Both the position numbers and the translations under genes were made by a program. From an uncultured Bacteroidota bacterium (GTDB taxonomy: Bacteria > Bacteroidota > Bacteroidia > Flavobacteriales > Flavobacteriaceae): a DNA stretch of 64,000 nt. Of the stretch, positions 1-64,000 are shown in pieces (the stretch's first letter is position 1; each line of letters begins with the position of its first letter). The notes beneath the pieces are model-generated. The model saw only the letters and a list, made by a program, of their open reading frames with translations, was not told the origin of the DNA and searched no databases. The stretch is taken from positions 1 through 64,000 of the forward strand of contig CACERG010000007.1 of the NCBI GenBank assembly GCA_902561795.1, read 5' to 3'.

Positions 1-45
1 TCCTTTTGATAGCACTATTTTTAAACACCTTGTCAAAAACTATTT

Positions 46-1047
46 GTTGAATTAGACTTATGGAACAGAACTACTACTGACTTACTTCTTACTGTACCAG
101 TTATCTATTCTGCCGGTGACGCAAGTGCTCCAGCAGTAAATATTGGTGAGATGTATAACGAGGGTATTGATTTCGGACTTACATATGATGATACTTTTGG
201 TGATCTTAACTTATCTATTACAGGAAACATTTCTACTTATAGAAATGAAATACTTGCTTTAGATGAATTTGCTACACCAATCTTTGGATCTAACAGAAGG
301 GTTCCTGCCTTAACTGTTACTCAAGTAGGTGATCCAATATCTTCACTATATGGATTTGAAGTGGAAGGTATCTTCCAATCTCAAGCTGAAGCTGATGCTC
401 ACGCGCCTTATGGTACAACAGGATATAATGCACCTGGTAAATTCAAGTACGCTGATGTTAACAATGATGGTGAGATTAATGATGATGACAGAACCGTTAT
501 CGGTAATCCACACCCAGACTTTACATATGGTATAAACTTGAGTTTAACTTATAAAAATATCAATTTGACTCTCTTTGGAAATGGAGTACAAGGAAACGAT
601 ATCTACAATTACGTAAGATACTTTGCTGACTTCAACACATTCCAAGGTAATAGATCTACAAGAGCACTTAACGATGCTTGGCAACCAAGCAACCCGTCAG
701 CTCCAAGATCACAATGGACAGCAGCAGACCCTGATGCTACGTCTCCTATTATGGATGCGAATGATCAGATTAGTAGTAGAACTTCTACTTATCTAATAGA
801 AGACGGTTCATATTTCAGATTGAGAAACGTACAACTTACTTATACTTTTAGTGACGCATTAAACGATACTCTAGGTATAAGTGGAGGAAACATATATTTC
901 CAAGGTCAAAATCTATTAACTGTCACGAACTATTCTGGTCTAAACCCAGAAATTCAGACAACTAATGATATTCAATTAGGATACGACGGAGGATTTATGC
1001 CGGTTTCACGAACACTGACTGTAGGATTGAATCTATCATTATTTTAA
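46..1047 (+). CDS. SusC/RagA-type TonB-dependent receptor, C-terminal part only
   Basis: This is the C-terminal portion of an outer-membrane SusC-family barrel, which imports oligomers handed over by a SusD lipoprotein using TonB energy. Recognisable family features are the WNRTTTDLLLTVPV stretch at the start, an NIGEMYNEGIDF segment, the DVNNDGEINDDDRTVIGNPHPDF calcium-like loop, and the terminal aromatic-ending strand (VGLNLSLF). The SusD gene follows after 19 nt, which supports the call. The frame is open back to nt 25, but in-frame stops occur at 7-12 and 22-24, and the residues before about nt 46 do not look like SusC. The 5' end is therefore either cut by a sequence junction or the gene is truncated. 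The plug and N-terminal domains are not in the window. The first internal ATG (151) is not a credible native start. Confidence 0.85.
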   Translation, partial: VELDLWNRTTTDLLLTVPVIYSAGDASAPAVNIGEMYNEGIDFGLTYDDTFGDLNLSITGNISTYRNEILALDEFATPIFGSNRRVPALTVTQVGDPISSLYGFEVEGIFQSQAEADAHAPYGTTGYNAPGKFKYADVNNDGEINDDDRTVIGNPHPDFTYGINLSLTYKNINLTLFGNGVQGNDIYNYVRYFADFNTFQGNRSTRALNDAWQPSNPSAPRSQWTAADPDATSPIMDANDQISSRTSTYLIEDGSYFRLRNVQLTYTFSDALNDTLGISGGNIYFQGQNLLTVTNYSGLNPEIQTTNDIQLGYDGGFMPVSRTLTVGLNLSLF

Positions 1048-1066
1048 TAATTAATTATTTTGTAAA

Positions 1067-2800
1067 ATGAAAAATTTGAAAAATCTATTTTTTGCTTCAC
1101 TAGCCATTGTAACTCTTACAGTTGCTTGTGATGAAGAATTTTTAACAAAAGAACCCCAGGCTTCACTTTCTGGACCAGCTTTAGCTAATTCTGATGGTGT
1201 TGAAGGGAAACTTGTCTCTGCTTACCGTACCCTTGCAGGTTACGGAATGAGTGGAGGAGGAACATGGTATTACTCTACCTGGTCCTGGATTTTTGGTGCA
1301 ATATCTTCTGATAATGCATTAAAAGGAACTGATGCTGGTGACCAGCCAGAGCACTCATTTATTGAGTCATATGACTTTAACACTTTTAATGTTCACAACC
1401 GCGATAAGTGGAGATCTGGATACTGGGGTGCTGCTAGAGCTAATGACGTTATAAATAGTGTAGCAGAAGCTGAAGACATTAGTGCGGCTAGAGCTGCAGA
1501 GATTGTCGGTGAAGCTAAATTCATTAGAGGGTGGCAACACTTTGAAATGCAGAAAATGTATAGAACTCCTAAGTACGTTAGTGAAGCTAACTTTAGCTTA
1601 GATGATCTAGAAGCTTCAAAAGTTCCTAATACAGGGAAGATTTGGGCTAACATTATCCAAGACTTTGCGGATGCTGCAGCTGCGCTTCCAGCAACTCAAG
1701 CAGAGGTAGGTAGAGCTACAAAATGGGCTGCATTAGCTTACCAAGCTAAAGCGTTAGTCTATAGTGGTGACTATACTTCAGCGCTCCCAATTTTGGAGAA
1801 TATTGTTAACAACGGACCATATACGCTTGTCGACAAATTTGAAGACAACTATTTGGTAGCTACTAGAAACAATTCAGAATCTATTTTTGAAATTCAGTAT
1901 GCTGTAAGTAGTGCTGACACCAATGCATCAAATGCTGAGATTGGTCTTGCACACCCATATATTGCTCCTTGGGGATGTTGTGGTTTCTTACAAGCACCTC
2001 AGGACTTAGTAGATTTCTTCCAAACGGATGCTAATGGTTTACCATTATTAGACGAATCTTGGAAAACTACTCATATTACTAATCCTACTGGAGCTAATAT
2101 AGGAGAGCCTATTGGAGACCCAAGAGTTGACCCAAGACTTGACCACACTGTTGGTCGTCCAGGACAACTGTTCAAAAATCACCACATCATGCAAGTTGAT
2201 TACATTCGTGACTTAACTTATGCAGGTCCATATTTTTCTAAAAAGCACATTGCTGAACCAGAAGGATTTGGTATTGGTGGATGGGGTAACCTTTCTGCAA
2301 ACAACTTTAGAATTATGCGTTTAGGACACGTTAAGCTTTGGTTAGCTGAAGCTTATGTTGAAGCTGGACGTCTAGAAGATGCTCGTGCCCAAATTAACGA
2401 CCTAAGAAGACGTGCTGCTAATCCAGCCGGCTTTAATCCAGGAGCAACACAGGGTGCAACTCGTGCAGACTACTCTTTAACAGGAGCACCTGGTGCTAAC
2501 TATGTTATTGGTGAGTATACTGCAGCTTGGACAGATCAAGCTGTTGCAAGAAAAGCTGTGCGTTATGAGACTAGACTTGAAACTGCCATGGAAGGAAATC
2601 GTTTCTTTGATTTACAAAGATGGGGTGTTCAATCTCAAGTTCTTAACGAATATCTATCTAGAGAATCACGTTACAGAATTTACCTTCAAGGTAAGTCCTT
2701 TACATCACCTAAAAACGAGTACTATCCAATTCCAACTTATGCAATTGATAGATCATTCTCAGAAGGTGAGCCAACTTTAACACAAGATCCTAACTACTAG
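1067..2800 (+). CDS. SusD/RagB-family outer-membrane lipoprotein
   Basis: This is the surface glycan- or nutrient-binding partner of the upstream SusC receptor. The 577-residue product starts with a lipoprotein signal peptide (lipobox LTVAC, mature protein starting CDEEF; acidic residues right after the Cys resemble the surface-export signal of Bacteroidota lipoproteins). The C-terminal SusD/RagB hallmark is present at residues 509-520 (E-x-NRFFDLQRWG), and the end matches the family pattern (NEYYPIP, then L-T-Q-D-P-N-Y). Length is normal for the family. Third-position C is frequent (aac, gac, ttc) compared with the genes that follow, which is consistent with high expression. The substrate cannot be inferred from the protein. 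A strong terminator follows directly. Confidence 0.95.
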   Translation: MKNLKNLFFASLAIVTLTVACDEEFLTKEPQASLSGPALANSDGVEGKLVSAYRTLAGYGMSGGGTWYYSTWSWIFGAISSDNALKGTDAGDQPEHSFIESYDFNTFNVHNRDKWRSGYWGAARANDVINSVAEAEDISAARAAEIVGEAKFIRGWQHFEMQKMYRTPKYVSEANFSLDDLEASKVPNTGKIWANIIQDFADAAAALPATQAEVGRATKWAALAYQAKALVYSGDYTSALPILENIVNNGPYTLVDKFEDNYLVATRNNSESIFEIQYAVSSADTNASNAEIGLAHPYIAPWGCCGFLQAPQDLVDFFQTDANGLPLLDESWKTTHITNPTGANIGEPIGDPRVDPRLDHTVGRPGQLFKNHHIMQVDYIRDLTYAGPYFSKKHIAEPEGFGIGGWGNLSANNFRIMRLGHVKLWLAEAYVEAGRLEDARAQINDLRRRAANPAGFNPGATQGATRADYSLTGAPGANYVIGEYTAAWTDQAVARKAVRYETRLETAMEGNRFFDLQRWGVQSQVLNEYLSRESRYRIYLQGKSFTSPKNEYYPIPTYAIDRSFSEGEPTLTQDPNY

Positions 2801-2823
2801 TAGTTAAATCTTTGAAAGTTCAA

Positions 2824-2858
2824 AACCGTGGAGTATATTTGCTCCGCGGTTTTTTTTT
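2824..2858 (+). terminator. Rho-independent terminator after susD
   Basis: A 10-bp stem (AACCGTGGAG pairing with CTCCGCGGTT, one G-T wobble) with an 8-nt loop is followed directly by an unbroken T run to 2858. It is the strongest terminator in the window. It ends only 5 nt before the ATG of the next gene, so that gene must rely on read-through or on a start site inside this element. Confidence 0.9.
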
Positions 2859-2863
2859 GATAT

Positions 2864-5800
2864 ATGATGAAAGGGAAATATTTATTAATCACACTAATTT
2901 TTTTAATCCAGTCCTGTTCAAAACAAAATAAGCTATTTGTTTTATTGAAATCAGAAAAAACAGGTATTGAATTCAACAATAAAATAACTGAAACAGATGA
3001 CTTTAATATACTTACGGATGAGTATATTTTTAATGGAGGAGGGGTTGCACTAGCTGACTTTAATAGGGACGGTTTACCAGATTTATTTTTTACCGGTAAT
3101 ATGGTATCAAATGAGCTTTATTTGAATAAAGGTCATTTAAAGTTTGAGAATGTGACTAATAGTGCAAAATTAAATTCAACTGGATTTTGGTCAACAGGAG
3201 CAACAGTTGTAGATATAAATTCAGACGGTTGGATGGATATTTACGTTTCCGGAGCCATGAATACAAATAATAGAAAAAATAGACTTTATGTAAATCAGGG
3301 ACTAAATAAAGAAAACATCCCTGTTTTCGAAGAACAAGCAGAAAAATTTGGAATTGATGATAACGGTAATACCATGGGGGCATGTTTCATTGATTATGAT
3401 AAAGATGGCGATTTAGATTTATATGTTCTAAACAATGAACAAAACGAGACTATCCCAACTAACTACAGAAAAAAAATAATTGATGGATCAGCACCTAGTA
3501 ATGACAAATTTTATAAGAATAACGGTGATGGGACTTTCAGTGATATAACTCTTGACGCAGGGATATTATTTGAGGGCTTTGGTTTAAGTGTTACGCCAGT
3601 TGACATAAATAAAGACCAATGGATCGATCTATACATAACAAATGATTATCTAACTAATGATCTTTTGTATGTAAATCAAAAAAACGGAAAATTTAAAAAT
3701 GAAATCCAAGACTACCTATCTCATCAAAGTAAATTTTCTATGGGCTCAGATGCCTCAGATTTTAATAATGATGGCTATACTGATTTAATTTCCCTCGATA
3801 TGCTAGGAGAAAGTCATGAGCGCCGAAAAACTACCATATCTAAAAGTTTTTTTTTCCAAAACGTATTAAACAAAAAATGGGACTATCAAGACCAGCATAT
3901 GCGCAATATGCTATTTAAAAATAATGGACCAAATCTTCCATTTTCAGAAATAGGACAATTTTCAGGGGTTTACCAAACAGATTGGAGTTGGTCACCACTT
4001 TTTGCTGACTTTGACTATGATGGAAATAGAGATTTGTTTATAACTAATGGATTCCCAAGAGATATAACTGATATGGACTTTGCAAATTACAGACTTAGCT
4101 ATGGAGCTTACACTCCGGTATCAACTCTTTTGGATTCCATACCTATAGTTAAAATACCTAATTATGCATACAAGAATAATGGTAACCTAACCTTTGAAGA
4201 TGTAAGTAAAAAATGGGGCTTAGGTATTTCCTCATTTTCCAACGGAGCTGTTTTTAGTGATCTTGATCTAGATGGAGATATAGACTACGTTGTAAATAAT
4301 ATAAATGATAAAGCATTTATTTTTGAAAATATTTTATCCCAACAAGAAAATCCTCCAAACTATTTACAAATTGGGCTTGAAGGAGATAAATTAAATCCAG
4401 ATGCTCTAGGAGCAAAAGTTGTTTTGCGCCTCTCAGATAATTCAATTCAATTTCAAGAGCAACAAATATCACGAGGTTATATGTCTTCTACCGATCCTGT
4501 AATGTATTTTGGACTTGGAAAACTAAAGGATGTAGTGTCTGTAGAAATTTTGTGGCCAAACGGACTTTTATCGAAAATTAATAATCCTGATATTAATAAA
4601 AGACTAACATTCAGTCAAAGCGAAGCGTTAGCTGTTAATTCTCTTATTTTTCCTTTTGTGGAAGAACAAAAACTTCTTCCTTACAAAGAGGTTTCTAGTA
4701 AATACAACATAAATTATTTTCATATCGAAAAAAACGTTCAGGACTTTTTTAAACAGCGTTTATTACCACACAAATTATCCCAAAATGGTCCGTGTATTGC
4801 AGTAGGTGATATAAATAGTGACGGTAATGAAGATTTTATAGTAGGTAGCTCAACAACATTTTCACCCAGGGTTTTTATACAAAGTGACAACAGTAAATTC
4901 ATTTCGAGGGATTTATTTCAAAAAGAACAAGAGAAAAAATATGAAGTTGAAAGTATGACTCTTTTTGATGCAGACCAAGATGGAGATCTTGACCTTTATC
5001 TTGTTTCCGGTGGTAACGAATATGACATTGGCTCTGAGTGGTACCAAGATAGATTGTTATTTAATGATGGCTTTGGAAATTTTGAAAATCAACAAAACAG
5101 ACTTCCAAAGATGCATGTTAATGGTTGCATTGTTAGACCAGCTGATTTTGATAATGATGGAGATTTGGATTTATTTGTTGGAGGACACAACAAACCTGGA
5201 GCTTATCCATTAGCTGATAATAATTTTTTATTAAGAAATAATAACGGTTTTTTTGAAGATGTTACGGATGTCACCATTCCTTCATTAGATTCGTTTGGTA
5301 TTCTAACAGATGCTTTATGGACTGATATCAACTGCGATAAGCGAAATGACATAATTCTTGTAGGAGAATATAGCCCTGTTACAATATTGTTAAATAAAGA
5401 AAAGGGTTTTGAAAAATTGGAATCAGAAACTCTTAAAGATACTCAGGGTCTTTGGAGGGCAATTGAGCAGGTTGACATTGACCAAGACGGAGATTTAGAT
5501 TATATTTTAGGAAATTTAGGAAAAAATAATATGCTATCTCTATCTCCAGAAACCCCAATGTATATATCAACTAAGGATGTAGATAAAAACGGTAGTGTTG
5601 ATCCCTTAATTTTTAATTCCCAACAAAATAGCAAGGGAGAATTAGATATTTATCCAATTCAATTTTGGGATAATCTAACCCAACAAAGTCCAATGTTTAG
5701 GCAAGAATTCAATTCGTATCATTCATTTTCAAAAGCTAACTTTGAATATTATAAAGAAAAAGGATTCATAGATAATGATAGTATTTTGATAGCTAAACAC

Positions 5801-6163
5801 AGTGAATCCAAATGGATTGAAAATTTGGGTGAAGGTAATTATAAACTTAATTCATTACCAGATTTACTCCAGTTAGGCCCCATAAATGATTTTCTTATTT
5901 TTGGCGCTGGTAATAAACGAAGAGTGTTTGTCGTAGGGAATGATTTTGGAGGTGCACCATTTGAAGGGAATACGGACGCATTACAAGGGACCATTTTATA
6001 TTTAGATGAAAATGAAGGAGAGAAAGTTGTAAGCGCGCAAGATTCAGGTTTTAATGTTTTTGGTGATGCTAGAGAGATTAAAAGTGTAAGGCTTAAGAAT
6101 GGTAAAATTTTGATTTTGGTAGCTCAAAATCAAAATAAACTGCTAGCATTTGAAGAGTTTTAG
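2864..6163 (+). CDS. FG-GAP/VCBS-repeat lipoprotein with ASPIC/UnbV domain
   Basis: This is a large (1099 aa) predicted outer-membrane lipoprotein (signal peptide with lipobox IQSC). It contains about thirteen calcium-loop repeats of the D-x-D/N-x-D-G-x-x-D type. About seven lie before residue 480 (for example DFNRDGLPD, DYDKDGDLD, DFNNDGYTD) and the rest between about 649 and 910 (for example DINSDGNED, DFDNDGDLD, DIDQDGDLD). Such repeats fold into integrin-alpha-like beta-propellers. Between them, at about residues 500-585, is an ASPIC/UnbV-type domain (LGAKVVLRL, FGLGKLKDV, ILWPNG). Proteins of this architecture are frequent beside SusCD pairs in marine Bacteroidota; their ligand is generally unknown. 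The start codon lies 5 nt after a terminator, and there is no recognisable Shine-Dalgarno sequence. Function as a surface binding or scaffolding protein is inference. Confidence 0.9.
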   Translation: MMKGKYLLITLIFLIQSCSKQNKLFVLLKSEKTGIEFNNKITETDDFNILTDEYIFNGGGVALADFNRDGLPDLFFTGNMVSNELYLNKGHLKFENVTNSAKLNSTGFWSTGATVVDINSDGWMDIYVSGAMNTNNRKNRLYVNQGLNKENIPVFEEQAEKFGIDDNGNTMGACFIDYDKDGDLDLYVLNNEQNETIPTNYRKKIIDGSAPSNDKFYKNNGDGTFSDITLDAGILFEGFGLSVTPVDINKDQWIDLYITNDYLTNDLLYVNQKNGKFKNEIQDYLSHQSKFSMGSDASDFNNDGYTDLISLDMLGESHERRKTTISKSFFFQNVLNKKWDYQDQHMRNMLFKNNGPNLPFSEIGQFSGVYQTDWSWSPLFADFDYDGNRDLFITNGFPRDITDMDFANYRLSYGAYTPVSTLLDSIPIVKIPNYAYKNNGNLTFEDVSKKWGLGISSFSNGAVFSDLDLDGDIDYVVNNINDKAFIFENILSQQENPPNYLQIGLEGDKLNPDALGAKVVLRLSDNSIQFQEQQISRGYMSSTDPVMYFGLGKLKDVVSVEILWPNGLLSKINNPDINKRLTFSQSEALAVNSLIFPFVEEQKLLPYKEVSSKYNINYFHIEKNVQDFFKQRLLPHKLSQNGPCIAVGDINSDGNEDFIVGSSTTFSPRVFIQSDNSKFISRDLFQKEQEKKYEVESMTLFDADQDGDLDLYLVSGGNEYDIGSEWYQDRLLFNDGFGNFENQQNRLPKMHVNGCIVRPADFDNDGDLDLFVGGHNKPGAYPLADNNFLLRNNNGFFEDVTDVTIPSLDSFGILTDALWTDINCDKRNDIILVGEYSPVTILLNKEKGFEKLESETLKDTQGLWRAIEQVDIDQDGDLDYILGNLGKNNMLSLSPETPMYISTKDVDKNGSVDPLIFNSQQNSKGELDIYPIQFWDNLTQQSPMFRQEFNSYHSFSKANFEYYKEKGFIDNDSILIAKHSESKWIENLGEGNYKLNSLPDLLQLGPINDFLIFGAGNKRRVFVVGNDFGGAPFEGNTDALQGTILYLDENEGEKVVSAQDSGFNVFGDAREIKSVRLKNGKILILVAQNQNKLLAFEEF

Positions 6164-6255
6164 TTTTTAAGGCCTAAAAAATATTATTTCACTATTACAT
6201 ATTCAATTTATTTGACTTAAATGTCCTATTTTTATCCCGCTATAATGTGTTGAAA

Positions 6256-6302
6256 ACTGAATTTTACTTTTGATCATTTTCATTAGTTGTTCTAAATTCA
6301 GT
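6256..6302 (+). promoter_or_regulatory. 9-bp inverted repeat in leader of the haloperoxidase-like gene
   Basis: ACTGAATTT (6256-6264) is perfectly complementary to AAATTCAGT (6294-6302), with a 29-nt loop. The 3' arm ends 12 nt before the ATG at 6315, where a ribosome would bind, so the hairpin could modulate translation. The upstream TATAAT (6241-6246) with TTGACT (6212-6217) 23 nt earlier is only a weak promoter candidate. Function is inferred. Confidence 0.35.
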
Positions 6303-6314
6303 AAGAATAAATGT

Positions 6315-7694
6315 ATGAGGAATCTTAGAGCTTTAATATTTTCAGTCTTATTTATCCAATTATCATGTAATCAACATGATAGTAGGGAATATATTCAAAA
6401 ATTAGATAATCCTGAATTATTCCAGTTTGCAATGCAAAATCTTACTGACATTGTAGTTTACGATATCTTTTCACCACCTGTTGCTTCAAGAGTCTACTTA
6501 TACCCAACAATAGCTGCATATGAGATAATCGCTGCGTATCAGCCTGAAAGCTTCAACAGCCTTGCAGGGCAGGTCAAAGATTTGAATGAAATTCCAAAAT
6601 CAGATAATAAGGCTATAATTCCAAACCTTGCTGCTCTATTTTCTTTTAATAGTGTTGGCAAAAAACTCATTTTTTCACAAGATAAAATGGAATCTTTTGA
6701 AAATGAATTCTATCAAAAATTAATTGAGTATAATGTTCCAAAAAAAGTAATAAAAGTTTCTAAAAATTATGGAGAAGAAGTAGCAGAATTTATTTTAGAA
6801 TGGGCTTCTAAAGATATGTATAGTCAAACCCGTACATTTCCAAAATATGCTATCAAAGAAGAAGATAAGTATTGGAAGCCAACTCCACCTGATTATATGG
6901 ATGGAATTGAACCTCATTGGCAAGAAATTAGAACTATGGTTTTAGATTCGTCAAACCAATTTCCCCCAAAAGACCCATTACCATTTAATTTAGAAAAAGA
7001 CAGTCCTTTTCATAAACAGTTGATGGAGGTTTTTAACGTTATAAATGGACTTACTGAAGAACAAGTAGAAATCGCAAAGTTTTGGGATTGTAATCCATAC
7101 GTAACTCATCATAAAGGACATTCTATGTTCGCTACAAAAAAGATCACACCTGGAGGACATTGGATTGGAATAACTTCTATAGCCACTAGAAAAGCAAAAA
7201 GTTCTTTTGCAGATACAATAAATGCATATGCTAATGTTTCTATTGCTTTGTTTGATGCATTTATAAGTTGTTGGGATGAAAAATGGAGAACTTTGGTAGT
7301 GCGACCAGAGACATTAATTAATGAACATTACGATGAGGAATGGCTACCATTATTACAAACCCCCCCATTCCCAGAATATACAAGTGGACACTCCGTAATT
7401 TCAAGAGCTGCAGCAGTAACTTTAACAAAAATCTACGGAGATAATTTCAATTTTGTAGATACTACAGAAATAGCTTATGGGCTTCCTCAGAGAAGCTATA
7501 AGTCTTTTATACATGCTTCTGAAGAGGCAGCGATATCAAGACTATACGGGGGTATTCACTATATGATGGCAATTACTGAAGGTGTTTCACAGGGCGAAAA
7601 AGTAGGGTCGTATATTGCTAGCAGATTAAAAACAAAAAAAACTTCTAATAGGGCATTAACTTTTAATACGACAACTGGTGAAAAAAAGCCTTAG
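6315..7694 (+). CDS. Vanadium-dependent haloperoxidase / PAP2-type lipoprotein
   Basis: This is a predicted lipid-anchored member of the vanadium haloperoxidase/acid phosphatase (PAP2-fold) superfamily. The ATG at 6315 gives a proper lipoprotein signal (lipobox QLSC) and 459 residues; an upstream in-frame codon at 6270 would spoil the signal peptide. The anion-pocket residues are all visible: K323 and R330 (KWRTLVVR), S357-G358-H359 in YTSGHS, and R409 and H415 in SRLYGGIHY. Family members either oxidise halides with peroxide when vanadate is bound or hydrolyse phosphate esters, and sequence alone does not separate the two. It lies 151 nt downstream of the ASPIC lipoprotein, and its end overlaps the MFS transporter by 17 nt, so the three probably act together. 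Confidence 0.85.
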   Translation: MRNLRALIFSVLFIQLSCNQHDSREYIQKLDNPELFQFAMQNLTDIVVYDIFSPPVASRVYLYPTIAAYEIIAAYQPESFNSLAGQVKDLNEIPKSDNKAIIPNLAALFSFNSVGKKLIFSQDKMESFENEFYQKLIEYNVPKKVIKVSKNYGEEVAEFILEWASKDMYSQTRTFPKYAIKEEDKYWKPTPPDYMDGIEPHWQEIRTMVLDSSNQFPPKDPLPFNLEKDSPFHKQLMEVFNVINGLTEEQVEIAKFWDCNPYVTHHKGHSMFATKKITPGGHWIGITSIATRKAKSSFADTINAYANVSIALFDAFISCWDEKWRTLVVRPETLINEHYDEEWLPLLQTPPFPEYTSGHSVISRAAAVTLTKIYGDNFNFVDTTEIAYGLPQRSYKSFIHASEEAAISRLYGGIHYMMAITEGVSQGEKVGSYIASRLKTKKTSNRALTFNTTTGEKKP

Positions 7695-9042
7695 TTTTTG
7701 GCAGATAATTACCATGAACTTTGGTTTTTTTGGGGTTCAATTTAGCTTTGGTTTGCAACAAAGTAATATGAGTGCAATTTATAGGTATTTGGGTGCAGAA
7801 GAATCTGAGTTACCTATTTTATGGCTAGCAGGTCCAGTTACAGGTCTTATTGTTCAGCCAATAATTGGAGCAATTAGTGATGGAACTTGGTCACCTAAAT
7901 TTGGTAGAAGAAAGCCTTTCTTTCTAATTGGAGCAATAATTGCAAGTTTAGCCTTAATTGCTATGCCTTACTCTAGTTCAATATGGATGGCTGCTAGTCT
8001 TTTATGGATTCTAGATGCTGCAAATAACATAGCTTTGGAACCGTATAGAGCTTTTATTTCTGATAAATTACCGAAAAAACAATTTTCATTTGGTTTTTTA
8101 GTTCAAAGTTTTTTCACTGGTCTAGGAACTACATTAGCCAATTTCACACCTGCTATTTTGGTTTCCTTTGGCATATTAGCGTTAACTGATAAAATGGGAA
8201 ATGGTATTCCCGTTTCAACTTATTGGGCTTTTTTAATTGGTGCTGCTGCATCCATTATAACTATTTTGATTACGGTCATTACAACCTCGGAATATCCTCC
8301 TACTTTAGAAGAGTTAAAAGAAATTCAATCTTCAAAAACAAATAAAAATTTATTAATAAAAACTTTCCAAGATATTATTTTTGCATTCAAAAACATGCCT
8401 GCAACTATGAAACAGTTAATACCGGTTATGTTTTTTCCTTGGTATGCAATGTTTTGCTATTGGCAATATTTAACTTCAGCTCTTTCACTCTCCTTATATG
8501 GTACCCTAGACGAAACAACTTCATTTTTCAATAAGGCACAACTTTTGACAGGTAATTTAAATGGCACTTACAATATTATTTGTTTTTCAATTGCTTTTGC
8601 ACTAATTCCAATTGCAAAAAAAATTGGACCCAAAAGATTACACTTTTTTAGCTTAGCTATTGGAGGATTTGGTCTTTTATGCATGCCGTTACTAAATGAC
8701 ACAGACATTTTATTTGTTTTGCCCTTTGGAAGTGGAATTGAAATTTCTCAAATATATCTTTTTTCCTTTTGTATGGGTATTACCTGGGCTTCCATGATGG
8801 CTATGCCTTATCAAATGTTAGCATCAACTATTCCAACAAATAAAATGGGAATTTATATGGGTATATTCAATATGTTTATCGTTATCCCAATGATTATTCA
8901 AATTTTTTCTGTTCAGTATATTGTTTATGATCTTTTAGGACAAAATCCAATAAATATTATACGCCTATCGGGCACCTTTCTTATTGTAGGAGGAATTTTT
9001 TCTTTATTTGTTAGCCAACCTGCGAAGGCAGATTCAATTTAA
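7678..9042 (+). CDS. MFS transporter, SLC45/GPH sugar-symporter-like
   Basis: A 454-residue inner-membrane protein with about twelve hydrophobic segments. After TM2 comes DGTWSPKFGRRKPF (GRRKPF at residues 76-81), the loop seen in SLC45/sucrose-symporter and GPH-type cation:sugar symporters. The start is GTG at 7678, inside the last codons of the upstream haloperoxidase-like gene (17-nt overlap), which implies translational coupling. A later ATG would remove TM1. In Bacteroidota PULs, transporters of this kind move the released mono- or disaccharide, or related small molecule, from the periplasm into the cytoplasm. The actual substrate here is unknown. Confidence 0.85.
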   Translation: MKKSLSFWQIITMNFGFFGVQFSFGLQQSNMSAIYRYLGAEESELPILWLAGPVTGLIVQPIIGAISDGTWSPKFGRRKPFFLIGAIIASLALIAMPYSSSIWMAASLLWILDAANNIALEPYRAFISDKLPKKQFSFGFLVQSFFTGLGTTLANFTPAILVSFGILALTDKMGNGIPVSTYWAFLIGAAASIITILITVITTSEYPPTLEELKEIQSSKTNKNLLIKTFQDIIFAFKNMPATMKQLIPVMFFPWYAMFCYWQYLTSALSLSLYGTLDETTSFFNKAQLLTGNLNGTYNIICFSIAFALIPIAKKIGPKRLHFFSLAIGGFGLLCMPLLNDTDILFVLPFGSGIEISQIYLFSFCMGITWASMMAMPYQMLASTIPTNKMGIYMGIFNMFIVIPMIIQIFSVQYIVYDLLGQNPINIIRLSGTFLIVGGIFSLFVSQPAKADSI

Positions 9043-9073
9043 TTGAGTAATTTCAGCATTATAATTTTAACTT

Positions 9074-11344
9074 ATGTCAAATCAGCAACATAGAAGGGCT
9101 GCTCTAGTTTATCATGCTAAACCTAGACCTGGAAAAACAAAAGTTGTTCCAACAAAAAATTATAATACTCAAAGGGACTTAGCATTGGCCTATTCCCCTG
9201 GTGTTGCTATTCCGTGTAATGAAATAGAAAAGCAAAAATCTGATGTTTACAAGTATACCAATAAAGGAAACTTGGTTGCTGTTATTACCAATGGTACTGC
9301 TGTTCTTGGACTAGGAGATATTGGTCCATGCGCCTCTAAACCTGTTATGGAGGGTAAAGCTTTACTTTTTAAAATTTTTGCAGGTATTGATGTTTTTGAC
9401 ATAGAATTAGACGCTAAAGATCCAGAAAAATTTATTGAAGCAGTTAAAGCTATTTCTCCAACATTTGGAGGAATAAATTTAGAAGATATTAGATCACCAG
9501 AAGCATTTGAAATTGAACGTAGGCTTAAGGAAGAACTTAATATTCCTGTTATGCACGACGATCAACATGGAACCGCTATCATTTCTGCTGCTGCTCTTTT
9601 AAATGCGCTAGAGCTTGCAGGTAAAAAGATTACAGATGTGAAAATTGTCGTTTCTGGAGCAGGTGCTGCAGCTATAGCATGTGCCAAACTATATGTTTCT
9701 TTTGGTGCAAGAACGAAAAATATTGTAATGTTGGATAGTAAGGGAGTGATTCAAAAAAATCGTGAAGACCTTACTCTAGAAAAAGCTCAATTTGCTACAA
9801 AACAAGACCTAAAAACATTGGAAGAGGCAATTGTTGGTGCCGACGTGTTTATTGGTTTGTCACAACCTAACATCCTTAAAAAAAAGATGCTTAAACAGAT
9901 GAATATTAATCCAATTGTTTTTGCAATGGCTAACCCAGATCCAGAAATTGGATATAATGATGCTTGTAATACACGAAATGACATTATTATGGCAACTGGT
10001 CGTTCAGACCATCCCAATCAGGTTAACAACGTACTTGGTTTTCCTTTCATTTTTAGAGGTGCTTTAGATGTAAAAGCAACTTCAATAAATGAAGAAATGA
10101 AGATGGCAGCAGTAAAGGCAATTGCTGATCTTGCAAAAGAGTCTGTTCCAGAGCAAGTAAACATAGCTTATGATGAAACAAGATTGAGTTTTGGTAGAGA
10201 CTATATTATACCTAAGCCTTTTGATCCCCGTTTAATTACAACTGTACCTCCTGCAGTTGCAAGAGCTGCGATGGAGTCAGGTGTAGCTACAGAACCAATA
10301 GAAAACTGGGAACGTTACAGGGAAAACTTAGAACAACGTCTAGGTAACACTCAAAAAATGATTCGATTGCTTCACGATCGTGCTAAATTAGCTCCTAAAC
10401 GCTTGGTTTTCGCTGAAGCAGACCAAATGGATGTTCTTAAGGCCGCTCAAATTGTTTTTGAAGAATCTATTGCCATACCTATATTATTAGGAAATAGAAA
10501 AAAAATTAAAGAATTGTGTGATCTTATTGAATTCAATGCAGATGTTGAAGTAATAGATCCCAAAGAAAACGAACAAAATAAGATTAGAAATAAATACGCT
10601 GAGCTTTTTTGGCATTCACAAAAAAGAAAAGGTTACACTTTGTACGATGCACAACGCTTAATGAGAGAGAGAAACTATTTTGCGTCTATGATGATAAAGA
10701 ATGGAGACGCAGATGCAATGATTTCAGGTTATTCTAGAAACTACAGATCAGTTGTTAAGCCTATATTAGAAACTATTCCAAAAAATAAAGGAGTCAGTCG
10801 TGTAGCTGCTGCAAATTTGATGTTAACAAAATCGGGACCATTGTTTTTAACAGATACAACAATTAATGTTGATCCATCATCAAAAGAATTAGCAAAAATC
10901 GCACAAATGACCGGACAAATGGCAAAAATTTTTGGATTAGAACCCGTGATAGGGATGCTTTCCTTTTCAAATTTTGGATCTTCACGCTTTCCACAGGCAA
11001 AAAAAGTTTCCAAAGCAGTAACTATGCTTCACAGAAGTAATCCAGACTTAATTGTTGATGGACCTATACAATCTGATTTTGCTCTAAATAAGAAACTTTT
11101 ACAAGACAGATTTCCATTTTCAAGTCTTACTAACAAAAAAGTAAATATTTTGGTTTTTCCAAATTTAGATGCAGCCAATATAACCTATAAGCTTATGAAA
11201 GAATTAAACGAAGCGCATTCGATAGGGCCAATTTTAATGGGTCTAAGTGAACCAATTCATATTTTGCAGTTAGGTGCTTCCGTGTCTGAAATCGTTAATA
11301 TGTCTGCTGTTGCAGTTGTGGATGCCCAAACAAAGAAAAAATAA
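9074..11344 (+). CDS. maeB: NADP-dependent malic enzyme with C-terminal phosphotransacetylase-like domain
   Basis: Catalyses oxidative decarboxylation of malate to pyruvate with NADPH production in the cytoplasm. The 756-residue length is typical of MaeB hybrids. The N-terminal malic domain contains SPGVAIPC, the metal/substrate motif HDDQHGT (161-167) and a Rossmann motif GAGAAA (about 195-200). From about residue 430 (LAPKRLVFAEADQ) a PTA-like domain follows; in characterised MaeB proteins it is catalytically inactive and serves regulation by acetyl-CoA. ruvA follows after 4 nt and sprA after another 4 nt, an arrangement I recognise from Flavobacteriia. Confidence 0.96.
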   Translation: MSNQQHRRAALVYHAKPRPGKTKVVPTKNYNTQRDLALAYSPGVAIPCNEIEKQKSDVYKYTNKGNLVAVITNGTAVLGLGDIGPCASKPVMEGKALLFKIFAGIDVFDIELDAKDPEKFIEAVKAISPTFGGINLEDIRSPEAFEIERRLKEELNIPVMHDDQHGTAIISAAALLNALELAGKKITDVKIVVSGAGAAAIACAKLYVSFGARTKNIVMLDSKGVIQKNREDLTLEKAQFATKQDLKTLEEAIVGADVFIGLSQPNILKKKMLKQMNINPIVFAMANPDPEIGYNDACNTRNDIIMATGRSDHPNQVNNVLGFPFIFRGALDVKATSINEEMKMAAVKAIADLAKESVPEQVNIAYDETRLSFGRDYIIPKPFDPRLITTVPPAVARAAMESGVATEPIENWERYRENLEQRLGNTQKMIRLLHDRAKLAPKRLVFAEADQMDVLKAAQIVFEESIAIPILLGNRKKIKELCDLIEFNADVEVIDPKENEQNKIRNKYAELFWHSQKRKGYTLYDAQRLMRERNYFASMMIKNGDADAMISGYSRNYRSVVKPILETIPKNKGVSRVAAANLMLTKSGPLFLTDTTINVDPSSKELAKIAQMTGQMAKIFGLEPVIGMLSFSNFGSSRFPQAKKVSKAVTMLHRSNPDLIVDGPIQSDFALNKKLLQDRFPFSSLTNKKVNILVFPNLDAANITYKLMKELNEAHSIGPILMGLSEPIHILQLGASVSEIVNMSAVAVVDAQTKKK

Positions 11345-11348
11345 ATAA

Positions 11349-11930
11349 ATGATAACACAAATTATTGGCAGATTGGTTGAAAAAACTCCTACACAAGTTG
11401 TAATTGACTGTAATGGAGTAGGTTATGCAGTTAATATATCACTGCACACCTTTTCTCAGATTAATGATGGCGAAAATATTAAACTCTATACCCACCTACA
11501 GGTACGCGAAGACTCCCACACATTATTTGGCTTTAATACAACTATTGAAAGATCAGTTTTTTTACTTTTAATTTCAGTTTCTGGAATTGGTTCTAGTACA
11601 GCAAGAATGATGTTATCATCTCTCGAGCCTCTTCAAATCCAGCGTGCAATAATTTCAGATGATTTAAATACTATAAAATCAGTTAAAGGTATTGGTTTAA
11701 AAACAGCTCAAAGAGTTTTAATTGAATTAAAAGATAAAATGTTAAACCTTCAAGTCGAGGGTGAAATTCAAAATTTTGGAAACAATACAATCAAAGATGA
11801 AGCGTTATCAGCATTAGAGGTTCTTGGTTACACAAGGAAGCAGTCTGAGCGCATCTTAGATAGCATTATTCAGAGTGCTCCAGAAAGTTCTGTTGAGGAA
11901 CTTATCAAGGAGGCTCTGAATAAATTGTGA
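11349..11930 (+). CDS. ruvA: Holliday junction branch migration protein RuvA
   Basis: RuvA binds four-way DNA junctions and loads the RuvB motor. The 193-residue product has the N-terminal OB domain (start MITQIIGRLVEKTPTQVV, VREDSHTLFGF). Two helix-hairpin-helix motifs follow (VSGIGSSTARMML at about 75 and IKSVKGIGLKTAQRVLIELK at about 108), then a C-terminal RuvB-contact domain (KDEALSALEVLGYT). It sits 4 nt after maeB and 4 nt before sprA, in one apparent transcription unit. Confidence 0.97.
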   Translation: MITQIIGRLVEKTPTQVVIDCNGVGYAVNISLHTFSQINDGENIKLYTHLQVREDSHTLFGFNTTIERSVFLLLISVSGIGSSTARMMLSSLEPLQIQRAIISDDLNTIKSVKGIGLKTAQRVLIELKDKMLNLQVEGEIQNFGNNTIKDEALSALEVLGYTRKQSERILDSIIQSAPESSVEELIKEALNKL

Positions 11931-11934
11931 ATTT

Positions 11935-14900
11935 TTGATTGAAATATCTGAAAATGTAGTTTTTAAACCATCCAAAAACTTCATCATCATTTTTATCTTG
12001 ATGATGCTAGTTAGTAAAATTGTTTTTGGACAAAAAGCTGCTGAAATGGGTTCCATTACTGAACCAAAGTCAAGTAGTATTGAAAACTTATATACCTATG
12101 ACCCTGAAAGTAATCTCTATATTTTAACAGAGGAAATAGGAGGTTACCCTATTAGTACCCCAATGGTAATGACTATTGCTGAATATGAGTCATTTATTCT
12201 AAAGGAACAAATGAGTAGGTATTTTAAAGAAAAAATTCAAGCACTTAGTGGTTACGGCTCAGATATCGAAGATGCACAAAAAAATTTACTTCCAGAACTT
12301 TATGTAAATAATGAGTTTTTTGAATCAATTTTTGGTAGTAATACCATTGATATAAAACCTCAAGGTTCGATAGGAGTGGATTTAGGATACCGATACCAAA
12401 GAAGTGATAATCCTATTGCCTCAGTTATTAACCGTAGATCACCAGGTTTCGATTTTGACCAAAGAATCAGTTTAAGTTTGTTAGGAAATATTGGTGAACG
12501 CCTTCAAATTACAGCTAATTATGATACCGAATCTACTTTTGATTTTCAAAACTTGGTAAAAATAGAATTTAACCCTCCAAAACTATCGGAATTAACAGAA
12601 ATAGTTCCAGGCAAATTAGGTTCAAATATTTCATCTATCAAAAATACTGTTAACGACATAAGTCAAACAATTAGTGACGCAGAAGAAACTATCAATGAAT
12701 CAAAAAATTCATTAAATAAAGTAAGACAAAAAATTGATAATCTTAAAAATAATGTGAAACAACTTCCTAATAACCCAGAGCTTGTAGGAAATAGGGTATC
12801 AGAATACTTAAGAGGTAAAATAACAGAAGACGCTATTATTCAAAACATAGACATTGGGAATATCAATATGCCGATAAATAGTAATCTAATTCAAGGTGCA
12901 CAAAGTTTATTTGGAGTACGTACAGATCTAAAATTTGGAAATACAACTATATCTGGAGTATTTTCAGAACAAAGATCTCAATCGCAAAATATAGTTTCCC
13001 AAGGAGGAGGAAGATTACAAGAGTTCAACTTCTTTGCTTTAGATTACGAGGAAGATCGACATTTTTTTATTAGTCAATATTTTAGAGATAATTATGATCT
13101 ATTTTTAGCTAATTATCCATATATCAATTCCCCAGTTCAAATTACTCGTATAGAAGTTTGGGTCACAAATAGGGGATACCAAACTCAAAATGTAAGAAAT
13201 ATAATAGCACTTCAAGACTTGGGAGAACCTAATCCTGAAAATACTAAATTAGACGATAATTATCAGGGTTTTATAAATTCTTCAAATCCATTTTCCCCGC
13301 CTGATAACAGCGTAAATAAACTTGATCCAGACGAAATTGGTTTTAACGGTGTACTCAATACAAAAATAAGGGACATAGCAACAGTTAACAATGCTTTTGA
13401 AAATATTAATGCGAATGAGGGATTTGATTATGCAGTATTAGAAAGTGCAAGAAAACTTAGCCCTCAAGAATATACATTCCACCCTCAATTAGGATATATA
13501 TCTCTTAATCAGCGTCTAAGTAATGATGAAGTTTTAGGAGTCGCTTTTCAATTTACTCATTTGGGGAAGACATATCAGGTTGGAGAATTTGCTAATGGAG
13601 ATATTCCAGGAACTTCAGTAATTCAACAAAATCAAAATTTCATTCAAGGGCAAGGTCAACAGGAACAAGTTCAAACAAATAGTTTAATTGTCAAAATGTT
13701 AAAAAGTAGTTTAACTGATGTTCGCCAGCCAGTTTGGGATTTGATGATGAAAAATATCTACAATACAGGAGCATTTCAACTTTCCGAGGAGGATTTTCGT
13801 TTAAATATTTTGTATAGTGATCCATCACCAATCAACTATTTAACTCCAGTTGATAAATCCATATGGCCAGAAGATTTAGATAATGAAATATTATTAAACA
13901 CATTAGAACTTGATAAACTAAATGCGTATCAAGATTTAGTACCTAGTGGAGATGGATTTTTTGACTTTCTTCCTGGTATTACAGTTGAGCCTCGTTTTGG
14001 AAGAATCATCTTTACTAAAGTTGAGCCATTTGGAGAATTTTTATTTGGAATTTTAGATAATCCAAGTTCAGTGAAAGAGAATTATGACATGGATAATACT
14101 TTTAATGCAAATCAAAAAAAATATGTTTTTAAGGAAATGTATACTCTTACAAAAGCAGCTGCTTTAGAATTTACCGAAAAAAATAAATTCCAACTCAAAG
14201 GAAGATATAAGTCTGAAGGAGGTGATGGTATAAATATAGGAGCATTTAATATTCCAAGAGGTTCTGTCAGAGTTACAGCAGGAGGAAGAATTCTTCAGGA
14301 AGGATTGGATTATACAGTAAATTATGAAATAGGAAGAGTAAAAATATTAGATGAAGGTCTTAAAGCATCAAATATTCCTATCGATATTTCAGTTGAAAAT
14401 AATTCGTTTTTTAATCAACAGAATAAAAGATTCTCTGGAATTAATTTGAAACATCGGCTGACTGATAATTTCTATGTTGGAGGTACACTTATAAATCTTA
14501 GTGAAAATCCTCTTACTCAAAAAGCAAATTATGGAACCGAACCAGTAAACAATACAATGAAAGGCTTAAATACAAATTTTTCTACTGAACTTCCCTTTTT
14601 AACTCGTTTGGTTAATAAGTGGCCAACTATAAGGACTAGTATTCCTTCTCAAATTTCATTTAGAGGTGAAGTTGCAAGCATTAATGCAAATGATCCTCGA
14701 AATACAAGATTAAATGGTGAGACAAACGTTTATATAGATGATTTTGAAGGGGCACAAACAAATATTGATGTAAAAGGATTTAATGCATGGAACCTTTCTA
14801 GTGTCCCTATTAAAGGAGTTTTAGGATCAACGCTACAAGGACTCGAAAGTGGTTACGGAAGATCTAAACTAGCATGGTATTCTATTGATCAAATTTTTTA

Positions 14901-17900
14901 TTCTAGACAACCACCAGGAATAAATAATGATGATATATCGAGTAATGAAACTAGAAGTATATCAATAAATGAACTTTTCCCAGAGCAGGATTTGGTACAA
15001 GGAATGATTAGTAGACTACCAACCTTAGATTTGGCATTTTATCCAAAAGAAAAAGGGCCTTATAATAATGCAGAAGTATCACAATTTTTATTAGACCCAA
15101 AAAAAAACTGGGCTGGCATTACACGAACACTAAATGCAACAAATTTTGAACAGTCAAATGTTGAGTTTATCGAATTTTGGTTACTGGATACATTTTCAGA
15201 TAATACTTCAGAAAATGATGAATTAGGAGAATTAGTATTTCACTTAGGTAATATATCTGAAGATATACTTCGCGATGGTAGAAAACAATTTGAGAACGGA
15301 CTTCCAAGTAATAGCGAAATTACACCTACTTATGAAACTCCTTGGGGTAGAGTCCCTGCAACCCAATCTTTAGTATATGCTTTTAATTCAAATTCTGAGG
15401 ATCGTATTTTACAGGATGTTGGATTAGATGGTCTTAGTGATCAAGAGGAGTCTGAAGTTTTTACAAATGGTCCAACAAACGATCCTGCAGGCGATAATTA
15501 TGAATATTATCTACAAGCAGAAGGTAGTATACTTGAGCGCTATAAAAATTATAACGGATTTGAAAACAACACTCCAATTGAATTCAGTGACAATGATCGA
15601 GGTAATACAACTGAACCTGATACAGAAGATATAAATAGAGATCAAAGTATGAACACTATTGATAGTTATTTTGAATATCATGTACCAATTTTTAAAACAA
15701 TGCGGGTAGGAAATCATCCATTTATAACCGATGTAAGAGAGAATGTTGAGGTGAGAGCTCCAAATGGTGACGAGTACACTACTAGATGGATACAATTCAA
15801 AGTACCTATTCAAAAGTCATATTATGAAAACACATCTTTTAATTCATATTTTGGGGCGGTAAATAATATTAATGATTTGAGATCGATTAGATTTATGCGA
15901 ATGCTATTAAGTGGTTTTAGCGAAAATATAGTATTTCGTTTTGGCACACTAGACTTGGTAAGAGGAGATTGGAGACGTTATAACAAAGCTCTTAATGAGA
16001 ACATAATAGCAAATGAAAATACTACGGTTGACATTAGTACAGTAAATATTTTGGAAAATGAAAATAGAATTCCAATCAATTATGTTTTGCCACCTGAAAT
16101 TCAAAGAGAGCAGATAAATAATAATAACACTATAATTCGTCAAAACGAACAATCTCTAGCGATGCGAATTTTTGATTTAAAGCCTATGGACTCAAGAGGA
16201 ATTTTTAAAACAGTTGATCTTGATATGAGGCAATACAGTAAATTACGAATGTTTTTGCATGCAGAGTCATTACCAGGTAAAGAACCCCTTCCGGGTTTAA
16301 AATCTGAAGATGAATACGATAAAAGAATAGTCGCATTCATTCGCCTAGGAACAGATTATCAAGATAATTTTTATCAAATTGAAATTCCTTTAGAACCCTC
16401 TGATTATGATGAAAATGTTTCAAATAGTTTGACCTCTGAAGAAGTATGGATCCCAGATTCTAATTCTATTGAAATATCTATTGACTTACTTTCAAGGCTT
16501 AAAGCTAAATCATTGCAAAAATTAGGATTAGGCGAAACATTATATTTCGATGAGGAGTTAAATGAAATTTTTGAATTTACACCGATAAGTTCTCTTCCTG
16601 GGCAAAAAAAATATAAACTTGCAATTAAAGGTAATCCATCACTTGGCAACATAAGAACATTAATGATAGGCCTGAAAAACCCATCAAGTAAATTGGGTGA
16701 TGACCTTTCTGGTGAAGTTTGGTTTAACGAGTTGCGTATTTCTGGAATAGACAATCAAGAAGGATGGGCAGCTGTTGGTGCATTAGATGCAAATTTAGCA
16801 GATTTTGCAAATTTTTCTGCTAATGGGAGATATTCATCGATAGGGTTTGGCAGTATAGATCAAACACCAAACCAAAGAACAAGAGAGGAACTTTTACAAT
16901 ACGATTTTATTTCTAATCTAAATTTAGGCCAGTTGGCACCATCAAAATGGGGACTACAAATTCCATTAAGTTTTGCGAGTGGAGAAACTTTCATAACTCC
17001 TAAATATGATCCTTTTTATGAGGATTTGAAATTAGAAGATCGCTTGGAAATATCTGAGCGAAGATCACAAAGAGACTCAATTCGTAATCAGGCTATTGAT
17101 TATACAAATAGAAAAAGTGTAAGCCTAATTGGAGTAAGAAAAAATACTTCAGGTAATGGTATTCAAAGATTTTATAGCCCAGAGAATTTTGATTTTTCGT
17201 ATGCATACAACAAATTAGAGCATCGTGATTTTGAGATAGAAAAACAAGAAGAGATCAATTTGTTGCTTGGAGCTAATTATGGCCATTCATTTAATACAAA
17301 AACAATAGAACCCTTTAAAAATGTAAAGTTTTTTAATAGGAAAAGATATTGGAGATGGCTTCAACAGTTTAATTTTAATTTGTTACCAAACTCTCTTGAA
17401 GGTTCGGTAAACGTGAATAGAATTTTAAATAATCAAAAGTTTAGACAGGTTTATTTAGAAGGTACTGATGCTTCACTTCAACGAAGTTTACCTAACTTAC
17501 AACAGAGAAATTTTTTGTTTGATTATAATTATTCACTAAGTCATAATATCACAAGTTCTCTACGATTTAACTTTAATGCTGCAACAAGTAGTATAGTGAG
17601 GCAAAATGATCAAAATTACCAACAAGACAATAGTAATATTTTATTGAGAAACCTATTAAATACTGGAGAACCAAATACTCATTTTCAATCCTTGGCATTA
17701 AATTATAAATTTCCTTTTCAGAATATACCATTTTTGAGTTTTATTGATGCAGCCTATAGTTATGTGGGTAATTTCAATTGGCAGCGAGGATCAGAAGCAT
17801 TAGCAGAAGTTACTAATGATGACGGCTTATCATTAGGAATTGTAAACACAATTCAAAATAATAATAAAAAGACATTAACTGGAGCAATTTCTTTTTCTAA

Positions 17901-19347
17901 ACTCTACAGTGCACTTGGATTAAGGCCCAATACAATAAGGTCGCCTAAAATGACAAGTGAATTAAAAAATAATGATACAATTAAAAAAAATTCTACAATT
18001 CGGAAAAGTTTAACTAAAATAGTAGATGCTCTAGCTACATTAAAAAGAATTCAGTTTAATTATAATGAAAATAATGGGACAGTTCTTCCTGGCTATCTTC
18101 CAAGTGTAGGTTTTGCTGGAGGTATGCAACCTACTCTCGGTTTTACAATAGGCAGTCAAGCTGATATTAGATATGAAGCGGCAAGAAAAGGATGGCTAAC
18201 TGGATTTCCAAACTTTAATCAATTATTCACTCAACTCAAATCAAATAAATTTCTTGCAACTGCACAGATGGTCCCCTTTAAAGGCTTGATTATAGACCTT
18301 AATGCAGAAAGAGATTTTGCGGAAAATAAGATAGAAAACTTCAGTATAAACAACTCACAATATTACCCTCAAAACTCAAATATTTCAGGCAATTTTGGCA
18401 TTTCTACTATAATGATTAAAACAGCATTTAATCGTTCAGATGGCCAGGGGAGTAAAACCTTTGATGAATTTAGAAAAAACAGAACAGTAATAGCAAGACG
18501 TCTTTATGAAAACAGTAATATTTCAGAATTAACAAGTGAAATTGATGGATACCCGATTGGTTACGGTAAAAACCAGCAATCAGTTTTACTTCATTCTTTC
18601 ATTGCCGCATATTCAGGTATTGATCCTTACAAAATAAATCTAAATCCAATAAAACAAACGCCACTGCCAAATTGGAACTTAAAATTAACTGCTTTATCAA
18701 AAATCAGGTCTTTTTCAAAAATTTTCAATCGTTTTTCTATTAATCATGCCTATAGAGCTAGTTACACATTAAATAACTTTCAAACAAATTTTGATTATGA
18801 TTCAACCGTTCCTTTTCAAACAGATAAACTAGGAAATTACATACCCGAGCGACTTTATTCTAATATTAATTTAGTAGAACAATTTAATCCTTTAGCTAGG
18901 GTAGATATGGAATTTAAAAATTCAATAAAAATTTTAGCAGAATTTAGAAAAGAACGTGCAATTTCTTTAAGTCTTGATAATAATCTAATTACTGAGACTC
19001 TCGGAGATGAATACATAGTCGGTCTTGGATATAGAGTTAAAGATGTAAGATTTAGAACCAATATCAGTGGGAGAAGAGTGATTTTAAGTGGTGATTTAAA
19101 TGTTAAAATTGATGTTTCATATCGTAATAACTTGACGTTACTCAAGAATCTTGAATATGATAATAACCAAGTAACAGCAGGACAAAAACTTATGGCAATA
19201 AAAGTAACTGCTGATTATGCACTTACAAAAAATCTTACAGCTTTATTTTTTTATGATCATAATTTTTCTGAGTTTGCAATTTCAACTGCGTTCCCACAAA
19301 CTAGTATTCGATCAGGATTTACAATTCGTTATAACTTTGGTAATTAA
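11935..19347 (+). CDS. sprA: SprA, type IX secretion outer-membrane translocon
   Basis: A 2470-residue outer-membrane protein matching SprA (SovA in Porphyromonas), the giant single-chain beta-barrel through which T9SS cargo and gliding adhesins cross the outer membrane. The call rests on its size, its position after maeB-ruvA, and long beta-rich segments such as FDFDQRISLSLLGNIGERL, FNIPRGSVRVTAGGRIL and YIDDFEGAQ, ending in an aromatic-rich strand (SGFTIRYNFGN). A TTG at 11935 is the best start: it gives basic residues before the hydrophobic FIIIFILMM signal segment, while the first ATGs (12001 or 12004) lie inside the signal peptide. Residues about 235-290 are strongly helical/coiled-coil in character, unlike the rest. 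Confidence 0.96.
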   Translation: MIEISENVVFKPSKNFIIIFILMMLVSKIVFGQKAAEMGSITEPKSSSIENLYTYDPESNLYILTEEIGGYPISTPMVMTIAEYESFILKEQMSRYFKEKIQALSGYGSDIEDAQKNLLPELYVNNEFFESIFGSNTIDIKPQGSIGVDLGYRYQRSDNPIASVINRRSPGFDFDQRISLSLLGNIGERLQITANYDTESTFDFQNLVKIEFNPPKLSELTEIVPGKLGSNISSIKNTVNDISQTISDAEETINESKNSLNKVRQKIDNLKNNVKQLPNNPELVGNRVSEYLRGKITEDAIIQNIDIGNINMPINSNLIQGAQSLFGVRTDLKFGNTTISGVFSEQRSQSQNIVSQGGGRLQEFNFFALDYEEDRHFFISQYFRDNYDLFLANYPYINSPVQITRIEVWVTNRGYQTQNVRNIIALQDLGEPNPENTKLDDNYQGFINSSNPFSPPDNSVNKLDPDEIGFNGVLNTKIRDIATVNNAFENINANEGFDYAVLESARKLSPQEYTFHPQLGYISLNQRLSNDEVLGVAFQFTHLGKTYQVGEFANGDIPGTSVIQQNQNFIQGQGQQEQVQTNSLIVKMLKSSLTDVRQPVWDLMMKNIYNTGAFQLSEEDFRLNILYSDPSPINYLTPVDKSIWPEDLDNEILLNTLELDKLNAYQDLVPSGDGFFDFLPGITVEPRFGRIIFTKVEPFGEFLFGILDNPSSVKENYDMDNTFNANQKKYVFKEMYTLTKAAALEFTEKNKFQLKGRYKSEGGDGINIGAFNIPRGSVRVTAGGRILQEGLDYTVNYEIGRVKILDEGLKASNIPIDISVENNSFFNQQNKRFSGINLKHRLTDNFYVGGTLINLSENPLTQKANYGTEPVNNTMKGLNTNFSTELPFLTRLVNKWPTIRTSIPSQISFRGEVASINANDPRNTRLNGETNVYIDDFEGAQTNIDVKGFNAWNLSSVPIKGVLGSTLQGLESGYGRSKLAWYSIDQIFYSRQPPGINNDDISSNETRSISINELFPEQDLVQGMISRLPTLDLAFYPKEKGPYNNAEVSQFLLDPKKNWAGITRTLNATNFEQSNVEFIEFWLLDTFSDNTSENDELGELVFHLGNISEDILRDGRKQFENGLPSNSEITPTYETPWGRVPATQSLVYAFNSNSEDRILQDVGLDGLSDQEESEVFTNGPTNDPAGDNYEYYLQAEGSILERYKNYNGFENNTPIEFSDNDRGNTTEPDTEDINRDQSMNTIDSYFEYHVPIFKTMRVGNHPFITDVRENVEVRAPNGDEYTTRWIQFKVPIQKSYYENTSFNSYFGAVNNINDLRSIRFMRMLLSGFSENIVFRFGTLDLVRGDWRRYNKALNENIIANENTTVDISTVNILENENRIPINYVLPPEIQREQINNNNTIIRQNEQSLAMRIFDLKPMDSRGIFKTVDLDMRQYSKLRMFLHAESLPGKEPLPGLKSEDEYDKRIVAFIRLGTDYQDNFYQIEIPLEPSDYDENVSNSLTSEEVWIPDSNSIEISIDLLSRLKAKSLQKLGLGETLYFDEELNEIFEFTPISSLPGQKKYKLAIKGNPSLGNIRTLMIGLKNPSSKLGDDLSGEVWFNELRISGIDNQEGWAAVGALDANLADFANFSANGRYSSIGFGSIDQTPNQRTREELLQYDFISNLNLGQLAPSKWGLQIPLSFASGETFITPKYDPFYEDLKLEDRLEISERRSQRDSIRNQAIDYTNRKSVSLIGVRKNTSGNGIQRFYSPENFDFSYAYNKLEHRDFEIEKQEEINLLLGANYGHSFNTKTIEPFKNVKFFNRKRYWRWLQQFNFNLLPNSLEGSVNVNRILNNQKFRQVYLEGTDASLQRSLPNLQQRNFLFDYNYSLSHNITSSLRFNFNAATSSIVRQNDQNYQQDNSNILLRNLLNTGEPNTHFQSLALNYKFPFQNIPFLSFIDAAYSYVGNFNWQRGSEALAEVTNDDGLSLGIVNTIQNNNKKTLTGAISFSKLYSALGLRPNTIRSPKMTSELKNNDTIKKNSTIRKSLTKIVDALATLKRIQFNYNENNGTVLPGYLPSVGFAGGMQPTLGFTIGSQADIRYEAARKGWLTGFPNFNQLFTQLKSNKFLATAQMVPFKGLIIDLNAERDFAENKIENFSINNSQYYPQNSNISGNFGISTIMIKTAFNRSDGQGSKTFDEFRKNRTVIARRLYENSNISELTSEIDGYPIGYGKNQQSVLLHSFIAAYSGIDPYKINLNPIKQTPLPNWNLKLTALSKIRSFSKIFNRFSINHAYRASYTLNNFQTNFDYDSTVPFQTDKLGNYIPERLYSNINLVEQFNPLARVDMEFKNSIKILAEFRKERAISLSLDNNLITETLGDEYIVGLGYRVKDVRFRTNISGRRVILSGDLNVKIDVSYRNNLTLLKNLEYDNNQVTAGQKLMAIKVTADYALTKNLTALFFYDHNFSEFAISTAFPQTSIRSGFTIRYNFGN

Positions 19348-19390
19348 AAGTATTTTTGATAAAGGAAATATTTTAAATTTGTCAAAAAAA

Positions 19391-19774
19391 ATGAGTATTC
19401 CAGCTGATTTAAAATATACTAAAGACCATGAGTGGATAAAATTTGATGGTGAAATTGCTACTGTAGGAATCACTGATTTTGCCCAAGGTGAACTTGGAGA
19501 TATAGTTTATGTTGAAATTGATACTTTAGACTCAAAAATTGATGCCGAAGAAGTTTTTGGTTCTGTGGAAGCAGTAAAAACAGTTTCAGATCTATTTATG
19601 CCAGTTACAGGAGAAATAATTGAAGTCAATGAACTTTTAGAAGACACACCTGAAATAGTTAATGAGGATCCCTACGGGAAAGGCTGGATGGTTAAAGTAC
19701 GCTGTAGTAATTTGGATCAATCTAAAAACCTTTTAGATCACGAATCTTACGATACATTACTGAAAAAAGGATAA
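19391..19774 (+). CDS. gcvH: Glycine cleavage system H protein
   Basis: A lipoyl carrier protein of the glycine cleavage complex, shuttling the aminomethyl group between P and T proteins. The ATG at 19391 yields 127 residues, the family norm. The fold markers are KDHEWIKF, GITDFAQGELGDIVYVE, and the lipoylation site K63 in GSVEAVKTVSD. An upstream in-frame extension would run back through the end of sprA and is not credible. It lies 43 nt after sprA and probably forms the last gene of the maeB-ruvA-sprA unit. Confidence 0.97.
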   Translation: MSIPADLKYTKDHEWIKFDGEIATVGITDFAQGELGDIVYVEIDTLDSKIDAEEVFGSVEAVKTVSDLFMPVTGEIIEVNELLEDTPEIVNEDPYGKGWMVKVRCSNLDQSKNLLDHESYDTLLKKG

Positions 19775-19881
19775 AATTTAAGACTTTGCTCATAACGATT
19801 ATTAAATGGACTTATTATTAGTTAAGAAATGGTTTTTTTTTGTATATTTTTTTTAGATTAGCTTTTTAAATTTATTTGACA

Positions 19882-20586
19882 ATGCAGCCAAAAAAAAATG
19901 AAAAAGTAGATTTAACTAAAAACAGTAGTTTATACTTTGTAATCGGTTTATCTGTTGTTTTGTTAATCACATGGCAAACCATTGAATGGAAAACTTATAA
20001 AAAAACTTATGATTATGAAGCTCTAAATGTGGAGGATGACGATGATGAGGATATCCCAATTACAGAACAAATTAAAACACCACCACCACCACCACCTCCT
20101 CCTCCTCCAGCACCAGAAATAATTGAAATTGTAGAGGATGAAGAAGAGGTTGAAGAGACTGTAATCGAGTCAACTGAAACAGATGAAGAAGAAATTGTTG
20201 AAATAGTGGAAGTGGAGGAAGAGGAAGTTGACATAGATGTTCCTTTTGCTGTTATTGAGGATGTGCCAATTTTTCCAGGTTGTGAAAGAGTCAAAAAATC
20301 AGAGAGACGAAACTGTTTTCAAGAAAAAATGAATAAGCATATAAGGAAAAATTTCCGCTACCCTGAAATTGCTCAGGAAATGGGTATACAAGGACGAGTA
20401 TATGTCAACTTTATAATATCCAAAAATGGAAGTATCACAAATATTAGAATGCGTGGACCAGATAAAAATTTGGAAAAAGAAGCAGAGCGCATAATTTCAA
20501 AACTCCCGTCTATGACTCCAGGTAAGCAAAGAGGAAGACCTGTCCGGGTTCCTTTTAGTATTCCTATTACATTCAGATTGCAATAA
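19882..20586 (+). CDS. TonB-family energy transducer
   Basis: An inner-membrane protein transmitting proton-motive force to outer-membrane TonB-dependent receptors. The 234-residue product has one TM segment (about 16-33), a ten-proline run (about 67-76), a long Glu/Asp/Val-rich periplasmic linker, and a C-terminal TonB domain (about 150-234: FRYPEIAQEMGIQGRVYVNFIIS, VPFSIPITFRL). ATG at 19882 is preferred over the TTG at 19876. The usual Lys-Pro linker is replaced by acidic repeats, which is common in Bacteroidota. Which receptor it serves is unknown; SusC-type receptors are the obvious clients. Confidence 0.9.
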   Translation: MQPKKNEKVDLTKNSSLYFVIGLSVVLLITWQTIEWKTYKKTYDYEALNVEDDDDEDIPITEQIKTPPPPPPPPPPAPEIIEIVEDEEEVEETVIESTETDEEEIVEIVEVEEEEVDIDVPFAVIEDVPIFPGCERVKKSERRNCFQEKMNKHIRKNFRYPEIAQEMGIQGRVYVNFIISKNGSITNIRMRGPDKNLEKEAERIISKLPSMTPGKQRGRPVRVPFSIPITFRLQ

Positions 20587-20607
20587 AATTTATCTAGGGA
20601 TAATTCA

Positions 20608-20638
20608 TTGCTCAATGACTTATTCTGCACTATATTTG
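20608..20638 (+). promoter_or_regulatory. Bacteroidota sigma-70-type promoter for the cox operon
   Basis: TTG (20608-20610), a 20-nt spacer, then TATATTTG (20631-20638). This matches the -33 TTG / -7 TAnnTTTG consensus of Flavobacterium and Bacteroides at every conserved base. Transcription would begin near 20645, about 15 nt upstream of the heme O synthase ATG. Confidence 0.75.
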
Positions 20639-20659
20639 CTTGTTGAATGATGACGTCTG

Positions 20660-21562
20660 ATGCCCCTTTATAAAACCATTTCAATAAACACACGGTACAA
20701 AAACTTAATTGATTTCACCCAGCTTACAAAACTAAGACTGTCGATTTCAATAGTATTGTCATCAATTGCAGGTTATTTTTTAGCTGCTGAGGAGATTGAC
20801 TATCCCTCTTTGGTTTTGCTTATAACAGGAGGTTTTTCTATGGTCGGAGCCTCAAATGTTTTTAACCAAATATTTGAAAAAGACTTAGATAAGAAAATGT
20901 TAAGAACACAAAATAGACCACTTCCGGACGGGAGAATTCAACCTAAGACTGCAATGTATATAGGAGTTATGCTTACCCTGATTGGAGTTGTTTGTCTTTA
21001 TTTAATAAATTTAAAAACTGCGTTCTTCGCATGCATCTCCACATTTTTGTATGCTTGCTTATACACTCCCCTTAAACAAAAAACACCATTATCAGTCTTT
21101 GTGGGTGCATTCCCAGGAGCGATACCATTTATGTTAGGATGGGTAGCTGCAACTAATAAGTTTGGAATTGAACCTGGACTATTATTTATGTTACAGTTTT
21201 TTTGGCAATTTCCCCATTTTTGGGCGATAGGATGGCTTATGCATGATCAGTACGAATCTGCGGGTTTTAAAATGTTACCTTCTGGATCAAAAGATCAAAG
21301 TACAGCTTTCCAAGTTGTCTTTTATACACTTTGGACAATCTTAATTTCACTTATACCTTCATTCAGATTTACTGGTGTTCTTTATTTAACTCAGTTAGCC
21401 TCGGTAATTATATTACTATTAGGAATAATGTTTTTTTATTTTGCTATAAATTTGATGTTGTCAAAAACCGACAGATCAGCAAGTCTTTTAATCAAATCAA
21501 GTATTATTTATATTACTGGAGTACAAATTGTATATGTACTCGATAAATTATTATTTCAATGA
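20660..21562 (+). CDS. cyoE: Protoheme IX farnesyltransferase (heme O synthase)
   Basis: An inner-membrane UbiA-family prenyltransferase that converts heme B to heme O for heme-copper oxidases (also called ctaB). The 300-residue protein has multiple TM segments, the Asp-rich motif in NVFNQIFEKDLDKKMLRTQNRPLP, and the second loop YTPLKQKTPLS. Presence directly upstream of oxidase subunit III genes (4-nt ATGA overlap) confirms the role. It is the first gene after the best-matched promoter in the window. Confidence 0.95.
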   Translation: MPLYKTISINTRYKNLIDFTQLTKLRLSISIVLSSIAGYFLAAEEIDYPSLVLLITGGFSMVGASNVFNQIFEKDLDKKMLRTQNRPLPDGRIQPKTAMYIGVMLTLIGVVCLYLINLKTAFFACISTFLYACLYTPLKQKTPLSVFVGAFPGAIPFMLGWVAATNKFGIEPGLLFMLQFFWQFPHFWAIGWLMHDQYESAGFKMLPSGSKDQSTAFQVVFYTLWTILISLIPSFRFTGVLYLTQLASVIILLLGIMFFYFAINLMLSKTDRSASLLIKSSIIYITGVQIVYVLDKLLFQ

Positions 21563-22134
21563 GTAATGACGAAACATTATTAAAGTCCAATAAAGCAAAA
21601 AAAATGATGCTTTGGCTGGGTATGATAAGTATGAGTATGACTTTCGCTGGTCTTACAAGTGCATATGTAGTCAGTAGCTCACGAGCAGATTGGATACAAC
21701 AAATTGATTTACCTTTTGATTTCACTATTAGTTCTCTAATAATTATTTTAAGTAGTGTTACTTTTTATTTAGCATTTAAAATGCTACAAATGAAAAATTT
21801 CAAAATAACCCAGTTATTACTTAGTATAACCCTATTATTAGCGTTGGGATTTATTTATTTTCAAATACAAGGTTTTAATGGGATAATAGACACCGGATAT
21901 TATTTTACAGGACCTGAAAGTTCAATTACTACATCTTACCTGTATATATTAGTTTTGTTACATATGGCACATCTTGGTGCAGGGATTATAATTGTTTTAT
22001 ATGTTTTGCTTAATACTTTTAAGGGGCTTTATTTTGAAGGGAATACATTAGGATTTGAACTGGCCTTAACTTTTTGGCATTTTCTCGATATACTGTGGCT
22101 ATATTTATATTTATTCGTTTCATTCTATGGCTAA
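21559..22134 (+). CDS. Heme-copper oxidase subunit III (first copy)
   Basis: A 191-residue integral membrane protein with five predicted TM helices and the subunit III signatures YILVLLHMAHLGAG and ALTFWHFLDILWLYLY (conserved His and Trp residues in the last helices). It overlaps cyoE by 4 nt and is followed after 36 nt by a second, longer subunit III. Subunit III stabilises the catalytic core of the cytochrome c oxidase; subunits I and II are not in this window. Confidence 0.9.
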   Translation: MSNDETLLKSNKAKKMMLWLGMISMSMTFAGLTSAYVVSSSRADWIQQIDLPFDFTISSLIIILSSVTFYLAFKMLQMKNFKITQLLLSITLLLALGFIYFQIQGFNGIIDTGYYFTGPESSITTSYLYILVLLHMAHLGAGIIIVLYVLLNTFKGLYFEGNTLGFELALTFWHFLDILWLYLYLFVSFYG

Positions 22135-22170
22135 ATTTCATAAATTTATAACGGATTTGAGTTTAAACAT

Positions 22171-23151
22171 ATGGAAGTAACTACGAACACACAAGTCAAC
22201 GAGAGAGAACTTTGGGGTGGTGGAGCTAAACCTTTTAGTGCGAGCTATGGGAAGATAATGATGTGGTTTTTCATTGTTTCAGATGCATTGACTTTTACTG
22301 GATTTCTAGTTTCTTATGGTTTTTCAAGATTTAAAAACATAAACTCATGGCCAATCGCCGACGAGGTTTTCACCCATTTCCCATTTTTACATGGTATTGA
22401 TGCTCCTATGTACTATGTCGCTTTAATGACATTTATTTTAATTTTTTCATCTGTAACTATGGTGCTTGCTGTCGATGCTGGTCATCATATGAACAAGTCT
22501 AAAGTTACTTTTTACATGTTATTGACCATAATTGGTGGTGCCATTTTTGTAGGATCACAAGCCTGGGAATGGAAAAATTTTATAAAAGGTGAATACGGTG
22601 CATTAGAGACAAAAGGAGGCCAAATACTTCAGTTCGTTAATTTAGAAAATGATAAGCGCATATCTATTCAAGATTTTGCGATTGGTATTAATTCAGAACG
22701 CCAAACCCACAAGTCAAATATTGGCCTTTGGTATCAGAATGAAAAAACACTTCCAAAAATTACCGTAGAAGAAGTTAAAAAGGGTTTTTTAGCTAACCCT
22801 AATCTTACGATAAGAACGGAACAGATTTCTGAAAATGGTCAAAAAACTTTGCTTTCAAGAGATGAAGCAATTTACAAGATAGATGATGCAACAGGAGTTG
22901 TTGAAGGGGCAAATTTGATTCATAATGAGTATGGGAACAGATTATTTGCTGACTTCTTTTTCTTTATAACTGGCTTCCATGGTTTTCACGTATTTTCAGG
23001 AGTCGTTATAAATATCATAATATTTTTTAATGTTATACTGGGAACTTATGAGAAAAGAGGTCACTATGAAATGGTTGAGAAAGTAGGATTGTATTGGCAT
23101 TTTGTAGACCTAGTATGGGTTTTTGTATTTACATTTTTCTATCTCGTTTAA
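22171..23151 (+). CDS. Cytochrome c oxidase subunit III (second copy, with soluble insertion)
   Basis: A 326-residue subunit III homologue: TM segments at the N-terminal half (MMWFFIVSDALTFTGF, GGAIFVGSQAWEW) and C-terminal half (FFFITGFHGFHVFSGVV, GLYWHFVDLVWVFVF). Between them is a hydrophilic insertion of roughly 110 residues (about 140-250) absent from the shorter neighbour. The insertion has no cysteine or obvious metal motif. The two subunit III genes in tandem are consistent with other Flavobacteriia as far as I remember, so the pair is probably normal for the lineage. Start ATG 22171. Confidence 0.92.
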   Translation: MEVTTNTQVNERELWGGGAKPFSASYGKIMMWFFIVSDALTFTGFLVSYGFSRFKNINSWPIADEVFTHFPFLHGIDAPMYYVALMTFILIFSSVTMVLAVDAGHHMNKSKVTFYMLLTIIGGAIFVGSQAWEWKNFIKGEYGALETKGGQILQFVNLENDKRISIQDFAIGINSERQTHKSNIGLWYQNEKTLPKITVEEVKKGFLANPNLTIRTEQISENGQKTLLSRDEAIYKIDDATGVVEGANLIHNEYGNRLFADFFFFITGFHGFHVFSGVVINIIIFFNVILGTYEKRGHYEMVEKVGLYWHFVDLVWVFVFTFFYLV

Positions 23152-23161
23152 AATAATTATT

Positions 23162-23545
23162 ATGGCAGAAGGACAGCATAAACTAGCAATTTTTAGAGGA
23201 CTATTAAAATTTAAATCTAACCAACAAAAGATTTGGGGAGTTTTAATTTTCCTATCTATAGTTACAACAATTGAAGTAGGACTAGGAATATTAAAGCCAG
23301 AAGTTCTTATGACAAGTTTTCTTAGAATGAAACTTCTAAACTGGATTTTTATTTTACTAACAATCGTAAAAGCATATTACATCGCATGGGATTTTATGCA
23401 TATTCGTGATGAACGAAGTGGTTTAAAAAATTCAATAGTCTTACCATTAGTGATTTTGATTCCATATCTTATATTTATTCTTATACTAGAGGCAGATTAT
23501 ATTTTTGATGTTATGGATATTGGATTTGTTTCCTGGAATTTCTAA
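23162..23545 (+). CDS. Cytochrome c oxidase subunit IV (bacterial type)
   Basis: A small (127 aa) inner-membrane protein with three hydrophobic helices (IWGVLIFLSIVTTIEVGLGI, LLNWIFILLTIVKAYYIAWDFMH, IVLPLVILIPYLIFILIL). The motif YYIAWDFMHIRDE is characteristic of prokaryotic cytochrome c oxidase subunit IV. ATG at 23162, 10 nt after the subunit III stop, is the likely start; a longer reading upstream overlaps subunit III. It acts in oxidase stability or assembly. Confidence 0.9.
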   Translation: MAEGQHKLAIFRGLLKFKSNQQKIWGVLIFLSIVTTIEVGLGILKPEVLMTSFLRMKLLNWIFILLTIVKAYYIAWDFMHIRDERSGLKNSIVLPLVILIPYLIFILILEADYIFDVMDIGFVSWNF

Positions 23546-23611
23546 CCTCGGATAATTTTTAAAATATAATTTAACTAGTTATTACTATTAATTCATAGTG
23601 AGTACAAATTT

Positions 23612-24268
23612 ATGACTAAGGATTTAAATAAAAAGCTTGTTTTAGGGATACTGTTCATATTTCCACTATTAGTTTATTTGTTTTTTGCTTCTGGCAAGAA
23701 CAACTTCGCAAAGCTTCCAATTCTAACTGAAAGAGTAAATGAATTACCTAAAGGTTATTTAGGGGAAAAAATTAAATTAAAGAATAAGATTACAATTCTA
23801 GGTTACTGGGGTGGTGATTTAAAAAATAAAAAGGCAGAGGCACTTAATTTAAATGAAAAAATTTATAAAAGGTTTTACCAATTTGATGACTTTCAGTTTG
23901 TTTTTTTTGTAGACACTTTTCAAATTAAACAGGTTCAAGAATTGAAAAATGAACTTGTAAAAGGAGTAGGGACTGATATTTCAAGGTGGAATTTTTTACA
24001 TACGACTTTGGAAAATATGAAAACTCATTTTAGCTCACTAAAAACTCCTTTTTTATTAGATGAATCAGGTAATACACCATATGTATTTATTATTGATAAA
24101 GATTTGAGTCTAAGGGGAAGAAACGATGATGAAGATTCAGGGACATTATACGCTTTTGATGCTCGGTCTGTAGCACAAATAAATAAAAAAATGATTGATG
24201 ATGTAAAGGTGATACTTGCTGAATATCGACTGGCACTTAAAATTTATAATTCAGAAAGAGAAAAATGA
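23612..24268 (+). CDS. Membrane-anchored, cysteine-less SCO/thioredoxin-fold-like protein
   Basis: I do not recognise a named family. The 218-residue product has one N-terminal TM helix (about 9-27) and a periplasmic domain. The domain follows a thioredoxin-like beta-alpha-beta order: ITILGYWGG, a helix rich in Lys/Glu, QFVFFVD, then TPYVFIIDKDLSLRGR, resembling YFALIDKKGFIRSR of the next gene's SCO protein. There is no cysteine anywhere, so copper or redox chemistry through a CxxxC is excluded. It overlaps the SCO1 gene by 4 nt, so a role in oxidase assembly alongside SCO1 is a reasonable inference. Confidence 0.75.
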   Translation: MTKDLNKKLVLGILFIFPLLVYLFFASGKNNFAKLPILTERVNELPKGYLGEKIKLKNKITILGYWGGDLKNKKAEALNLNEKIYKRFYQFDDFQFVFFVDTFQIKQVQELKNELVKGVGTDISRWNFLHTTLENMKTHFSSLKTPFLLDESGNTPYVFIIDKDLSLRGRNDDEDSGTLYAFDARSVAQINKKMIDDVKVILAEYRLALKIYNSEREK

Positions 24269-24960
24269 AAAAGTTAAAAAGTGTTGGACTTTTTTTAATT
24301 ATTATAATTTTCGGAATTTTATTTATTCCAAAAATTTTCAATAGAATTGTTGATAACAAAGTTGTAGATAATAATCGATCAACTTCTGCATCACCCCTCC
24401 AATTCATTTTTTTAAATGGTGAGGCAAAAAAAGTCCCTGATTTTATGTTTTTTAACCAGGACAGCTTAATTATATCAAATGAAGACTTTAAAGATAAAGT
24501 TTACGTTGTTGAATTTTTCTTCACATCATGCCCAACCATTTGTCCTATCATGAATAAAAACATGAAAAAAATTGAAAATAAGTTTGGAAACAAAGAAAAT
24601 TTTGGAATAGCATCTTTTACAGTTGATCCAACATATGATACCCCTAAAGTTTTAAAAAATTATGCGGAATCATATGACGTTTTTTCTCAAAATTGGCATT
24701 TTCTCACTGGTAAAAAGGAAAGTGTATATTCTCTTGCCAACGAAGGATTTAATATATTTGCGTCTGTAAATTCAAAAGTTGCAGGTGGATTTGAACATCA
24801 AGGCTATTTTGCGTTGATTGATAAAAAAGGTTTTATCCGTTCACGCCCAGATAAATATGGTAATCCCATAGTATATTATATGGGAGTTGATCAAGAAAAC
24901 GTAAAAGTTCAAGAGGTGGATTTGCTTATTGAGGATATCGAAAAGTTATTAAAAGAATAG
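24265..24960 (+). CDS. SCO1/SenC family copper chaperone
   Basis: A membrane-anchored periplasmic thioredoxin-fold protein that delivers copper to, or reduces, the CuA site of cytochrome c oxidase subunit II. The 231 residues include one N-terminal TM (about 5-22), the copper ligands C89 and C93 (SCPTICP) and H178 (FEHQGYF). The spacing is as in characterised SCO proteins. It starts within the stop of the cysteine-less homologue-like gene (ATGA overlap) and is followed 3 nt later by the DUF420 gene. Confidence 0.94.
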   Translation: MKKLKSVGLFLIIIIFGILFIPKIFNRIVDNKVVDNNRSTSASPLQFIFLNGEAKKVPDFMFFNQDSLIISNEDFKDKVYVVEFFFTSCPTICPIMNKNMKKIENKFGNKENFGIASFTVDPTYDTPKVLKNYAESYDVFSQNWHFLTGKKESVYSLANEGFNIFASVNSKVAGGFEHQGYFALIDKKGFIRSRPDKYGNPIVYYMGVDQENVKVQEVDLLIEDIEKLLKE

Positions 24961-24963
24961 AAA

Positions 24964-25497
24964 ATGAATAAAACAGGTGAACTAATTACAAAAAAATATA
25001 CCCCTTGGGTTTGGACATTATCGATTGCCATTCCAATAGTAGTTGTGATTCTTTTTATGATTAAAATTCCTAATGTAAAACCGCTTACTTTCCTTCCACC
25101 TACATATGCTACTATTAATGCGATTACAGCCGTAGTTCTTGTTTTAGCTTATGCCGCAATTAAAAGAAGAAATAGGATTCTACATGAAAGACTTATGAAA
25201 ATAGCAATATCCTTATCTGTTGTTTTTCTTGCAATGTATGTTGCATATCACATGACTTCTGACCCTACACCATATGGAGGCCAAGGGGTTTTAAGACCAA
25301 TATATTATTTTATTCTTATAAGCCACATTTTACTTTCAGTAGGTATTATACCAATGGTATTAGTTACTTATGTACGTGCGATATCAAAATTTTTCGAAAA
25401 TCATAAAAAGATTGCAAGATATACCTTTCCTATTTGGATGTATATAGCAGTTACAGGAGTGATTGTGTATCTAATGATTTCACCTTACTATGTTTAA
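24964..25497 (+). CDS. DUF420 family membrane protein
   Basis: A 177-residue protein with five predicted TM segments and conserved histidines between helices (RILHERLMKIA, VAYHMTSDPTPYGG, LISHILLSVG, ENHKKIARYTFPIWMYIAVTG), matching the DUF420 family that regularly accompanies oxidase assembly genes. A heme or heme-precursor-related function has been suggested for the wider group, but the role is not established. It overlaps the next small gene by 8 nt. Confidence 0.88.
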   Translation: MNKTGELITKKYTPWVWTLSIAIPIVVVILFMIKIPNVKPLTFLPPTYATINAITAVVLVLAYAAIKRRNRILHERLMKIAISLSVVFLAMYVAYHMTSDPTPYGGQGVLRPIYYFILISHILLSVGIIPMVLVTYVRAISKFFENHKKIARYTFPIWMYIAVTGVIVYLMISPYYV

Positions 25498-25717
25498 GAT
25501 AAATACACCTTTTGTTCAAATATTAATTTTTTCTCTTCTTATTCTTAGCTCTGATGCCTACAGTCAGTGTTCAATGTGTAGAGCTGTACTTGAGTCTGAG
25601 GAAGGGCAATCTACAGCTAAAGGTATAAACAATGGAATTTTGTATTTGATGGCAATTCCTTATTTTTTGGTTGGGTTAGCAGGTTGGAAAATATACAAGA
25701 TTTTAAAGAAAAAATAA
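25490..25717 (+). CDS. Small secreted/membrane CxxC protein at end of cox operon
   Basis: A 75-residue product with an N-terminal signal-like segment ending SDAYSQ, a mature start CSMC (C27 and C30), a short Glu/Ser region, and a C-terminal TM helix (about 49-68) followed by KKK. The gene overlaps DUF420 by 8 nt, so it is real and translationally coupled. Two cysteines in a CxxC next to SCO1 suggest metal or thiol chemistry on the periplasmic side. No specific family name can be given with certainty. Confidence 0.78.
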   Translation: MFKINTPFVQILIFSLLILSSDAYSQCSMCRAVLESEEGQSTAKGINNGILYLMAIPYFLVGLAGWKIYKILKKK

Positions 25718-25859
25718 TTATATCCCTTGAGTTCAAACAGAAATATTTTACTAAGAAGAGTTGAAACTTAACATATTTTTAAACTAAATTTTAACTCTAA
25801 ACCGTAATTTTACACCACCTTTGACAAATAATCAAATTTAAGAACTGTAAATTGTCTTA

Positions 25860-26561
25860 ATGATTAAATTAAATAACCTTCACAAATCGTATAAAATGGG
25901 GTCCTCCTCGTTGCATGTTCTTAAGGGGATAAACCTAAATATAGAGGATGGTGAACTAGTTGCAATTATGGGATCTTCTGGATCTGGAAAATCAACTTTA
26001 CTGAATATTTTAGGTATGCTCGATACAGCAGACAAAGGCGATTATATTTTAGACAGTTTTAAGATTGAAAATTTAAATGAGACTAAAGCAGCAAAATATA
26101 GGAACAAGTTTCTTGGGTTTATTTTTCAGTCTTTCAATTTAATAAATTATAAATCTGCCCTAGAAAACGTTTCATTGCCTTTATATTATCAAGGAATATC
26201 AAGAAAAGAAAGGCAGCAAATAGCTTTAGATTATCTTGACCGAGTAGGTTTAAAAGAGTGGGCAACTCATTTACCTAGTGAACTTTCTGGAGGTCAAAAA
26301 CAAAGGGTAGCTATAGCCAGAGCTATGGCTTCTAAACCAAAAGTTCTTTTAGCTGACGAACCAACTGGAGCTTTAGATACTAAGACTTCATGCGATGTAA
26401 TGGACTTAATACAAAAAATCAATGAAGAAGGCAAGACCATATTAGTAGTAACTCATGAGTTAGAGATAGCAAAAATGTGTAAAAGAATTGTGAAACTCAA
26501 AGATGGAGTTATAGTTGAAGATAGCAAAGTTAAACAGGTCAAAGCCTCATCATATGTTTAA
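25860..26561 (+). CDS. ABC transporter ATP-binding protein, MacB/LolD type
   Basis: The ATPase of a tripartite-type exporter. The 233 residues carry Walker A GSSGSGKST (38-46), Q-loop Q90, signature LSGGQ (142-146) and Walker B VLLADE (162-167), with the MacB/LolD-like D-loop region ALDTKT. It begins an operon with two FtsX-like permeases, a membrane-fusion protein and a TolC homologue. The overlap with the next gene is 8 nt. The 142-nt upstream gap has no clear consensus promoter; TAATTTTA-like boxes are present but lack a well-placed TTG. Confidence 0.94.
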   Translation: MIKLNNLHKSYKMGSSSLHVLKGINLNIEDGELVAIMGSSGSGKSTLLNILGMLDTADKGDYILDSFKIENLNETKAAKYRNKFLGFIFQSFNLINYKSALENVSLPLYYQGISRKERQQIALDYLDRVGLKEWATHLPSELSGGQKQRVAIARAMASKPKVLLADEPTGALDTKTSCDVMDLIQKINEEGKTILVVTHELEIAKMCKRIVKLKDGVIVEDSKVKQVKASSYV

Positions 26562-27783
26562 TAGAGATCGCTGGACAGAAATTTTTGAAACTATAGGTAA
26601 AAATAAGCTGAGGACTTTTCTTTCTGGTTTTACAGTTTCTCTAGGTATTTTTATTTTTATCATTTTATTTGGTCTTGGTAATGGTCTTAAAAATACTTTT
26701 CAAGAATTTTTTTTAGATGATGCCAGTAATGCCATTTTCTTATATCCTGGAAAAACTTCAAAACCCTATAAAGGTTTTAAGGCGAACAGGCGTATTGAAT
26801 TTAGAAATGATGATTTAAGGGATATAAAAGAAAACTTTTCATTTTATTTAGAACACCTAACACCAAGAATAACTCGAAATGCACTGACAAGATATAAAAA
26901 CCAGAGTAATAATTACAGTACTCGTGGGGTTGCCCCTGGACATCAGTTCGTTGAAAAAACAATATTGATGAAAGGAAGATATATTAATCAATCTGATATA
27001 AGTCGTAAAACCAAAGTTGCTGTGATTGGAAGAATGGTAGCTAAAGATTTATTTAAGTCTGAGGAAGCAATTGGTAAATACATCAATTTAGGTTCTTCAG
27101 CATTTAAGGTTATTGGAATTTTTCAAGATGAGGGTGGAGATAATGAAGAAAGAAATATTTATATACCCTTTACAACTAGACAGCTAATTGAAAAAAGTAA
27201 TGATAAGGTAGACCAAATTATACTAACATATAGAAAAGAACTAGGCTACCTTGGAGCAATGGGCTTAGAAAATGGACTCAAAAAGTATTTTAAAGAAAAA
27301 AAATCGGTCTCTCCTGAGGATCCAAATGGCTTTTACATAAGAAATATAGCAGATGATTTAAGAGAAACACAACAATTTGCTGTAGTACTTCAGCTGATTG
27401 TAAGTTTTGTTGGTCTAGGAACTTTAATTGCGGGAATTATAGGTATTTCAAATATTATGGTTTTTGTAGTTAAAGAACGTACTAAAGAGTTAGGGATAAG
27501 GAAAGCTTTAGGCGCTACACCAAATTCAGTAATAAAAATGGTTCTTCAGGAATCTGTATTTATAACTATTATTTCCGGCTATTTAGGCTTAATTTTTGGA
27601 GTTTTGGTTCTTGAAAATATAGGAGTAAAATTGGACAAATATTTCATTAAAAACCCTTTTATTGAAATTTCAACGGCTTTAATGGCAACAGTTGTACTAA
27701 TTATCTTTGGTGCAATTGCTGGTTATATTCCTGCAAAAAGGGCCTCAAGCATCAAACCTATAATTGCTTTAAGAGATGAATAA
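26554..27783 (+). CDS. ABC transporter permease, FtsX/MacB-like (first)
   Basis: A 409-residue permease with one N-terminal TM, a large periplasmic MacB-PCD-type domain (about 50-270), and three C-terminal TM helices. The cytoplasmic coupling motif VVKERTKELGIRKALGATPNSV is typical of FtsX/MacB permeases. ATG at 26554 fits the family start (MFNRDRWTEIFETIGKNKLRTFLSGF) better than an upstream in-frame ATG inside the ATPase gene. It overlaps the ATPase and the second permease by 8 nt each. It probably forms a heterodimer with that second permease. Confidence 0.92.
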   Translation: MFNRDRWTEIFETIGKNKLRTFLSGFTVSLGIFIFIILFGLGNGLKNTFQEFFLDDASNAIFLYPGKTSKPYKGFKANRRIEFRNDDLRDIKENFSFYLEHLTPRITRNALTRYKNQSNNYSTRGVAPGHQFVEKTILMKGRYINQSDISRKTKVAVIGRMVAKDLFKSEEAIGKYINLGSSAFKVIGIFQDEGGDNEERNIYIPFTTRQLIEKSNDKVDQIILTYRKELGYLGAMGLENGLKKYFKEKKSVSPEDPNGFYIRNIADDLRETQQFAVVLQLIVSFVGLGTLIAGIIGISNIMVFVVKERTKELGIRKALGATPNSVIKMVLQESVFITIISGYLGLIFGVLVLENIGVKLDKYFIKNPFIEISTALMATVVLIIFGAIAGYIPAKRASSIKPIIALRDE

Positions 27784-29050
27784 TTTAAAGGTAATTTTTG
27801 ACAGGGATACTTGGCAAGAAATTTTTGGATCAATATCAAAAAACAAGGTGAGAACTGTCATCACTGTGATTGGGGTATTATGGGGAATATTTATCTATAT
27901 TACTTTATCTGGAGCTGCAAAAGGACTAGATAATGGTTTTGAGCGCCAGTTCGAAAATATAGCAATGAATTCAATGTTTATTTGGGCTGAAAGGACAAGC
28001 ATACCTTATGCTGGGTTCAAAACAGGAAGAAATATTCAGCTAACACTTTCAGATATGGATTACATTAAAAAAACAATTCCAGAGGTACAATTTATAGCAC
28101 CTAGAAACTCGCGGGGTGTATTTTGGGGTGGCCCGCCTTTAGTTGTAAGAAAAAATAAATCAAGTAACTACAATATTTATGGTGACTTTCCCGATTATAC
28201 AAGAATTGCAACAAAAAAAATCTTCAGCGGTGGTCGCTTTATCAACGAAGAGGACATAAAATTTAAAAGAAAAGTATGCGTCATAGGAGAAAGAACGAAA
28301 ACAGAATTATTTGAAAAAGACGAAGATCCAATTGGAAAGTATATAAAAATTGATGATATATATTTTCAAGTAATTGGAGTTCACAAGTTTATACCTGGAG
28401 GTGGATTTGAAACTGATGGAGATATTTTTATTCCATTTGAAACATTTAAAAGACTATATAATACTGGTGATGATGTAATGTGGTTTACGATAGCTGCGTA
28501 TGATGATGCTGATGTGGTTTCTGTTGAAAAAAAAATAAAAGCTGCTTTAAAGAGATTACACAATGTTTCTCCTGAAGATGACCGTGCGTTTGGAGGGTTT
28601 AATCTGGGAGAAATTTTTAATAAAATTATGGGATTCTCAAAAGGGATGACACTTTTGTCACTGATTGTAGGCATTGCTACAATAATGGCAGGTGTAATTG
28701 GAATCGGGAATATTCTTTTAATTTCAGTAAAAGAAAGAACAAAAGAACTTGGTGTAAGAAGGGCTCTAGGTGCTACTCCCAATGAGGTACGTAATCAAAT
28801 TATTTTAGAGTCGGTTTTTCTTACACTCGTGGCTGGAATATTTGGTATTATTTTAGGAGCTTTTGTTTTATTTGGTATTAGCTCTGCTACAAAAGATTTA
28901 ACTGACTTTCCATATACAAATCCAACTGTACCAATCCCATATATCCTTGGAGCACTATTTCTAATGATTTTTCTTGGAACACTTATTGGACTAATTCCTG
29001 CTCAAAGAGCAGTTAACATGAAACCTATAGATGCACTAAGAGAAGAATAA
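27776..29050 (+). CDS. ABC transporter permease, FtsX/MacB-like (second)
   Basis: A 424-residue paralogue of the preceding permease: N-terminal WQEIFGSISKNKVRTVITVIGVLWGIFI, a periplasmic domain, then three C-terminal helices with VKERTKELGVRRALGATPNEV. The two permeases align over their length but are clearly diverged, indicating a heterodimeric exporter rather than a recent duplication. Start overlaps the first permease by 8 nt; the membrane-fusion gene follows after 16 nt. Confidence 0.92.
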   Translation: MNNLKVIFDRDTWQEIFGSISKNKVRTVITVIGVLWGIFIYITLSGAAKGLDNGFERQFENIAMNSMFIWAERTSIPYAGFKTGRNIQLTLSDMDYIKKTIPEVQFIAPRNSRGVFWGGPPLVVRKNKSSNYNIYGDFPDYTRIATKKIFSGGRFINEEDIKFKRKVCVIGERTKTELFEKDEDPIGKYIKIDDIYFQVIGVHKFIPGGGFETDGDIFIPFETFKRLYNTGDDVMWFTIAAYDDADVVSVEKKIKAALKRLHNVSPEDDRAFGGFNLGEIFNKIMGFSKGMTLLSLIVGIATIMAGVIGIGNILLISVKERTKELGVRRALGATPNEVRNQIILESVFLTLVAGIFGIILGAFVLFGISSATKDLTDFPYTNPTVPIPYILGALFLMIFLGTLIGLIPAQRAVNMKPIDALREE

Positions 29051-29066
29051 AAACTATAAACAACTA

Positions 29067-30191
29067 ATGAAAATTTTAAAATACATAGGAATTTCGGTTT
29101 TAATAGCAGGTAGCTTATTTGCGGCAGCATTTTTTGTAAAAACAAACAACAAATCTGCAATAACCTTTGAAACTGAGAAGATGTTTAAAACATCAATTGA
29201 AAAGAAAACTGTCGTTACTGGAAAAGTAATACCTGAGGACGAGGTAGAAATCACACCGCAAATACAAGGTATTATTGACGGAATTTATGTAGAGGAGGGA
29301 GATCAGGTGAATAATGGAGACTTACTAGCTAAAATTAAAGTAGTTCCAAACGAACAAAACTTAAACAGTGCTGAGGGTAGACTAGCAAATTCACGAATTA
29401 TCTTGAAAAATGCAAAAATTGAATATGAAAGAAATAAAAGTTTATTTAAAAATGGAATTATTTCAAAACAACAATTTGATAATGTTGAGTTAAATTACAA
29501 CCAAGCTAAATTAGATGTCTCTAATTCAAAATCTGATTTACAAATTATAAGATTAGGATCTAAAGGTGGTTCAGCATCTGCTAATACAAATATTAGGGCC
29601 ACAGTAGCGGGAACTGTACTTGAGATTCCTGTTGAAAAAGGAGATCAAGTGATTGCAAGTAACAGTTTTAATGCAGGAACAACTGTCGCAACTATTGCAG
29701 ATTTAAACAAAATGATTTTTGAGGGAAAAGTTGATGAAGCGGAGGTTGGAAAATTAGTTATTGGAATGCCACTTGAGGTAAATCTAGGTGCGGTTGAAGA
29801 CAAATCTCTAGAAGCTAAATTAAAATTCATTGCCCCAAAAGGTAATGAAGAACAGGGAGCAGTGCAATTCAAAATAGAAGCAGATTTATTTCTTAATGAC
29901 TCGATTTTCGTACGTGCAGGATATAGTGCTAATGCTTCTTTAGTTCTAGAACGAAAGGATAGCGTCATGGCTATATCAGAGTCATTATTGCAATTTGATT
30001 CAAAAACAGAAGAGCCTTACGTGGAAATAGAAGTTGGTGATCAAAAGTTTGAAAGAAAGGATATCAAAATTGGTATTTCTGATGGAGTAAATGTTGAAAT
30101 TATCACTGGGATTAGTGAAGACGATAAAATTAAAGTTTGGAATAAAACGGAGCCTTTAAAGAAGGATAGTAATCAAAATAGTTTTAAGTAG
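29067..30191 (+). CDS. Periplasmic adaptor (HlyD/MacA-type membrane fusion protein)
   Basis: A 374-residue adaptor with an N-terminal membrane anchor (ILKYIGISVLIAGSLFAAAFF), lipoyl-like half motifs (VEITPQIQGIIDGIYVEEGDQV and TVAGTVLEIPVEKGDQV), an intervening alpha-hairpin (about 105-160) and beta-barrel/MP domains. It bridges the inner-membrane permeases and the outer-membrane TolC homologue encoded next. The order ATPase-permease-permease-MFP-TolC points to an export system; cargo is unknown. Confidence 0.93.
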   Translation: MKILKYIGISVLIAGSLFAAAFFVKTNNKSAITFETEKMFKTSIEKKTVVTGKVIPEDEVEITPQIQGIIDGIYVEEGDQVNNGDLLAKIKVVPNEQNLNSAEGRLANSRIILKNAKIEYERNKSLFKNGIISKQQFDNVELNYNQAKLDVSNSKSDLQIIRLGSKGGSASANTNIRATVAGTVLEIPVEKGDQVIASNSFNAGTTVATIADLNKMIFEGKVDEAEVGKLVIGMPLEVNLGAVEDKSLEAKLKFIAPKGNEEQGAVQFKIEADLFLNDSIFVRAGYSANASLVLERKDSVMAISESLLQFDSKTEEPYVEIEVGDQKFERKDIKIGISDGVNVEIITGISEDDKIKVWNKTEPLKKDSNQNSFK

Positions 30192-30226
30192 GAATAAAAA
30201 CTAATCAAATTTAAATCAATATTATC

Positions 30227-31642
30227 ATGAAAAATATTTTCAGCATTTTGATGTTTTTAAACTTTCAATATCTTTTTTCACAGTTAAATACCTACACATT
30301 AGAAGAATGTGTATCAATAGCTCTTGAAAAGAATATAAGTATCCAACAATCGGAATTTGATTTGGATGGAGCTGACATTGAGAGGTTAGATGCTATTGGT
30401 AGTTTTCTACCAAATATAAATGCTCAATCTCAACATATTTGGAACAATGGATTAAGTCAAAATATTACAAACGGTCTTATTGAAAACTTGACAACTCAAT
30501 TTTCTGCTTTTGGAGGAAATTTAGGAGTTACATTATTTAATGGTAAACAAAATATAAATCAATTAGCTAGGGCTAATCTAAACATTATATCAAGACAATA
30601 TCAACTTGAGGATATGAAAGATGATGTAAGCCTTTTTGTTGCAAATTCATATTTACAAGTGATGTTTAACAAAGAGTTAGAAGAAGTTCAGCGTTATCAA
30701 CTTGAATTGGCAGAGCAAGAATTAGAAAGAACGCGACTCAGAATAGCTGCAGGAGTTCAGACTCAAGCAGAAATTTATGAAATTGAAGCTAATCTTGCTT
30801 CACAAGAACAGGCCTTGGTTCAGTCGGAAAACACCACACGGCTCTCATTAATTAATCTAGCTCAGTCACTTTTAATTACAGATTATGAAAATTTTGATAT
30901 CGTTGATGTAGATTATTCTATCCCTCTTTCACAGATTCTTTTAGAAAAACCTAAAAAAATTTTTGAAAAATCCTTGACCTTAAGAAATGATATAAAAGTT
31001 GCAGCTACCAATATTGAGATAGCAAAAAAAGATATTGATTTAGCTAAAGGTGCATTATTACCTACAATTTCAGCATTTTATAATTACAACACACGTATAT
31101 CTTATAGTGACCGATTTATAGAAACGGGAAACCTTATAGAAACTCCAATTGGAGTTGTAAAAGAAAATGGTTCTCTTGTGATATCTCAGTTTCCTGAGAG
31201 AGAGCTAACAGGTCCTTTATCATTTACTGATCAGTTTCGTCAAAATGATGGTCATAGTTATGGACTTAACTTAAATATTCCCTTATTTAATGGTCTTTCA
31301 TTAAGAAATAATATTAAAAGAAGAAAACTGAATTTAAAAAGATCAGAAGTTCAATTCGAACAAACTAAGTTAGATTTAGAAAATACGATAAATCAGGCCT
31401 ATAATAATGCAGAAGGGGCCTACAAATTTTATCAGGCATCCGAAAAGACACTTAAAGCCAGAAAAGAAGCATATCTTATAGCAGAAAAACAATTTGAAGC
31501 GGGTGTTTTAAATTCATTTGATTTTATACAAATAAAACAACGATATGAAATTGCTGCATCTGATAACATTAGAGCAAAATATGACTATATTTTCAAGTTA
31601 AAAGTATTAGAATTTTATTTTGGGATTGAGATTTCTGTCTAG
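30227..31642 (+). CDS. TolC-family outer-membrane efflux protein
   Basis: A 471-residue outer-membrane factor with a signal peptide (FSILMFLNFQYLFSQ) and two OEP repeats of long alpha-helical character (LNTYTLEECVSIALEKNISIQQSEFDL and the second-half helix from about residue 385). It closes the tripartite exporter operon and lies 35 nt after the adaptor. The 82-nt gap to the next gene has no convincing terminator hairpin. Confidence 0.93.
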   Translation: MKNIFSILMFLNFQYLFSQLNTYTLEECVSIALEKNISIQQSEFDLDGADIERLDAIGSFLPNINAQSQHIWNNGLSQNITNGLIENLTTQFSAFGGNLGVTLFNGKQNINQLARANLNIISRQYQLEDMKDDVSLFVANSYLQVMFNKELEEVQRYQLELAEQELERTRLRIAAGVQTQAEIYEIEANLASQEQALVQSENTTRLSLINLAQSLLITDYENFDIVDVDYSIPLSQILLEKPKKIFEKSLTLRNDIKVAATNIEIAKKDIDLAKGALLPTISAFYNYNTRISYSDRFIETGNLIETPIGVVKENGSLVISQFPERELTGPLSFTDQFRQNDGHSYGLNLNIPLFNGLSLRNNIKRRKLNLKRSEVQFEQTKLDLENTINQAYNNAEGAYKFYQASEKTLKARKEAYLIAEKQFEAGVLNSFDFIQIKQRYEIAASDNIRAKYDYIFKLKVLEFYFGIEISV

Positions 31643-31724
31643 TTGTAAATTTTCTTATTTCAATTATTTAAATTTCCTTTACGATCAAATTCATTAAATT
31701 TATTTTTAATAAAACAATCAACTC

Positions 31725-32681
31725 GTGAATAAATACGCTAGTGAACATAAAGAAATTCCAGGTAATCCATCAACTGCAAAAAGTAGTTCAAAAAAGCTTA
31801 ACAATCGTCAAAATAAAAATTTTCTTAGAGTTTTGACTAAAAATCAATGGTCTTTTTGGGTTCAAAAAGGATACATAGTGATTAAAAATGCAATCCCAAA
31901 AAAACAAGCTGAAGACACAGCTAATTTCTTATGGGAATTTGAAGAGAAAAATCCAAAAGACGCTTCTACTTGGTACAGTGAACCCAGAACTGAAATACAA
32001 ATGAAAGAGCTTGCAGGAACAGGTATGGTTGAGGTATATAATAACCAGTATTTATGGGATAATCGTCAGACTCAAAAAGTTTATGATGCTTTTGTTGATA
32101 TTTGGGGAACCGAAAAGTTGTGGGTTACAATTGATCGAGCAAATTTAAATTTTCCTATCAGGAAGGGCTTTGAATACAAGGGATTCATTCATTGGGATTA
32201 TGATCCAGAAACAAAACCTCAAAATGTCCAAGGTGTAATCGCATTGTCAGATCAAACTGATGTAAATACGGGAGGATTCCAGTGCATACCATGGTTATTT
32301 CAAAACTATGATTCATGGAAATTATCACAACCAGAGGATAGAAATCGCTTTCAACCTGACATTTCAGGTATTGAAAATAAAATTGAGAGGGTAGCAATGG
32401 AAGCAGGGGATTTACTTATTTTTAATAGTCTTCTACCACACGGAATACGTCCTAATCTCTCAAAAGATAAAGTCCGTATTGCCCAATACATATCGATGAT
32501 GCCTGCAGAAGAAGACAACGAACTTCTTAAGCAATGGAGGATTAACTCTTGGAAAAATAGAATAGCACCAGAAGGATATGCCTTTCCTGGAGACCCAAGA
32601 AATTGGGAGCAAAAAAAGTATGGAACGGCAAAATTATCGTTTTTAGGAGAAAAACTTTTGGGGAAAACTTCATGGAACTAG
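31725..32681 (+). CDS. Phytanoyl-CoA dioxygenase (PhyH)-like Fe(II)/2-oxoglutarate oxygenase
   Basis: A 318-residue member of the PhyH superfamily, which hydroxylates small molecules or lipids using Fe(II) and 2-oxoglutarate. Iron ligands are visible as H156-x-D158 (GFIHWDYD) and H239 (LLPHGIR), with R242 positioned for 2-oxoglutarate. GTG at 31725 is the start; the first 30 residues are polar and low-complexity. An SDR gene follows 6 nt later and tsaB 6 nt after that, so the oxygenase and dehydrogenase probably process the same substrate, which is not identifiable from sequence. Confidence 0.85.
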   Translation: MNKYASEHKEIPGNPSTAKSSSKKLNNRQNKNFLRVLTKNQWSFWVQKGYIVIKNAIPKKQAEDTANFLWEFEEKNPKDASTWYSEPRTEIQMKELAGTGMVEVYNNQYLWDNRQTQKVYDAFVDIWGTEKLWVTIDRANLNFPIRKGFEYKGFIHWDYDPETKPQNVQGVIALSDQTDVNTGGFQCIPWLFQNYDSWKLSQPEDRNRFQPDISGIENKIERVAMEAGDLLIFNSLLPHGIRPNLSKDKVRIAQYISMMPAEEDNELLKQWRINSWKNRIAPEGYAFPGDPRNWEQKKYGTAKLSFLGEKLLGKTSWN

Positions 32682-32687
32682 TTTAAG

Positions 32688-33482
32688 ATGGATTTTAAAT
32701 TAAAAGGCAAAAAAGCCTTTATTTCGGGCTCAACTTCAGGAATAGGTTTAGAGACTGCAAGAATTCTATTGAATGAAGGTATGACTGTTTATATAAATGG
32801 TAGAAGTGAAAAAACTGTTAAGAAAGCAGTAGAATATTTAAAAAATGAAATCAAGGGATCAGAAGTAAAAGGTATTGTAGCTGACTTTCTCAAACAAGTA
32901 CAAGTGAAGAACCTTCTAAGTTCTTTAAAAGATGTTGATGTCCTTATAAATAATTTAGGGATATATTCTTCGACATCATTTTTTAATACTCCAAAAAAAA
33001 CTTGGTATGAACAATTCCAAGTTAATGTTATGAGTGGAGTTACCTTGACTAAACATTTTTTAGAAGGTATGATAGCTAGAAATTGGGGAAGAGTTATATT
33101 TATTTCAAGTGAATGTGTTTATTTAGCACCTACAGATTTAATTTCATATAGTTCTACAAAAGCAGCTTTGCACTCTCTTTCAAGAGGTATAGCTCAACTT
33201 TCTAAAGGTTCAAATGTAACTTCTAACGTAGTTGTTCCAGGGTCTACTTTAAGTGAGGGAGCAAAAAACTATTTAGAAATTAAATCTAAATTAGAAAATG
33301 TAACTAAAAATCAAGTTGAAAAGAATTTTTTTAAAGATGAAAGAAAGACCTCTTTGACTCAAAGATTTGCTTCAACAAGTGAAGTAGCAGCGACGATAGC
33401 CTACCTTTGCAGTCACTATTCTTCGTCTTCTAATGGAAGTGTTGTTAGGGTTGATGGAGGTAGTTCTTTGGGAACATTTTAG
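32688..33482 (+). CDS. Short-chain dehydrogenase/reductase
   Basis: A classical SDR of 264 residues: cofactor motif SGSTSGIG (13-20), NNLG (88-91) in place of NNAG, catalytic S140/S141, Y154 and K158 (YSSTK), and the C-terminal VDGGSSLGTF. An Arg in NGRSEKT at the end of beta-2 is consistent with NADP(H). It sits in a tight operon between the PhyH-like oxygenase and tsaB, so oxidation of the hydroxylated product is a plausible role (inference). Confidence 0.9.
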   Translation: MDFKLKGKKAFISGSTSGIGLETARILLNEGMTVYINGRSEKTVKKAVEYLKNEIKGSEVKGIVADFLKQVQVKNLLSSLKDVDVLINNLGIYSSTSFFNTPKKTWYEQFQVNVMSGVTLTKHFLEGMIARNWGRVIFISSECVYLAPTDLISYSSTKAALHSLSRGIAQLSKGSNVTSNVVVPGSTLSEGAKNYLEIKSKLENVTKNQVEKNFFKDERKTSLTQRFASTSEVAATIAYLCSHYSSSSNGSVVRVDGGSSLGTF

Positions 33483-33488
33483 CATTCT

Positions 33489-34169
33489 ATGTCTTACATT
33501 CTACATATAGAAACATCAACAATTCAATGTTCAGTTTCAATAGCATACAAAGGAGAGTATATTGCTGGTAAACAATTGTTAGTAAATGAATTCATCCATG
33601 GAAAAAAACTTCATGTTTTTATAAAAGATGTACTTGAAAAAACAAAAATCAAGACAACCAATCTAAGTGCAGTAGCCGTAAGTAAAGGTCCAGGTTCTTA
33701 TACTGGTCTAAGAATTGGTGTGGCTGCTGCTAAGGGAATTTGCTTTGCACAAGACATACCACTTATAGGTATAAATACTCTTGAAATTATGGCAGCTCCT
33801 TTTTTTAATAAAAATGAATACGATTACTTAATTCCTATGTTAGATGCCAGAAGGATGGAAGTATATTCTGCTATATTTGATGCTAAAAAAAGGTATATTC
33901 AAAAAACAAATGCTTTTGTACTATCGGAAAACAGCTTTTTTGATAAGGTTGAAAATGGATCATGCTTAGTAATTGGAAATGGAGCATCAAAATTTAAAAC
34001 ACTTAATCCAAAAATAAATGCACATTATAATGTAGAACATTTTCCGTCTGCAATAGACATGTGTGATATTTGCTGGTATCACTATGAAGATGGGAACTTT
34101 GAAAATTTAGCACTTTTTGAGCCCTATTACCTTAAAGACTTTCAGACACAGAACCCTAAGAAAAAATAA
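33489..34169 (+). CDS. tsaB: tRNA threonylcarbamoyladenosine biosynthesis protein TsaB
   Basis: A non-catalytic ASKHA-fold partner of TsaD/TsaE in t6A37 modification of ANN-decoding tRNAs. The 226 residues show LHIETSTIQCSVSIAYKGE and the highly conserved VSKGPGSYTGLRIGVAAAKG. Length and start are typical. It is the last gene of the PhyH-SDR-tsaB unit and converges with the NifU-like gene; the stop codons are only 3 nt apart. Confidence 0.94.
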   Translation: MSYILHIETSTIQCSVSIAYKGEYIAGKQLLVNEFIHGKKLHVFIKDVLEKTKIKTTNLSAVAVSKGPGSYTGLRIGVAAAKGICFAQDIPLIGINTLEIMAAPFFNKNEYDYLIPMLDARRMEVYSAIFDAKKRYIQKTNAFVLSENSFFDKVENGSCLVIGNGASKFKTLNPKINAHYNVEHFPSAIDMCDICWYHYEDGNFENLALFEPYYLKDFQTQNPKKK

Positions 34170-34172
34170 GTA

Positions 34173-35048
34173 TTAGCCATTTAATGCTACAACATTTTCT
34201 ATTTTACCAGGCATCATTTCTTTAAGCATTGTTTCGATACCATTTTTCAGTGTTAATGTTGAGGATGGACAACCACTGCATGCACCTTGAAGAATAACTC
34301 GTACAGATTTTTTATTGGAATCATAAGAATCGAACTCGATGTTTCCACCATCAGATGCAACAGCTGGTTGAATATATTCTTTTAGAATTGAAATAATTTG
34401 CTTTTCCAAAGCATTTAGATTTTTTAAACCAGACGCATTTTTGACATCTCTTTTAAGTTGGTTTGATTCTTCTATAATAGTATTCCCTTCCTCTAAAAAA
34501 GAACGCACAAATTCTCTAATTTCCATTACAACTTCATCCCATGAATTAATTTCATATTTAGTAATTGATATATAGTTAGAATTTATAAAGATTTCTTTGA
34601 TAAATGGAAAATGAAAAAGCTTCTGAGCCAGAGGAGATGTTTTGGCTTCATCAATATTTTTAAACTCAAAACTCTTAGACACCAAAGATTTATTAGCAAC
34701 AAATTTCATCACAGATGGATTAGGTGTGCTCTCTGCGTACACAGTAGTTGGAATTTTTTCAATTATGGATCCTCCATTATTTAAATAACTTTCTAACTGT
34801 TGACAAACTTCATCAGCAACTTCTTCCCACTCTAAAATATTGAAACGTTCAACAATTAGGCACTTTTCTTCAAGCATTACTGATTTAACAAAAGGCAGAA
34901 AGAATAGTTGTTGAATTAAAGGGGCACCTTTCGCATCATCAACATTTTTATAAAATTGAGATTTCTTATATCCAATTATATGATTAAACAAAAATTGAGC
35001 CTTATCATCTCCTTTTTTTATGTTTGCGGTTATTTTGTATTTTTTCAC
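34173..35048 (-). CDS. NifU/NfuA-type Fe-S scaffold protein with duplicated N domain
   Basis: A cytoplasmic Fe-S cluster carrier. With a GTG start at 35048 the product has 291 residues. It contains two Nfu N-type domains in tandem (about 1-85, with YKNVDDAKGAPLIQQLFFLPFVKSVML, and about 95-190, with FEFKNIDEAKTSPLAQKLFHFPFIKEIFI). The C-terminal NifU domain carries the cluster-binding CSGCP (CxxC). A longer in-frame ORF back to 35150 adds an implausible hydrophobic leader and would run through the divergent promoter. It is transcribed divergently from the gamma-carbonic anhydrase gene. Confidence 0.9.
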   Translation of the reverse strand: MKKYKITANIKKGDDKAQFLFNHIIGYKKSQFYKNVDDAKGAPLIQQLFFLPFVKSVMLEEKCLIVERFNILEWEEVADEVCQQLESYLNNGGSIIEKIPTTVYAESTPNPSVMKFVANKSLVSKSFEFKNIDEAKTSPLAQKLFHFPFIKEIFINSNYISITKYEINSWDEVVMEIREFVRSFLEEGNTIIEESNQLKRDVKNASGLKNLNALEKQIISILKEYIQPAVASDGGNIEFDSYDSNKKSVRVILQGACSGCPSSTLTLKNGIETMLKEMMPGKIENVVALNG

Positions 35049-35133
35049 AGTCTGAATTTTTTGATTATAAAAATAATTAATGCTTAAGAAAAATTTGAAA
35101 ATGTTGACACTTAATTTGAAAATAATCTTTTTG

Positions 35134-35140
35134 TATTTTG
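35134..35140 (+). promoter_or_regulatory. Possible -7 element for the gamma-carbonic anhydrase gene
   Basis: TATTTTGC is close to the TAnnTTTG box (one T short). TTTG at 35115-35118 and TTGACA at 35104-35109 are candidate upstream elements, but neither is at ideal spacing. Transcription would start about 9 nt before the ATG at 35156. Weak support. Confidence 0.3.
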
Positions 35141-35155
35141 CATCAAACAAATATC

Positions 35156-35668
35156 ATGCTTATAAAATCTGTTAGAGGTTATAACCCCACATTTGGTAAA
35201 GATTGCTATTTTGCTGAGAATTCTACAATTATAGGAGATGTAATTATTGGTGACCAAGTTTCTGTATGGTTCCAAGCTGTTATTAGAGGTGATGTCAACT
35301 CTATTCGCATTGGCAATAAAGTTAATATCCAAGATTGTGCTGTAATTCACGGTACATATAAAAAGGCTTCTACTAATATTGGGGATAACGTATCAATTGG
35401 TCACAATGCTATTATTCATGGATGTAAATTACATGACAATGTGCTTATTGGAATGGGTAGCATTATAATGGACAATTGTGTGATTTATAGTAATAGTATA
35501 ATCGCCGCAGGATCAGTATTGATAAAAAACACAATAGTACCCTCAGGATCAATCTTTGCCGGTATTCCTGCAAAAAAAATTAAAGATATAGATCAAAACC
35601 TTCAGAAAAACGAAGTTGAAAGAATCGCTGAGAATTATCTTTTTTATGCAAATTGGTACAAAAAATAA
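35156..35668 (+). CDS. Gamma-carbonic anhydrase family protein
   Basis: A left-handed beta-helix hexapeptide-repeat protein of 170 residues. The three zinc-type histidines are present (H65 in VIHGTYKK, H83 and H88 in SIGHNAIIHG), as in gamma-carbonic anhydrases/YrdA. Hexapeptide turns (IIGDVIIGDQVSVW, SIRIGNKVNIQD) run through residues 20-140 and a C-terminal helix follows. Many YrdA-type proteins lack measurable carbonic anhydrase activity, so the reaction is uncertain. Start chosen at ATG 35156, matching the family start MLIKSVRGYNPTFG; an upstream TTG is less likely. Confidence 0.92.
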   Translation: MLIKSVRGYNPTFGKDCYFAENSTIIGDVIIGDQVSVWFQAVIRGDVNSIRIGNKVNIQDCAVIHGTYKKASTNIGDNVSIGHNAIIHGCKLHDNVLIGMGSIIMDNCVIYSNSIIAAGSVLIKNTIVPSGSIFAGIPAKKIKDIDQNLQKNEVERIAENYLFYANWYKK

Positions 35669-35688
35669 AAGCCACAATTATAGTGGCT
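35659..35688 (-). terminator. Terminator of the porG-uppS-bamA-ompH operon
   Basis: On the minus strand, AGCCAC and GTGGCT form a 6-bp stem around a 7-nt AT loop, followed by TTTTATTTTTT. It lies 31 nt beyond the ompH stop and its T-tract overlaps the last codons of the oppositely oriented carbonic anhydrase gene. On the plus strand the run after the stem is not T-rich, so it appears to work mainly for the minus strand. Confidence 0.75.
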
Positions 35689-35718
35689 CCAAGTTTATTT
35701 GAAAAACATGTAACTTAT

Positions 35719-36225
35719 TTAGAAACCTAAATCAGATTTAACATCTGCCATTAAGTCTTTACCAGTAGCCATTATTACACTTCCTCCGGGACTAGAATCT
35801 AAAACATAATCAAAACCTTGTGCAGCAGCTACTTTTTCTATTGATGTACGTGCTTTTTCATAAAGAGGACGCATCATTTCTGAAGAACGTTTTTGAAGCT
35901 CTTGTGCAGCTGTTTCTCGGAATTCTTGAATTCTTTTCTGCATTTCTTGTAATTCGACTTGCCTTTGCTGATTAATTAATTCCGTCTGATTTTCAGCATC
36001 TCCCTGATAACTTTGAGCTTTTGTTTGGAATTCTTTAGCAGATGTTTCTAATTCCTTGGCATATTGGTCTTCTAGTTTTTTCAATTCATTCTGAGCTGCA
36101 ATAACTTCTGGCATTTCACTTATTAATTGCTGAGTATTTATGTGAGCAACTTTTGATTGAGCACTAATATTTAACGGAAAAGCTATTAATAATAAACTAA
36201 CAATTAGGGTATTAAGGTATTTCAT
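35719..36225 (-). CDS. OmpH/Skp-family periplasmic chaperone (second copy)
   Basis: A 168-residue secreted protein (signal peptide ending NISAQS) with the OmpH/Skp pattern: an N-terminal beta strand (KVAHINTQQLISEMPEV), a long charged coiled-coil arm (about 40-120, LKKLEDQYAKELETSAKEF and following), and a C-terminal strand region (YVLDSSPGGSVIMA). Skp holds unfolded outer-membrane proteins in the periplasm for BamA. It is one of a tandem pair downstream of bamA; spacing to the first copy is 13 nt. Confidence 0.92.
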   Translation of the reverse strand: MKYLNTLIVSLLLIAFPLNISAQSKVAHINTQQLISEMPEVIAAQNELKKLEDQYAKELETSAKEFQTKAQSYQGDAENQTELINQQRQVELQEMQKRIQEFRETAAQELQKRSSEMMRPLYEKARTSIEKVAAAQGFDYVLDSSPGGSVIMATGKDLMADVKSDLGF

Positions 36226-36238
36226 AATTATAAAATTT

Positions 36239-36826
36239 TTAATTATTTGAGGAGCTCGATTTAGATTTTAATCTTTCAATTTGATTCTTTCTATTTTGAA
36301 TGCGTTGTTGCCTATTAATTCGTTTTATTACTAGATCACTAATATCGTAATTTTTTGCGGAATATAACATGGTTAAGCTTGAAGATCGGTCAAAAATGAA
36401 ATCATATTTCTTTTCTTCAGCAATTTGCTTGACAACCGATAGAACCTGATCCTGTAAGGGTTGGATTAGTTTTGATCTCTGGACTATCATGTCTCCTTTT
36501 GGACCAAAACGTTTTTCTTGTAAGGATATGATTTCAGAGGCAAATATTTGGATCTCTACTTCCCTGTCTTTAATGAGTTCGGGGGTTAGAAGTATTCTTT
36601 CAATATTAAGCTGTTCTTCATACTGCCTTAACTGAACTTTCTTCAACTCAATTTCTTTTTTCCAATTTTCTATATTTTTATCAAGTAAATCATTTGCTTT
36701 ATTATATTCTGATACATTTTCAAGAATTACATTCATATCCATATATCCAACTCTAGTTCCCTTTTGAGAAAAAGCTGAAATGTACATAAATAAAAAAATC
36801 AATTTGTATAAATTTCTTTTAAGCAT
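36239..36826 (-). CDS. OmpH/Skp-family periplasmic chaperone (first copy)
   Basis: A 195-residue relative of the next gene, with a signal peptide ending AFSQ, N-terminal RVGYMDMNVILENVSEY, a long coiled coil (about 45-110), and a C-terminal DFIFDRSSSLTMLYSAKNYDISDLVI segment. A basic/serine-rich tail ends the protein. It lies 61 nt after bamA. Two tandem OmpH genes after bamA are the conserved Bacteroidota arrangement. Confidence 0.92.
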   Translation of the reverse strand: MLKRNLYKLIFLFMYISAFSQKGTRVGYMDMNVILENVSEYNKANDLLDKNIENWKKEIELKKVQLRQYEEQLNIERILLTPELIKDREVEIQIFASEIISLQEKRFGPKGDMIVQRSKLIQPLQDQVLSVVKQIAEEKKYDFIFDRSSSLTMLYSAKNYDISDLVIKRINRQQRIQNRKNQIERLKSKSSSSNN

Positions 36827-36887
36827 AAAATAATAACGATTTAATTAGAATTATATTATAAAGTTAATGGCCACTTTAGTTTTTTGT

Positions 36888-39452
36888 TTAGAATCTTTGG
36901 CCAATAACAAAATGTGTTTCCCACCCATTAGGTGTAGTTAAATTTGAATTCACATTGTCAAAACCATAACCAAAATCTATTCCAAGTAAACCGAAAGCAG
37001 GCATAAAAATTCTTACTCCTGCGCCTGCGGAGCGCTTGGATCTAAAAGGATCAAACTCTCTAAAGCTACTATAACCATTCCCTGCTTCTAGAAAAGTTAG
37101 AGCATATATGGAGGCACTTGGCTTAAGTGTGATTGGATAACGGAGTTCTAAAGAAAATTTATTAAAAATTACGGAGCCGTCAGTACTTGAAAGAGATTGA
37201 TTAGGATAGCCTCGCAAAGCTATAGTTTCACGTCCGTCTAGAGCATAATTAATCATTCCATCACCACCTAAAAAAAATCGTTCGAATGGAATGTTACCAC
37301 GTGCAAGATTGTAAGCACCTAAAAATCCAAAATCTGCCTGTGTTTTAAGAATTAATTTTTCATAAATAGGTGTGTACCAAGTCCCATTAAACTTGATTTT
37401 ATAAAATTCGAGCCATCTAAATTTTTCTTGGTCTATTTTAGCAAGATCTGGATTACCATTTTCGTCTTGAAATTCTGTTAAAACTCCAAGATTTGAAAAA
37501 TCTTTCTTACTAAACAATGAGTATGGAGGTGTTAATTTCGCGCTAATGCTAAAAGTGGATCCACCAGTTGGAAATATTGGATTAATTCTAGTATTATTTC
37601 TTGTAAGGTTAATGGTGTATGAAAGATTATTTGCTTGTCCGTCACCGAATGTAAATAGTCCTGTGTAGTAATTTTTTAAATTGTAGTATTGAAATGAAAC
37701 AGCCTGTGAAAGTTGAAAGAAGTCATCTGGAATTCTAAGTCTTTTTGCTAATCCAATTGTTGCACCGCTTATTTGAAATGATTGAGACTTGTCTGCAAGA
37801 CCCGTAAAAAAATCATATCTGTATTGTATTGTGTGTTGCAGCGATGTTGAAAATTGGACTGGTTGTTGACCTCCGAGCCAGGGTTCGGAAAAACTAAAAC
37901 TGTAGGTATTATAAAATTGACTTGCCTGGAGTCTTAGTGCTAGTGTTTGGCCATCTCCCATAGGAAGCGGTTTGTATTTTGTTTTATCCAAGATATTTCT
38001 CATCGAAAAATTGTTAAATGAAAGCCCTAATGTCCCAATGAATCCCCCTTGACCATATCCCCCTTGAAGTTCTATTTGACTTGCTCCGGATTCAACTAAA
38101 TCAAAACGTACGTCAATTGTTCCTGAGTTAGGATCAACATTTTCCATCTGTGGATTGATTTGTTCTGCATCAAAGAAACCTAATTGTCCGACTTCACGAA
38201 CAGTCCTTACTAATTTGTCTTTACTATAAAGTTCTCCTGGCTTAGTACGTAGCTCTCTATAAATTACATGATCATTCGTTTTTGTATTTCCTTCAACAAC
38301 AATTTTGTTAAAGTTTGCTAATTTTCCTTCAGTAATTCTAATCTCAAAATTGATAGTATCCTGTACTGCACTTACTTCAACTGCATTTATGTTAGAAAAA
38401 AGATATCCATTATTTTGATACAAGTTTGTAATATCATTCCCATCTGGTTTACTGGTATCGGCAATTCTTTTTTTTAATATTACACCGTTGTAAACATCTC
38501 CTTTCTTAAGGCCTAAAATTTGTTGCAATACATCGTTAGAGTAGACAGCATTTCCTATGAAATTAATATCTCCAAAATAATATTTATTACCTTCTTCTAT
38601 TTTTAAATTTAGGGATATCGATTTTGATTCTTTTTCATTTCTAATAACCGTATCTGAAAGTATTCTAGCATCCCTATAACCTTGTTCCTTGTAGAAGTCA
38701 ATCAATCCGACTAGATCTTCTTTAAAATCATCTAATATATATTTTGATCTCTTCCAAAAACGCATTGGATTTTTCGATTTGGTATTTTTTAGTTTCGATT
38801 TTAATTTAGCCTGTTTAAAAATTTTATTTCCTTCAAAATTAACATCCCTTATTTTAATTCGTGGCCCTCTGTCAACATTAACAACCATTTTATATGAATT
38901 TGTACCAACCGTATCTTTTATGGTATTCAGGGAAACTTTTGTCTCTAAAAATCCTTCTTTTTTATATTTGTTTATGATATAATTTTTTGTATTAGTTAAA
39001 AAACTTTCTGAAAGTTTTTTGCCTTCAACAAGATCTGTATCCTTAATAATAACATCAATTTTAGATTTTTTTAAGCCATTAATTTTAACATTAGTTAATG
39101 TTGGAAGCTCCACAATTTCTAATTCTAAAGATATATTATTGTTATTTACTTTAGTTACGAAAACATTAATATCACTGAATAGTTCTAGTGCCCAAAGCTT
39201 ATTAATCATAGCACTAATTTTTTCTCCTGGGACTTTAATTTTTTCACCTAAATTTAGCCCACTATAAGAAATTACTGTTTGTTCGTTAAAAGTTTTGATA
39301 CCACTGACACTAACTGAATCAAGATTGTAAGTCTTTCCCTTTACAAACCCACTAGTTTGAGCATAAAATGGGTTTCCCATAAAAAAAACTACCGCAATTA
39401 ACCAAATTTTCAGCAAGAAGTAATTATATGACTTGTTCACTCGTCTTTCCAA
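36888..39452 (-). CDS. bamA: BamA, outer-membrane protein assembly factor
   Basis: The core of the machinery that inserts beta-barrel proteins into the outer membrane. The 854 residues comprise a signal peptide (IWLIAVVFFMGNPFYAQ), POTRA repeats (for example VSGIKTFNEQTVISYSGL, VEGNTKTNDHVIYRELRTKPGELY) and a C-terminal Omp85 barrel from about 470, with the barrel motif FFLGGDGMINYALDGRETIALRGYP (VRGF/Y-type motif LRGYP) and terminal ETHFVIGQRF. Start overlaps uppS by 29 nt, indicating coupling. Neighbours uppS and ompH confirm the identity. Confidence 0.97.
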   Translation of the reverse strand: MERRVNKSYNYFLLKIWLIAVVFFMGNPFYAQTSGFVKGKTYNLDSVSVSGIKTFNEQTVISYSGLNLGEKIKVPGEKISAMINKLWALELFSDINVFVTKVNNNNISLELEIVELPTLTNVKINGLKKSKIDVIIKDTDLVEGKKLSESFLTNTKNYIINKYKKEGFLETKVSLNTIKDTVGTNSYKMVVNVDRGPRIKIRDVNFEGNKIFKQAKLKSKLKNTKSKNPMRFWKRSKYILDDFKEDLVGLIDFYKEQGYRDARILSDTVIRNEKESKSISLNLKIEEGNKYYFGDINFIGNAVYSNDVLQQILGLKKGDVYNGVILKKRIADTSKPDGNDITNLYQNNGYLFSNINAVEVSAVQDTINFEIRITEGKLANFNKIVVEGNTKTNDHVIYRELRTKPGELYSKDKLVRTVREVGQLGFFDAEQINPQMENVDPNSGTIDVRFDLVESGASQIELQGGYGQGGFIGTLGLSFNNFSMRNILDKTKYKPLPMGDGQTLALRLQASQFYNTYSFSFSEPWLGGQQPVQFSTSLQHTIQYRYDFFTGLADKSQSFQISGATIGLAKRLRIPDDFFQLSQAVSFQYYNLKNYYTGLFTFGDGQANNLSYTINLTRNNTRINPIFPTGGSTFSISAKLTPPYSLFSKKDFSNLGVLTEFQDENGNPDLAKIDQEKFRWLEFYKIKFNGTWYTPIYEKLILKTQADFGFLGAYNLARGNIPFERFFLGGDGMINYALDGRETIALRGYPNQSLSSTDGSVIFNKFSLELRYPITLKPSASIYALTFLEAGNGYSSFREFDPFRSKRSAGAGVRIFMPAFGLLGIDFGYGFDNVNSNLTTPNGWETHFVIGQRF

Positions 39453-40140
39453 ATCGCCGTTCTCTTTTTTTATAACTTATTAATGCCTTTTCTAAATCTT
39501 CTTTTTTAAAATCGGGCCAAAGAGTTTTCGTGAAGTATAATTCTGCGTAGGCAATGTGCCATAATAGAAAATTACTGATTCTTTCTTCACCACTTGTCCT
39601 AATTAGTAAATCCACTGGAGGTAAATTTCTCGTGTAAAGATGACTAATTATAGTCGATTCATCAACTTTTTCAGGTGAAATTATACTATTTTTAACTTTA
39701 TTGGATATGGTTTTGACCGCTTCAATGATTTCTTCTTTTGCACCATAATTTAGTGCAAGTGTGAGGACCATTTTTTTATTTTTTTTTGTCTTTTCAATAA
39801 CAAACATTAGTTCATTTTTAACTGAATTTGGTAATGAATTTAAATCACCAATTGAACATAATTTAATCTTGTTTTTATTTAATCGACTAAATTCTTTTTT
39901 TAAAGAACTAACAAGTAGTTTCATAAGTAAATTAACTTCCTTTTTTGGACGATTCCAATTTTCAGTTGAAAAAGCAAAAAGTGTTAGAAATTTTATCTTT
40001 TTTCTAGCAGCCTCCTCAACAATCTCACTAACCGTTTCAGCACCACGTGTATGTCCTGCAAATCTTTCTTTTCCAACTTTTTTTGCCCAACGGCCATTGC
40101 CATCCATTATAATGGCTATATGTTTAGGGATTCTGTTCAT
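39424..40140 (-). CDS. uppS: Undecaprenyl diphosphate synthase (isoprenyl transferase)
   Basis: Makes the C55 lipid carrier for peptidoglycan and other envelope polymers. The 238-residue product has the catalytic motif IAIIMDGNGRWAKK with D13, and conserved TLFAFSTENWNRP, LALNYGAKEEI and the C-terminal DLLIRTSGEERISNFLLWHIAYAELYFT. The stop abuts the bamA start region (29-nt overlap), and the start is contiguous with the porG stop, so the genes are translationally linked. Confidence 0.97.
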   Translation of the reverse strand: MNRIPKHIAIIMDGNGRWAKKVGKERFAGHTRGAETVSEIVEEAARKKIKFLTLFAFSTENWNRPKKEVNLLMKLLVSSLKKEFSRLNKNKIKLCSIGDLNSLPNSVKNELMFVIEKTKKNKKMVLTLALNYGAKEEIIEAVKTISNKVKNSIISPEKVDESTIISHLYTRNLPPVDLLIRTSGEERISNFLLWHIAYAELYFTKTLWPDFKKEDLEKALISYKKRERRFGKTSEQVI

Positions 40141-40851
40141 CTATTCTTTGCAATAACATGGAAGATCGCCAAAGGTAAATGAAATTGTGAAACCTGTAAA
40201 AATATACCAGTCATTATTATTAATATTTCCAAATTTATAATTTAAATTGTTTGCGTATTGATTTTCCGGATTACTGCCATCTAAATTATCTGTTAAAGCA
40301 TACCTGGCACCAACTTCAAAACCTATGACAAAAAACGGATTTGGATTAAATTTAAACCCAACACTTATTGGAATAGCGATTTTTCTATCTTTTCCATAAT
40401 TATTGTATACAGGTTCAACTGACGTATTACCTGGTTCAATAAAAAATTGGTCATACCTAAAATAACCTATACCATAAAAAATATATGGGGTAAAGCTTAA
40501 GACGGGGTCATGTAAATTAAACTCTTTAAAATTTATTTCTATACCAGCAGCTACCTCTTCAATTGAATTACTAATTTTATATGATCTTCTAAATCGGTTA
40601 ATATCATTATTTCTATATTCATTTTCATTAAGCGTTGTTAATGTAAATCCACCTCTTAATGAATATCTATCTGTTATATTCCATCTGTAGAGAATACCAT
40701 ATGCAAACTCATTTGGGTCTAAATATTGATGAGATCCAACATCACCAATATAGTTACTTCCTCCTAGAAAAATTCCGATTTCATGAAATTGGGCTTTAAT
40801 TAGGGGAGTAAAAAAAAATATTAATATAAAATAATGAATTTTCTTATTCAT
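40141..40851 (-). CDS. porG: PorG-like outer-membrane protein (DUF6089), type IX secretion component
   Basis: A 236-residue outer-membrane barrel protein: signal peptide ending PLIKAQ, then FHEIGIFLGGSNYIGDVG, the DUF6089 hallmark, and amphipathic strands to the C-terminus. In Porphyromonas gingivalis, PorG is encoded directly upstream of uppS and bamA, followed by the OmpH genes, exactly as here. PorG associates with the PorK/PorN ring of the T9SS. Symbol assigned from family pattern plus synteny; function is by homology. Confidence 0.85.
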   Translation of the reverse strand: MNKKIHYFILIFFFTPLIKAQFHEIGIFLGGSNYIGDVGSHQYLDPNEFAYGILYRWNITDRYSLRGGFTLTTLNENEYRNNDINRFRRSYKISNSIEEVAAGIEINFKEFNLHDPVLSFTPYIFYGIGYFRYDQFFIEPGNTSVEPVYNNYGKDRKIAIPISVGFKFNPNPFFVIGFEVGARYALTDNLDGSNPENQYANNLNYKFGNINNNDWYIFTGFTISFTFGDLPCYCKE

Positions 40852-40908
40852 TTTTCAATTAAACTAAAACGATGTATGGTGTTTAGTATTAACCGAAAAA
40901 GCCTAAAT

Positions 40909-41790
40909 TTATTGTGTATTTCGGGAATCCTGTCCCCATAAAAACTTTTCTCTCAATGTATCGAAAAAATATGTCCCATGTAATTGAACAGTTAGAAGAC
41001 TAAAACCAGCCTTTTTTATATAAATATCGTTACCATTTTCATTAGTAAATATTTTTGAATCTAATGAAAGTAAATGAGTGTTGCCTCTGCCTTTCACAGA
41101 TATTTCTAAAGTTGTTTCTTCAGGTACAATAAGGGGTCTCATATTTATGTTATGTGGAGCTATAGGATTAATCACCAAGCATTTTGATGATGGAGTGACA
41201 ATTGGCCCGCCACTACTTAAAGAATAACCTGTTGAACCTGTTGGTGTTGCTATTATTAGTCCGTCAGACCAATAAGTTGTTAAGTATTGATCATTCAATC
41301 TTGTATCAATACTAAGCATAGATGTAGTGTTTTTTCTATTAATGGTAACTTCATTTAAAGCATAACCAAAGTCGTTTGATGCTTCAGAGTTATATTTTGT
41401 GGATACTTCTAATAAAGATCTTTCAACAAAATCATATTTGCCTTCAAAAAACTGATTCAGTCCTTCTTCTAAAGTATCTTTTTTTATAGTTGTTAAAAAA
41501 CCCAATCTTCCAGCATTAATTCCTAAAATGGGGATTTTGGAATCCTTAATTAAAGATACAGATCTCAAAAGTGTTCCATCACCTCCAATGGAAAATAAAA
41601 AGTCAACTTTTTCATTCAGTAATTCGTCATCTTTAAAATAATTGTAATTATTTGCGCCATCACCTAAATATTTTTTTATTCTATCAAATATTATAAAATT
41701 GTATTCCTTGGAATTGAGATAGTCAATTACAGTTTTGACATAATCAATTGACTTTGGTGAAAAAAATGCGCTATATATGGCGATGTTCAT
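40909..41790 (-). CDS. nadK: NAD kinase
   Basis: Phosphorylates NAD to NADP in the cytoplasm. The 293-residue product has the diphosphate motif GGDGT (69-73), NAGRLGFLT, and the conserved SDGLIIATPTGSTGYSLSSGGPI nucleotide-binding stretch followed by PIAPHNINMRPLIVP. It heads the nadK-porG-uppS-bamA-ompH-ompH unit (57-nt gap to porG) and is divergent from pdxJ (121-nt gap). Confidence 0.97.
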   Translation of the reverse strand: MNIAIYSAFFSPKSIDYVKTVIDYLNSKEYNFIIFDRIKKYLGDGANNYNYFKDDELLNEKVDFLFSIGGDGTLLRSVSLIKDSKIPILGINAGRLGFLTTIKKDTLEEGLNQFFEGKYDFVERSLLEVSTKYNSEASNDFGYALNEVTINRKNTTSMLSIDTRLNDQYLTTYWSDGLIIATPTGSTGYSLSSGGPIVTPSSKCLVINPIAPHNINMRPLIVPEETTLEISVKGRGNTHLLSLDSKIFTNENGNDIYIKKAGFSLLTVQLHGTYFFDTLREKFLWGQDSRNTQ

Positions 41791-41894
41791 TTTACAAGTT
41801 CTAACTGTAAAGTTACAAAACTCGTTACAACCTTAATTTTTAGTTTCAATAATTAATTTGTCATTAATTTATTTTATAAGTCTAACATTAAGGA

Positions 41895-41902
41895 TATTTT
41901 TG
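41895..41902 (+). promoter_or_regulatory. Predicted -7 box upstream of pdxJ
   Basis: TATTTTTG matches TAnnTTTG exactly and ends 9 nt before the pdxJ ATG, so the transcript would have a leader of only a few nucleotides. No TTG occurs at the usual 17-23 nt upstream spacing, so support rests on the -7 box and its position in a divergent intergenic region. Confidence 0.45.
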
Positions 41903-41911
41903 CAAAATAAT

Positions 41912-42628
41912 ATGACTTTACTCAGTGTAAATATTAATAAAGTAGCAACCTTAAGAAATTCAAGAGGTGGAAATGTACCAGATTTGCTCAAAGTTGCGGA
42001 AGACTTACAAAATCTTGGTGCACAGGGAATTACAATTCATCCAAGACCCGACCAACGACACATTCGTTACGAAGATGCAAGAAATTTACCTAAAGTAGTT
42101 AAAACAGAATTTAATATTGAAGGTAATCCCACAACAAAATTTTTGAATCTAGTATGTGAAGTAAAACCTACCCAGGTAACATTAGTTCCAGACACTGAAG
42201 ATGCAATCACATCAAGTGCTGGATGGGATACCAAAAAACATGCCAAATTTTTGAAGGGTGTTATTGATAAACTAAAAATTGAAGGTATTCGAACTTCAAT
42301 TTTTGTTGATCCCGACATCTCAATTATTGAGGCAGCATTTGAAACTGGAACAGACAGAATAGAATTGTACACAGAAAACTATGCTAAAACCTATAATTTG
42401 AATAGGGAAAACGGAATAACTCCCTATATTGAAGCAGCTATTAGGGCAAATGAATTAGGTATTGGAGTTAATGCTGGACATGATTTAAACCTAAAAAATT
42501 TAGCATTTTTTGCCCAAAATATTCCTGATTTATTAGAAGTTTCAATTGGTCATGCTCTCATTTCTGAAAGCCTGTATTTAGGATTTAAAAATGTTATCCC
42601 TAAGTATTTAGAATGTCTAGTAAATTGA
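41912..42628 (+). CDS. pdxJ: Pyridoxine 5'-phosphate synthase
   Basis: Condenses 1-deoxy-D-xylulose 5-phosphate with aminoacetone phosphate to form pyridoxine phosphate (vitamin B6). ATG at 41912 gives 238 residues and the standard start MTLLSVNINKVATLRNSRGG. Other signatures are QGITIHPRPDQRHIRYEDA, TLVPDTEDAITSSAGWD, FVDPD and the C-terminal GHALISESLYLGF. An upstream extension is AT-rich and contains the promoter box. The end overlaps the esterase gene by 16 nt. Confidence 0.97.
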   Translation: MTLLSVNINKVATLRNSRGGNVPDLLKVAEDLQNLGAQGITIHPRPDQRHIRYEDARNLPKVVKTEFNIEGNPTTKFLNLVCEVKPTQVTLVPDTEDAITSSAGWDTKKHAKFLKGVIDKLKIEGIRTSIFVDPDISIIEAAFETGTDRIELYTENYAKTYNLNRENGITPYIEAAIRANELGIGVNAGHDLNLKNLAFFAQNIPDLLEVSIGHALISESLYLGFKNVIPKYLECLVN

Positions 42629-43404
42629 AAATACTTCACAGTAAAATAACCTCTGATAAGGGAAAAGAATTATTAATCCTCCATGGTTTTCTTGGTATGG
42701 GAGATAATTGGAAAACATATGCTAATGTTTTGACAAAAATAGGTTACAGGGTTCATCTTATTGATCAAAGAAACCACGGGAAAAGTTTTTGGAGTGAAGA
42801 ATTTTCCTACTCAGTTATGGCAGAGGATATTTTAAATTATTGCAAATTTCATAACCTTGAACAAATTTTTATACTTGGTCATTCTATGGGTGGCAAGGTT
42901 GCTATGGAGCTTGCATTTAATCATTCTTATTTACTCAAAGGATTAATTATAGCAGACATTTCACCCAGAAAATACAAACCTAAGCACGATCTAATTTTAA
43001 ACGGACTCTCATGTCTGGATTTTAATAAAATTAATTCAAGAGCAGCAGCAGATGAAAAATTGTCTAGTATGATCCCTGAAAACTCCTTGAGACAGTTTTT
43101 ACTTAAAAATCTTTACTGGGTAGAAAAAGGAAGTCTAGGTTTAAGAGTTAATATTGAAGTTCTTAAAAAAGCCAATCATTTAATTGGAAAAGAATTAAAC
43201 TATAATGTTCATTCTAAGTTACCCTGCCTTTTTCTTAAGGGTGAAAATTCTGACTATATTTTAGATAGTGATAAAGATATAATTAGAGACTATTTTCCTA
43301 ATGCTAAAATAGCTAAAATCTCTAAAGCGGGCCACTGGCTTCATGCAGAAAATCCAAAAGAATTTATTCAAATTACTTCCAAATGGTTGAATGAATTTGG
43401 TTGA
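42613..43404 (+). CDS. Alpha/beta-hydrolase, YbfF-like esterase
   Basis: A 263-residue cytosolic hydrolase with the oxyanion motif HGFLGMGDNW (24-33), nucleophile elbow GHSMGGK (S91), and catalytic H241 (AGHWLHAENP); the acidic residue is probably D213 or a near neighbour (NSDYILDSD). Members of this YbfF-type group cleave short acyl esters/thioesters in vitro, and the physiological substrate is unknown. Translationally coupled to pdxJ through a 16-nt overlap. Confidence 0.88.
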   Translation: MSSKLKILHSKITSDKGKELLILHGFLGMGDNWKTYANVLTKIGYRVHLIDQRNHGKSFWSEEFSYSVMAEDILNYCKFHNLEQIFILGHSMGGKVAMELAFNHSYLLKGLIIADISPRKYKPKHDLILNGLSCLDFNKINSRAAADEKLSSMIPENSLRQFLLKNLYWVEKGSLGLRVNIEVLKKANHLIGKELNYNVHSKLPCLFLKGENSDYILDSDKDIIRDYFPNAKIAKISKAGHWLHAENPKEFIQITSKWLNEFG

Positions 43405-43494
43405 TTTATAACATCCATAGAAAAATTGTGAAATTTGTTGTAGTTAGGTGTTAAAAACTAATCTTATTATATTTTTATTAAAAAATTTAGTTTA

Positions 43495-43980
43495 ATGAAT
43501 GTTCTCATAAGAAAAGCTGAAAAAAAAGACAGTTTATCCATATTAAATTTAATTAAAGAGCTTGCACTTTTCGAGAAAGAGCCAGAAAGTGTCAAACTCA
43601 AACTATCTGACATAGAAAATCATGGTTTTGGGACGAAACCATTATTTGAATGTATCGTCGCAGAGATAAACAAGAGAATAATTGGAATGGCCATCTACTA
43701 TCCGCGTTATTCGACTTGGAACGGACCAACTATTCATTTAGAAGATTTGATTGTTTCTGAACAATATAAAGGTAAAGGTATAGGGACTCAGTTGTATTCA
43801 AATTTTATTAAAATGGCTTTTAATTCAGGAGTCAAAAGGGTTGAATGGAATGTTTTAGATTGGAATAGTCCTGCAATAAACTTCTATAAAAAAAGTGGGG
43901 CTAAAGTTTTGGACGATTGGAGATCAGTCCAAATGCACCGATCCGAAATGAAAAAATATTTGAAAAATAAAGAACATTAG
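43495..43980 (+). CDS. GNAT-family N-acetyltransferase
   Basis: A 161-residue GNAT protein. Acetyl-CoA motif A is visible as HLEDLIVSEQYKGKGIGTQLYSNF (Q/RxxGxG/A-type loop KGKGIG), and motif B as VEWNVLDWNSPAINFYKKSGAK, which resembles diamine (spermidine/spermine-like) acetyltransferases. Substrate cannot be assigned. It lies 8 nt before the aspartate kinase gene. Confidence 0.9.
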   Translation: MNVLIRKAEKKDSLSILNLIKELALFEKEPESVKLKLSDIENHGFGTKPLFECIVAEINKRIIGMAIYYPRYSTWNGPTIHLEDLIVSEQYKGKGIGTQLYSNFIKMAFNSGVKRVEWNVLDWNSPAINFYKKSGAKVLDDWRSVQMHRSEMKKYLKNKEH

Positions 43981-43988
43981 ATTAAGTA

Positions 43989-45239
43989 ATGAAAGTTTTT
44001 AAATTTGGTGGAGCTTCAGTTAGAGATGCGGTAGGGGTAAAAAATCTTGTTTCGGTTTTAAAAGAAGTCGGATATGATAAAACAATAGTAGTTGTCTCAG
44101 CAATGGGCAAAACAACTAATGCCCTTGAGAAAATTTTAGACAATTATTTCAATGATTCAAAAAAGACTATTGATGGATTAGTTCAACTTAAGCAATATCA
44201 CATACAAATTGTCAAAAATTTATTTGGAAATGATAGCTTTGAAATCGAAGAAACTATAAATAAACTTTTTGAAGAATTATCAGGGTTTTTAAACTCAAAT
44301 AAGTCACCAAACTATAGTTTTGTTTATGATCAGGTTGTAAGTATTGGAGAACTTTTATCTTCAAAAATAGTTCATGCATTTATGAAGTTTTCCGGATTGG
44401 AGAATTATTGGCTTGATTCCCGAAAATGCATAAAAACTGACGATTACTATCGTGCTGCAAATTTAGATTGGGAGTTAACAAGTCAAAATATAAAAAACGG
44501 TTTGAAAGGTCATTCTCTTGCGGTAACTCAAGGATTTATTGGGAGTAATTCAAACAATTTCACAACAACATTAGGCAGGGAAGGGTCAGATTATTCTGCC
44601 GCGATATTTGCATATGTTTTAAATGCATCATCTCTAACAATATGGAAGGATGTTCCCGGAGTTTTAAATGGGGATCCAAGAGTATTTAAAAAAACTAAAT
44701 TATTAAAAAAAATATCCTACAGAGAAGCTATAGAGCTCGCATTTTATGGTGCATCAGTGATTCATCCCAAGACCCTTCAACCACTGCAAAGAAAAGAAAT
44801 ACCACTTTTTGTAAAATCTTTTGAAAATCCTAAAAATGAAGGGACTGTAGTGTTAAAAGGTAAAAACTTAGATCCTTTTGTTCCATGCTATATCTTAAAA
44901 AAAAACCAAGTCTTGCTAAGACTTTCTACGATCGATTTTTCATTTATAGTTGAAGAAAATATTAGTTATATTTTTAGATTATTACATGAGTATCAAATGA
45001 CAGTTGAGCTTATACAAAACTCAGCAATCAGTTTTTCAGTTTGTATAAATAATAAATACGATAAATTAGATGAGTTATTACTTATTCTACGGGCAAAGTT
45101 TAATGTAGAAGTAAATGACGGAGTTGACTTATTTACTGTCAGACACTTTAATCAGGAAGCATCCAATTTTATTCAGAATATTGGAAAACCAATTTTATTA
45201 GAACAAAGAACAGAAGAAACTGCTCAATTTATTATTTAA
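43989..45239 (+). CDS. Aspartate kinase (monofunctional)
   Basis: Catalyses the first step of the aspartate family pathway (lysine, threonine, methionine, diaminopimelate). The 416-residue product begins MKVFKFGGASVRDA and contains VVVSAMGKTTNAL, the substrate loop TLGREGSDYSAAIFA, and the C-terminal ACT-type region (about 300-400), which looks rather degenerate. No homoserine dehydrogenase domain is fused. Its stop codon overlaps the stop codon of the convergent dehydrogenase gene. Confidence 0.93.
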   Translation: MKVFKFGGASVRDAVGVKNLVSVLKEVGYDKTIVVVSAMGKTTNALEKILDNYFNDSKKTIDGLVQLKQYHIQIVKNLFGNDSFEIEETINKLFEELSGFLNSNKSPNYSFVYDQVVSIGELLSSKIVHAFMKFSGLENYWLDSRKCIKTDDYYRAANLDWELTSQNIKNGLKGHSLAVTQGFIGSNSNNFTTTLGREGSDYSAAIFAYVLNASSLTIWKDVPGVLNGDPRVFKKTKLLKKISYREAIELAFYGASVIHPKTLQPLQRKEIPLFVKSFENPKNEGTVVLKGKNLDPFVPCYILKKNQVLLRLSTIDFSFIVEENISYIFRLLHEYQMTVELIQNSAISFSVCINNKYDKLDELLLILRAKFNVEVNDGVDLFTVRHFNQEASNFIQNIGKPILLEQRTEETAQFII

Positions 45240-46192
45240 TTTGTTAATCTTAAATCCTTAATTTTTCTAACAATTGTTAAAGCTAGTTTTTCATGACTTT
45301 CGTAAGTCCATCCAGCTACATGTGAACTTAATAAAACTTTATTAGATTTAATTAAATATTCTAAAGATGGAGCAATTTTATTTGAATTTGTTATTGAATT
45401 AAATGAATTAGTTTCATACTCGAGAACGTCTAACCCTGCACCTAATATTTTTTTTGTTTTTAACCCTTCAACTAAATCCTCCGTAATAACTACTTTTCCC
45501 CTTGAGGTATTTATTAACCAGAATGGATTTTTCATTTTTTCTATAAATGATCTGTTAAGAAATCCAACAGTTTTTTTGGTTAGGGGAAGATGTAAACTTA
45601 ATATTTGAGCTTTATTTTTTATTTCCTCTAGGCTAACCTGAGATGTTATTTCGTCACCCAAATTAGGCTTGATATCATAGCATAGTATTTTTAAATTATT
45701 AAAGCCTACTAATTTTTTTGCAAAACTTTTTCCAGTATTTCCATAACCAATTACAGCAACAGTTTTTCCTTCTAATTCGAATCCTCTTTGTTCTTCTCTG
45801 ATCCAAGAACCATTTATTATTTTTTGGTGACCAGAGTGAAGTTTATTCATCAAACTTAATAATAGACCAAGTGCATGTTCACCAACAGCGTTACGATTGC
45901 CCTCAGGCGAGGAAATCAGATGTATTTTTTTTGACTTAGCATATTCTACATCAATATTTTCTAATCCTGATCCTACTCTAGCTATAAACTTAAGTCTTTT
46001 TGCAGCTTTTAAAATGAGTTTATCTATTGTAAACCTGCTACGTATTACAATACCATTATATTGATTTATAATTTTTATAATTTCACTTAGAGGAGTTTCA
46101 TAGGCTATAATATTCTCAAAGCCTAATTTTTCAAGGCCATCTATAAGAATCGGATGGTTTTCGTCAACATGGAGAACTTTAGGTCTCTTCAT
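45236..46192 (-). CDS. D-2-hydroxyacid / phosphoglycerate dehydrogenase-family protein
   Basis: A 318-residue NAD-dependent dehydrogenase. The Rossmann motif is VIGYGNTGKSFAKKL (about 148-162), the catalytic Arg is in NTSRGKVV (about 232-239), and the catalytic His is in LSSHVAGWTYES near residue 294. It lacks the C-terminal ACT domain of long SerA proteins, so 3-phosphoglycerate as substrate is plausible but not certain. Its ATG shares one base with the mgtE stop (TAATG), giving tight coupling in the rsmA-mgtE operon. Confidence 0.88.
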   Translation of the reverse strand: MKRPKVLHVDENHPILIDGLEKLGFENIIAYETPLSEIIKIINQYNGIVIRSRFTIDKLILKAAKRLKFIARVGSGLENIDVEYAKSKKIHLISSPEGNRNAVGEHALGLLLSLMNKLHSGHQKIINGSWIREEQRGFELEGKTVAVIGYGNTGKSFAKKLVGFNNLKILCYDIKPNLGDEITSQVSLEEIKNKAQILSLHLPLTKKTVGFLNRSFIEKMKNPFWLINTSRGKVVITEDLVEGLKTKKILGAGLDVLEYETNSFNSITNSNKIAPSLEYLIKSNKVLLSSHVAGWTYESHEKLALTIVRKIKDLRLTN

Positions 46193-47550
46193 TAGAACCC
46201 TAAAATTATTTGTGCAAAATAAAAAAACAGAAAGATTCCAAAAATATCATTAGCGGTAGTTATAAATGGACCAGTAGCTATCGCAGGATCAATTCCTTGT
46301 CTATTAAGGACAATCGGGACGAATGTACCGACAAGTGCAGCAACTATAATTACTAACATCATAGATCCAGCAATTGTTGTGCTGACAAGAAAAGATTGAT
46401 TTATAAAATATCCGAAAATAAGAATAACTATAGCTAGAGCAAATCCATTTATTAGACTTAGACCAATTTCTTTGATTAAAATATTAAATAATGATCCCCT
46501 TACTATATCATTAGCTAAACCTTGAACTATAATTGCTGAAGATTGAACTCCAACGTTACCTGCCATTGCTGCAATTAGTGGTGTATAAAAAAATAAATTA
46601 CGCAACAAAGGTTGCTCCATAATTGCTTCAAAATCTTGTAAAATAAAAACACTACCTATCCCTCCTAATAAACCAAGAAAAAGCCAAGGAAGTCTTGCTT
46701 TTACTAAATCTAATATTTTATCATCTACTACAACATCAGCTGAAATACCAGCTGCTAATTGATAATCTTTGTCTGCTTCTTCTTTAATAAAATCGACAAT
46801 ATCGTCGATCGTAATACGTCCTAATAATTCTTTTCTCATATTTACTACTGGAATTGCTTCTAGATCATATTTTGACATAATTTTTGCAACTTCATCAGAT
46901 TCTTGACCAACTGTTACATAGTCTACCTTTGGGATGTAAATATCTCTAACTTTAGCTTTCGAATTTGCAGTAATAAGATCTTTTAGCGAAAGCCTTCCTT
47001 TAAGTTGGTTCTTTTCATCAACAACATAAATTGAATGAACACGTGTAACATTCTCTGCTTGCGCTCTCATTTCATTCAAACATTTTAGAACACTTAAGTT
47101 TTCATTCACTTTTACTAATTCTTTTGCCATTAGTGCACCTGCTGTATTTTCTTCGTATTTAAGTAGATCACGAATATCATTCACATGTTCATCATCTGCA
47201 ATCTGAGACATTACTTTTTCTTGTCTCTCTTCTGGAAGTTCTTGGATGATGTCTGCAGCATCGTCAGTGTCAAGTTCTAGAACTTCTTTTGCAATTTCTT
47301 TTGCTGAAAGCTTTTCCAAAATTCCTTCTCTAATATCAGGGTTAACCTCAGCTAGGGCGTCTGCGGTTTTGTCACTACCCAATACTTTTACTAAATATGT
47401 TGCCTCATTAAGAGAGATGACTTCAATAATTTCTCCTAGATCTGCATAGTGTGCTTGTCCTAGCTTTCTTTTAATGCCAGAGTTATTCCCCTTTTTAATA
47501 AGGTCTTTTATTTCAATTATAAAAGCTTCATTAATTTGAAATGTTGCCAT
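46192..47550 (-). CDS. mgtE: MgtE-family magnesium transporter
   Basis: A 452-residue Mg2+ channel/transporter. The N-terminal helical superhelix domain (about 1-130, with ELDTDDAADIIQELPEERQEKV) is followed by a CBS pair (about 135-255, with YVVDEKNQLKGRLSLKDLI and IPVVNMRKELLGRITIDDIVD). Five C-terminal TM helices contain the conserved AAMAGNVGVQSSAIIVQGLA pore region. ATG at 47550 is chosen; it overlaps the rsmA end by 20 nt, while a longer upstream reading would extend deep into rsmA. Confidence 0.95.
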   Translation of the reverse strand: MATFQINEAFIIEIKDLIKKGNNSGIKRKLGQAHYADLGEIIEVISLNEATYLVKVLGSDKTADALAEVNPDIREGILEKLSAKEIAKEVLELDTDDAADIIQELPEERQEKVMSQIADDEHVNDIRDLLKYEENTAGALMAKELVKVNENLSVLKCLNEMRAQAENVTRVHSIYVVDEKNQLKGRLSLKDLITANSKAKVRDIYIPKVDYVTVGQESDEVAKIMSKYDLEAIPVVNMRKELLGRITIDDIVDFIKEEADKDYQLAAGISADVVVDDKILDLVKARLPWLFLGLLGGIGSVFILQDFEAIMEQPLLRNLFFYTPLIAAMAGNVGVQSSAIIVQGLANDIVRGSLFNILIKEIGLSLINGFALAIVILIFGYFINQSFLVSTTIAGSMMLVIIVAALVGTFVPIVLNRQGIDPAIATGPFITTANDIFGIFLFFYFAQIILGF

Positions 47551-48310
47551 TGTCGATCCTTTTTGCAATTTGGACGAAGTCAAAACCCGAGAGCATCTCA
47601 GGACGTTTATCAAAGATACTATCTTCTCTTAACTTTTCAGAAATATTAAGATTTTTTAAGCTATTTCGAAGGGTTTTACGACGTTGCTGAAAGCTTAACT
47701 TAACAATTCTAAATAAGAGTTGCTCGTCGCAGTTTAAATTAGTGTTGTTTTTACGTATTAGCTGAATAACTGCAGAATAGACTTTTGGAACAGGATAAAA
47801 CACATTCGGAGGTACTTCGAAAAGTAAATCAGTTTTATAAAATAATTGAGTGAGAACAGAAATAATCCCATATTTTTTTGATCCAGGAGACTCACAAATG
47901 CGTTCTGCAACTTCTTTTTGAAACATTCCGCAAAAGAATGGAATTTGATCTCTATATTGTAGTGTTTTAAAAACAATTTGGGTTGAAATATTGTAAGGGA
48001 AGTTGCCAATAATAGCAAATAGTTTGTTTCTAAAAATTTGATTTAAATCAAGCTTTAAAAAATCTCCTTCTATAATTTTACTTTTTAGGTTTGGATACTT
48101 GTTTTCAAGATATTCCACAGCCTCTTTGTCAATTTCAATAAGATTTAAGTCATTAGTTTTGGGAATCAAAAAATCAGTTAATGTTCCCATCCCTGGGCCA
48201 ATCTCTAAAACCGTATTGTAATTTTCAAAAGTTAAGGTCTCAGAAATTGACTTTGCAATATTTATATCTTTTAAAAAATGTTGGCCTAACTTTTTTTTCG
48301 CACGAACCAT
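47531..48310 (-). CDS. rsmA: 16S rRNA (adenine1518/1519-N6)-dimethyltransferase RsmA (KsgA)
   Basis: Dimethylates two adjacent adenosines in helix 45 of 16S rRNA during 30S maturation. ATG at 48310 gives 259 residues and the family start MVRAKKKLGQHFLKD. Visible motifs are the SAM-binding VLEIGPGMGTLT, the target-base motif GNFPYNIST (N-L/F-P-Y), and the C-terminal FQQRRKTLRNSLK. A 6-residue longer reading is possible but less typical. Confidence 0.97.
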   Translation of the reverse strand: MVRAKKKLGQHFLKDINIAKSISETLTFENYNTVLEIGPGMGTLTDFLIPKTNDLNLIEIDKEAVEYLENKYPNLKSKIIEGDFLKLDLNQIFRNKLFAIIGNFPYNISTQIVFKTLQYRDQIPFFCGMFQKEVAERICESPGSKKYGIISVLTQLFYKTDLLFEVPPNVFYPVPKVYSAVIQLIRKNNTNLNCDEQLLFRIVKLSFQQRRKTLRNSLKNLNISEKLREDSIFDKRPEMLSGFDFVQIAKRIDNGNISN

Positions 48311-48352
48311 TTGGGTTTTTTTTCTCAATTAAATAATACTTGATTATAAGGC

Positions 48353-48390
48353 ATTAGTCTAAAACTAATTATTTTTCATTTATTAGTTTT
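48353..48390. terminator. AT-rich inverted repeat after serS; possible terminator with two alternative hairpins
   Basis: AAAACTAAT (48361-48369) pairs perfectly with ATTAGTTTT (48382-48390), 9 bp around a 12-nt loop. The same central segment can instead pair with ATTAGT (48353-48358). It lies between the serS stop (48439) and rsmA start (48310), both minus strand. T-runs on either side are short and the stem is AT-rich, so termination is uncertain. Confidence 0.4.
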
Positions 48391-48438
48391 TGAATACTGA
48401 GTTATGAATTACTTTTAAATAATATAAATCCTCATTTA

Positions 48439-49704
48439 TTAAATCTTCTCAAACCCTGTATAGGGAGCCAGAACTTTTGGAAGATTAATTCCATTAGCAT
48501 CTTGAAAATTTTCTAATATACCTGCAATAATTCTCGGTAGTGCTAATGAGCTCCCATTTAAAGTATGTAGAAGTTCTTTTTTACCTTTAGAATTTCTATA
48601 TCTCAATTTTAGACGTTCTGCTTGAAAACTATCAAATGTTGATACTGAACTTACTTCAAGCCACTTACTTTGTCCAATTGAGTATATTTCAAAATCGTAG
48701 GTCAAAGCAGAGGTAAAACCTAAGTCTCCACCACAAAGTCTAAGAATACGGTACGGAAGTTTTAATTCATCCAAAATAGATTTTATATGACTTACCATAC
48801 CCTCTAAAGCATTTAATGCATTTTGCGGTTCTTCGATTCTCACAATTTCAACTTTGTCAAACTGATGAAGTCTATTTAATCCTCTAACATGAGCCCCATA
48901 GCTGCCGGCTTCCCTTCTAAAACAAGGTGTATAACCAGTTAGTGCAATTGGAAGTTCTTTAAAATCTAATAGACATTCACGATAAATATTTGTTATTGGA
49001 ACCTCAGCAGTCGGTATTAGATAAAGGTCATCTTTACCAATATGGTACATTTGACCTTCTTTGTCTGGGAGTTGGCCAGTTCCATAACCTGAAGCTTCAT
49101 TTATTAAAATGGGTACTTGGACTTCTTTATATCCCGCTGAAATATTTTTATCAATAAAATAATTTATTAAGCCGCGCTGTAATTTTGCACCTTTATCTTT
49201 GTAGACTGGAAATCCAGCTCCAGAAATTTTATTTCCTAGTTCAAAATCAATTATATCATGTTTTTTTCCAAGCTCCCAATGGGGAAGATAATCAATATTT
49301 TGTTTGGGCATCTCTGATTTAAATATCTCTTCGTTATCTTTTTCTGAATTCCCTTTTGGGACAATTTCGTATGGTACATTTGGTAATTGAATTCTTAAGT
49401 CTAATAGACTTTTTTCAATCTCGATTAGTTGCTCCTGTAGAGTTTTGGTTAAACTTTTAAGATTAATACTTTTTTCTTTTAAACTACTTACTTTTTCAGT
49501 TTCACCAGTTTTAAAGAGAGTCCCTATCTCTTTCGCAATTTTATTAGAATTAGCTAGATGATTGTCCAATTCTGTTTGCTTTTCTTTTCTTTTTTTGTCA
49601 AGATCAATAATTTTTTCAATAATTTTTGTAGAATCAATTCCCCTTTTTTTTATTCCATTGATAATGGATTTTTTATTTTCTTGAATATACCGCAAGCCAA
49701 GCAT
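48439..49704 (-). CDS. serS: Seryl-tRNA synthetase
   Basis: A class II aminoacyl-tRNA synthetase of 421 residues. An N-terminal coiled-coil arm (about 25-105) precedes the catalytic domain with motif 2 (PCFRREAGSYGAHVRGLNRLHQFDKVE, about 265-290) and motif 3 (LNGSSLALPRIIAGILE, near 388-404). TAEVPITN for Ser-AMP binding is also visible. It starts 42 nt after ribF, with its own -7 box candidate between. Confidence 0.97.
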   Translation of the reverse strand: MLGLRYIQENKKSIINGIKKRGIDSTKIIEKIIDLDKKRKEKQTELDNHLANSNKIAKEIGTLFKTGETEKVSSLKEKSINLKSLTKTLQEQLIEIEKSLLDLRIQLPNVPYEIVPKGNSEKDNEEIFKSEMPKQNIDYLPHWELGKKHDIIDFELGNKISGAGFPVYKDKGAKLQRGLINYFIDKNISAGYKEVQVPILINEASGYGTGQLPDKEGQMYHIGKDDLYLIPTAEVPITNIYRECLLDFKELPIALTGYTPCFRREAGSYGAHVRGLNRLHQFDKVEIVRIEEPQNALNALEGMVSHIKSILDELKLPYRILRLCGGDLGFTSALTYDFEIYSIGQSKWLEVSSVSTFDSFQAERLKLRYRNSKGKKELLHTLNGSSLALPRIIAGILENFQDANGINLPKVLAPYTGFEKI

Positions 49705-49718
49705 TCTGTTTTTTTATT

Positions 49719-49726
49719 CAAAAATA
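49719..49726 (-). promoter_or_regulatory. Predicted -7 box upstream of serS
   Basis: On the minus strand the bases read TATTTTTG, an exact TAnnTTTG match, ending 14 nt before the serS ATG. No TTG lies at ideal spacing upstream. Similar isolated boxes precede pdxJ and prs, which supports the reading. Confidence 0.4.
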
Positions 49727-49746
49727 AGGCAATTTTGTATTAACAT

Positions 49747-50673
49747 TTAAATTGACAAGTTTCTTTTACATGTATCCTTGTCCTTGATGAGTTGGTTTTT
49801 TAAATCTTCAACAGAATTAAATTTTTTTTCATCACGGATTTTTTTTAAAAAAAGTACTTTCAAATGTTCTCCGTAAATATTTTTGTTAAAATTAAAAATA
49901 TGTACTTCTTGTGTTTGATTAATTCCTTGGATTGTTGGTCTATTACCAATGTTCATCATCCCTTCAAAAAAAATATTATTGTAAAATACTCTTACAAGGT
50001 AAACACCCTTCGATGGGATTAATTTATATTGTTCTTTAATATTCAAATTAGCTGTGGGAAAGTTTATAGTTTTTCCTAACCCTTTTCCTTTAATTACAAC
50101 ACCATTGAGTTCATAATCACGCCCCAAAAATTTCTTCGCTATTTCAAAATTACTATTTAGTATTGAATCTCTTATTTTAGTTGAGCTTATGGTAATTGAT
50201 GAAATGTTTTCATCGGATACAGTTCTTACCTCAAAGCCATATTTTTTACCAAATAAAATCAGATCATCAACACTTGCTTCTTTATTTTTTCCAAAATGAT
50301 GATTGTAGCCTGTATACAGAGAGCTAATTTTAAGTTTTCTAACTAACACATCTCTAACATATTCAACAGCACTCAGTTTTGAAAATTCTAGTGAAAAAGG
50401 ATGGATTATGAGGTTATCAATCCCTAATTTTTTCAAAATTATTTCTTTTTCCTGAATTGTATCAATTAATTTAATGGTCCTCTCACTTTTTAAAATCATC
50501 CTAGGGTGTGGAAAAAAAGTCAAAAGATTTGCTTGAAGTTTTTTTTCTTTGGCATCCTTTACAAGAGCATTAATAATTTTTTGGTGTCCCATGTGGACAC
50601 CATCAAATGTTCCTATTGTAAGAATTGATTTTGATGATGAAGTGTAATTCTGAATTCCTTGGATTATTTCCAT
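49747..50673 (-). CDS. ribF: Bifunctional riboflavin kinase / FAD synthetase
   Basis: Converts riboflavin to FMN and FMN to FAD. The 308-residue product has the N-terminal nucleotidyltransferase motif TIGTFDGVHMGHQKI (about 20-35), the ISSTKIRDSI motif near 168-178, and the C-terminal flavokinase domain (GKTINFPTANL, SKGVYLVRV, GMMNIGNRPT). A TACTTTTG box (50701-50708 on the minus strand) sits 28 nt upstream and may be its -7 element. Confidence 0.96.
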   Translation of the reverse strand: MEIIQGIQNYTSSSKSILTIGTFDGVHMGHQKIINALVKDAKEKKLQANLLTFFPHPRMILKSERTIKLIDTIQEKEIILKKLGIDNLIIHPFSLEFSKLSAVEYVRDVLVRKLKISSLYTGYNHHFGKNKEASVDDLILFGKKYGFEVRTVSDENISSITISSTKIRDSILNSNFEIAKKFLGRDYELNGVVIKGKGLGKTINFPTANLNIKEQYKLIPSKGVYLVRVFYNNIFFEGMMNIGNRPTIQGINQTQEVHIFNFNKNIYGEHLKVLFLKKIRDEKKFNSVEDLKNQLIKDKDTCKRNLSI

Positions 50674-50771
50674 TTAAACAAACTATTCGTATATGTCAAA
50701 CAAAAGTACGTTAATATCGATTATGGAAGAATTAGTTTGTTTATTTTTAGCTAAGACTTGAATGAACGTAA

Positions 50772-53700
50772 ATGGGAAATTACAATGTTTACTACCATAA
50801 AAAGCCATTTATAATATTGGTTATTTTTCTCAGTTTATTTATAAATATAGCTTTAAGCCAAAACAAGTGGATTAAAGTAGAAATCCCAAGCCAAAATCTA
50901 AATTCATTTATTGAATATGATGAAAACTATTTCATAATGCCACAAGATTTGTTTAGAAAAGGTGCTTCAAAAAAGGGAGATATGATAATAGAAATTTCTC
51001 TTCCAAATGAAATGGGGGAAGAAGAAGTTTTTCAAATTACACCTGTACCACTATTGACTGAAAAATTATCAAAGAAATACCCACGGATTAAAACTTTTAA
51101 GGGTAAAAGTAAAGTGCGAAAAGATGTTGAAGTTCGTTTGAGTACTCAACAAGCAGGAATCAATGCCTGGATCCACTTTGAAAATGGCCCCGACTTATTT
51201 CTTCAACCTGTAAAAGGGAATAAAAATTTACACTTTAGTTATTTAAAAATAAAAAATCATAATTCCTCAAATTTATTTTGTAAAACAGAAATCCGAAGAG
51301 ATAAGAAAAAGCCAATACAACCAAAATTTAAGAAACAAACAATTACTCAAAGCATCCGTACCTTTCGGATTGCGATAGCTACAACTGCTGAGTATACAAA
51401 TTATTGGGGTGATAATAATCAAAATAATGGATCTAATAAGGAAGATGCTTTTGCTGCTATAGTGAGTACCCTAAATAGAATTAATTCAATTTTTGAAAGG
51501 GATTTAAATATACGTCTTGAATTGGTTTCCGATGAGAGTTTGATTTATGAAGATGTAAATCAAGATCCTTTTACAGGAAATTTTAGTTCTGAACTTCAGA
51601 GGACTTTAGATGATGTTTTAGGTGATGAAAATTATGATATTGGACATCTTTTTGACTACGGAGAACCAAATGGAGATGCTGGCTGTATTGGTTGTGTATG
51701 CTTAAAAGGTGAAAAAGGTCAAGGATTTTCTACTCACCCATTTAGGGATACATATGGAGGGGAATATCGCAACGATTATTTTGATCTTGATTATGCAGGT
51801 CATGAGATAGGGCATCAATTTGGAGCATATCACACTTATTCCTTTGAAACTGAAGGAACTGGCGTTAATGCTGAACCTGGTAGTGGATCTACGATTATGG
51901 GTTACGCAGGAATCACAGGACCTGACGACTTACAACAACACGGAGATCCCTATTTTCATTACTACAGTATTCAAAACATATTAAGCACTGTTGAATCAGT
52001 AAATTGTGGAAGGACTGAAATTTTATCGTCAGAAACCTTAAGTGTGGATGCGGGTCAAGATTATATTATTCCAATTGGTACACCTTATGAGTTAAAGATT
52101 GATTTATCTACAAATTTAGAGATAGAAAATTACACTTATTGTTGGGAACAACTCGATAGTGCTGAAATTACATCTAGCAATTTTGGACCTCATAACCCGA
52201 TTGGTTCAATGGCTAGATCTTTACCACCAAATAGGTCGTCTCAAAGAACAATTCCAAACATAAGGAGAATTTTAGAAAATGAATTAACAGAACAGAACCC
52301 TAGCATAGGAGATGATTGGGAAACTGTTCCGCTTATTGGAAGAAAAATGCAATGGGGCCTTACAGTAAGAAAGCAAACTCCTTCAGTATCATTAGTTGCT
52401 CAAGACTCAATTGAGATAACTTCATATGCAAATGCTGGGCCTTTTAAAATTAATTCTCAAAATGAATTAGGACTATTCTTAAAAGGAGGATCCTTAGAAA
52501 ATATCTTTTGGGATGTTGCTAAAACTGATCAAAATCCGATTGATGCTTCTCATGTAAATATTACTTTATCCACAGATGGTGGAGAAAGCTTTCCAATTGA
52601 AATTGCAAACGGGATAAAAAATAATGGATTTTCTAGAGTGATAATTCCTAATGAAATCAATACTGATCAAGCTAGATTAATGATTAAGCCAACTAATAAT
52701 ATTTTCTTTGCAATAAATTCAACTGATTTTAAAATTGAGTCTAGAGATTTAATTTTAAACCTAGATACATTTATAAAAGAAAATTGTGGTAGTGATTTAC
52801 AGCGTTTCACATTTGAAATAAATAAATATAATAATTTCAAAGAACCATTTACACTACAACTTAATCCTCAACCGCCAAACATTGACGTAAAATTCTCAAA
52901 AGCTTCATTTATTGAAAGTGATAGTTTAGGATATTTTGAATTCAGTGGGCTAAGTTCGCTCGATACGGGGGATTATAACTTCACTCTTGAAGCAATATTT
53001 TCTTCAGGATCCGAACAATTTCCATTTATTTTGGAGCAGCGTAATGATGAAATAGAAACTGCTGATATTTTGGCGCCTGAAAATAATTCAAATAATGTCA
53101 GTTTAAATCCTGTTTTATCCTGGGAGATTGATTCGAATATAGATAATAGTAGAATTCAAATTGCTACTGATCCAGATTTTCAAAGTATAGTAATTGATAC
53201 CACATTGGCAACATCACAATTTCAATTGGGTAAATTAAAATCAGAAACAAACTATTATTGGCGAATCCAAAGCCAAAACATCTGTGAGATTGGAAATTTT
53301 TCTGAAGTTTTTTCATTTCAAACGAATTCAATTTCTTGTGAAGATATAAATTCAGACGATTTACCAAATGATATAGAAGATGCTACAGAAAACGAGGATG
53401 GTGAAACCTTATCTTCTATAGAAGTAGATTTTAATTCTACAATTATAGATTTAGACGTTGTAGTTGATCTAGAACACACTTATACTGACGATCTTACTTT
53501 GTATTTGGAAACACCAAATGGAGAGCGTATTTTGTTAAGTAGGGCTTTAGGAGATGATGGAGATAATTATACACAAACAACTTTCAATCAAGAGGCTACT
53601 TTAAATATTTCTCAAAGCCAACCTCCATTTACAGGTTCATTTGTTCCTTTACAAGATTTAAGTATTCTATATGGAACTTCGTCCTATGGAACTTGGAAAC

Positions 53701-54614
53701 TTATAGTTTTAGATCAGTATAAAAATGATACGGGCACCCTTCTTCAATTTCAACTTAATTTTTGTGTTGAAGGAAATATCGAAAATAACAGTGACAATGA
53801 TTCATTTTCAGACAGTCAGGACAATTGTCCGTTTGTAACAAATGAAGATCAGTCAGATATTGATAATAACGGGGTAGGAGATATTTGCGACCTTTTTTCA
53901 ACCCAGAATATCTCTATCATAAAAAATGATGTAACATGTCCAGATCAGGATAACGGGACTTTATTTTTTAATGCTAGAGCTGATTTTATATATACAACAG
54001 AAATAAATGGACCAGACGGTTTCTACAAAACATTTGAATTTTCAATATTAGGTGAAGTTCTTGAAAATTTGAAGCCTGGTAGATATAATGTTTGTGTTAG
54101 AGTGAATAATTATCCTGACTTTCAATATTGTTACGAAACTCAGATTAATGCTCCAGAAAAATTATCCGTTCAAGCTGAATATAATCCATTTTTAAGTGTT
54201 TTAAATATTGATTTATCTGGCGGTAAATATTACGATATAATGTTAAATGACAAATCTTACAAAGTATCAAATCAGAATAATATTCAACTACCAGTGAATG
54301 AAAAAATAAATCGAATAGAAATAAGAACTGATAAGGATTGCCAAGGTATATTTGAAAAATGGTTAAATCTATCAGAAAAGGCAAGGGTTTATCCTAATCC
54401 AGTATCTGATTCAATAAAAATAGTTTTACCAAAAGATTCAACACCAGACATTTATTTATTTTCGGGTAATGGAGATTTATTTTGGTCTAAAAAAAGTATT
54501 AACAGTTTTTATGGACTAGTTGAAATTCCTATGCAATTTTTACCTGCGGGAATCTATATATTAAAGATAGATTATAATGATCATATAGAAAATCATAAAC
54601 TTATCAAGAAATGA
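50772..54614 (+). CDS. T9SS-secreted multidomain zinc metalloprotease (reprolysin-like)
   Basis: A 1280-residue extracellular protease with a signal peptide (FLSLFINIALSQ). The metzincin catalytic domain (about 190-415) contains HEIGHQFGAYH (zinc ligands H344, H348, H354, base E345) and the Met-turn IMGYAG (M376). After it come a beta-rich region, an Fn3-like module (about 765-850, ending VFSFQT), a proprotein-convertase P-like domain (about 889-999), a thrombospondin type-3-like calcium segment (SDSQDNCPFVTNEDQSDIDNNGVGDIC), and a C-terminal type IX sorting domain (about 1205-1280, starting ARVYPNPVSD). It should be exported by the SprA/PorG system encoded in this window. The 3' end overlaps the following lipoprotein gene by 4 nt. 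Confidence 0.93.
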   Translation: MGNYNVYYHKKPFIILVIFLSLFINIALSQNKWIKVEIPSQNLNSFIEYDENYFIMPQDLFRKGASKKGDMIIEISLPNEMGEEEVFQITPVPLLTEKLSKKYPRIKTFKGKSKVRKDVEVRLSTQQAGINAWIHFENGPDLFLQPVKGNKNLHFSYLKIKNHNSSNLFCKTEIRRDKKKPIQPKFKKQTITQSIRTFRIAIATTAEYTNYWGDNNQNNGSNKEDAFAAIVSTLNRINSIFERDLNIRLELVSDESLIYEDVNQDPFTGNFSSELQRTLDDVLGDENYDIGHLFDYGEPNGDAGCIGCVCLKGEKGQGFSTHPFRDTYGGEYRNDYFDLDYAGHEIGHQFGAYHTYSFETEGTGVNAEPGSGSTIMGYAGITGPDDLQQHGDPYFHYYSIQNILSTVESVNCGRTEILSSETLSVDAGQDYIIPIGTPYELKIDLSTNLEIENYTYCWEQLDSAEITSSNFGPHNPIGSMARSLPPNRSSQRTIPNIRRILENELTEQNPSIGDDWETVPLIGRKMQWGLTVRKQTPSVSLVAQDSIEITSYANAGPFKINSQNELGLFLKGGSLENIFWDVAKTDQNPIDASHVNITLSTDGGESFPIEIANGIKNNGFSRVIIPNEINTDQARLMIKPTNNIFFAINSTDFKIESRDLILNLDTFIKENCGSDLQRFTFEINKYNNFKEPFTLQLNPQPPNIDVKFSKASFIESDSLGYFEFSGLSSLDTGDYNFTLEAIFSSGSEQFPFILEQRNDEIETADILAPENNSNNVSLNPVLSWEIDSNIDNSRIQIATDPDFQSIVIDTTLATSQFQLGKLKSETNYYWRIQSQNICEIGNFSEVFSFQTNSISCEDINSDDLPNDIEDATENEDGETLSSIEVDFNSTIIDLDVVVDLEHTYTDDLTLYLETPNGERILLSRALGDDGDNYTQTTFNQEATLNISQSQPPFTGSFVPLQDLSILYGTSSYGTWKLIVLDQYKNDTGTLLQFQLNFCVEGNIENNSDNDSFSDSQDNCPFVTNEDQSDIDNNGVGDICDLFSTQNISIIKNDVTCPDQDNGTLFFNARADFIYTTEINGPDGFYKTFEFSILGEVLENLKPGRYNVCVRVNNYPDFQYCYETQINAPEKLSVQAEYNPFLSVLNIDLSGGKYYDIMLNDKSYKVSNQNNIQLPVNEKINRIEIRTDKDCQGIFEKWLNLSEKARVYPNPVSDSIKIVLPKDSTPDIYLFSGNGDLFWSKKSINSFYGLVEIPMQFLPAGIYILKIDYNDHIENHKLIKK

Positions 54615-55285
54615 GAAAATTTTCTGTTTGTTTCAGTATTATGTTTTTCTATTGCGTTTCAGACACTCACTTAGACCCTGAGAGTGTTTCTTTAATTTCT
54701 CCAAAAAACTTAGAGTCTTGTACAAATGCTGTTAGGATTAATGATACTGATCGTCAAGTACGTTTTGAATGGACAGAAGCTCTAAATGTGGATCAATATG
54801 AATTAATAGTCGAAAATTCTATAACAAAAGAAAAATTTATTTCTAATACACCTCTTTTAAATAGTTCATTAGTAATTTCAGCAGGTGCACCCTATAGCTG
54901 GTTTGTTCGTTCAAAATCAGATTTTACCTCGGTAACAAAAAACAGCGAAATTTGGCAATTTTATCTTGAAAGAATACCCACTGAAAGTCATATTCCTTTT
55001 CCAGCTTCGCTATTATTTCCTTTGAATAACACTTCTGTAAGTTTAACTAACGAAAATCAAATCCTATTTCGTTGGAAAGGTGCAGATTTAGATGATGATA
55101 TCGAATCCTATGACTTTTACATTGGAGTTCAAGAAGAGAATCTCAATCTTGAAAAAGAAGACATAAGCACAAGTCAAGTTTCTATAGAATTGGATTCCAA
55201 TTCAACTTATTTTTGGCAAATTAAGACAACAGATAAAAGCAATAACAGCTCTTACTCTAAAATATTTAGTTTTGAAACACAATAG
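54611..55285 (+). CDS. Fn3-like lipoprotein coupled to the secreted protease
   Basis: A 224-residue protein with a short lipoprotein-type leader (SIMFFYC, Cys about 15) and two fibronectin-III-like beta-sandwich modules (about 25-115 and 120-224). The second closely parallels the Fn3 module of the upstream protease: both start with a P-x-N-N phrase, have a Y-F/Y-W-x-I-x-T/S strand, and end FSFET or FSFQT. The start codon sits in the protease stop (ATGA), so the two are made together. No catalytic motif is seen. Anchoring, inhibition or substrate capture for the protease are all possible (inference). Confidence 0.8.
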   Translation: MRKFSVCFSIMFFYCVSDTHLDPESVSLISPKNLESCTNAVRINDTDRQVRFEWTEALNVDQYELIVENSITKEKFISNTPLLNSSLVISAGAPYSWFVRSKSDFTSVTKNSEIWQFYLERIPTESHIPFPASLLFPLNNTSVSLTNENQILFRWKGADLDDDIESYDFYIGVQEENLNLEKEDISTSQVSIELDSNSTYFWQIKTTDKSNNSSYSKIFSFETQ

Positions 55286-55900
55286 CTATTTACCATTAAA
55301 TTTATTCATAGCTTTATTTATGCCCTCTAAGCCAAAACATTCAATTGCTTCTGTACAAATTGAAACTCGCTTTTCCATTTTATTTTTTTCTGTTTCATCC
55401 CATTGATCTAAAACAAATTTTACTTGATCAAACGTTTTATAATTCTGTCCGATTCCAAATCTTAGTCTAGGATAATTTGAAGTATTCAGTTGATTCTCTA
55501 CATCTTTTAATCCATTATGGCCCGCTGGACTTCCTTTAGACCTTAATCTTAAGTTACCAAAGGGAAGATGTAAGTCATCTGTAATAATTAAAATATTTTG
55601 CAAAGGAATTTTTTCTTTTAGGGCCCAATAGCGAACTGCTTTACCACTGTTATTCATAAAAGTTGAAGGCTTAATAAGTAGAAACTGGCGCCCTTTTTTT
55701 TTAAATGAAGAATAGTGAGCTAATTTTTTTACTTCCCAATCTATTTCATTTTTTTCTACGAGTTTATCTAGAATTTTAAAACCAATATTATGTCTTGTAT
55801 TATTATATTCTTTACCAACATTTCCAAGACCTACAATCAAATACTTTTTCATGCTCAGTTTAGGTACCTTTTTTTTAAATAAGTTTTTTAAAAATTGCAT
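55286..55900 (-). CDS. pth: Peptidyl-tRNA hydrolase
   Basis: Releases tRNA from stalled peptidyl-tRNA. The core starts MKKYLIVGLGNVGKEYNNTRHNIGF (catalytic His in TRHNIGF) with TFMNNSGKAVRYW, the DDLHLPFGNLRLRSKGSPAGHNGLKDVE loop and FGIGQNYK. The chosen start at 55900 adds 16 basic residues (MQFLKNLFKKKVPKLS), which I recall from other Flavobacteriia; the alternative ATG at 55852 gives the classical 188-residue form. The stop codon directly abuts that of the convergent lipoprotein gene. Confidence 0.95.
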   Translation of the reverse strand: MQFLKNLFKKKVPKLSMKKYLIVGLGNVGKEYNNTRHNIGFKILDKLVEKNEIDWEVKKLAHYSSFKKKGRQFLLIKPSTFMNNSGKAVRYWALKEKIPLQNILIITDDLHLPFGNLRLRSKGSPAGHNGLKDVENQLNTSNYPRLRFGIGQNYKTFDQVKFVLDQWDETEKNKMEKRVSICTEAIECFGLEGINKAMNKFNGK

Positions 55901-55906
55901 TTTCTA

Positions 55907-55944
55907 AAATAAAAAAAAGCATGCGGTTGAGTTATCACATGCTT
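55907..55944 (-). terminator. Rho-independent terminator between rplY and pth
   Basis: On the minus strand AAGCATGTG pairs with CGCATGCTT (9 bp, one G-T wobble) around a 10-nt loop, followed by a run of eight or more T then ATTTT. It sits 23 nt beyond the rplY stop and 7 nt before the pth start codon, so it separates or attenuates transcription from prs-rplY into pth. Confidence 0.8.
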
Positions 55945-55967
55945 GGAATTTTGAGTAAAAATATTTT

Positions 55968-56624
55968 TTACTCTTCAGATTTAGTTTCACCTTCTCCACC
56001 TTCTTTAGCAGGAGTTTCTGAACTTACATCTGATTCTGCTTCTCCTTCAGCTACAAGCTCTTCTTCTTTTAATGAGGCTCTGGATGTTCTTACTTGACAA
56101 ACAACAGTGTTATCTGGGTGTAAAATAGTGTAAAATTCATTTTGAAGTTCAGAGGTGTAAAGTTTATTACCCAATTCTAAATTAGATATATCTGCAGTAA
56201 TGAAATCTGGTAAATTTTTAGGTAATGACTTTACGCGCAGTTTTCTCTTGTTGACAGATAAAACACCACCACTATTTAATACTCCTGGAGCGGCACCCTC
56301 AATTTTGACAGGTATATTCATGGAAATTTCTTTGTCATCAAAGAGTTGATAAAAATCAACGTGCAATATTTTATCTGTTAGGGGATGAAATTGTATATCT
56401 TGGAGAATTGCATTGATTTTTGTTTTTTCATCAAGTATGATTTCTACAGTATGTGCGTTTGGAGTGTATACTAGTTTGTTGAAATCAAGTTCCTGAGCAG
56501 AAAAGTGATAAGACTCACCACCTCCGTAAAGAACACAGGGAATTCTTCCAGCATTACGTAAGGCTTTGGTAGCAACCTTGCCTACGCTTTCTCTTTTAGA
56601 ACCGTTAATGGTTATTGATTTCAT
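55968..56624 (-). CDS. rplY: Ribosomal protein L25/general stress protein Ctc
   Basis: A 5S-rRNA-binding ribosomal protein of the long TL5/Ctc type (218 residues). The N-terminal L25 domain (about 1-92: [49 protein letters not shown]) is followed by the C-terminal beta domain (about 95-180: [31 protein letters not shown]) and an acidic Glu-rich tail. It is 14 nt downstream of prs, in the conserved prs-rplY-pth order. Confidence 0.97.
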
Positions 56625-56638
56625 TATATATTATTTTA

Positions 56639-57574
56639 TTACATTATAAATTTTGAACTTATCGACTTATTGAAATGCAAATTGTGCATTACTTCAGCAA
56701 ATAATGGGGCGCAAGATAATACTTTTACTTTATTGTGACTAATTCTTGGGGGTATAGAATCAGTTACTATTAACTCTTCAAGTTCAGATTTTTCAATTTT
56801 ATCATAAGCGTCTCCCGAAAGAAGAGCATGAGTACATATCGCTCTAACTGAAATAGCTCCTCGCTCTTTCATAAGTGTAGCTGCTTTAGTCAGTGTTCCA
56901 GCTGTATCTACCATATCATCAACCAAAATCACGTTTTTGTCTTTTACATTACCGATAAGTTCCATATGTGAAACTTTATTGGCTTTTTCTCTTTGTTTGT
57001 AACAAATTACTACTTCGCTTGATAAATATTTAGAGTAGGCATATGCTCTTTTTGAACCACCCATATCTGGAGAGGCAATTGTAAGATTTGATAATTTTAT
57101 AGACTCTATATGTGGCAGAAAAATCGTAGAAGCAAATAAATGATCAACTGGTTTTTCGAAAAATCCCTGTATTTGATCAGCATGTAAGTCCATTGTAATT
57201 ATTCGGGTAGCACCAGCAGTTTCTAGCAGCTTTGCAATTAATTTTGCCCCTATAGGAACTCTAGGTTTATCTTTTCGGTCCTGCCTAGCCCAGCCGAAAT
57301 ATGGCATGACAGCTGTTATGTGTCTTGCTGAAGCTCTTTTAGCAGCATCTAACATTAATAGCATTTCCATTAAATTATCAGAAGTAGGCTGTGTGGATCC
57401 TATAATAAATATTCTTGCTCCACGCACCGACTCTTCAAATGAAGGTTGAAATTCACCATCACTATATCTTGAGAAATTTACTTTCCCCACAGGTATTCCA
57501 AAATGGTCTGAGATTTTTGAAGCAAGTAGCTTACTTTGATTACATGCAAAGATCTTAGCTGGAGTTTTCATCAA
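56639..57574 (-). CDS. prs: Ribose-phosphate pyrophosphokinase
   Basis: Makes PRPP from ribose 5-phosphate and ATP for nucleotide, histidine and tryptophan synthesis. The 311-residue product shows FSRYSDGEFQPSFEESVRG, PYFGWARQDRKDKPR, the metal-binding DLHADQIQGFF and the PRPP loop VILVDDMVDTAGTLTKA. Two adjacent ATGs (57574, 57571) are possible starts. A TAAATTTG -7 box lies just upstream. Confidence 0.97.
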   Translation of the reverse strand: MMKTPAKIFACNQSKLLASKISDHFGIPVGKVNFSRYSDGEFQPSFEESVRGARIFIIGSTQPTSDNLMEMLLMLDAAKRASARHITAVMPYFGWARQDRKDKPRVPIGAKLIAKLLETAGATRIITMDLHADQIQGFFEKPVDHLFASTIFLPHIESIKLSNLTIASPDMGGSKRAYAYSKYLSSEVVICYKQREKANKVSHMELIGNVKDKNVILVDDMVDTAGTLTKAATLMKERGAISVRAICTHALLSGDAYDKIEKSELEELIVTDSIPPRISHNKVKVLSCAPLFAEVMHNLHFNKSISSKFIM

Positions 57575-57587
57575 AATGAATATAATG

Positions 57588-57595
57588 CAAATTTA
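57588..57595 (-). promoter_or_regulatory. Predicted -7 box upstream of prs
   Basis: On the minus strand TAAATTTG matches TAnnTTTG exactly and ends 13 nt before the prs ATG, giving a leader of about 7 nt. No well-spaced TTG is found. Confidence 0.4.
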
Positions 57596-57676
57596 AAAAT
57601 AAATTTTTCTGGGAGTAGTTTTTAAAACAAAACCTAAAAAAATATTTTACTATTTTTAAAAATTCTCTCAACATAT

Positions 57677-57758
57677 GCCTCGGTGGCGGAACTGGTAGAC
57701 GCGCTGGATTCAAAATCCAGTTCTTTCGGGAGTGTGGGTTCGATTCCCACCCGAGGTA
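57677..57758 (+). tRNA. tRNA-Leu (anticodon CAA)
   Basis: An 82-nt class II tRNA. The acceptor stem GCCTCGG pairs with CCGAGGT (G1-U72 wobble as in other Bacteroidota tRNA-Leu). The D-arm is TGGCGGAACTGGTAGACGC, and the anticodon stem CTGGA/TCCAG encloses loop TTCAAAA with anticodon CAA at 57711-57713. An extended variable arm and the T-arm GTGGG-TTCGATT-CCCAC follow. It decodes UUG. The CCA tail is not fully encoded (ACA follows). It stands alone between prs and the zincin lipoprotein gene. Confidence 0.96.
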
Positions 57759-57803
57759 CAATAAACGAAATTAATTTAAAACCATAAGTTTAATTAATTC
57801 TAA

Positions 57804-57825
57804 AATGTAATTATCAATTTACATT
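57804..57825 (+). promoter_or_regulatory. Short inverted repeat directly before the zincin lipoprotein start
   Basis: AATGTAA (57804-57810) pairs with TTACATT (57819-57825), 7 bp with an 8-nt loop, ending 4 nt before the ATG at 57830. It could affect ribosome access or simply reflect AT-rich sequence. Low confidence. Confidence 0.25.
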
Positions 57826-57829
57826 GAAT

Positions 57830-59440
57830 ATGGATAGATCTTTACTATTATTTTTTTTGTGTTGTATTCAATTTTTTTCTTGCAAGAAGACATTGCATAA
57901 AAAACTTACTCCCAATGTTGTTATTATCCAGCCAATCATAACACAATCTGATATTGGCGATGAGCCATCAAAAATAAATTTATCAAATAGGTTAGTCAAT
58001 AGAGCATATTCTAAATTAGATTTAGACTTTCATTATCTAGAACCAATTTATTTTAATAATACAAATGCTAGAGATGGAAAAATCAATCTAGACAGTATAG
58101 TTTCAATTGCAACAGAAGAAAAAATTCTGAAAGGTCAAGGTGATATTATTAACATGTTTTTTGTAAATGCTATTGATGGAAATAAGGGCCCAACTGGACG
58201 AGGAATGATGAATGGAAACCTTGTATTCATTACTCTTGGTGATGAAAGTAAGTACAAGGGGTTAGAAAAAAAGTATGTTGAAGCTTTTGTTGTAGCTCAC
58301 GAAATAGGTCACAATTTGGGGCTAAAGCATGCTTTAGATGATCCTTATGTAAATGACTCTTTGCCAAATATTCAAGGTGAGGGAGATTTTGAAGATAGAA
58401 TTGATCCAAAATTTAGTCTTAATCATTATCAAATGGAACAGATCAAAAAAAGTCCTCTTTTTCATTCAAGAATAAATTTTTTAAGTACAATTCAAGCCAA
58501 AAAAGCGATATTAGATGAAACTTTTGAGCCGTATTTTTCAAAACTTCAGGCCCGAGAGATTACCACTTTTGTTCAGCAACAATCTCCAATAAAGATTGAT
58601 TCAGCACGAAAATTTGCAAGAGAAAAATTTTCTTCAGCCGTAATGGAGTTTAGTGAAAAAGAAAAAAGTATATTATCATTTGTTGTTGAGAAAACAAATG
58701 ATTGGTTAATAAAAAATAAAATAAATCTTATGGCCCGTCAGCCTTGGAGATTTATTAAAATTCAAAATTGGCTTTGTGGTGGATTTGCCCACACTAGAGG
58801 AACTTACATTATTTTAAGTCAAGCCTATCTTGATAAGCTTTCTATTAATTGGAGTGAAAAGATGGATAAGAATAATGAAGTAAAATTAGTAACTTCCTTA
58901 GGCAGCTTATTGGTTCACGAACAAATGCATTCTCTTCAAAGAACCTTCAAAACTAAATTTGATAAGCTTTATTCAGAAAAATGGAAATTTGTAAATCAAA
59001 AAGTAAAGGTTGAGAATGAAATAACACGAAATCAAGTTTCAAATCCAGATGCACCTCTAGCTGAGTGGTTGATTCAAGACCCTCAAAATGAAAATAAGTT
59101 TTTCTGGTTAAGAACACTTTTAAAAAAAAATATTGAGATACCGAAAATGGGTAGAGATTTTATAGATTTGGCTTTCCATGTTGAAGAGAAATATGGGGAA
59201 TACGTTGTTTTAAAATCTGAAAATAAATTAGTAAATCAGCCTTTACAAGAATTGTCATTTTATACTAAGTCATATCCTGTGTCAAGAGGTCTCGACCACC
59301 CTAATGAAATTTCTGCATATATGTTTTCAGAATTTTTTAAGTCAAAATATAATTCTAGAGAACCTTTTCAAGAAACAAATGAGAGCTCAAAAAAAAATAC
59401 TAGATTATTTATTGAATGGATTAAGACTGATATGAAATAG
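57830..59440 (+). CDS. Lipoprotein with two zinc-protease-like motifs
   Basis: A 536-residue predicted lipoprotein (lipobox FFSC, mature start CKKTLHKKL) when started at ATG 57830. The first half holds a metzincin-type motif HEIGHNLGLKH (H157, E158, H161, H167), like archaemetzincin- or matrixin-type proteases. The second half carries an independent HEQMH (H363-H367) preceded by LGSLLVHEQMHSLQRTF and followed by a domain rich in aromatic and charged residues (about 400-520). I do not recognise the whole as a named family. Whether both sites are catalytic is unknown. The gene converges with the RidA-like gene (10-nt gap). Confidence 0.82.
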   Translation: MDRSLLLFFLCCIQFFSCKKTLHKKLTPNVVIIQPIITQSDIGDEPSKINLSNRLVNRAYSKLDLDFHYLEPIYFNNTNARDGKINLDSIVSIATEEKILKGQGDIINMFFVNAIDGNKGPTGRGMMNGNLVFITLGDESKYKGLEKKYVEAFVVAHEIGHNLGLKHALDDPYVNDSLPNIQGEGDFEDRIDPKFSLNHYQMEQIKKSPLFHSRINFLSTIQAKKAILDETFEPYFSKLQAREITTFVQQQSPIKIDSARKFAREKFSSAVMEFSEKEKSILSFVVEKTNDWLIKNKINLMARQPWRFIKIQNWLCGGFAHTRGTYIILSQAYLDKLSINWSEKMDKNNEVKLVTSLGSLLVHEQMHSLQRTFKTKFDKLYSEKWKFVNQKVKVENEITRNQVSNPDAPLAEWLIQDPQNENKFFWLRTLLKKNIEIPKMGRDFIDLAFHVEEKYGEYVVLKSENKLVNQPLQELSFYTKSYPVSRGLDHPNEISAYMFSEFFKSKYNSREPFQETNESSKKNTRLFIEWIKTDMK

Positions 59441-59450
59441 CTATTAAGAT

Positions 59451-59999
59451 TTATTCAACTTCAACAATAAGTTCAATTTCTACTGCAATTCCCAGAGGAA
59501 GTGCAGCCATCCCTACAGCAGAACGAGCATGTTTACCTCGGTCACCAAAAACTTCAACCATTAAGTCTGAAAAACCATTTATAACTTTAGGCTGATCTTT
59601 AAATTCTGTAGTAGAGTTTACCATCCCCAAAACTTTAACGATCCTTTTGACTCTATTTAAATTTCCAAGTTCATATTTTAAAGTAGCAATATGGTTTACT
59701 CCAGTTAGCCATGCTGCTTGATATCCATCTTCTATAGTTAATTCTTTACCTAATTTACCAGTAATATATGAGCCATCTGCTTTTTTTGGACCGCTACCGG
59801 ACAGAAATAATAAGTTTCCTGATTTTACAACTCTAACATAATTTGCTGCTGGAGGTGATACCTCAGGTATTTTTATACCTAATTGCTCTAATCTTTTTTC
59901 AGGATTATATTCTAAATTATTATCTCTTTGGTTATTGCTTTGATTTTGTTCACAGCAAAAAAATAATAGTGAAAAAATCACAAGATTTCTTAAATTCAT
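59451..59999 (-). CDS. Lipoprotein-anchored RidA/YjgF-family protein
   Basis: ATG at 59999 gives 182 residues with a lipoprotein signal (LVIFSLLFFCCEQ) and a roughly 30-residue Asn/Gln-rich spacer, followed by a full RidA domain: YVRVVKSGNLLFLSGSGP, the helix ATLKYELGNLNRVKRIVKV, and the conserved-Arg C-terminus HARSAVGMAALPLGIAVEIELIVEV. Cytosolic RidA deaminates reactive enamine/imine intermediates. An exported version is unusual and its substrate is unknown. A start 8 codons upstream is possible but gives a weaker leader. Divergent from the gamma-glutamyltransferase gene. Confidence 0.85.
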   Translation of the reverse strand: MNLRNLVIFSLLFFCCEQNQSNNQRDNNLEYNPEKRLEQLGIKIPEVSPPAANYVRVVKSGNLLFLSGSGPKKADGSYITGKLGKELTIEDGYQAAWLTGVNHIATLKYELGNLNRVKRIVKVLGMVNSTTEFKDQPKVINGFSDLMVEVFGDRGKHARSAVGMAALPLGIAVEIELIVEVE

Positions 60000-60108
60000 A
60001 TATGGTAATCTAGATATTCGCAATTTACAAATTCAATTAGATTTTTTATGAATTACACTTTTACTTTATAGAATATATATTTTCGCTAATTGACAAAACA
60101 ATTAATCA

Positions 60109-61707
60109 ATGAAAAATTTTATTTTAAGATCATTATTACTATTGTTTATAGTATCATCTTCCTGTTCTAAGGAAAATAAAAATGTTATAACTAATAGTTC
60201 AATATCCGCAGCACATCCCCTAGCATCTCAAGCTGGAAAGAAAATGTATGAACAAAATGGGAATGCCTTTGATGCTGCAGTTGCAGCTAGTTTCACTTTG
60301 GCTGTAGTAGAGCCAAGCATGAGTGGTATTGGCGGTCGTCTTCAAGCTATATATAGAAACTCATCTGGTAAAATAGGAGGAGTAGATGCTTCAACTCAAG
60401 TTCCTATGAATTACAAAAAAATGAATAAAAAATACAGTTATGGATATAAAACTATTGGAATACCTGGAGTTGTGGCAGGTCTATTAAAACTTCATGAAAG
60501 TTATGGATCCTTATCTCTTAAAAAGGTTATGGCCCCAGCAATTGAATTTGCTGAAAAAGGTTTCAGAATTCTTCCTCTTGAGTCAGAGAGACAGAAAAGT
60601 GTAAAAAAATATCTTCTCGAATTTGAGGGGTCTAAATTCCATTTTTTAAATTCTAACGGTAATTCTTTTAAATCTGGAGATTTAGTAATACAAATGGATC
60701 TAGCGAAGACTTTAAAAAAAATAGCAAATGAGGGGAAAAAAGGATTTTATGAGGGTGAAGTCGCAAGAAAAATTGTTAGTGATATTCAATCCAATGGTGG
60801 CATTCTAACAATAGAAGATTTAAAAAATTACAATGCACTAGATTCAAAAGTTGTAAATGGATTTTTCAATGGAAATGATATTTTTTCTTTAAATCTTCCC
60901 TCATTTGGTGCAATAACCATTCAAATCTTACAGATTATAGATAACTTAAACCTTTCTAATTCTGAGAATGAATGGGCATTACAATTTGATAAGGTTACCT
61001 CACTAGCATACAAGTATAGAGATTTTCAAGATAATTTAGATTCACTCTCAAAAATCTTAAGTTATGATGAAGCAAAAATTTGGGCAAAAAAAATTGAAAA
61101 TAACCAAATTAATATAGTTAAAAATACAGATGTGAAAACACCTTACTCATGGATAGCAGACGGTCACACAACACATCTTACTACTGCAGATAAAATGGGT
61201 AATGTGGTAAGTCTAACCCAGACCATTGGACCGACAATGGGATCAAAAGTAGCCACAAAAGGTCTTGGATTTTTGTATGCAGTAAGCCTAGGAGGTTACT
61301 TAGGAGAATACAAACCAGGGGATCGTTCCAACTCACATATTTCGCCAACATTATTTATGAAAAACGGAAAAGTTCAACTTGCACTTGGCGCTGCTGGAGG
61401 TAGTAGAATTCCTACAGCAATCACACAAGTTGCTCATAGATATTTGTCTCAAAAAAAAGACTTGAATACATCTCTTATGCTTCCGAGAATTTATCCATAC
61501 GAAGATTCGCTTTGGATAGAAGATCATGATGAGGTAAAGTCTTTAAATGCGGACCTAGATCAAAATGAATATCCTGTCAAACTAGTTGATGAGAAAGCTA
61601 GATTTGGAAGGGTACATGCCATTTCCTATGATTCTATATCAAATTCATGGTTTGGTTCTGCTGACCCCGACTGGGAGGGAACAGTAGAGTATCACACTGA
61701 TAAATAA
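60109..61707 (+). CDS. Gamma-glutamyltransferase-family lipoprotein
   Basis: A 532-residue Ntn-hydrolase of the GGT family, which cleaves gamma-glutamyl bonds such as in glutathione. It has a lipoprotein leader (FIVSSSC, mature CSKENK), large-subunit motifs (NAFDAAVAASFTLAVVEPSMSGIGG), and the autoprocessing nucleophile in DGHTTHLTTAD (T354, first Thr of TTH). The small subunit then carries GPTMGSK and the NSHISPTLFMKNGKVQLALGAAGGSRIPTAI stretch. Self-cleavage before T354 is expected by homology. A TATATTTT box (60076-60083) lies upstream, 26 nt before the start. Localised periplasmic or outer-membrane-anchored. Confidence 0.92.
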   Translation: MKNFILRSLLLLFIVSSSCSKENKNVITNSSISAAHPLASQAGKKMYEQNGNAFDAAVAASFTLAVVEPSMSGIGGRLQAIYRNSSGKIGGVDASTQVPMNYKKMNKKYSYGYKTIGIPGVVAGLLKLHESYGSLSLKKVMAPAIEFAEKGFRILPLESERQKSVKKYLLEFEGSKFHFLNSNGNSFKSGDLVIQMDLAKTLKKIANEGKKGFYEGEVARKIVSDIQSNGGILTIEDLKNYNALDSKVVNGFFNGNDIFSLNLPSFGAITIQILQIIDNLNLSNSENEWALQFDKVTSLAYKYRDFQDNLDSLSKILSYDEAKIWAKKIENNQINIVKNTDVKTPYSWIADGHTTHLTTADKMGNVVSLTQTIGPTMGSKVATKGLGFLYAVSLGGYLGEYKPGDRSNSHISPTLFMKNGKVQLALGAAGGSRIPTAITQVAHRYLSQKKDLNTSLMLPRIYPYEDSLWIEDHDEVKSLNADLDQNEYPVKLVDEKARFGRVHAISYDSISNSWFGSADPDWEGTVEYHTDK

Positions 61708-61715
61708 ATCTTAAT

Positions 61716-62765
61716 CTATGATTCTAAAGCATCCTTACAGTAATCAACACACTTTCTAATTTCATTAATTATAGTAGAATTTTCTGGCGTCTTATACTCA
61801 TATTCTATGGTAGCTGGGAATGAATATTTTTGATCTCTCATTAATTGTAATGCTTCAACTATTGGAGTGTCTCCCATCCCAAAAGGCATATTATCTTGTC
61901 CATTAGCAAGACTCTTGCGGTCTTTGGTATGCATACTATATATTTTTTTGTTCATATTAGATAAAAATTCCAATCCATCTGTGTTTCCAGCAGCTATATA
62001 GTGACCCAAGTCTGGATTCATAACATTATTATCTGATTGTTTAAGTGCAGTATCCCACCATTTTGCATGCTGCTGAGTATGACCGTGGTAAGCAACTTTA
62101 ATATTATTTTTCTCAGCTAATTTTCCAAGTCTTAGTGTGTGTTCTGGATCTTCAGGTAATTCAAGAGTAACATGACTTGCTCCAAGAACTTTTCCTGCTT
62201 TCATCGCATAGTTTATATCAGCATCTGAATTTTTTTTACCCAGTAAATAGTCAGGTTTAAATGCATAAATTTCAACACCGGCATCGTTAAACATTTTACG
62301 GAGCTTTAAAAAATTATTTGGATTTCTATTTTTCCCCCAATTTGCAGCCTCTTTTTCGTAGGATTTCTGTTGTTGTTTTAAGTCAGCTAATTGTTTCTTT
62401 TCATCTCGAGATATTTCTTTTTTTCTATCTAATCTCATTAGCCTGTAGAAAGTCCTTCTATCAATTTTATATTCTGGTCTACCGATAAAGTTTTCAGCTA
62501 CACCACCCATCAACTCAATTGCATTTATGCCACAATCTAAAATATATTGGAGCGTGGCTTCTGCACTTTGATCTTCCATTTCTCTGAAGGAATATGTAAT
62601 TACTCCTATTTGTATTCCATTAATTTTTGAATTTGGTTTCAGTAAGTTTGGTATGTAAGCTGGTGCTCCCCACAACTTATTTGTCCCTATGCTAAGTCCT
62701 ACTGCAGCGATTCCAGTATTTTTAAAAAATTCGCGTCTGTTTAAATTTGATTTTTTTAGTTCCAT
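61716..62765 (-). CDS. Tat-exported TIM-barrel sugar phosphate isomerase/epimerase-like protein
   Basis: A 349-residue xylose-isomerase-like TIM-barrel protein with an N-terminal Tat signal (R10-R11 in NRREFF, followed by TGIAAVGLSIG and GAPAY). Metal-ligand candidates appear in order: HVTLELPED, VAYHGHTQ, NPDLGHYIAAG, SMHTKDRK, and ATIEYEY. Residues about 95-150 form a Lys/Glu-rich helical insertion. Tat export indicates folding with a cofactor or metal before transport. Divergent from a xylulokinase gene across 154 nt. Related Bacteroidota proteins are loosely linked to keto-sugar metabolism; the substrate is not known. Confidence 0.87.
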   Translation of the reverse strand: MELKKSNLNRREFFKNTGIAAVGLSIGTNKLWGAPAYIPNLLKPNSKINGIQIGVITYSFREMEDQSAEATLQYILDCGINAIELMGGVAENFIGRPEYKIDRRTFYRLMRLDRKKEISRDEKKQLADLKQQQKSYEKEAANWGKNRNPNNFLKLRKMFNDAGVEIYAFKPDYLLGKKNSDADINYAMKAGKVLGASHVTLELPEDPEHTLRLGKLAEKNNIKVAYHGHTQQHAKWWDTALKQSDNNVMNPDLGHYIAAGNTDGLEFLSNMNKKIYSMHTKDRKSLANGQDNMPFGMGDTPIVEALQLMRDQKYSFPATIEYEYKTPENSTIINEIRKCVDYCKDALES

Positions 62766-62848
62766 GATTTTATCTAAAATTTATTCATCTAAATAAAATT
62801 ATGTAAATTATTTATAAAGGACAACTACATTTAAAGTCCATTATTTCA

Positions 62849-62879
62849 TTGATGCCCAAAAAAGTTTTCTTTATATTTA
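62849..62879 (+). promoter_or_regulatory. Predicted promoter of the xylulokinase gene
   Basis: TTG (62849-62851), a 20-nt spacer, and TATATTTA (62872-62879) match the TTG / TAnnTTTG consensus except for the last base. The spacer length equals that of the cox-operon promoter. The start site would fall near 62886. Confidence 0.55.
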
Positions 62880-62893
62880 ATTTGAATCAAATT
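62879..62893. promoter_or_regulatory. 15-bp perfect palindrome overlapping predicted start site (operator candidate)
   Basis: AATTTGA-A-TCAAATT (7-1-7) is perfectly symmetric. It begins at the last base of the -7 box and covers the predicted transcription start of the xylulokinase gene, the position expected for a repressor operator. The regulator is not encoded in the visible part of the window. Confidence 0.5.
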
Positions 62894-62919
62894 TTCACAA
62901 ATATTATTACGCTTGCTTA

Positions 62920-64000
62920 ATGTATTATATAGGCTATGACATAGGAAGCTCATCTGTAAAAGTTGCTTTAGTAGACGAAAAAACAAAGAAATCAATCGCT
63001 GTAGTTTCTGAACCTAAAAATGAAATGGTGATTAAAGCATGCGAATTTAATTGGGCCGAGCAAGACCCTAATATTTGGTGGGATTGTATTTGCACGGCAA
63101 CAAAACGAATCTTATATGAAAATAAAATTTCGTCCAAGGATATTCTTGCGATCGGTATTTCATATCAAATGCATGGATTGGTTATAGTAGACAATAAAGG
63201 TCAACTTTTAAGAGATTCAATTATATGGTGTGACAGTAGAGCCATTGAAATTGGGAATTTGGCAGCAAAGGAAATAGGTGAAAGTAAATACGGTAAACAA
63301 TTATTAAATTCACCTGGAAATTTTACTGCGTCAAAACTAAAATGGGTAAAAGATAATGAGGAAAAATTATATGAGAAAGTGTCAAACTTCATGTTGCCCG
63401 GAGATTTTATAGCTTATAAGCTTACTGGTGAAATTAATACAACTACTAACGGTATATCAGAAGCAATTTTATGGGATTATAAAGAAAAAAAAGTAGCAAA
63501 TTGGCTACTTGAATTTTTTGATTTAGATACCAGTTTAACTCCATCTTTAGTTAGTAACTTTCAAAACCAAGGATTTGTAACCGATGTAGCAGCAAAAGCT
63601 ACTGGTTTACCGATTGGAATTCCGATTAGATATCGTGCTGGAGATCAACCAAACAATGCACTTTCTTTAAATGTTCTAAAACCAGGAGAAGTTGCTGCAA
63701 CTGGTGGCACATCTGGTGTTATTTTTTCAGTTAGTGATAAAATTGATTCTAAAGAATTTTCAAGATTAAATCATTTTGCTCACGTAAATTATACACCAGA
63801 AGAACCAAGAATCGGAACCCTTTTATGCATTAATGGAGCGGGTATTTTTTACAGTTGGTTAAAAAAATTGACCAAAATTGATGATTTTACTACTATGAAT
63901 AACTTGGCAAGTAAAATTGAAATTGGAAGTAACGGACTTGTCAATTTACCCTTTGGTAATGGAGCTGAGCGAATGTTAAATAATCAAAATTTAGGCGCCC
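62920..64000 (+). CDS. xylB: Xylulokinase-like FGGY carbohydrate kinase (3' end outside window)
   Basis: Phosphorylates D-xylulose (or a related ketose) with ATP. The visible 360 codons start MYYIGYDIGSSSVKVALVDE (nucleotide-binding phosphate loop). They include ISYQMHGLVIVDNKGQLLRDSIIWCDSRA, the xylulokinase-type substrate loop, and AGDQPNNALSLNVLKPGEVAATGGTSGVIFS from the second actin-like domain. The frame stays open to the last base, so the C-terminal part is missing. Promoter and palindromic operator candidates lie immediately upstream. A xylose isomerase gene might follow outside the window (inference). Confidence 0.92.
   Translation, partial: MYYIGYDIGSSSVKVALVDEKTKKSIAVVSEPKNEMVIKACEFNWAEQDPNIWWDCICTATKRILYENKISSKDILAIGISYQMHGLVIVDNKGQLLRDSIIWCDSRAIEIGNLAAKEIGESKYGKQLLNSPGNFTASKLKWVKDNEEKLYEKVSNFMLPGDFIAYKLTGEINTTTNGISEAILWDYKEKKVANWLLEFFDLDTSLTPSLVSNFQNQGFVTDVAAKATGLPIGIPIRYRAGDQPNNALSLNVLKPGEVAATGGTSGVIFSVSDKIDSKEFSRLNHFAHVNYTPEEPRIGTLLCINGAGIFYSWLKKLTKIDDFTTMNNLASKIEIGSNGLVNLPFGNGAERMLNNQNLGA

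Follow-up and report, generated by a model that had tools for sequence, protein, structure and literature searches.

On balance, we read the locus at the left end of a 64,000-nucleotide stretch of Flavobacteriaceae DNA (the window) as a saccharide-uptake locus of the sucrose, fructan or alpha-glucan type, carrying a CRTAC1-like lipoprotein and a putative surface iodoperoxidase, perhaps for peroxide removal or hypohalite production. The five genes named in the earlier note (susC, susD, an ASPIC lipoprotein gene, a vanadium haloperoxidase gene and an MFS transporter gene) were all found on the + strand, and the anatomy proposed there was confirmed.

Organization of the locus

Searches with Pfam and NCBIfam gave TIGR04056 (SusC), SusD_RagB, FG-GAP_3 with UnbV_ASPIC, PAP2 and MFS_1 for the five products. 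Base 1 of the window is also the first base of contig C7, and the DNA comes from a marine bacterium with a small genome. The window's first 40 bases (1..40, no strand assigned) lie outside the locus and are an inverted copy of sequence near QueG, with a 100% match to positions 1256-1217 of L002, a near-identical record whose haloperoxidase is 97% identical to that of the window. Positions 32-400 match susC of L002, and the gene reads from about base 41. These matches mark the contig end as an inverted chimera, so that susC is cut short there. The complete locus in L002 has the order RuvB-QueG-SusC-SusD-ASPIC-VHPO-MFS-malic enzyme-RuvA-SprA, where VHPO is the vanadium haloperoxidase.

In the window, the 3' part of susC (41..1047, +) is followed by susD (1067..2800, +), which codes for a lipoprotein, and by a terminator- or attenuator-like hairpin (2822..2853, +) between susD and the ASPIC gene. 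The hairpin is conserved; across 12 sequences, 99.4% of cells were paired and 7 of 14 pairs were changed on both sides. The ASPIC/UnbV lipoprotein gene (2864..6163, +) precedes the VHPO gene (6315..7694, +), which overlaps the MFS gene (7678..9042, +) by 17 bases. The malic enzyme-phosphotransacetylase gene (9074..11344, +; PF00390/PF03949/PF01515) is the right border of the insert and lies outside the system. Promoter-like matches in 900-9200 numbered 28, no excess over shuffled sequences (mean 34).

Import proteins

The import chassis of SusC, SusD and MFS transporter that had been claimed from the letters was borne out by domain and structure matches. The susC and susD genes are an adjacent pair, as in canonical polysaccharide utilization loci (PULs). 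The window SusC matched TIGR04056 on 151-1044 (E 7.5e-64) and scored below the whole-protein cut-off because it is truncated to its C-terminal part; the full-length protein of L002 (1064 aa, L002:1540-4734), to which the window part is 98% identical, matched PDB 5t3r_D, a 'SusC homolog', with E 1.6e-152. SusD (PF07980, E 7.6e-33) is the sole PF07980 match found in the window's own genome, which is 80.8% complete, and it matched PDB 5lx8, a 'SusD homolog', with E 3.5e-54. We take 5t3r and 5lx8 to be the levan pair BT1762-63. Among solved structures, this levan/FOS SusCD of Bacteroides thetaiotaomicron thus gives the best match to SusC as well as to SusD of the window's lineage. The MFS transporter is related to SUC1/SLC45 and is closest to plant SUC1 (PDB 8bb6, E 9.3e-19). 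It gave a sub-cut-off GPH_sucrose match (TIGR01301, sucrose/H+ symporter; E 2.8e-31), with 108.9 bits against a curated cut-off of 511, which places it by sequence as a relative of that family and not a member.

The ASPIC lipoprotein

The ASPIC protein has FG-GAP repeats (PF13517) and the UnbV_ASPIC domain that marks its family (PF07593, E 7e-18). In its predicted model (mean pLDDT 91.3), residues 22-595 share the fold of animal CRTAC1 (PDB 9etn_A; Z 37.9, rmsd 2.4 over 462 residues), and a second propeller spans 604-1099. The likeness covers the N-terminal half; unlike animal CRTAC1, the bacterial protein adds the C-terminal propeller and a lipobox Cys. The earlier note had described a 13-repeat propeller. 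The count stood, with 13 DxDxDG-like motifs by a loose pattern and 11 by a strict one, but the predicted fold has two domains, of which the second is a propeller. Matches of this second propeller to LGI1 EPTP, aldos-2-ulose dehydratase and a KICSTOR subunit (Z 26-30) were set aside as broad propeller likeness that carries no function. A lipoprotein of about 200 aa that lies between ASPIC genes in other loci had no Pfam match in the one member tested, and its fold comparison gave nothing convincing (best E 5.8e-3).

The haloperoxidase

The VHPO, a probable lipoprotein of the Zobellia VIPO1 type, is homologous over nearly its full length to the iodoperoxidase of Zobellia galactanivorans (4cit/4usz; 53% identity) and has identical active-site residues. 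Its closest solved structure, 4cit, matched over residues 12-439 of 459 with E 4e-151 and 52.8% identity over 430 columns, compared with E 0.04 for fungal chloroperoxidase. The start that fits both a lipobox and the residue numbering of the earlier note is the ATG at 6315. Counted from it, the active-site residues listed there (K323, R330, S357, H359, R409 and H415) are exact, and together with G358 they form the VIPO1-type vanadate-site set, conserved in 139-140 of 140 aligned rows. The Lys, Arg, Ser, Gly, His, Arg, His set is presumably the vanadate-binding residues. We also chose Tyr262, Trp320, Asp321 and Phe352, assumed to be VIPO1 pocket positions; all four are identical in the window VHPO and 4cit, and across the 140 rows Y occurs in 131, W in 140, D in 130 and F in 140.

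We take the third motif of PAP2 phosphatases to be SRxxxxxHxxxD. The VHPO departs from it: the corresponding stretch, SRLYGGIHYMMA, has Ala (Ala419) at the Asp position. The VHPO is therefore predicted to be a haloperoxidase, far likelier than a phosphatase. The phosphatase option raised in the earlier note has become much less likely, and a pure PAP2 phosphatase as the main reading is ruled out by the homology to 4cit and the conserved active site.

Recurrence in relatives

We drew 149 genomes, 60 VHPO-positive and 89 VHPO-negative, and found ASPIC proteins in 60/60 of the former and 54/89 of the latter (Fisher p 8e-10, uncorrected for kinship or habitat). In 50 of the 60 Flavobacteriaceae VHPO regions fetched, an ASPIC gene was the next called gene upstream on the same strand, and 45 of these 50 overlap the VHPO gene or end within 22 nt of it. 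SusC/SusD was present in 48/60 regions after extension, and malic enzyme in 53 of 80 named loci. One genome, G001, codes for a VHPO 98.8% identical to 4cit; it has three ASPIC genes directly upstream with LacI-SusCD further upstream, and a sodium/solute symporter, compared with one ASPIC gene and an MFS gene in the window. The ASPIC-VHPO association is real, as the relatives exclude chance, and their recurrence also rules out a grouping unique to this genome.

Co-conservation, on which the earlier note had made its proposal depend, held in that SusCD, ASPIC and haloperoxidase recur together in many genomes, but the genes are not strictly co-inherited. ASPIC was absent from 28/80 named loci, some of them merely short contigs, and this absence is scattered across the VHPO tree (18 changes). 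In L009, L010 and L022, the VHPO gene remains at the QueG-malic enzyme site and an orthologous SusC (82-84%)-SusD (82-83%)-ASPIC (62-64%) block lies elsewhere, with no VHPO gene beside it in the 18-19 kb read.

Sugar-related genes

Thirty-two relatives, not chosen at random, were read further upstream, with glycoside hydrolase (GH) family names checked on examples. A divergent LacI gene stood beside SusC in 27 of these extended loci, and a GH of any family in 23 (GH65 with beta-PGM in 11, GH32 in 10); the other nine had none in the stretch read. Other sugar sets were also found, namely xylose isomerase with a xylulokinase-like kinase, and trehalase, so the sugar is not fixed. The complete L002 locus has no GH and no regulator (no LacI), and QueG directly precedes susC. 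Locally, then, the statement of the earlier note that GHs are missing holds, and the GHs immediately upstream of susC that it said would weaken its idea were not seen in this lineage. It does not hold for 23 of the 32 extended relatives, nor elsewhere in this lineage. The window's own genome has a beta-PGM-GH65-GH13-GH13 block on contig C12; GH32 occurs in the nearest relatives of that genome, lies beside a sugar-porter MFS gene in the genome of L002, and gave no match in the own genome at its 80.8% completeness. These blocks rule out a loss of GHs from the organism, and the idea that the locus differs from PULs by lacking GHs is not supported in the form given.

Compared with BT1762-63, the L002 locus has ASPIC and VHPO genes instead of a GH, and GH32 sets adjoin the locus in 10 of the 32 extended relatives. 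As far as the parts of PMC6298971 and PMC6794258 that we drew on describe them, the alpha-glucan PULs of marine Flavobacteriia (GH13 and GH65 with SusCD) share SusCD with the window locus, and GH65, GH13, beta-PGM and LacI adjoin the locus in many relatives; the window locus differs in its CRTAC1-like ASPIC protein and iodoperoxidase and in having its GH block on another contig. Neither main text contains the word ASPIC, FG-GAP or haloperoxidase. No description of the SusCD, ASPIC and VHPO combination was found in the open-access literature searched.

Discussion

We propose that SusC-SusD and the CRTAC1-like two-domain lipoprotein would together capture an oligo- or disaccharide and take it up, with the ASPIC lipoprotein in the place of the SusE/F surface glycan-binding proteins of textbook PULs. 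The SUC/SLC45-like MFS transporter would then pass the sugar through the inner membrane, and its breakdown may fall to glycosidases and phosphorylases whose genes lie elsewhere in the lineage's genomes. The vanadium iodoperoxidase, carried along as a surface lipoprotein, would oxidize iodide, perhaps bromide, with peroxide, most likely for peroxide removal, or for hypohalite production, at the feeding surface.

It is conceivable, though rather doubtful, that the VHPO is a linked passenger of a SusCD-ASPIC-MFS sugar importer and acts independently in peroxide stress, competition or iodide metabolism. The three genomes with SusC-SusD-ASPIC and no VHPO, the loci with VHPO and no ASPIC, and the conserved hairpin that divides susCD from ASPIC-VHPO, which speaks against strict coupling, point this way; the tight ASPIC-VHPO spacing in most of the 60 regions and the presence of ASPIC in every VHPO-positive genome point the other way. 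We consider it improbable that the locus is a sugar-fuelled iodine unit, in which peroxide from sugar oxidation would let the VHPO form HOI and iodine would be taken into the cell, with calcium-binding ASPIC lipoproteins as scaffold. Arenibacter C-21 depends on glucose, oxygen and calcium to take up iodine, and at least five VIPO homologues are encoded in its genome (PMC5064120). The VIPO1-type region with ASPIC genes and LacI-SusCD further upstream fits as well, but no sugar-oxidase gene was recognized among the named recurrent neighbour families. We also know of no precedent for SusCD as an iodine carrier.

Two further readings have the enzyme act on the imported ligand. That the VHPO halogenates, dehalogenates or oxidatively cuts a ligand that SusCD then imports seems very improbable: the importer genes neighbour the enzyme gene in most genomes read, but the neighbouring catabolic genes are ordinary GHs and, in the part of PMC11871015 that we drew on, VHPOs in general are described as probably releasing HOX that diffuses away, with restricted access noted for the Zobellia enzyme. 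We give hardly any credence to a PAP2-type phosphatase that dephosphorylates a surface ligand ahead of its import. There is a PF01569 match, and in some other genomes two phosphate-linked families occur downstream: 19/60 regions have a sub-cut-off Phytase-like/SdiA-regulated protein, and 17/60 have a metallophosphoesterase-Omp85 protein encoded on the opposite strand. The window's locus has neither. Weak phosphatase activity can occur in apo-haloperoxidases. Against the phosphatase reading stand the near full-length identity to VIPO1, with its whole active site present, and the replacement of Asp by Ala behind the third-motif His.

The sugar-uptake locus with an iodoperoxidase that we favor bears on a wider question. 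To our knowledge, Zobellia-type bacterial iodoperoxidases are known biochemically and have no settled physiological role; their genes stand repeatedly beside ASPIC genes in LacI-flanked sugar loci of many genera, which turns that role into a testable question, and the same grouping in many related bacteria is a concrete lead on their purpose. ASPIC/CRTAC1-like proteins are suggested as surface partners of SusCD. More speculatively, and we think it unlikely, a widespread marine Bacteroidota sugar locus might couple feeding to halide oxidation, with CRTAC1-like propeller lipoproteins replacing SusE/F and holding the iodoperoxidase at the SusCD gate, and with sugar arrival, read by LacI, switching on surface iodide oxidation. 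If true, such coupling would explain the sugar-, oxygen- and calcium-dependent accumulation of iodine by marine flavobacteria, and may connect sugar use with marine iodine cycling.

Gene layout and the contig end

The window forms the beginning of contig C7. The locus lies on the + strand and comprises the 3' part of susC (ending at 1047), susD (1067-2800), the gene of an UnbV_ASPIC/FG-GAP lipoprotein (ASPIC, 2864-6163), a vanadium haloperoxidase gene (VHPO, 6315-7694) and an MFS transporter gene (7678-9042), followed 3' on the same strand by malic enzyme, ruvA and sprA. The gaps from susC to malic enzyme are, in order, 19, 63, 151, -17 and 31 bases. The genome comprises 1.73 Mb. Bases 1-40 repeat, in inverted orientation, a stretch close to QueG in L002 (SCGC AAA795-G10; VHPO 97% identical), a record carrying the intact insert RuvB-QueG / SusC-SusD-ASPIC-VHPO-MFS / malic enzyme-RuvA-SprA. 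Because of this inversion, and because the susC match to L002 starts at base 32, the odd start of susC is an assembly or amplification chimera; such an end is of a type met in amplified single-cell DNA, which may be its cause.

Components of the locus

The components are of known kinds. The best PDB matches of the VHPO by phmmer were 4cit and 4usz, vanadium-dependent haloperoxidase (E 4e-151), all remaining matches having E 0.04 or worse; the source organism of 4USZ is Zobellia (PMC5064120). Identity to 4cit was 52.8% over 430 columns. The six active-site residues listed in the earlier note are correct, counting from the ATG at 6315. We aligned 140 VHPO rows, 134 of them distinct (the window, 138 locus sequences and 4cit; two of 80 named loci were excluded for reading frames below 400 aa). 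The active-site Lys, both Arg, Ser, Gly and first His were invariant, and the last His was kept in 139 rows, with a gap in the remaining one. A loose lipobox pattern matched 122 of 139 N-termini.

The AlphaFold2 model of ASPIC (56 sequences) had a mean pLDDT of 91.3 and pTM of 0.92. In this predicted structure residues 22-595 resemble CRTAC1 9etn (Z 37.9, rmsd 2.4, 462 aligned) and residues 604-1099 form a second propeller; 9etn was also the sole PDB sequence match at E <=0.01 (E 6.4e-18). At least 90% of the 56 rows contain the lipobox Cys18.

The best solved relatives of SusD and of the complete L002 SusC were 5lx8 ('SusD homolog', E 3.5e-54) and 5t3r ('SusC homolog', E 1.6e-152), which we take to be the levan/FOS pair BT1762-63. 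This SusD was the only PF07980 match detected in its own genome (80.8% complete), and 16 other genomes held 1 to 6 each. The MFS protein was closest to SUC1 (E 9.3e-19), scoring well under the TIGR01301 cut-off. Close orthologues (>=71%) occurred in 8 of 149 genomes, adjoining VHPO in five; one of the eight lacked a VHPO match. A 90-aa MFS fragment between VHPO and malic enzyme (L015:11354-11626) suggests that the MFS gene was lost there.

Recurrence of the grouping among relatives

The SusCD-ASPIC-VHPO grouping is real and widespread. VHPO occurred in 60 of 149 Flavobacteriaceae genomes and ASPIC in 114, including all 60 VHPO carriers. We fetched 60 regions from 64 VHPO matches, after setting aside that of the window itself, two weak paralogues and one place (G045). 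ASPIC was present in 56 (55 with stricter labels) and was the next called upstream gene on the same strand in 50; with gene starts assigned mechanically at the first possible codon, 45 of these 50 pairs overlapped or lay <=22 nt apart. Two of the 50, L134 and L146, contain a 3.2 kb gap in which no gene was called; among the matches listed, one to ASPIC falls inside that of L134. The named loci, the best 80 of 301 VHPO relatives with flanks of at most 10 kb frequently cut by contig ends, held ASPIC in 52 (directly upstream in 42), MFS as the next gene in 37, SusC/SusD in 26, malic enzyme in 53 and LacI in 11. Six VHPO rows were identical across both sets, so at least six genomes were counted twice. 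L131, whose VHPO is 98.8% identical to 4cit and whose genome is therefore Zobellia galactanivorans or very close, has the order SSS (opposite strand)-ASPIC-ASPIC-ASPIC-VHPO, with GH65-betaPGM-LacI and SusC-SusD farther upstream.

The genes do not always occur together. In L009, L010 and L022 the QueG-malic enzyme site holds VHPO but no ASPIC, and SusC-SusD-ASPIC orthologues lie at another place with no VHPO beside them in the 18-19 kb read; the fourth genome checked, that of L015, contains a distantly related SusD-ASPIC pair (34% and 39%). L016 and L017 contain short ASPIC reading frames only (108 and 236 aa), as if decayed. ASPIC was found in 17 of 20 genomes searched, namely that of L002 and 16 of 19 whose VHPO lacks an adjoining ASPIC. 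On the VHPO tree (FastTree) ASPIC absence was scattered over 26 of 135 labelled rows with 18 changes, a number too high where the contig stops before the ASPIC place of near relatives (L054, L056, L069) and obtained with the L016 and L017 fragments scored as ASPIC. At least 16 of the 18 were forced by well-supported branches; the shuffle mean was 24.

Several other genes and settings were observed. In L050, L054, L056, L058, L066 and L069 the VHPO follows PSD1/DUF1549-DUF1501-NHL-DUF2231 cytochrome, with SusC next in 5/6 and ASPIC before in 3/6. A ~200-aa lipoprotein without a Pfam match lies between ASPIC genes (L034:2864-3457 and 32 relatives); its confident model (pLDDT 90) gave no convincing fold match. 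A GyrI-like small-molecule-binding domain is carried by a ~300-aa protein that follows VHPO in many of the 60 fetched regions (L159:7882-8781 and 31 relatives). A phosphate-linked gene, a calcineurin-like phosphoesterase fused to an Omp85-like C-terminus (L134:16107-19808 and relatives), is encoded downstream in the reverse orientation in 17 of the 60 fetched regions. Records titled Rhodobacteraceae and Rickettsiales (L013, L081) contain this VHPO gene, L013 within a flavobacterial SusC-SusD-ASPIC-VHPO-MFS block; these contigs are probably mis-binned or mislabelled.

A hairpin between susD and ASPIC

A 14-bp terminator- or attenuator-like hairpin with a T run lies at 2822-2853; across the whole scan, terminator-like sites were not above shuffles (4 versus a mean of 4.6). 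Twelve sequences preserve the hairpin, seven of its pairs being changed on both sides (strong covariation) and 99.4% of cells being paired, versus 39-62% when slid. Because L190-L192 also carry it without VHPO downstream, the hairpin is part of the SusC-SusD-ASPIC block. Its probable effect is to lower expression of ASPIC, VHPO and MFS relative to SusCD.

Sugar genes around the locus

We read farther upstream in 32 of the 60 regions, chosen non-randomly (8 of the 18 without SusCD and 24 with SusC or SusD at the edge). Neighbours were labelled by BLAST matches to references, with families verified on examples. SusC/SusD was present in 30 of the 32, and LacI was divergent from SusC in 27, one unlabelled gene between them being permitted. 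GH65 with beta-PGM occurred in 11 (in L125 on the far side of VHPO), GH32 in 10, GH13 in 13, SUC-like MFS in 12, sugar-porter MFS in 9, and PfkB kinase and xylose isomerase in 7 each. Over all 60 regions, SusC/SusD rose from 42 to 48 after extension, with glycoside hydrolases (GHs) in 26.

The description of the locus as lacking GHs holds for the intact L002 insert, but not for most of the relatives extended, at least one GH being present in 23 of the 32 extended loci and none in the other nine within the stretch read. Contig C12 of the window's own genome carries beta-PGM-GH65-GH13-GH13 (beta-PGM above the TIGR01990 cut-off). Of eight genomes searched for GH32, seven had the gene, the two nearest records (L002 and L039) among them, and the sole exception was the window's own (80.8% complete); in the L002 genome the gene adjoins a sugar-porter MFS gene, a pair also found in relatives. 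The C12 block and the GH32 genes of the nearest records show that the lineage possesses GHs encoded away from the locus.

The SusCD-ASPIC-VHPO grouping is apparently undescribed in the open-access literature searched. We class the locus as a PUL-type uptake variant that includes a putative iodoperoxidase.
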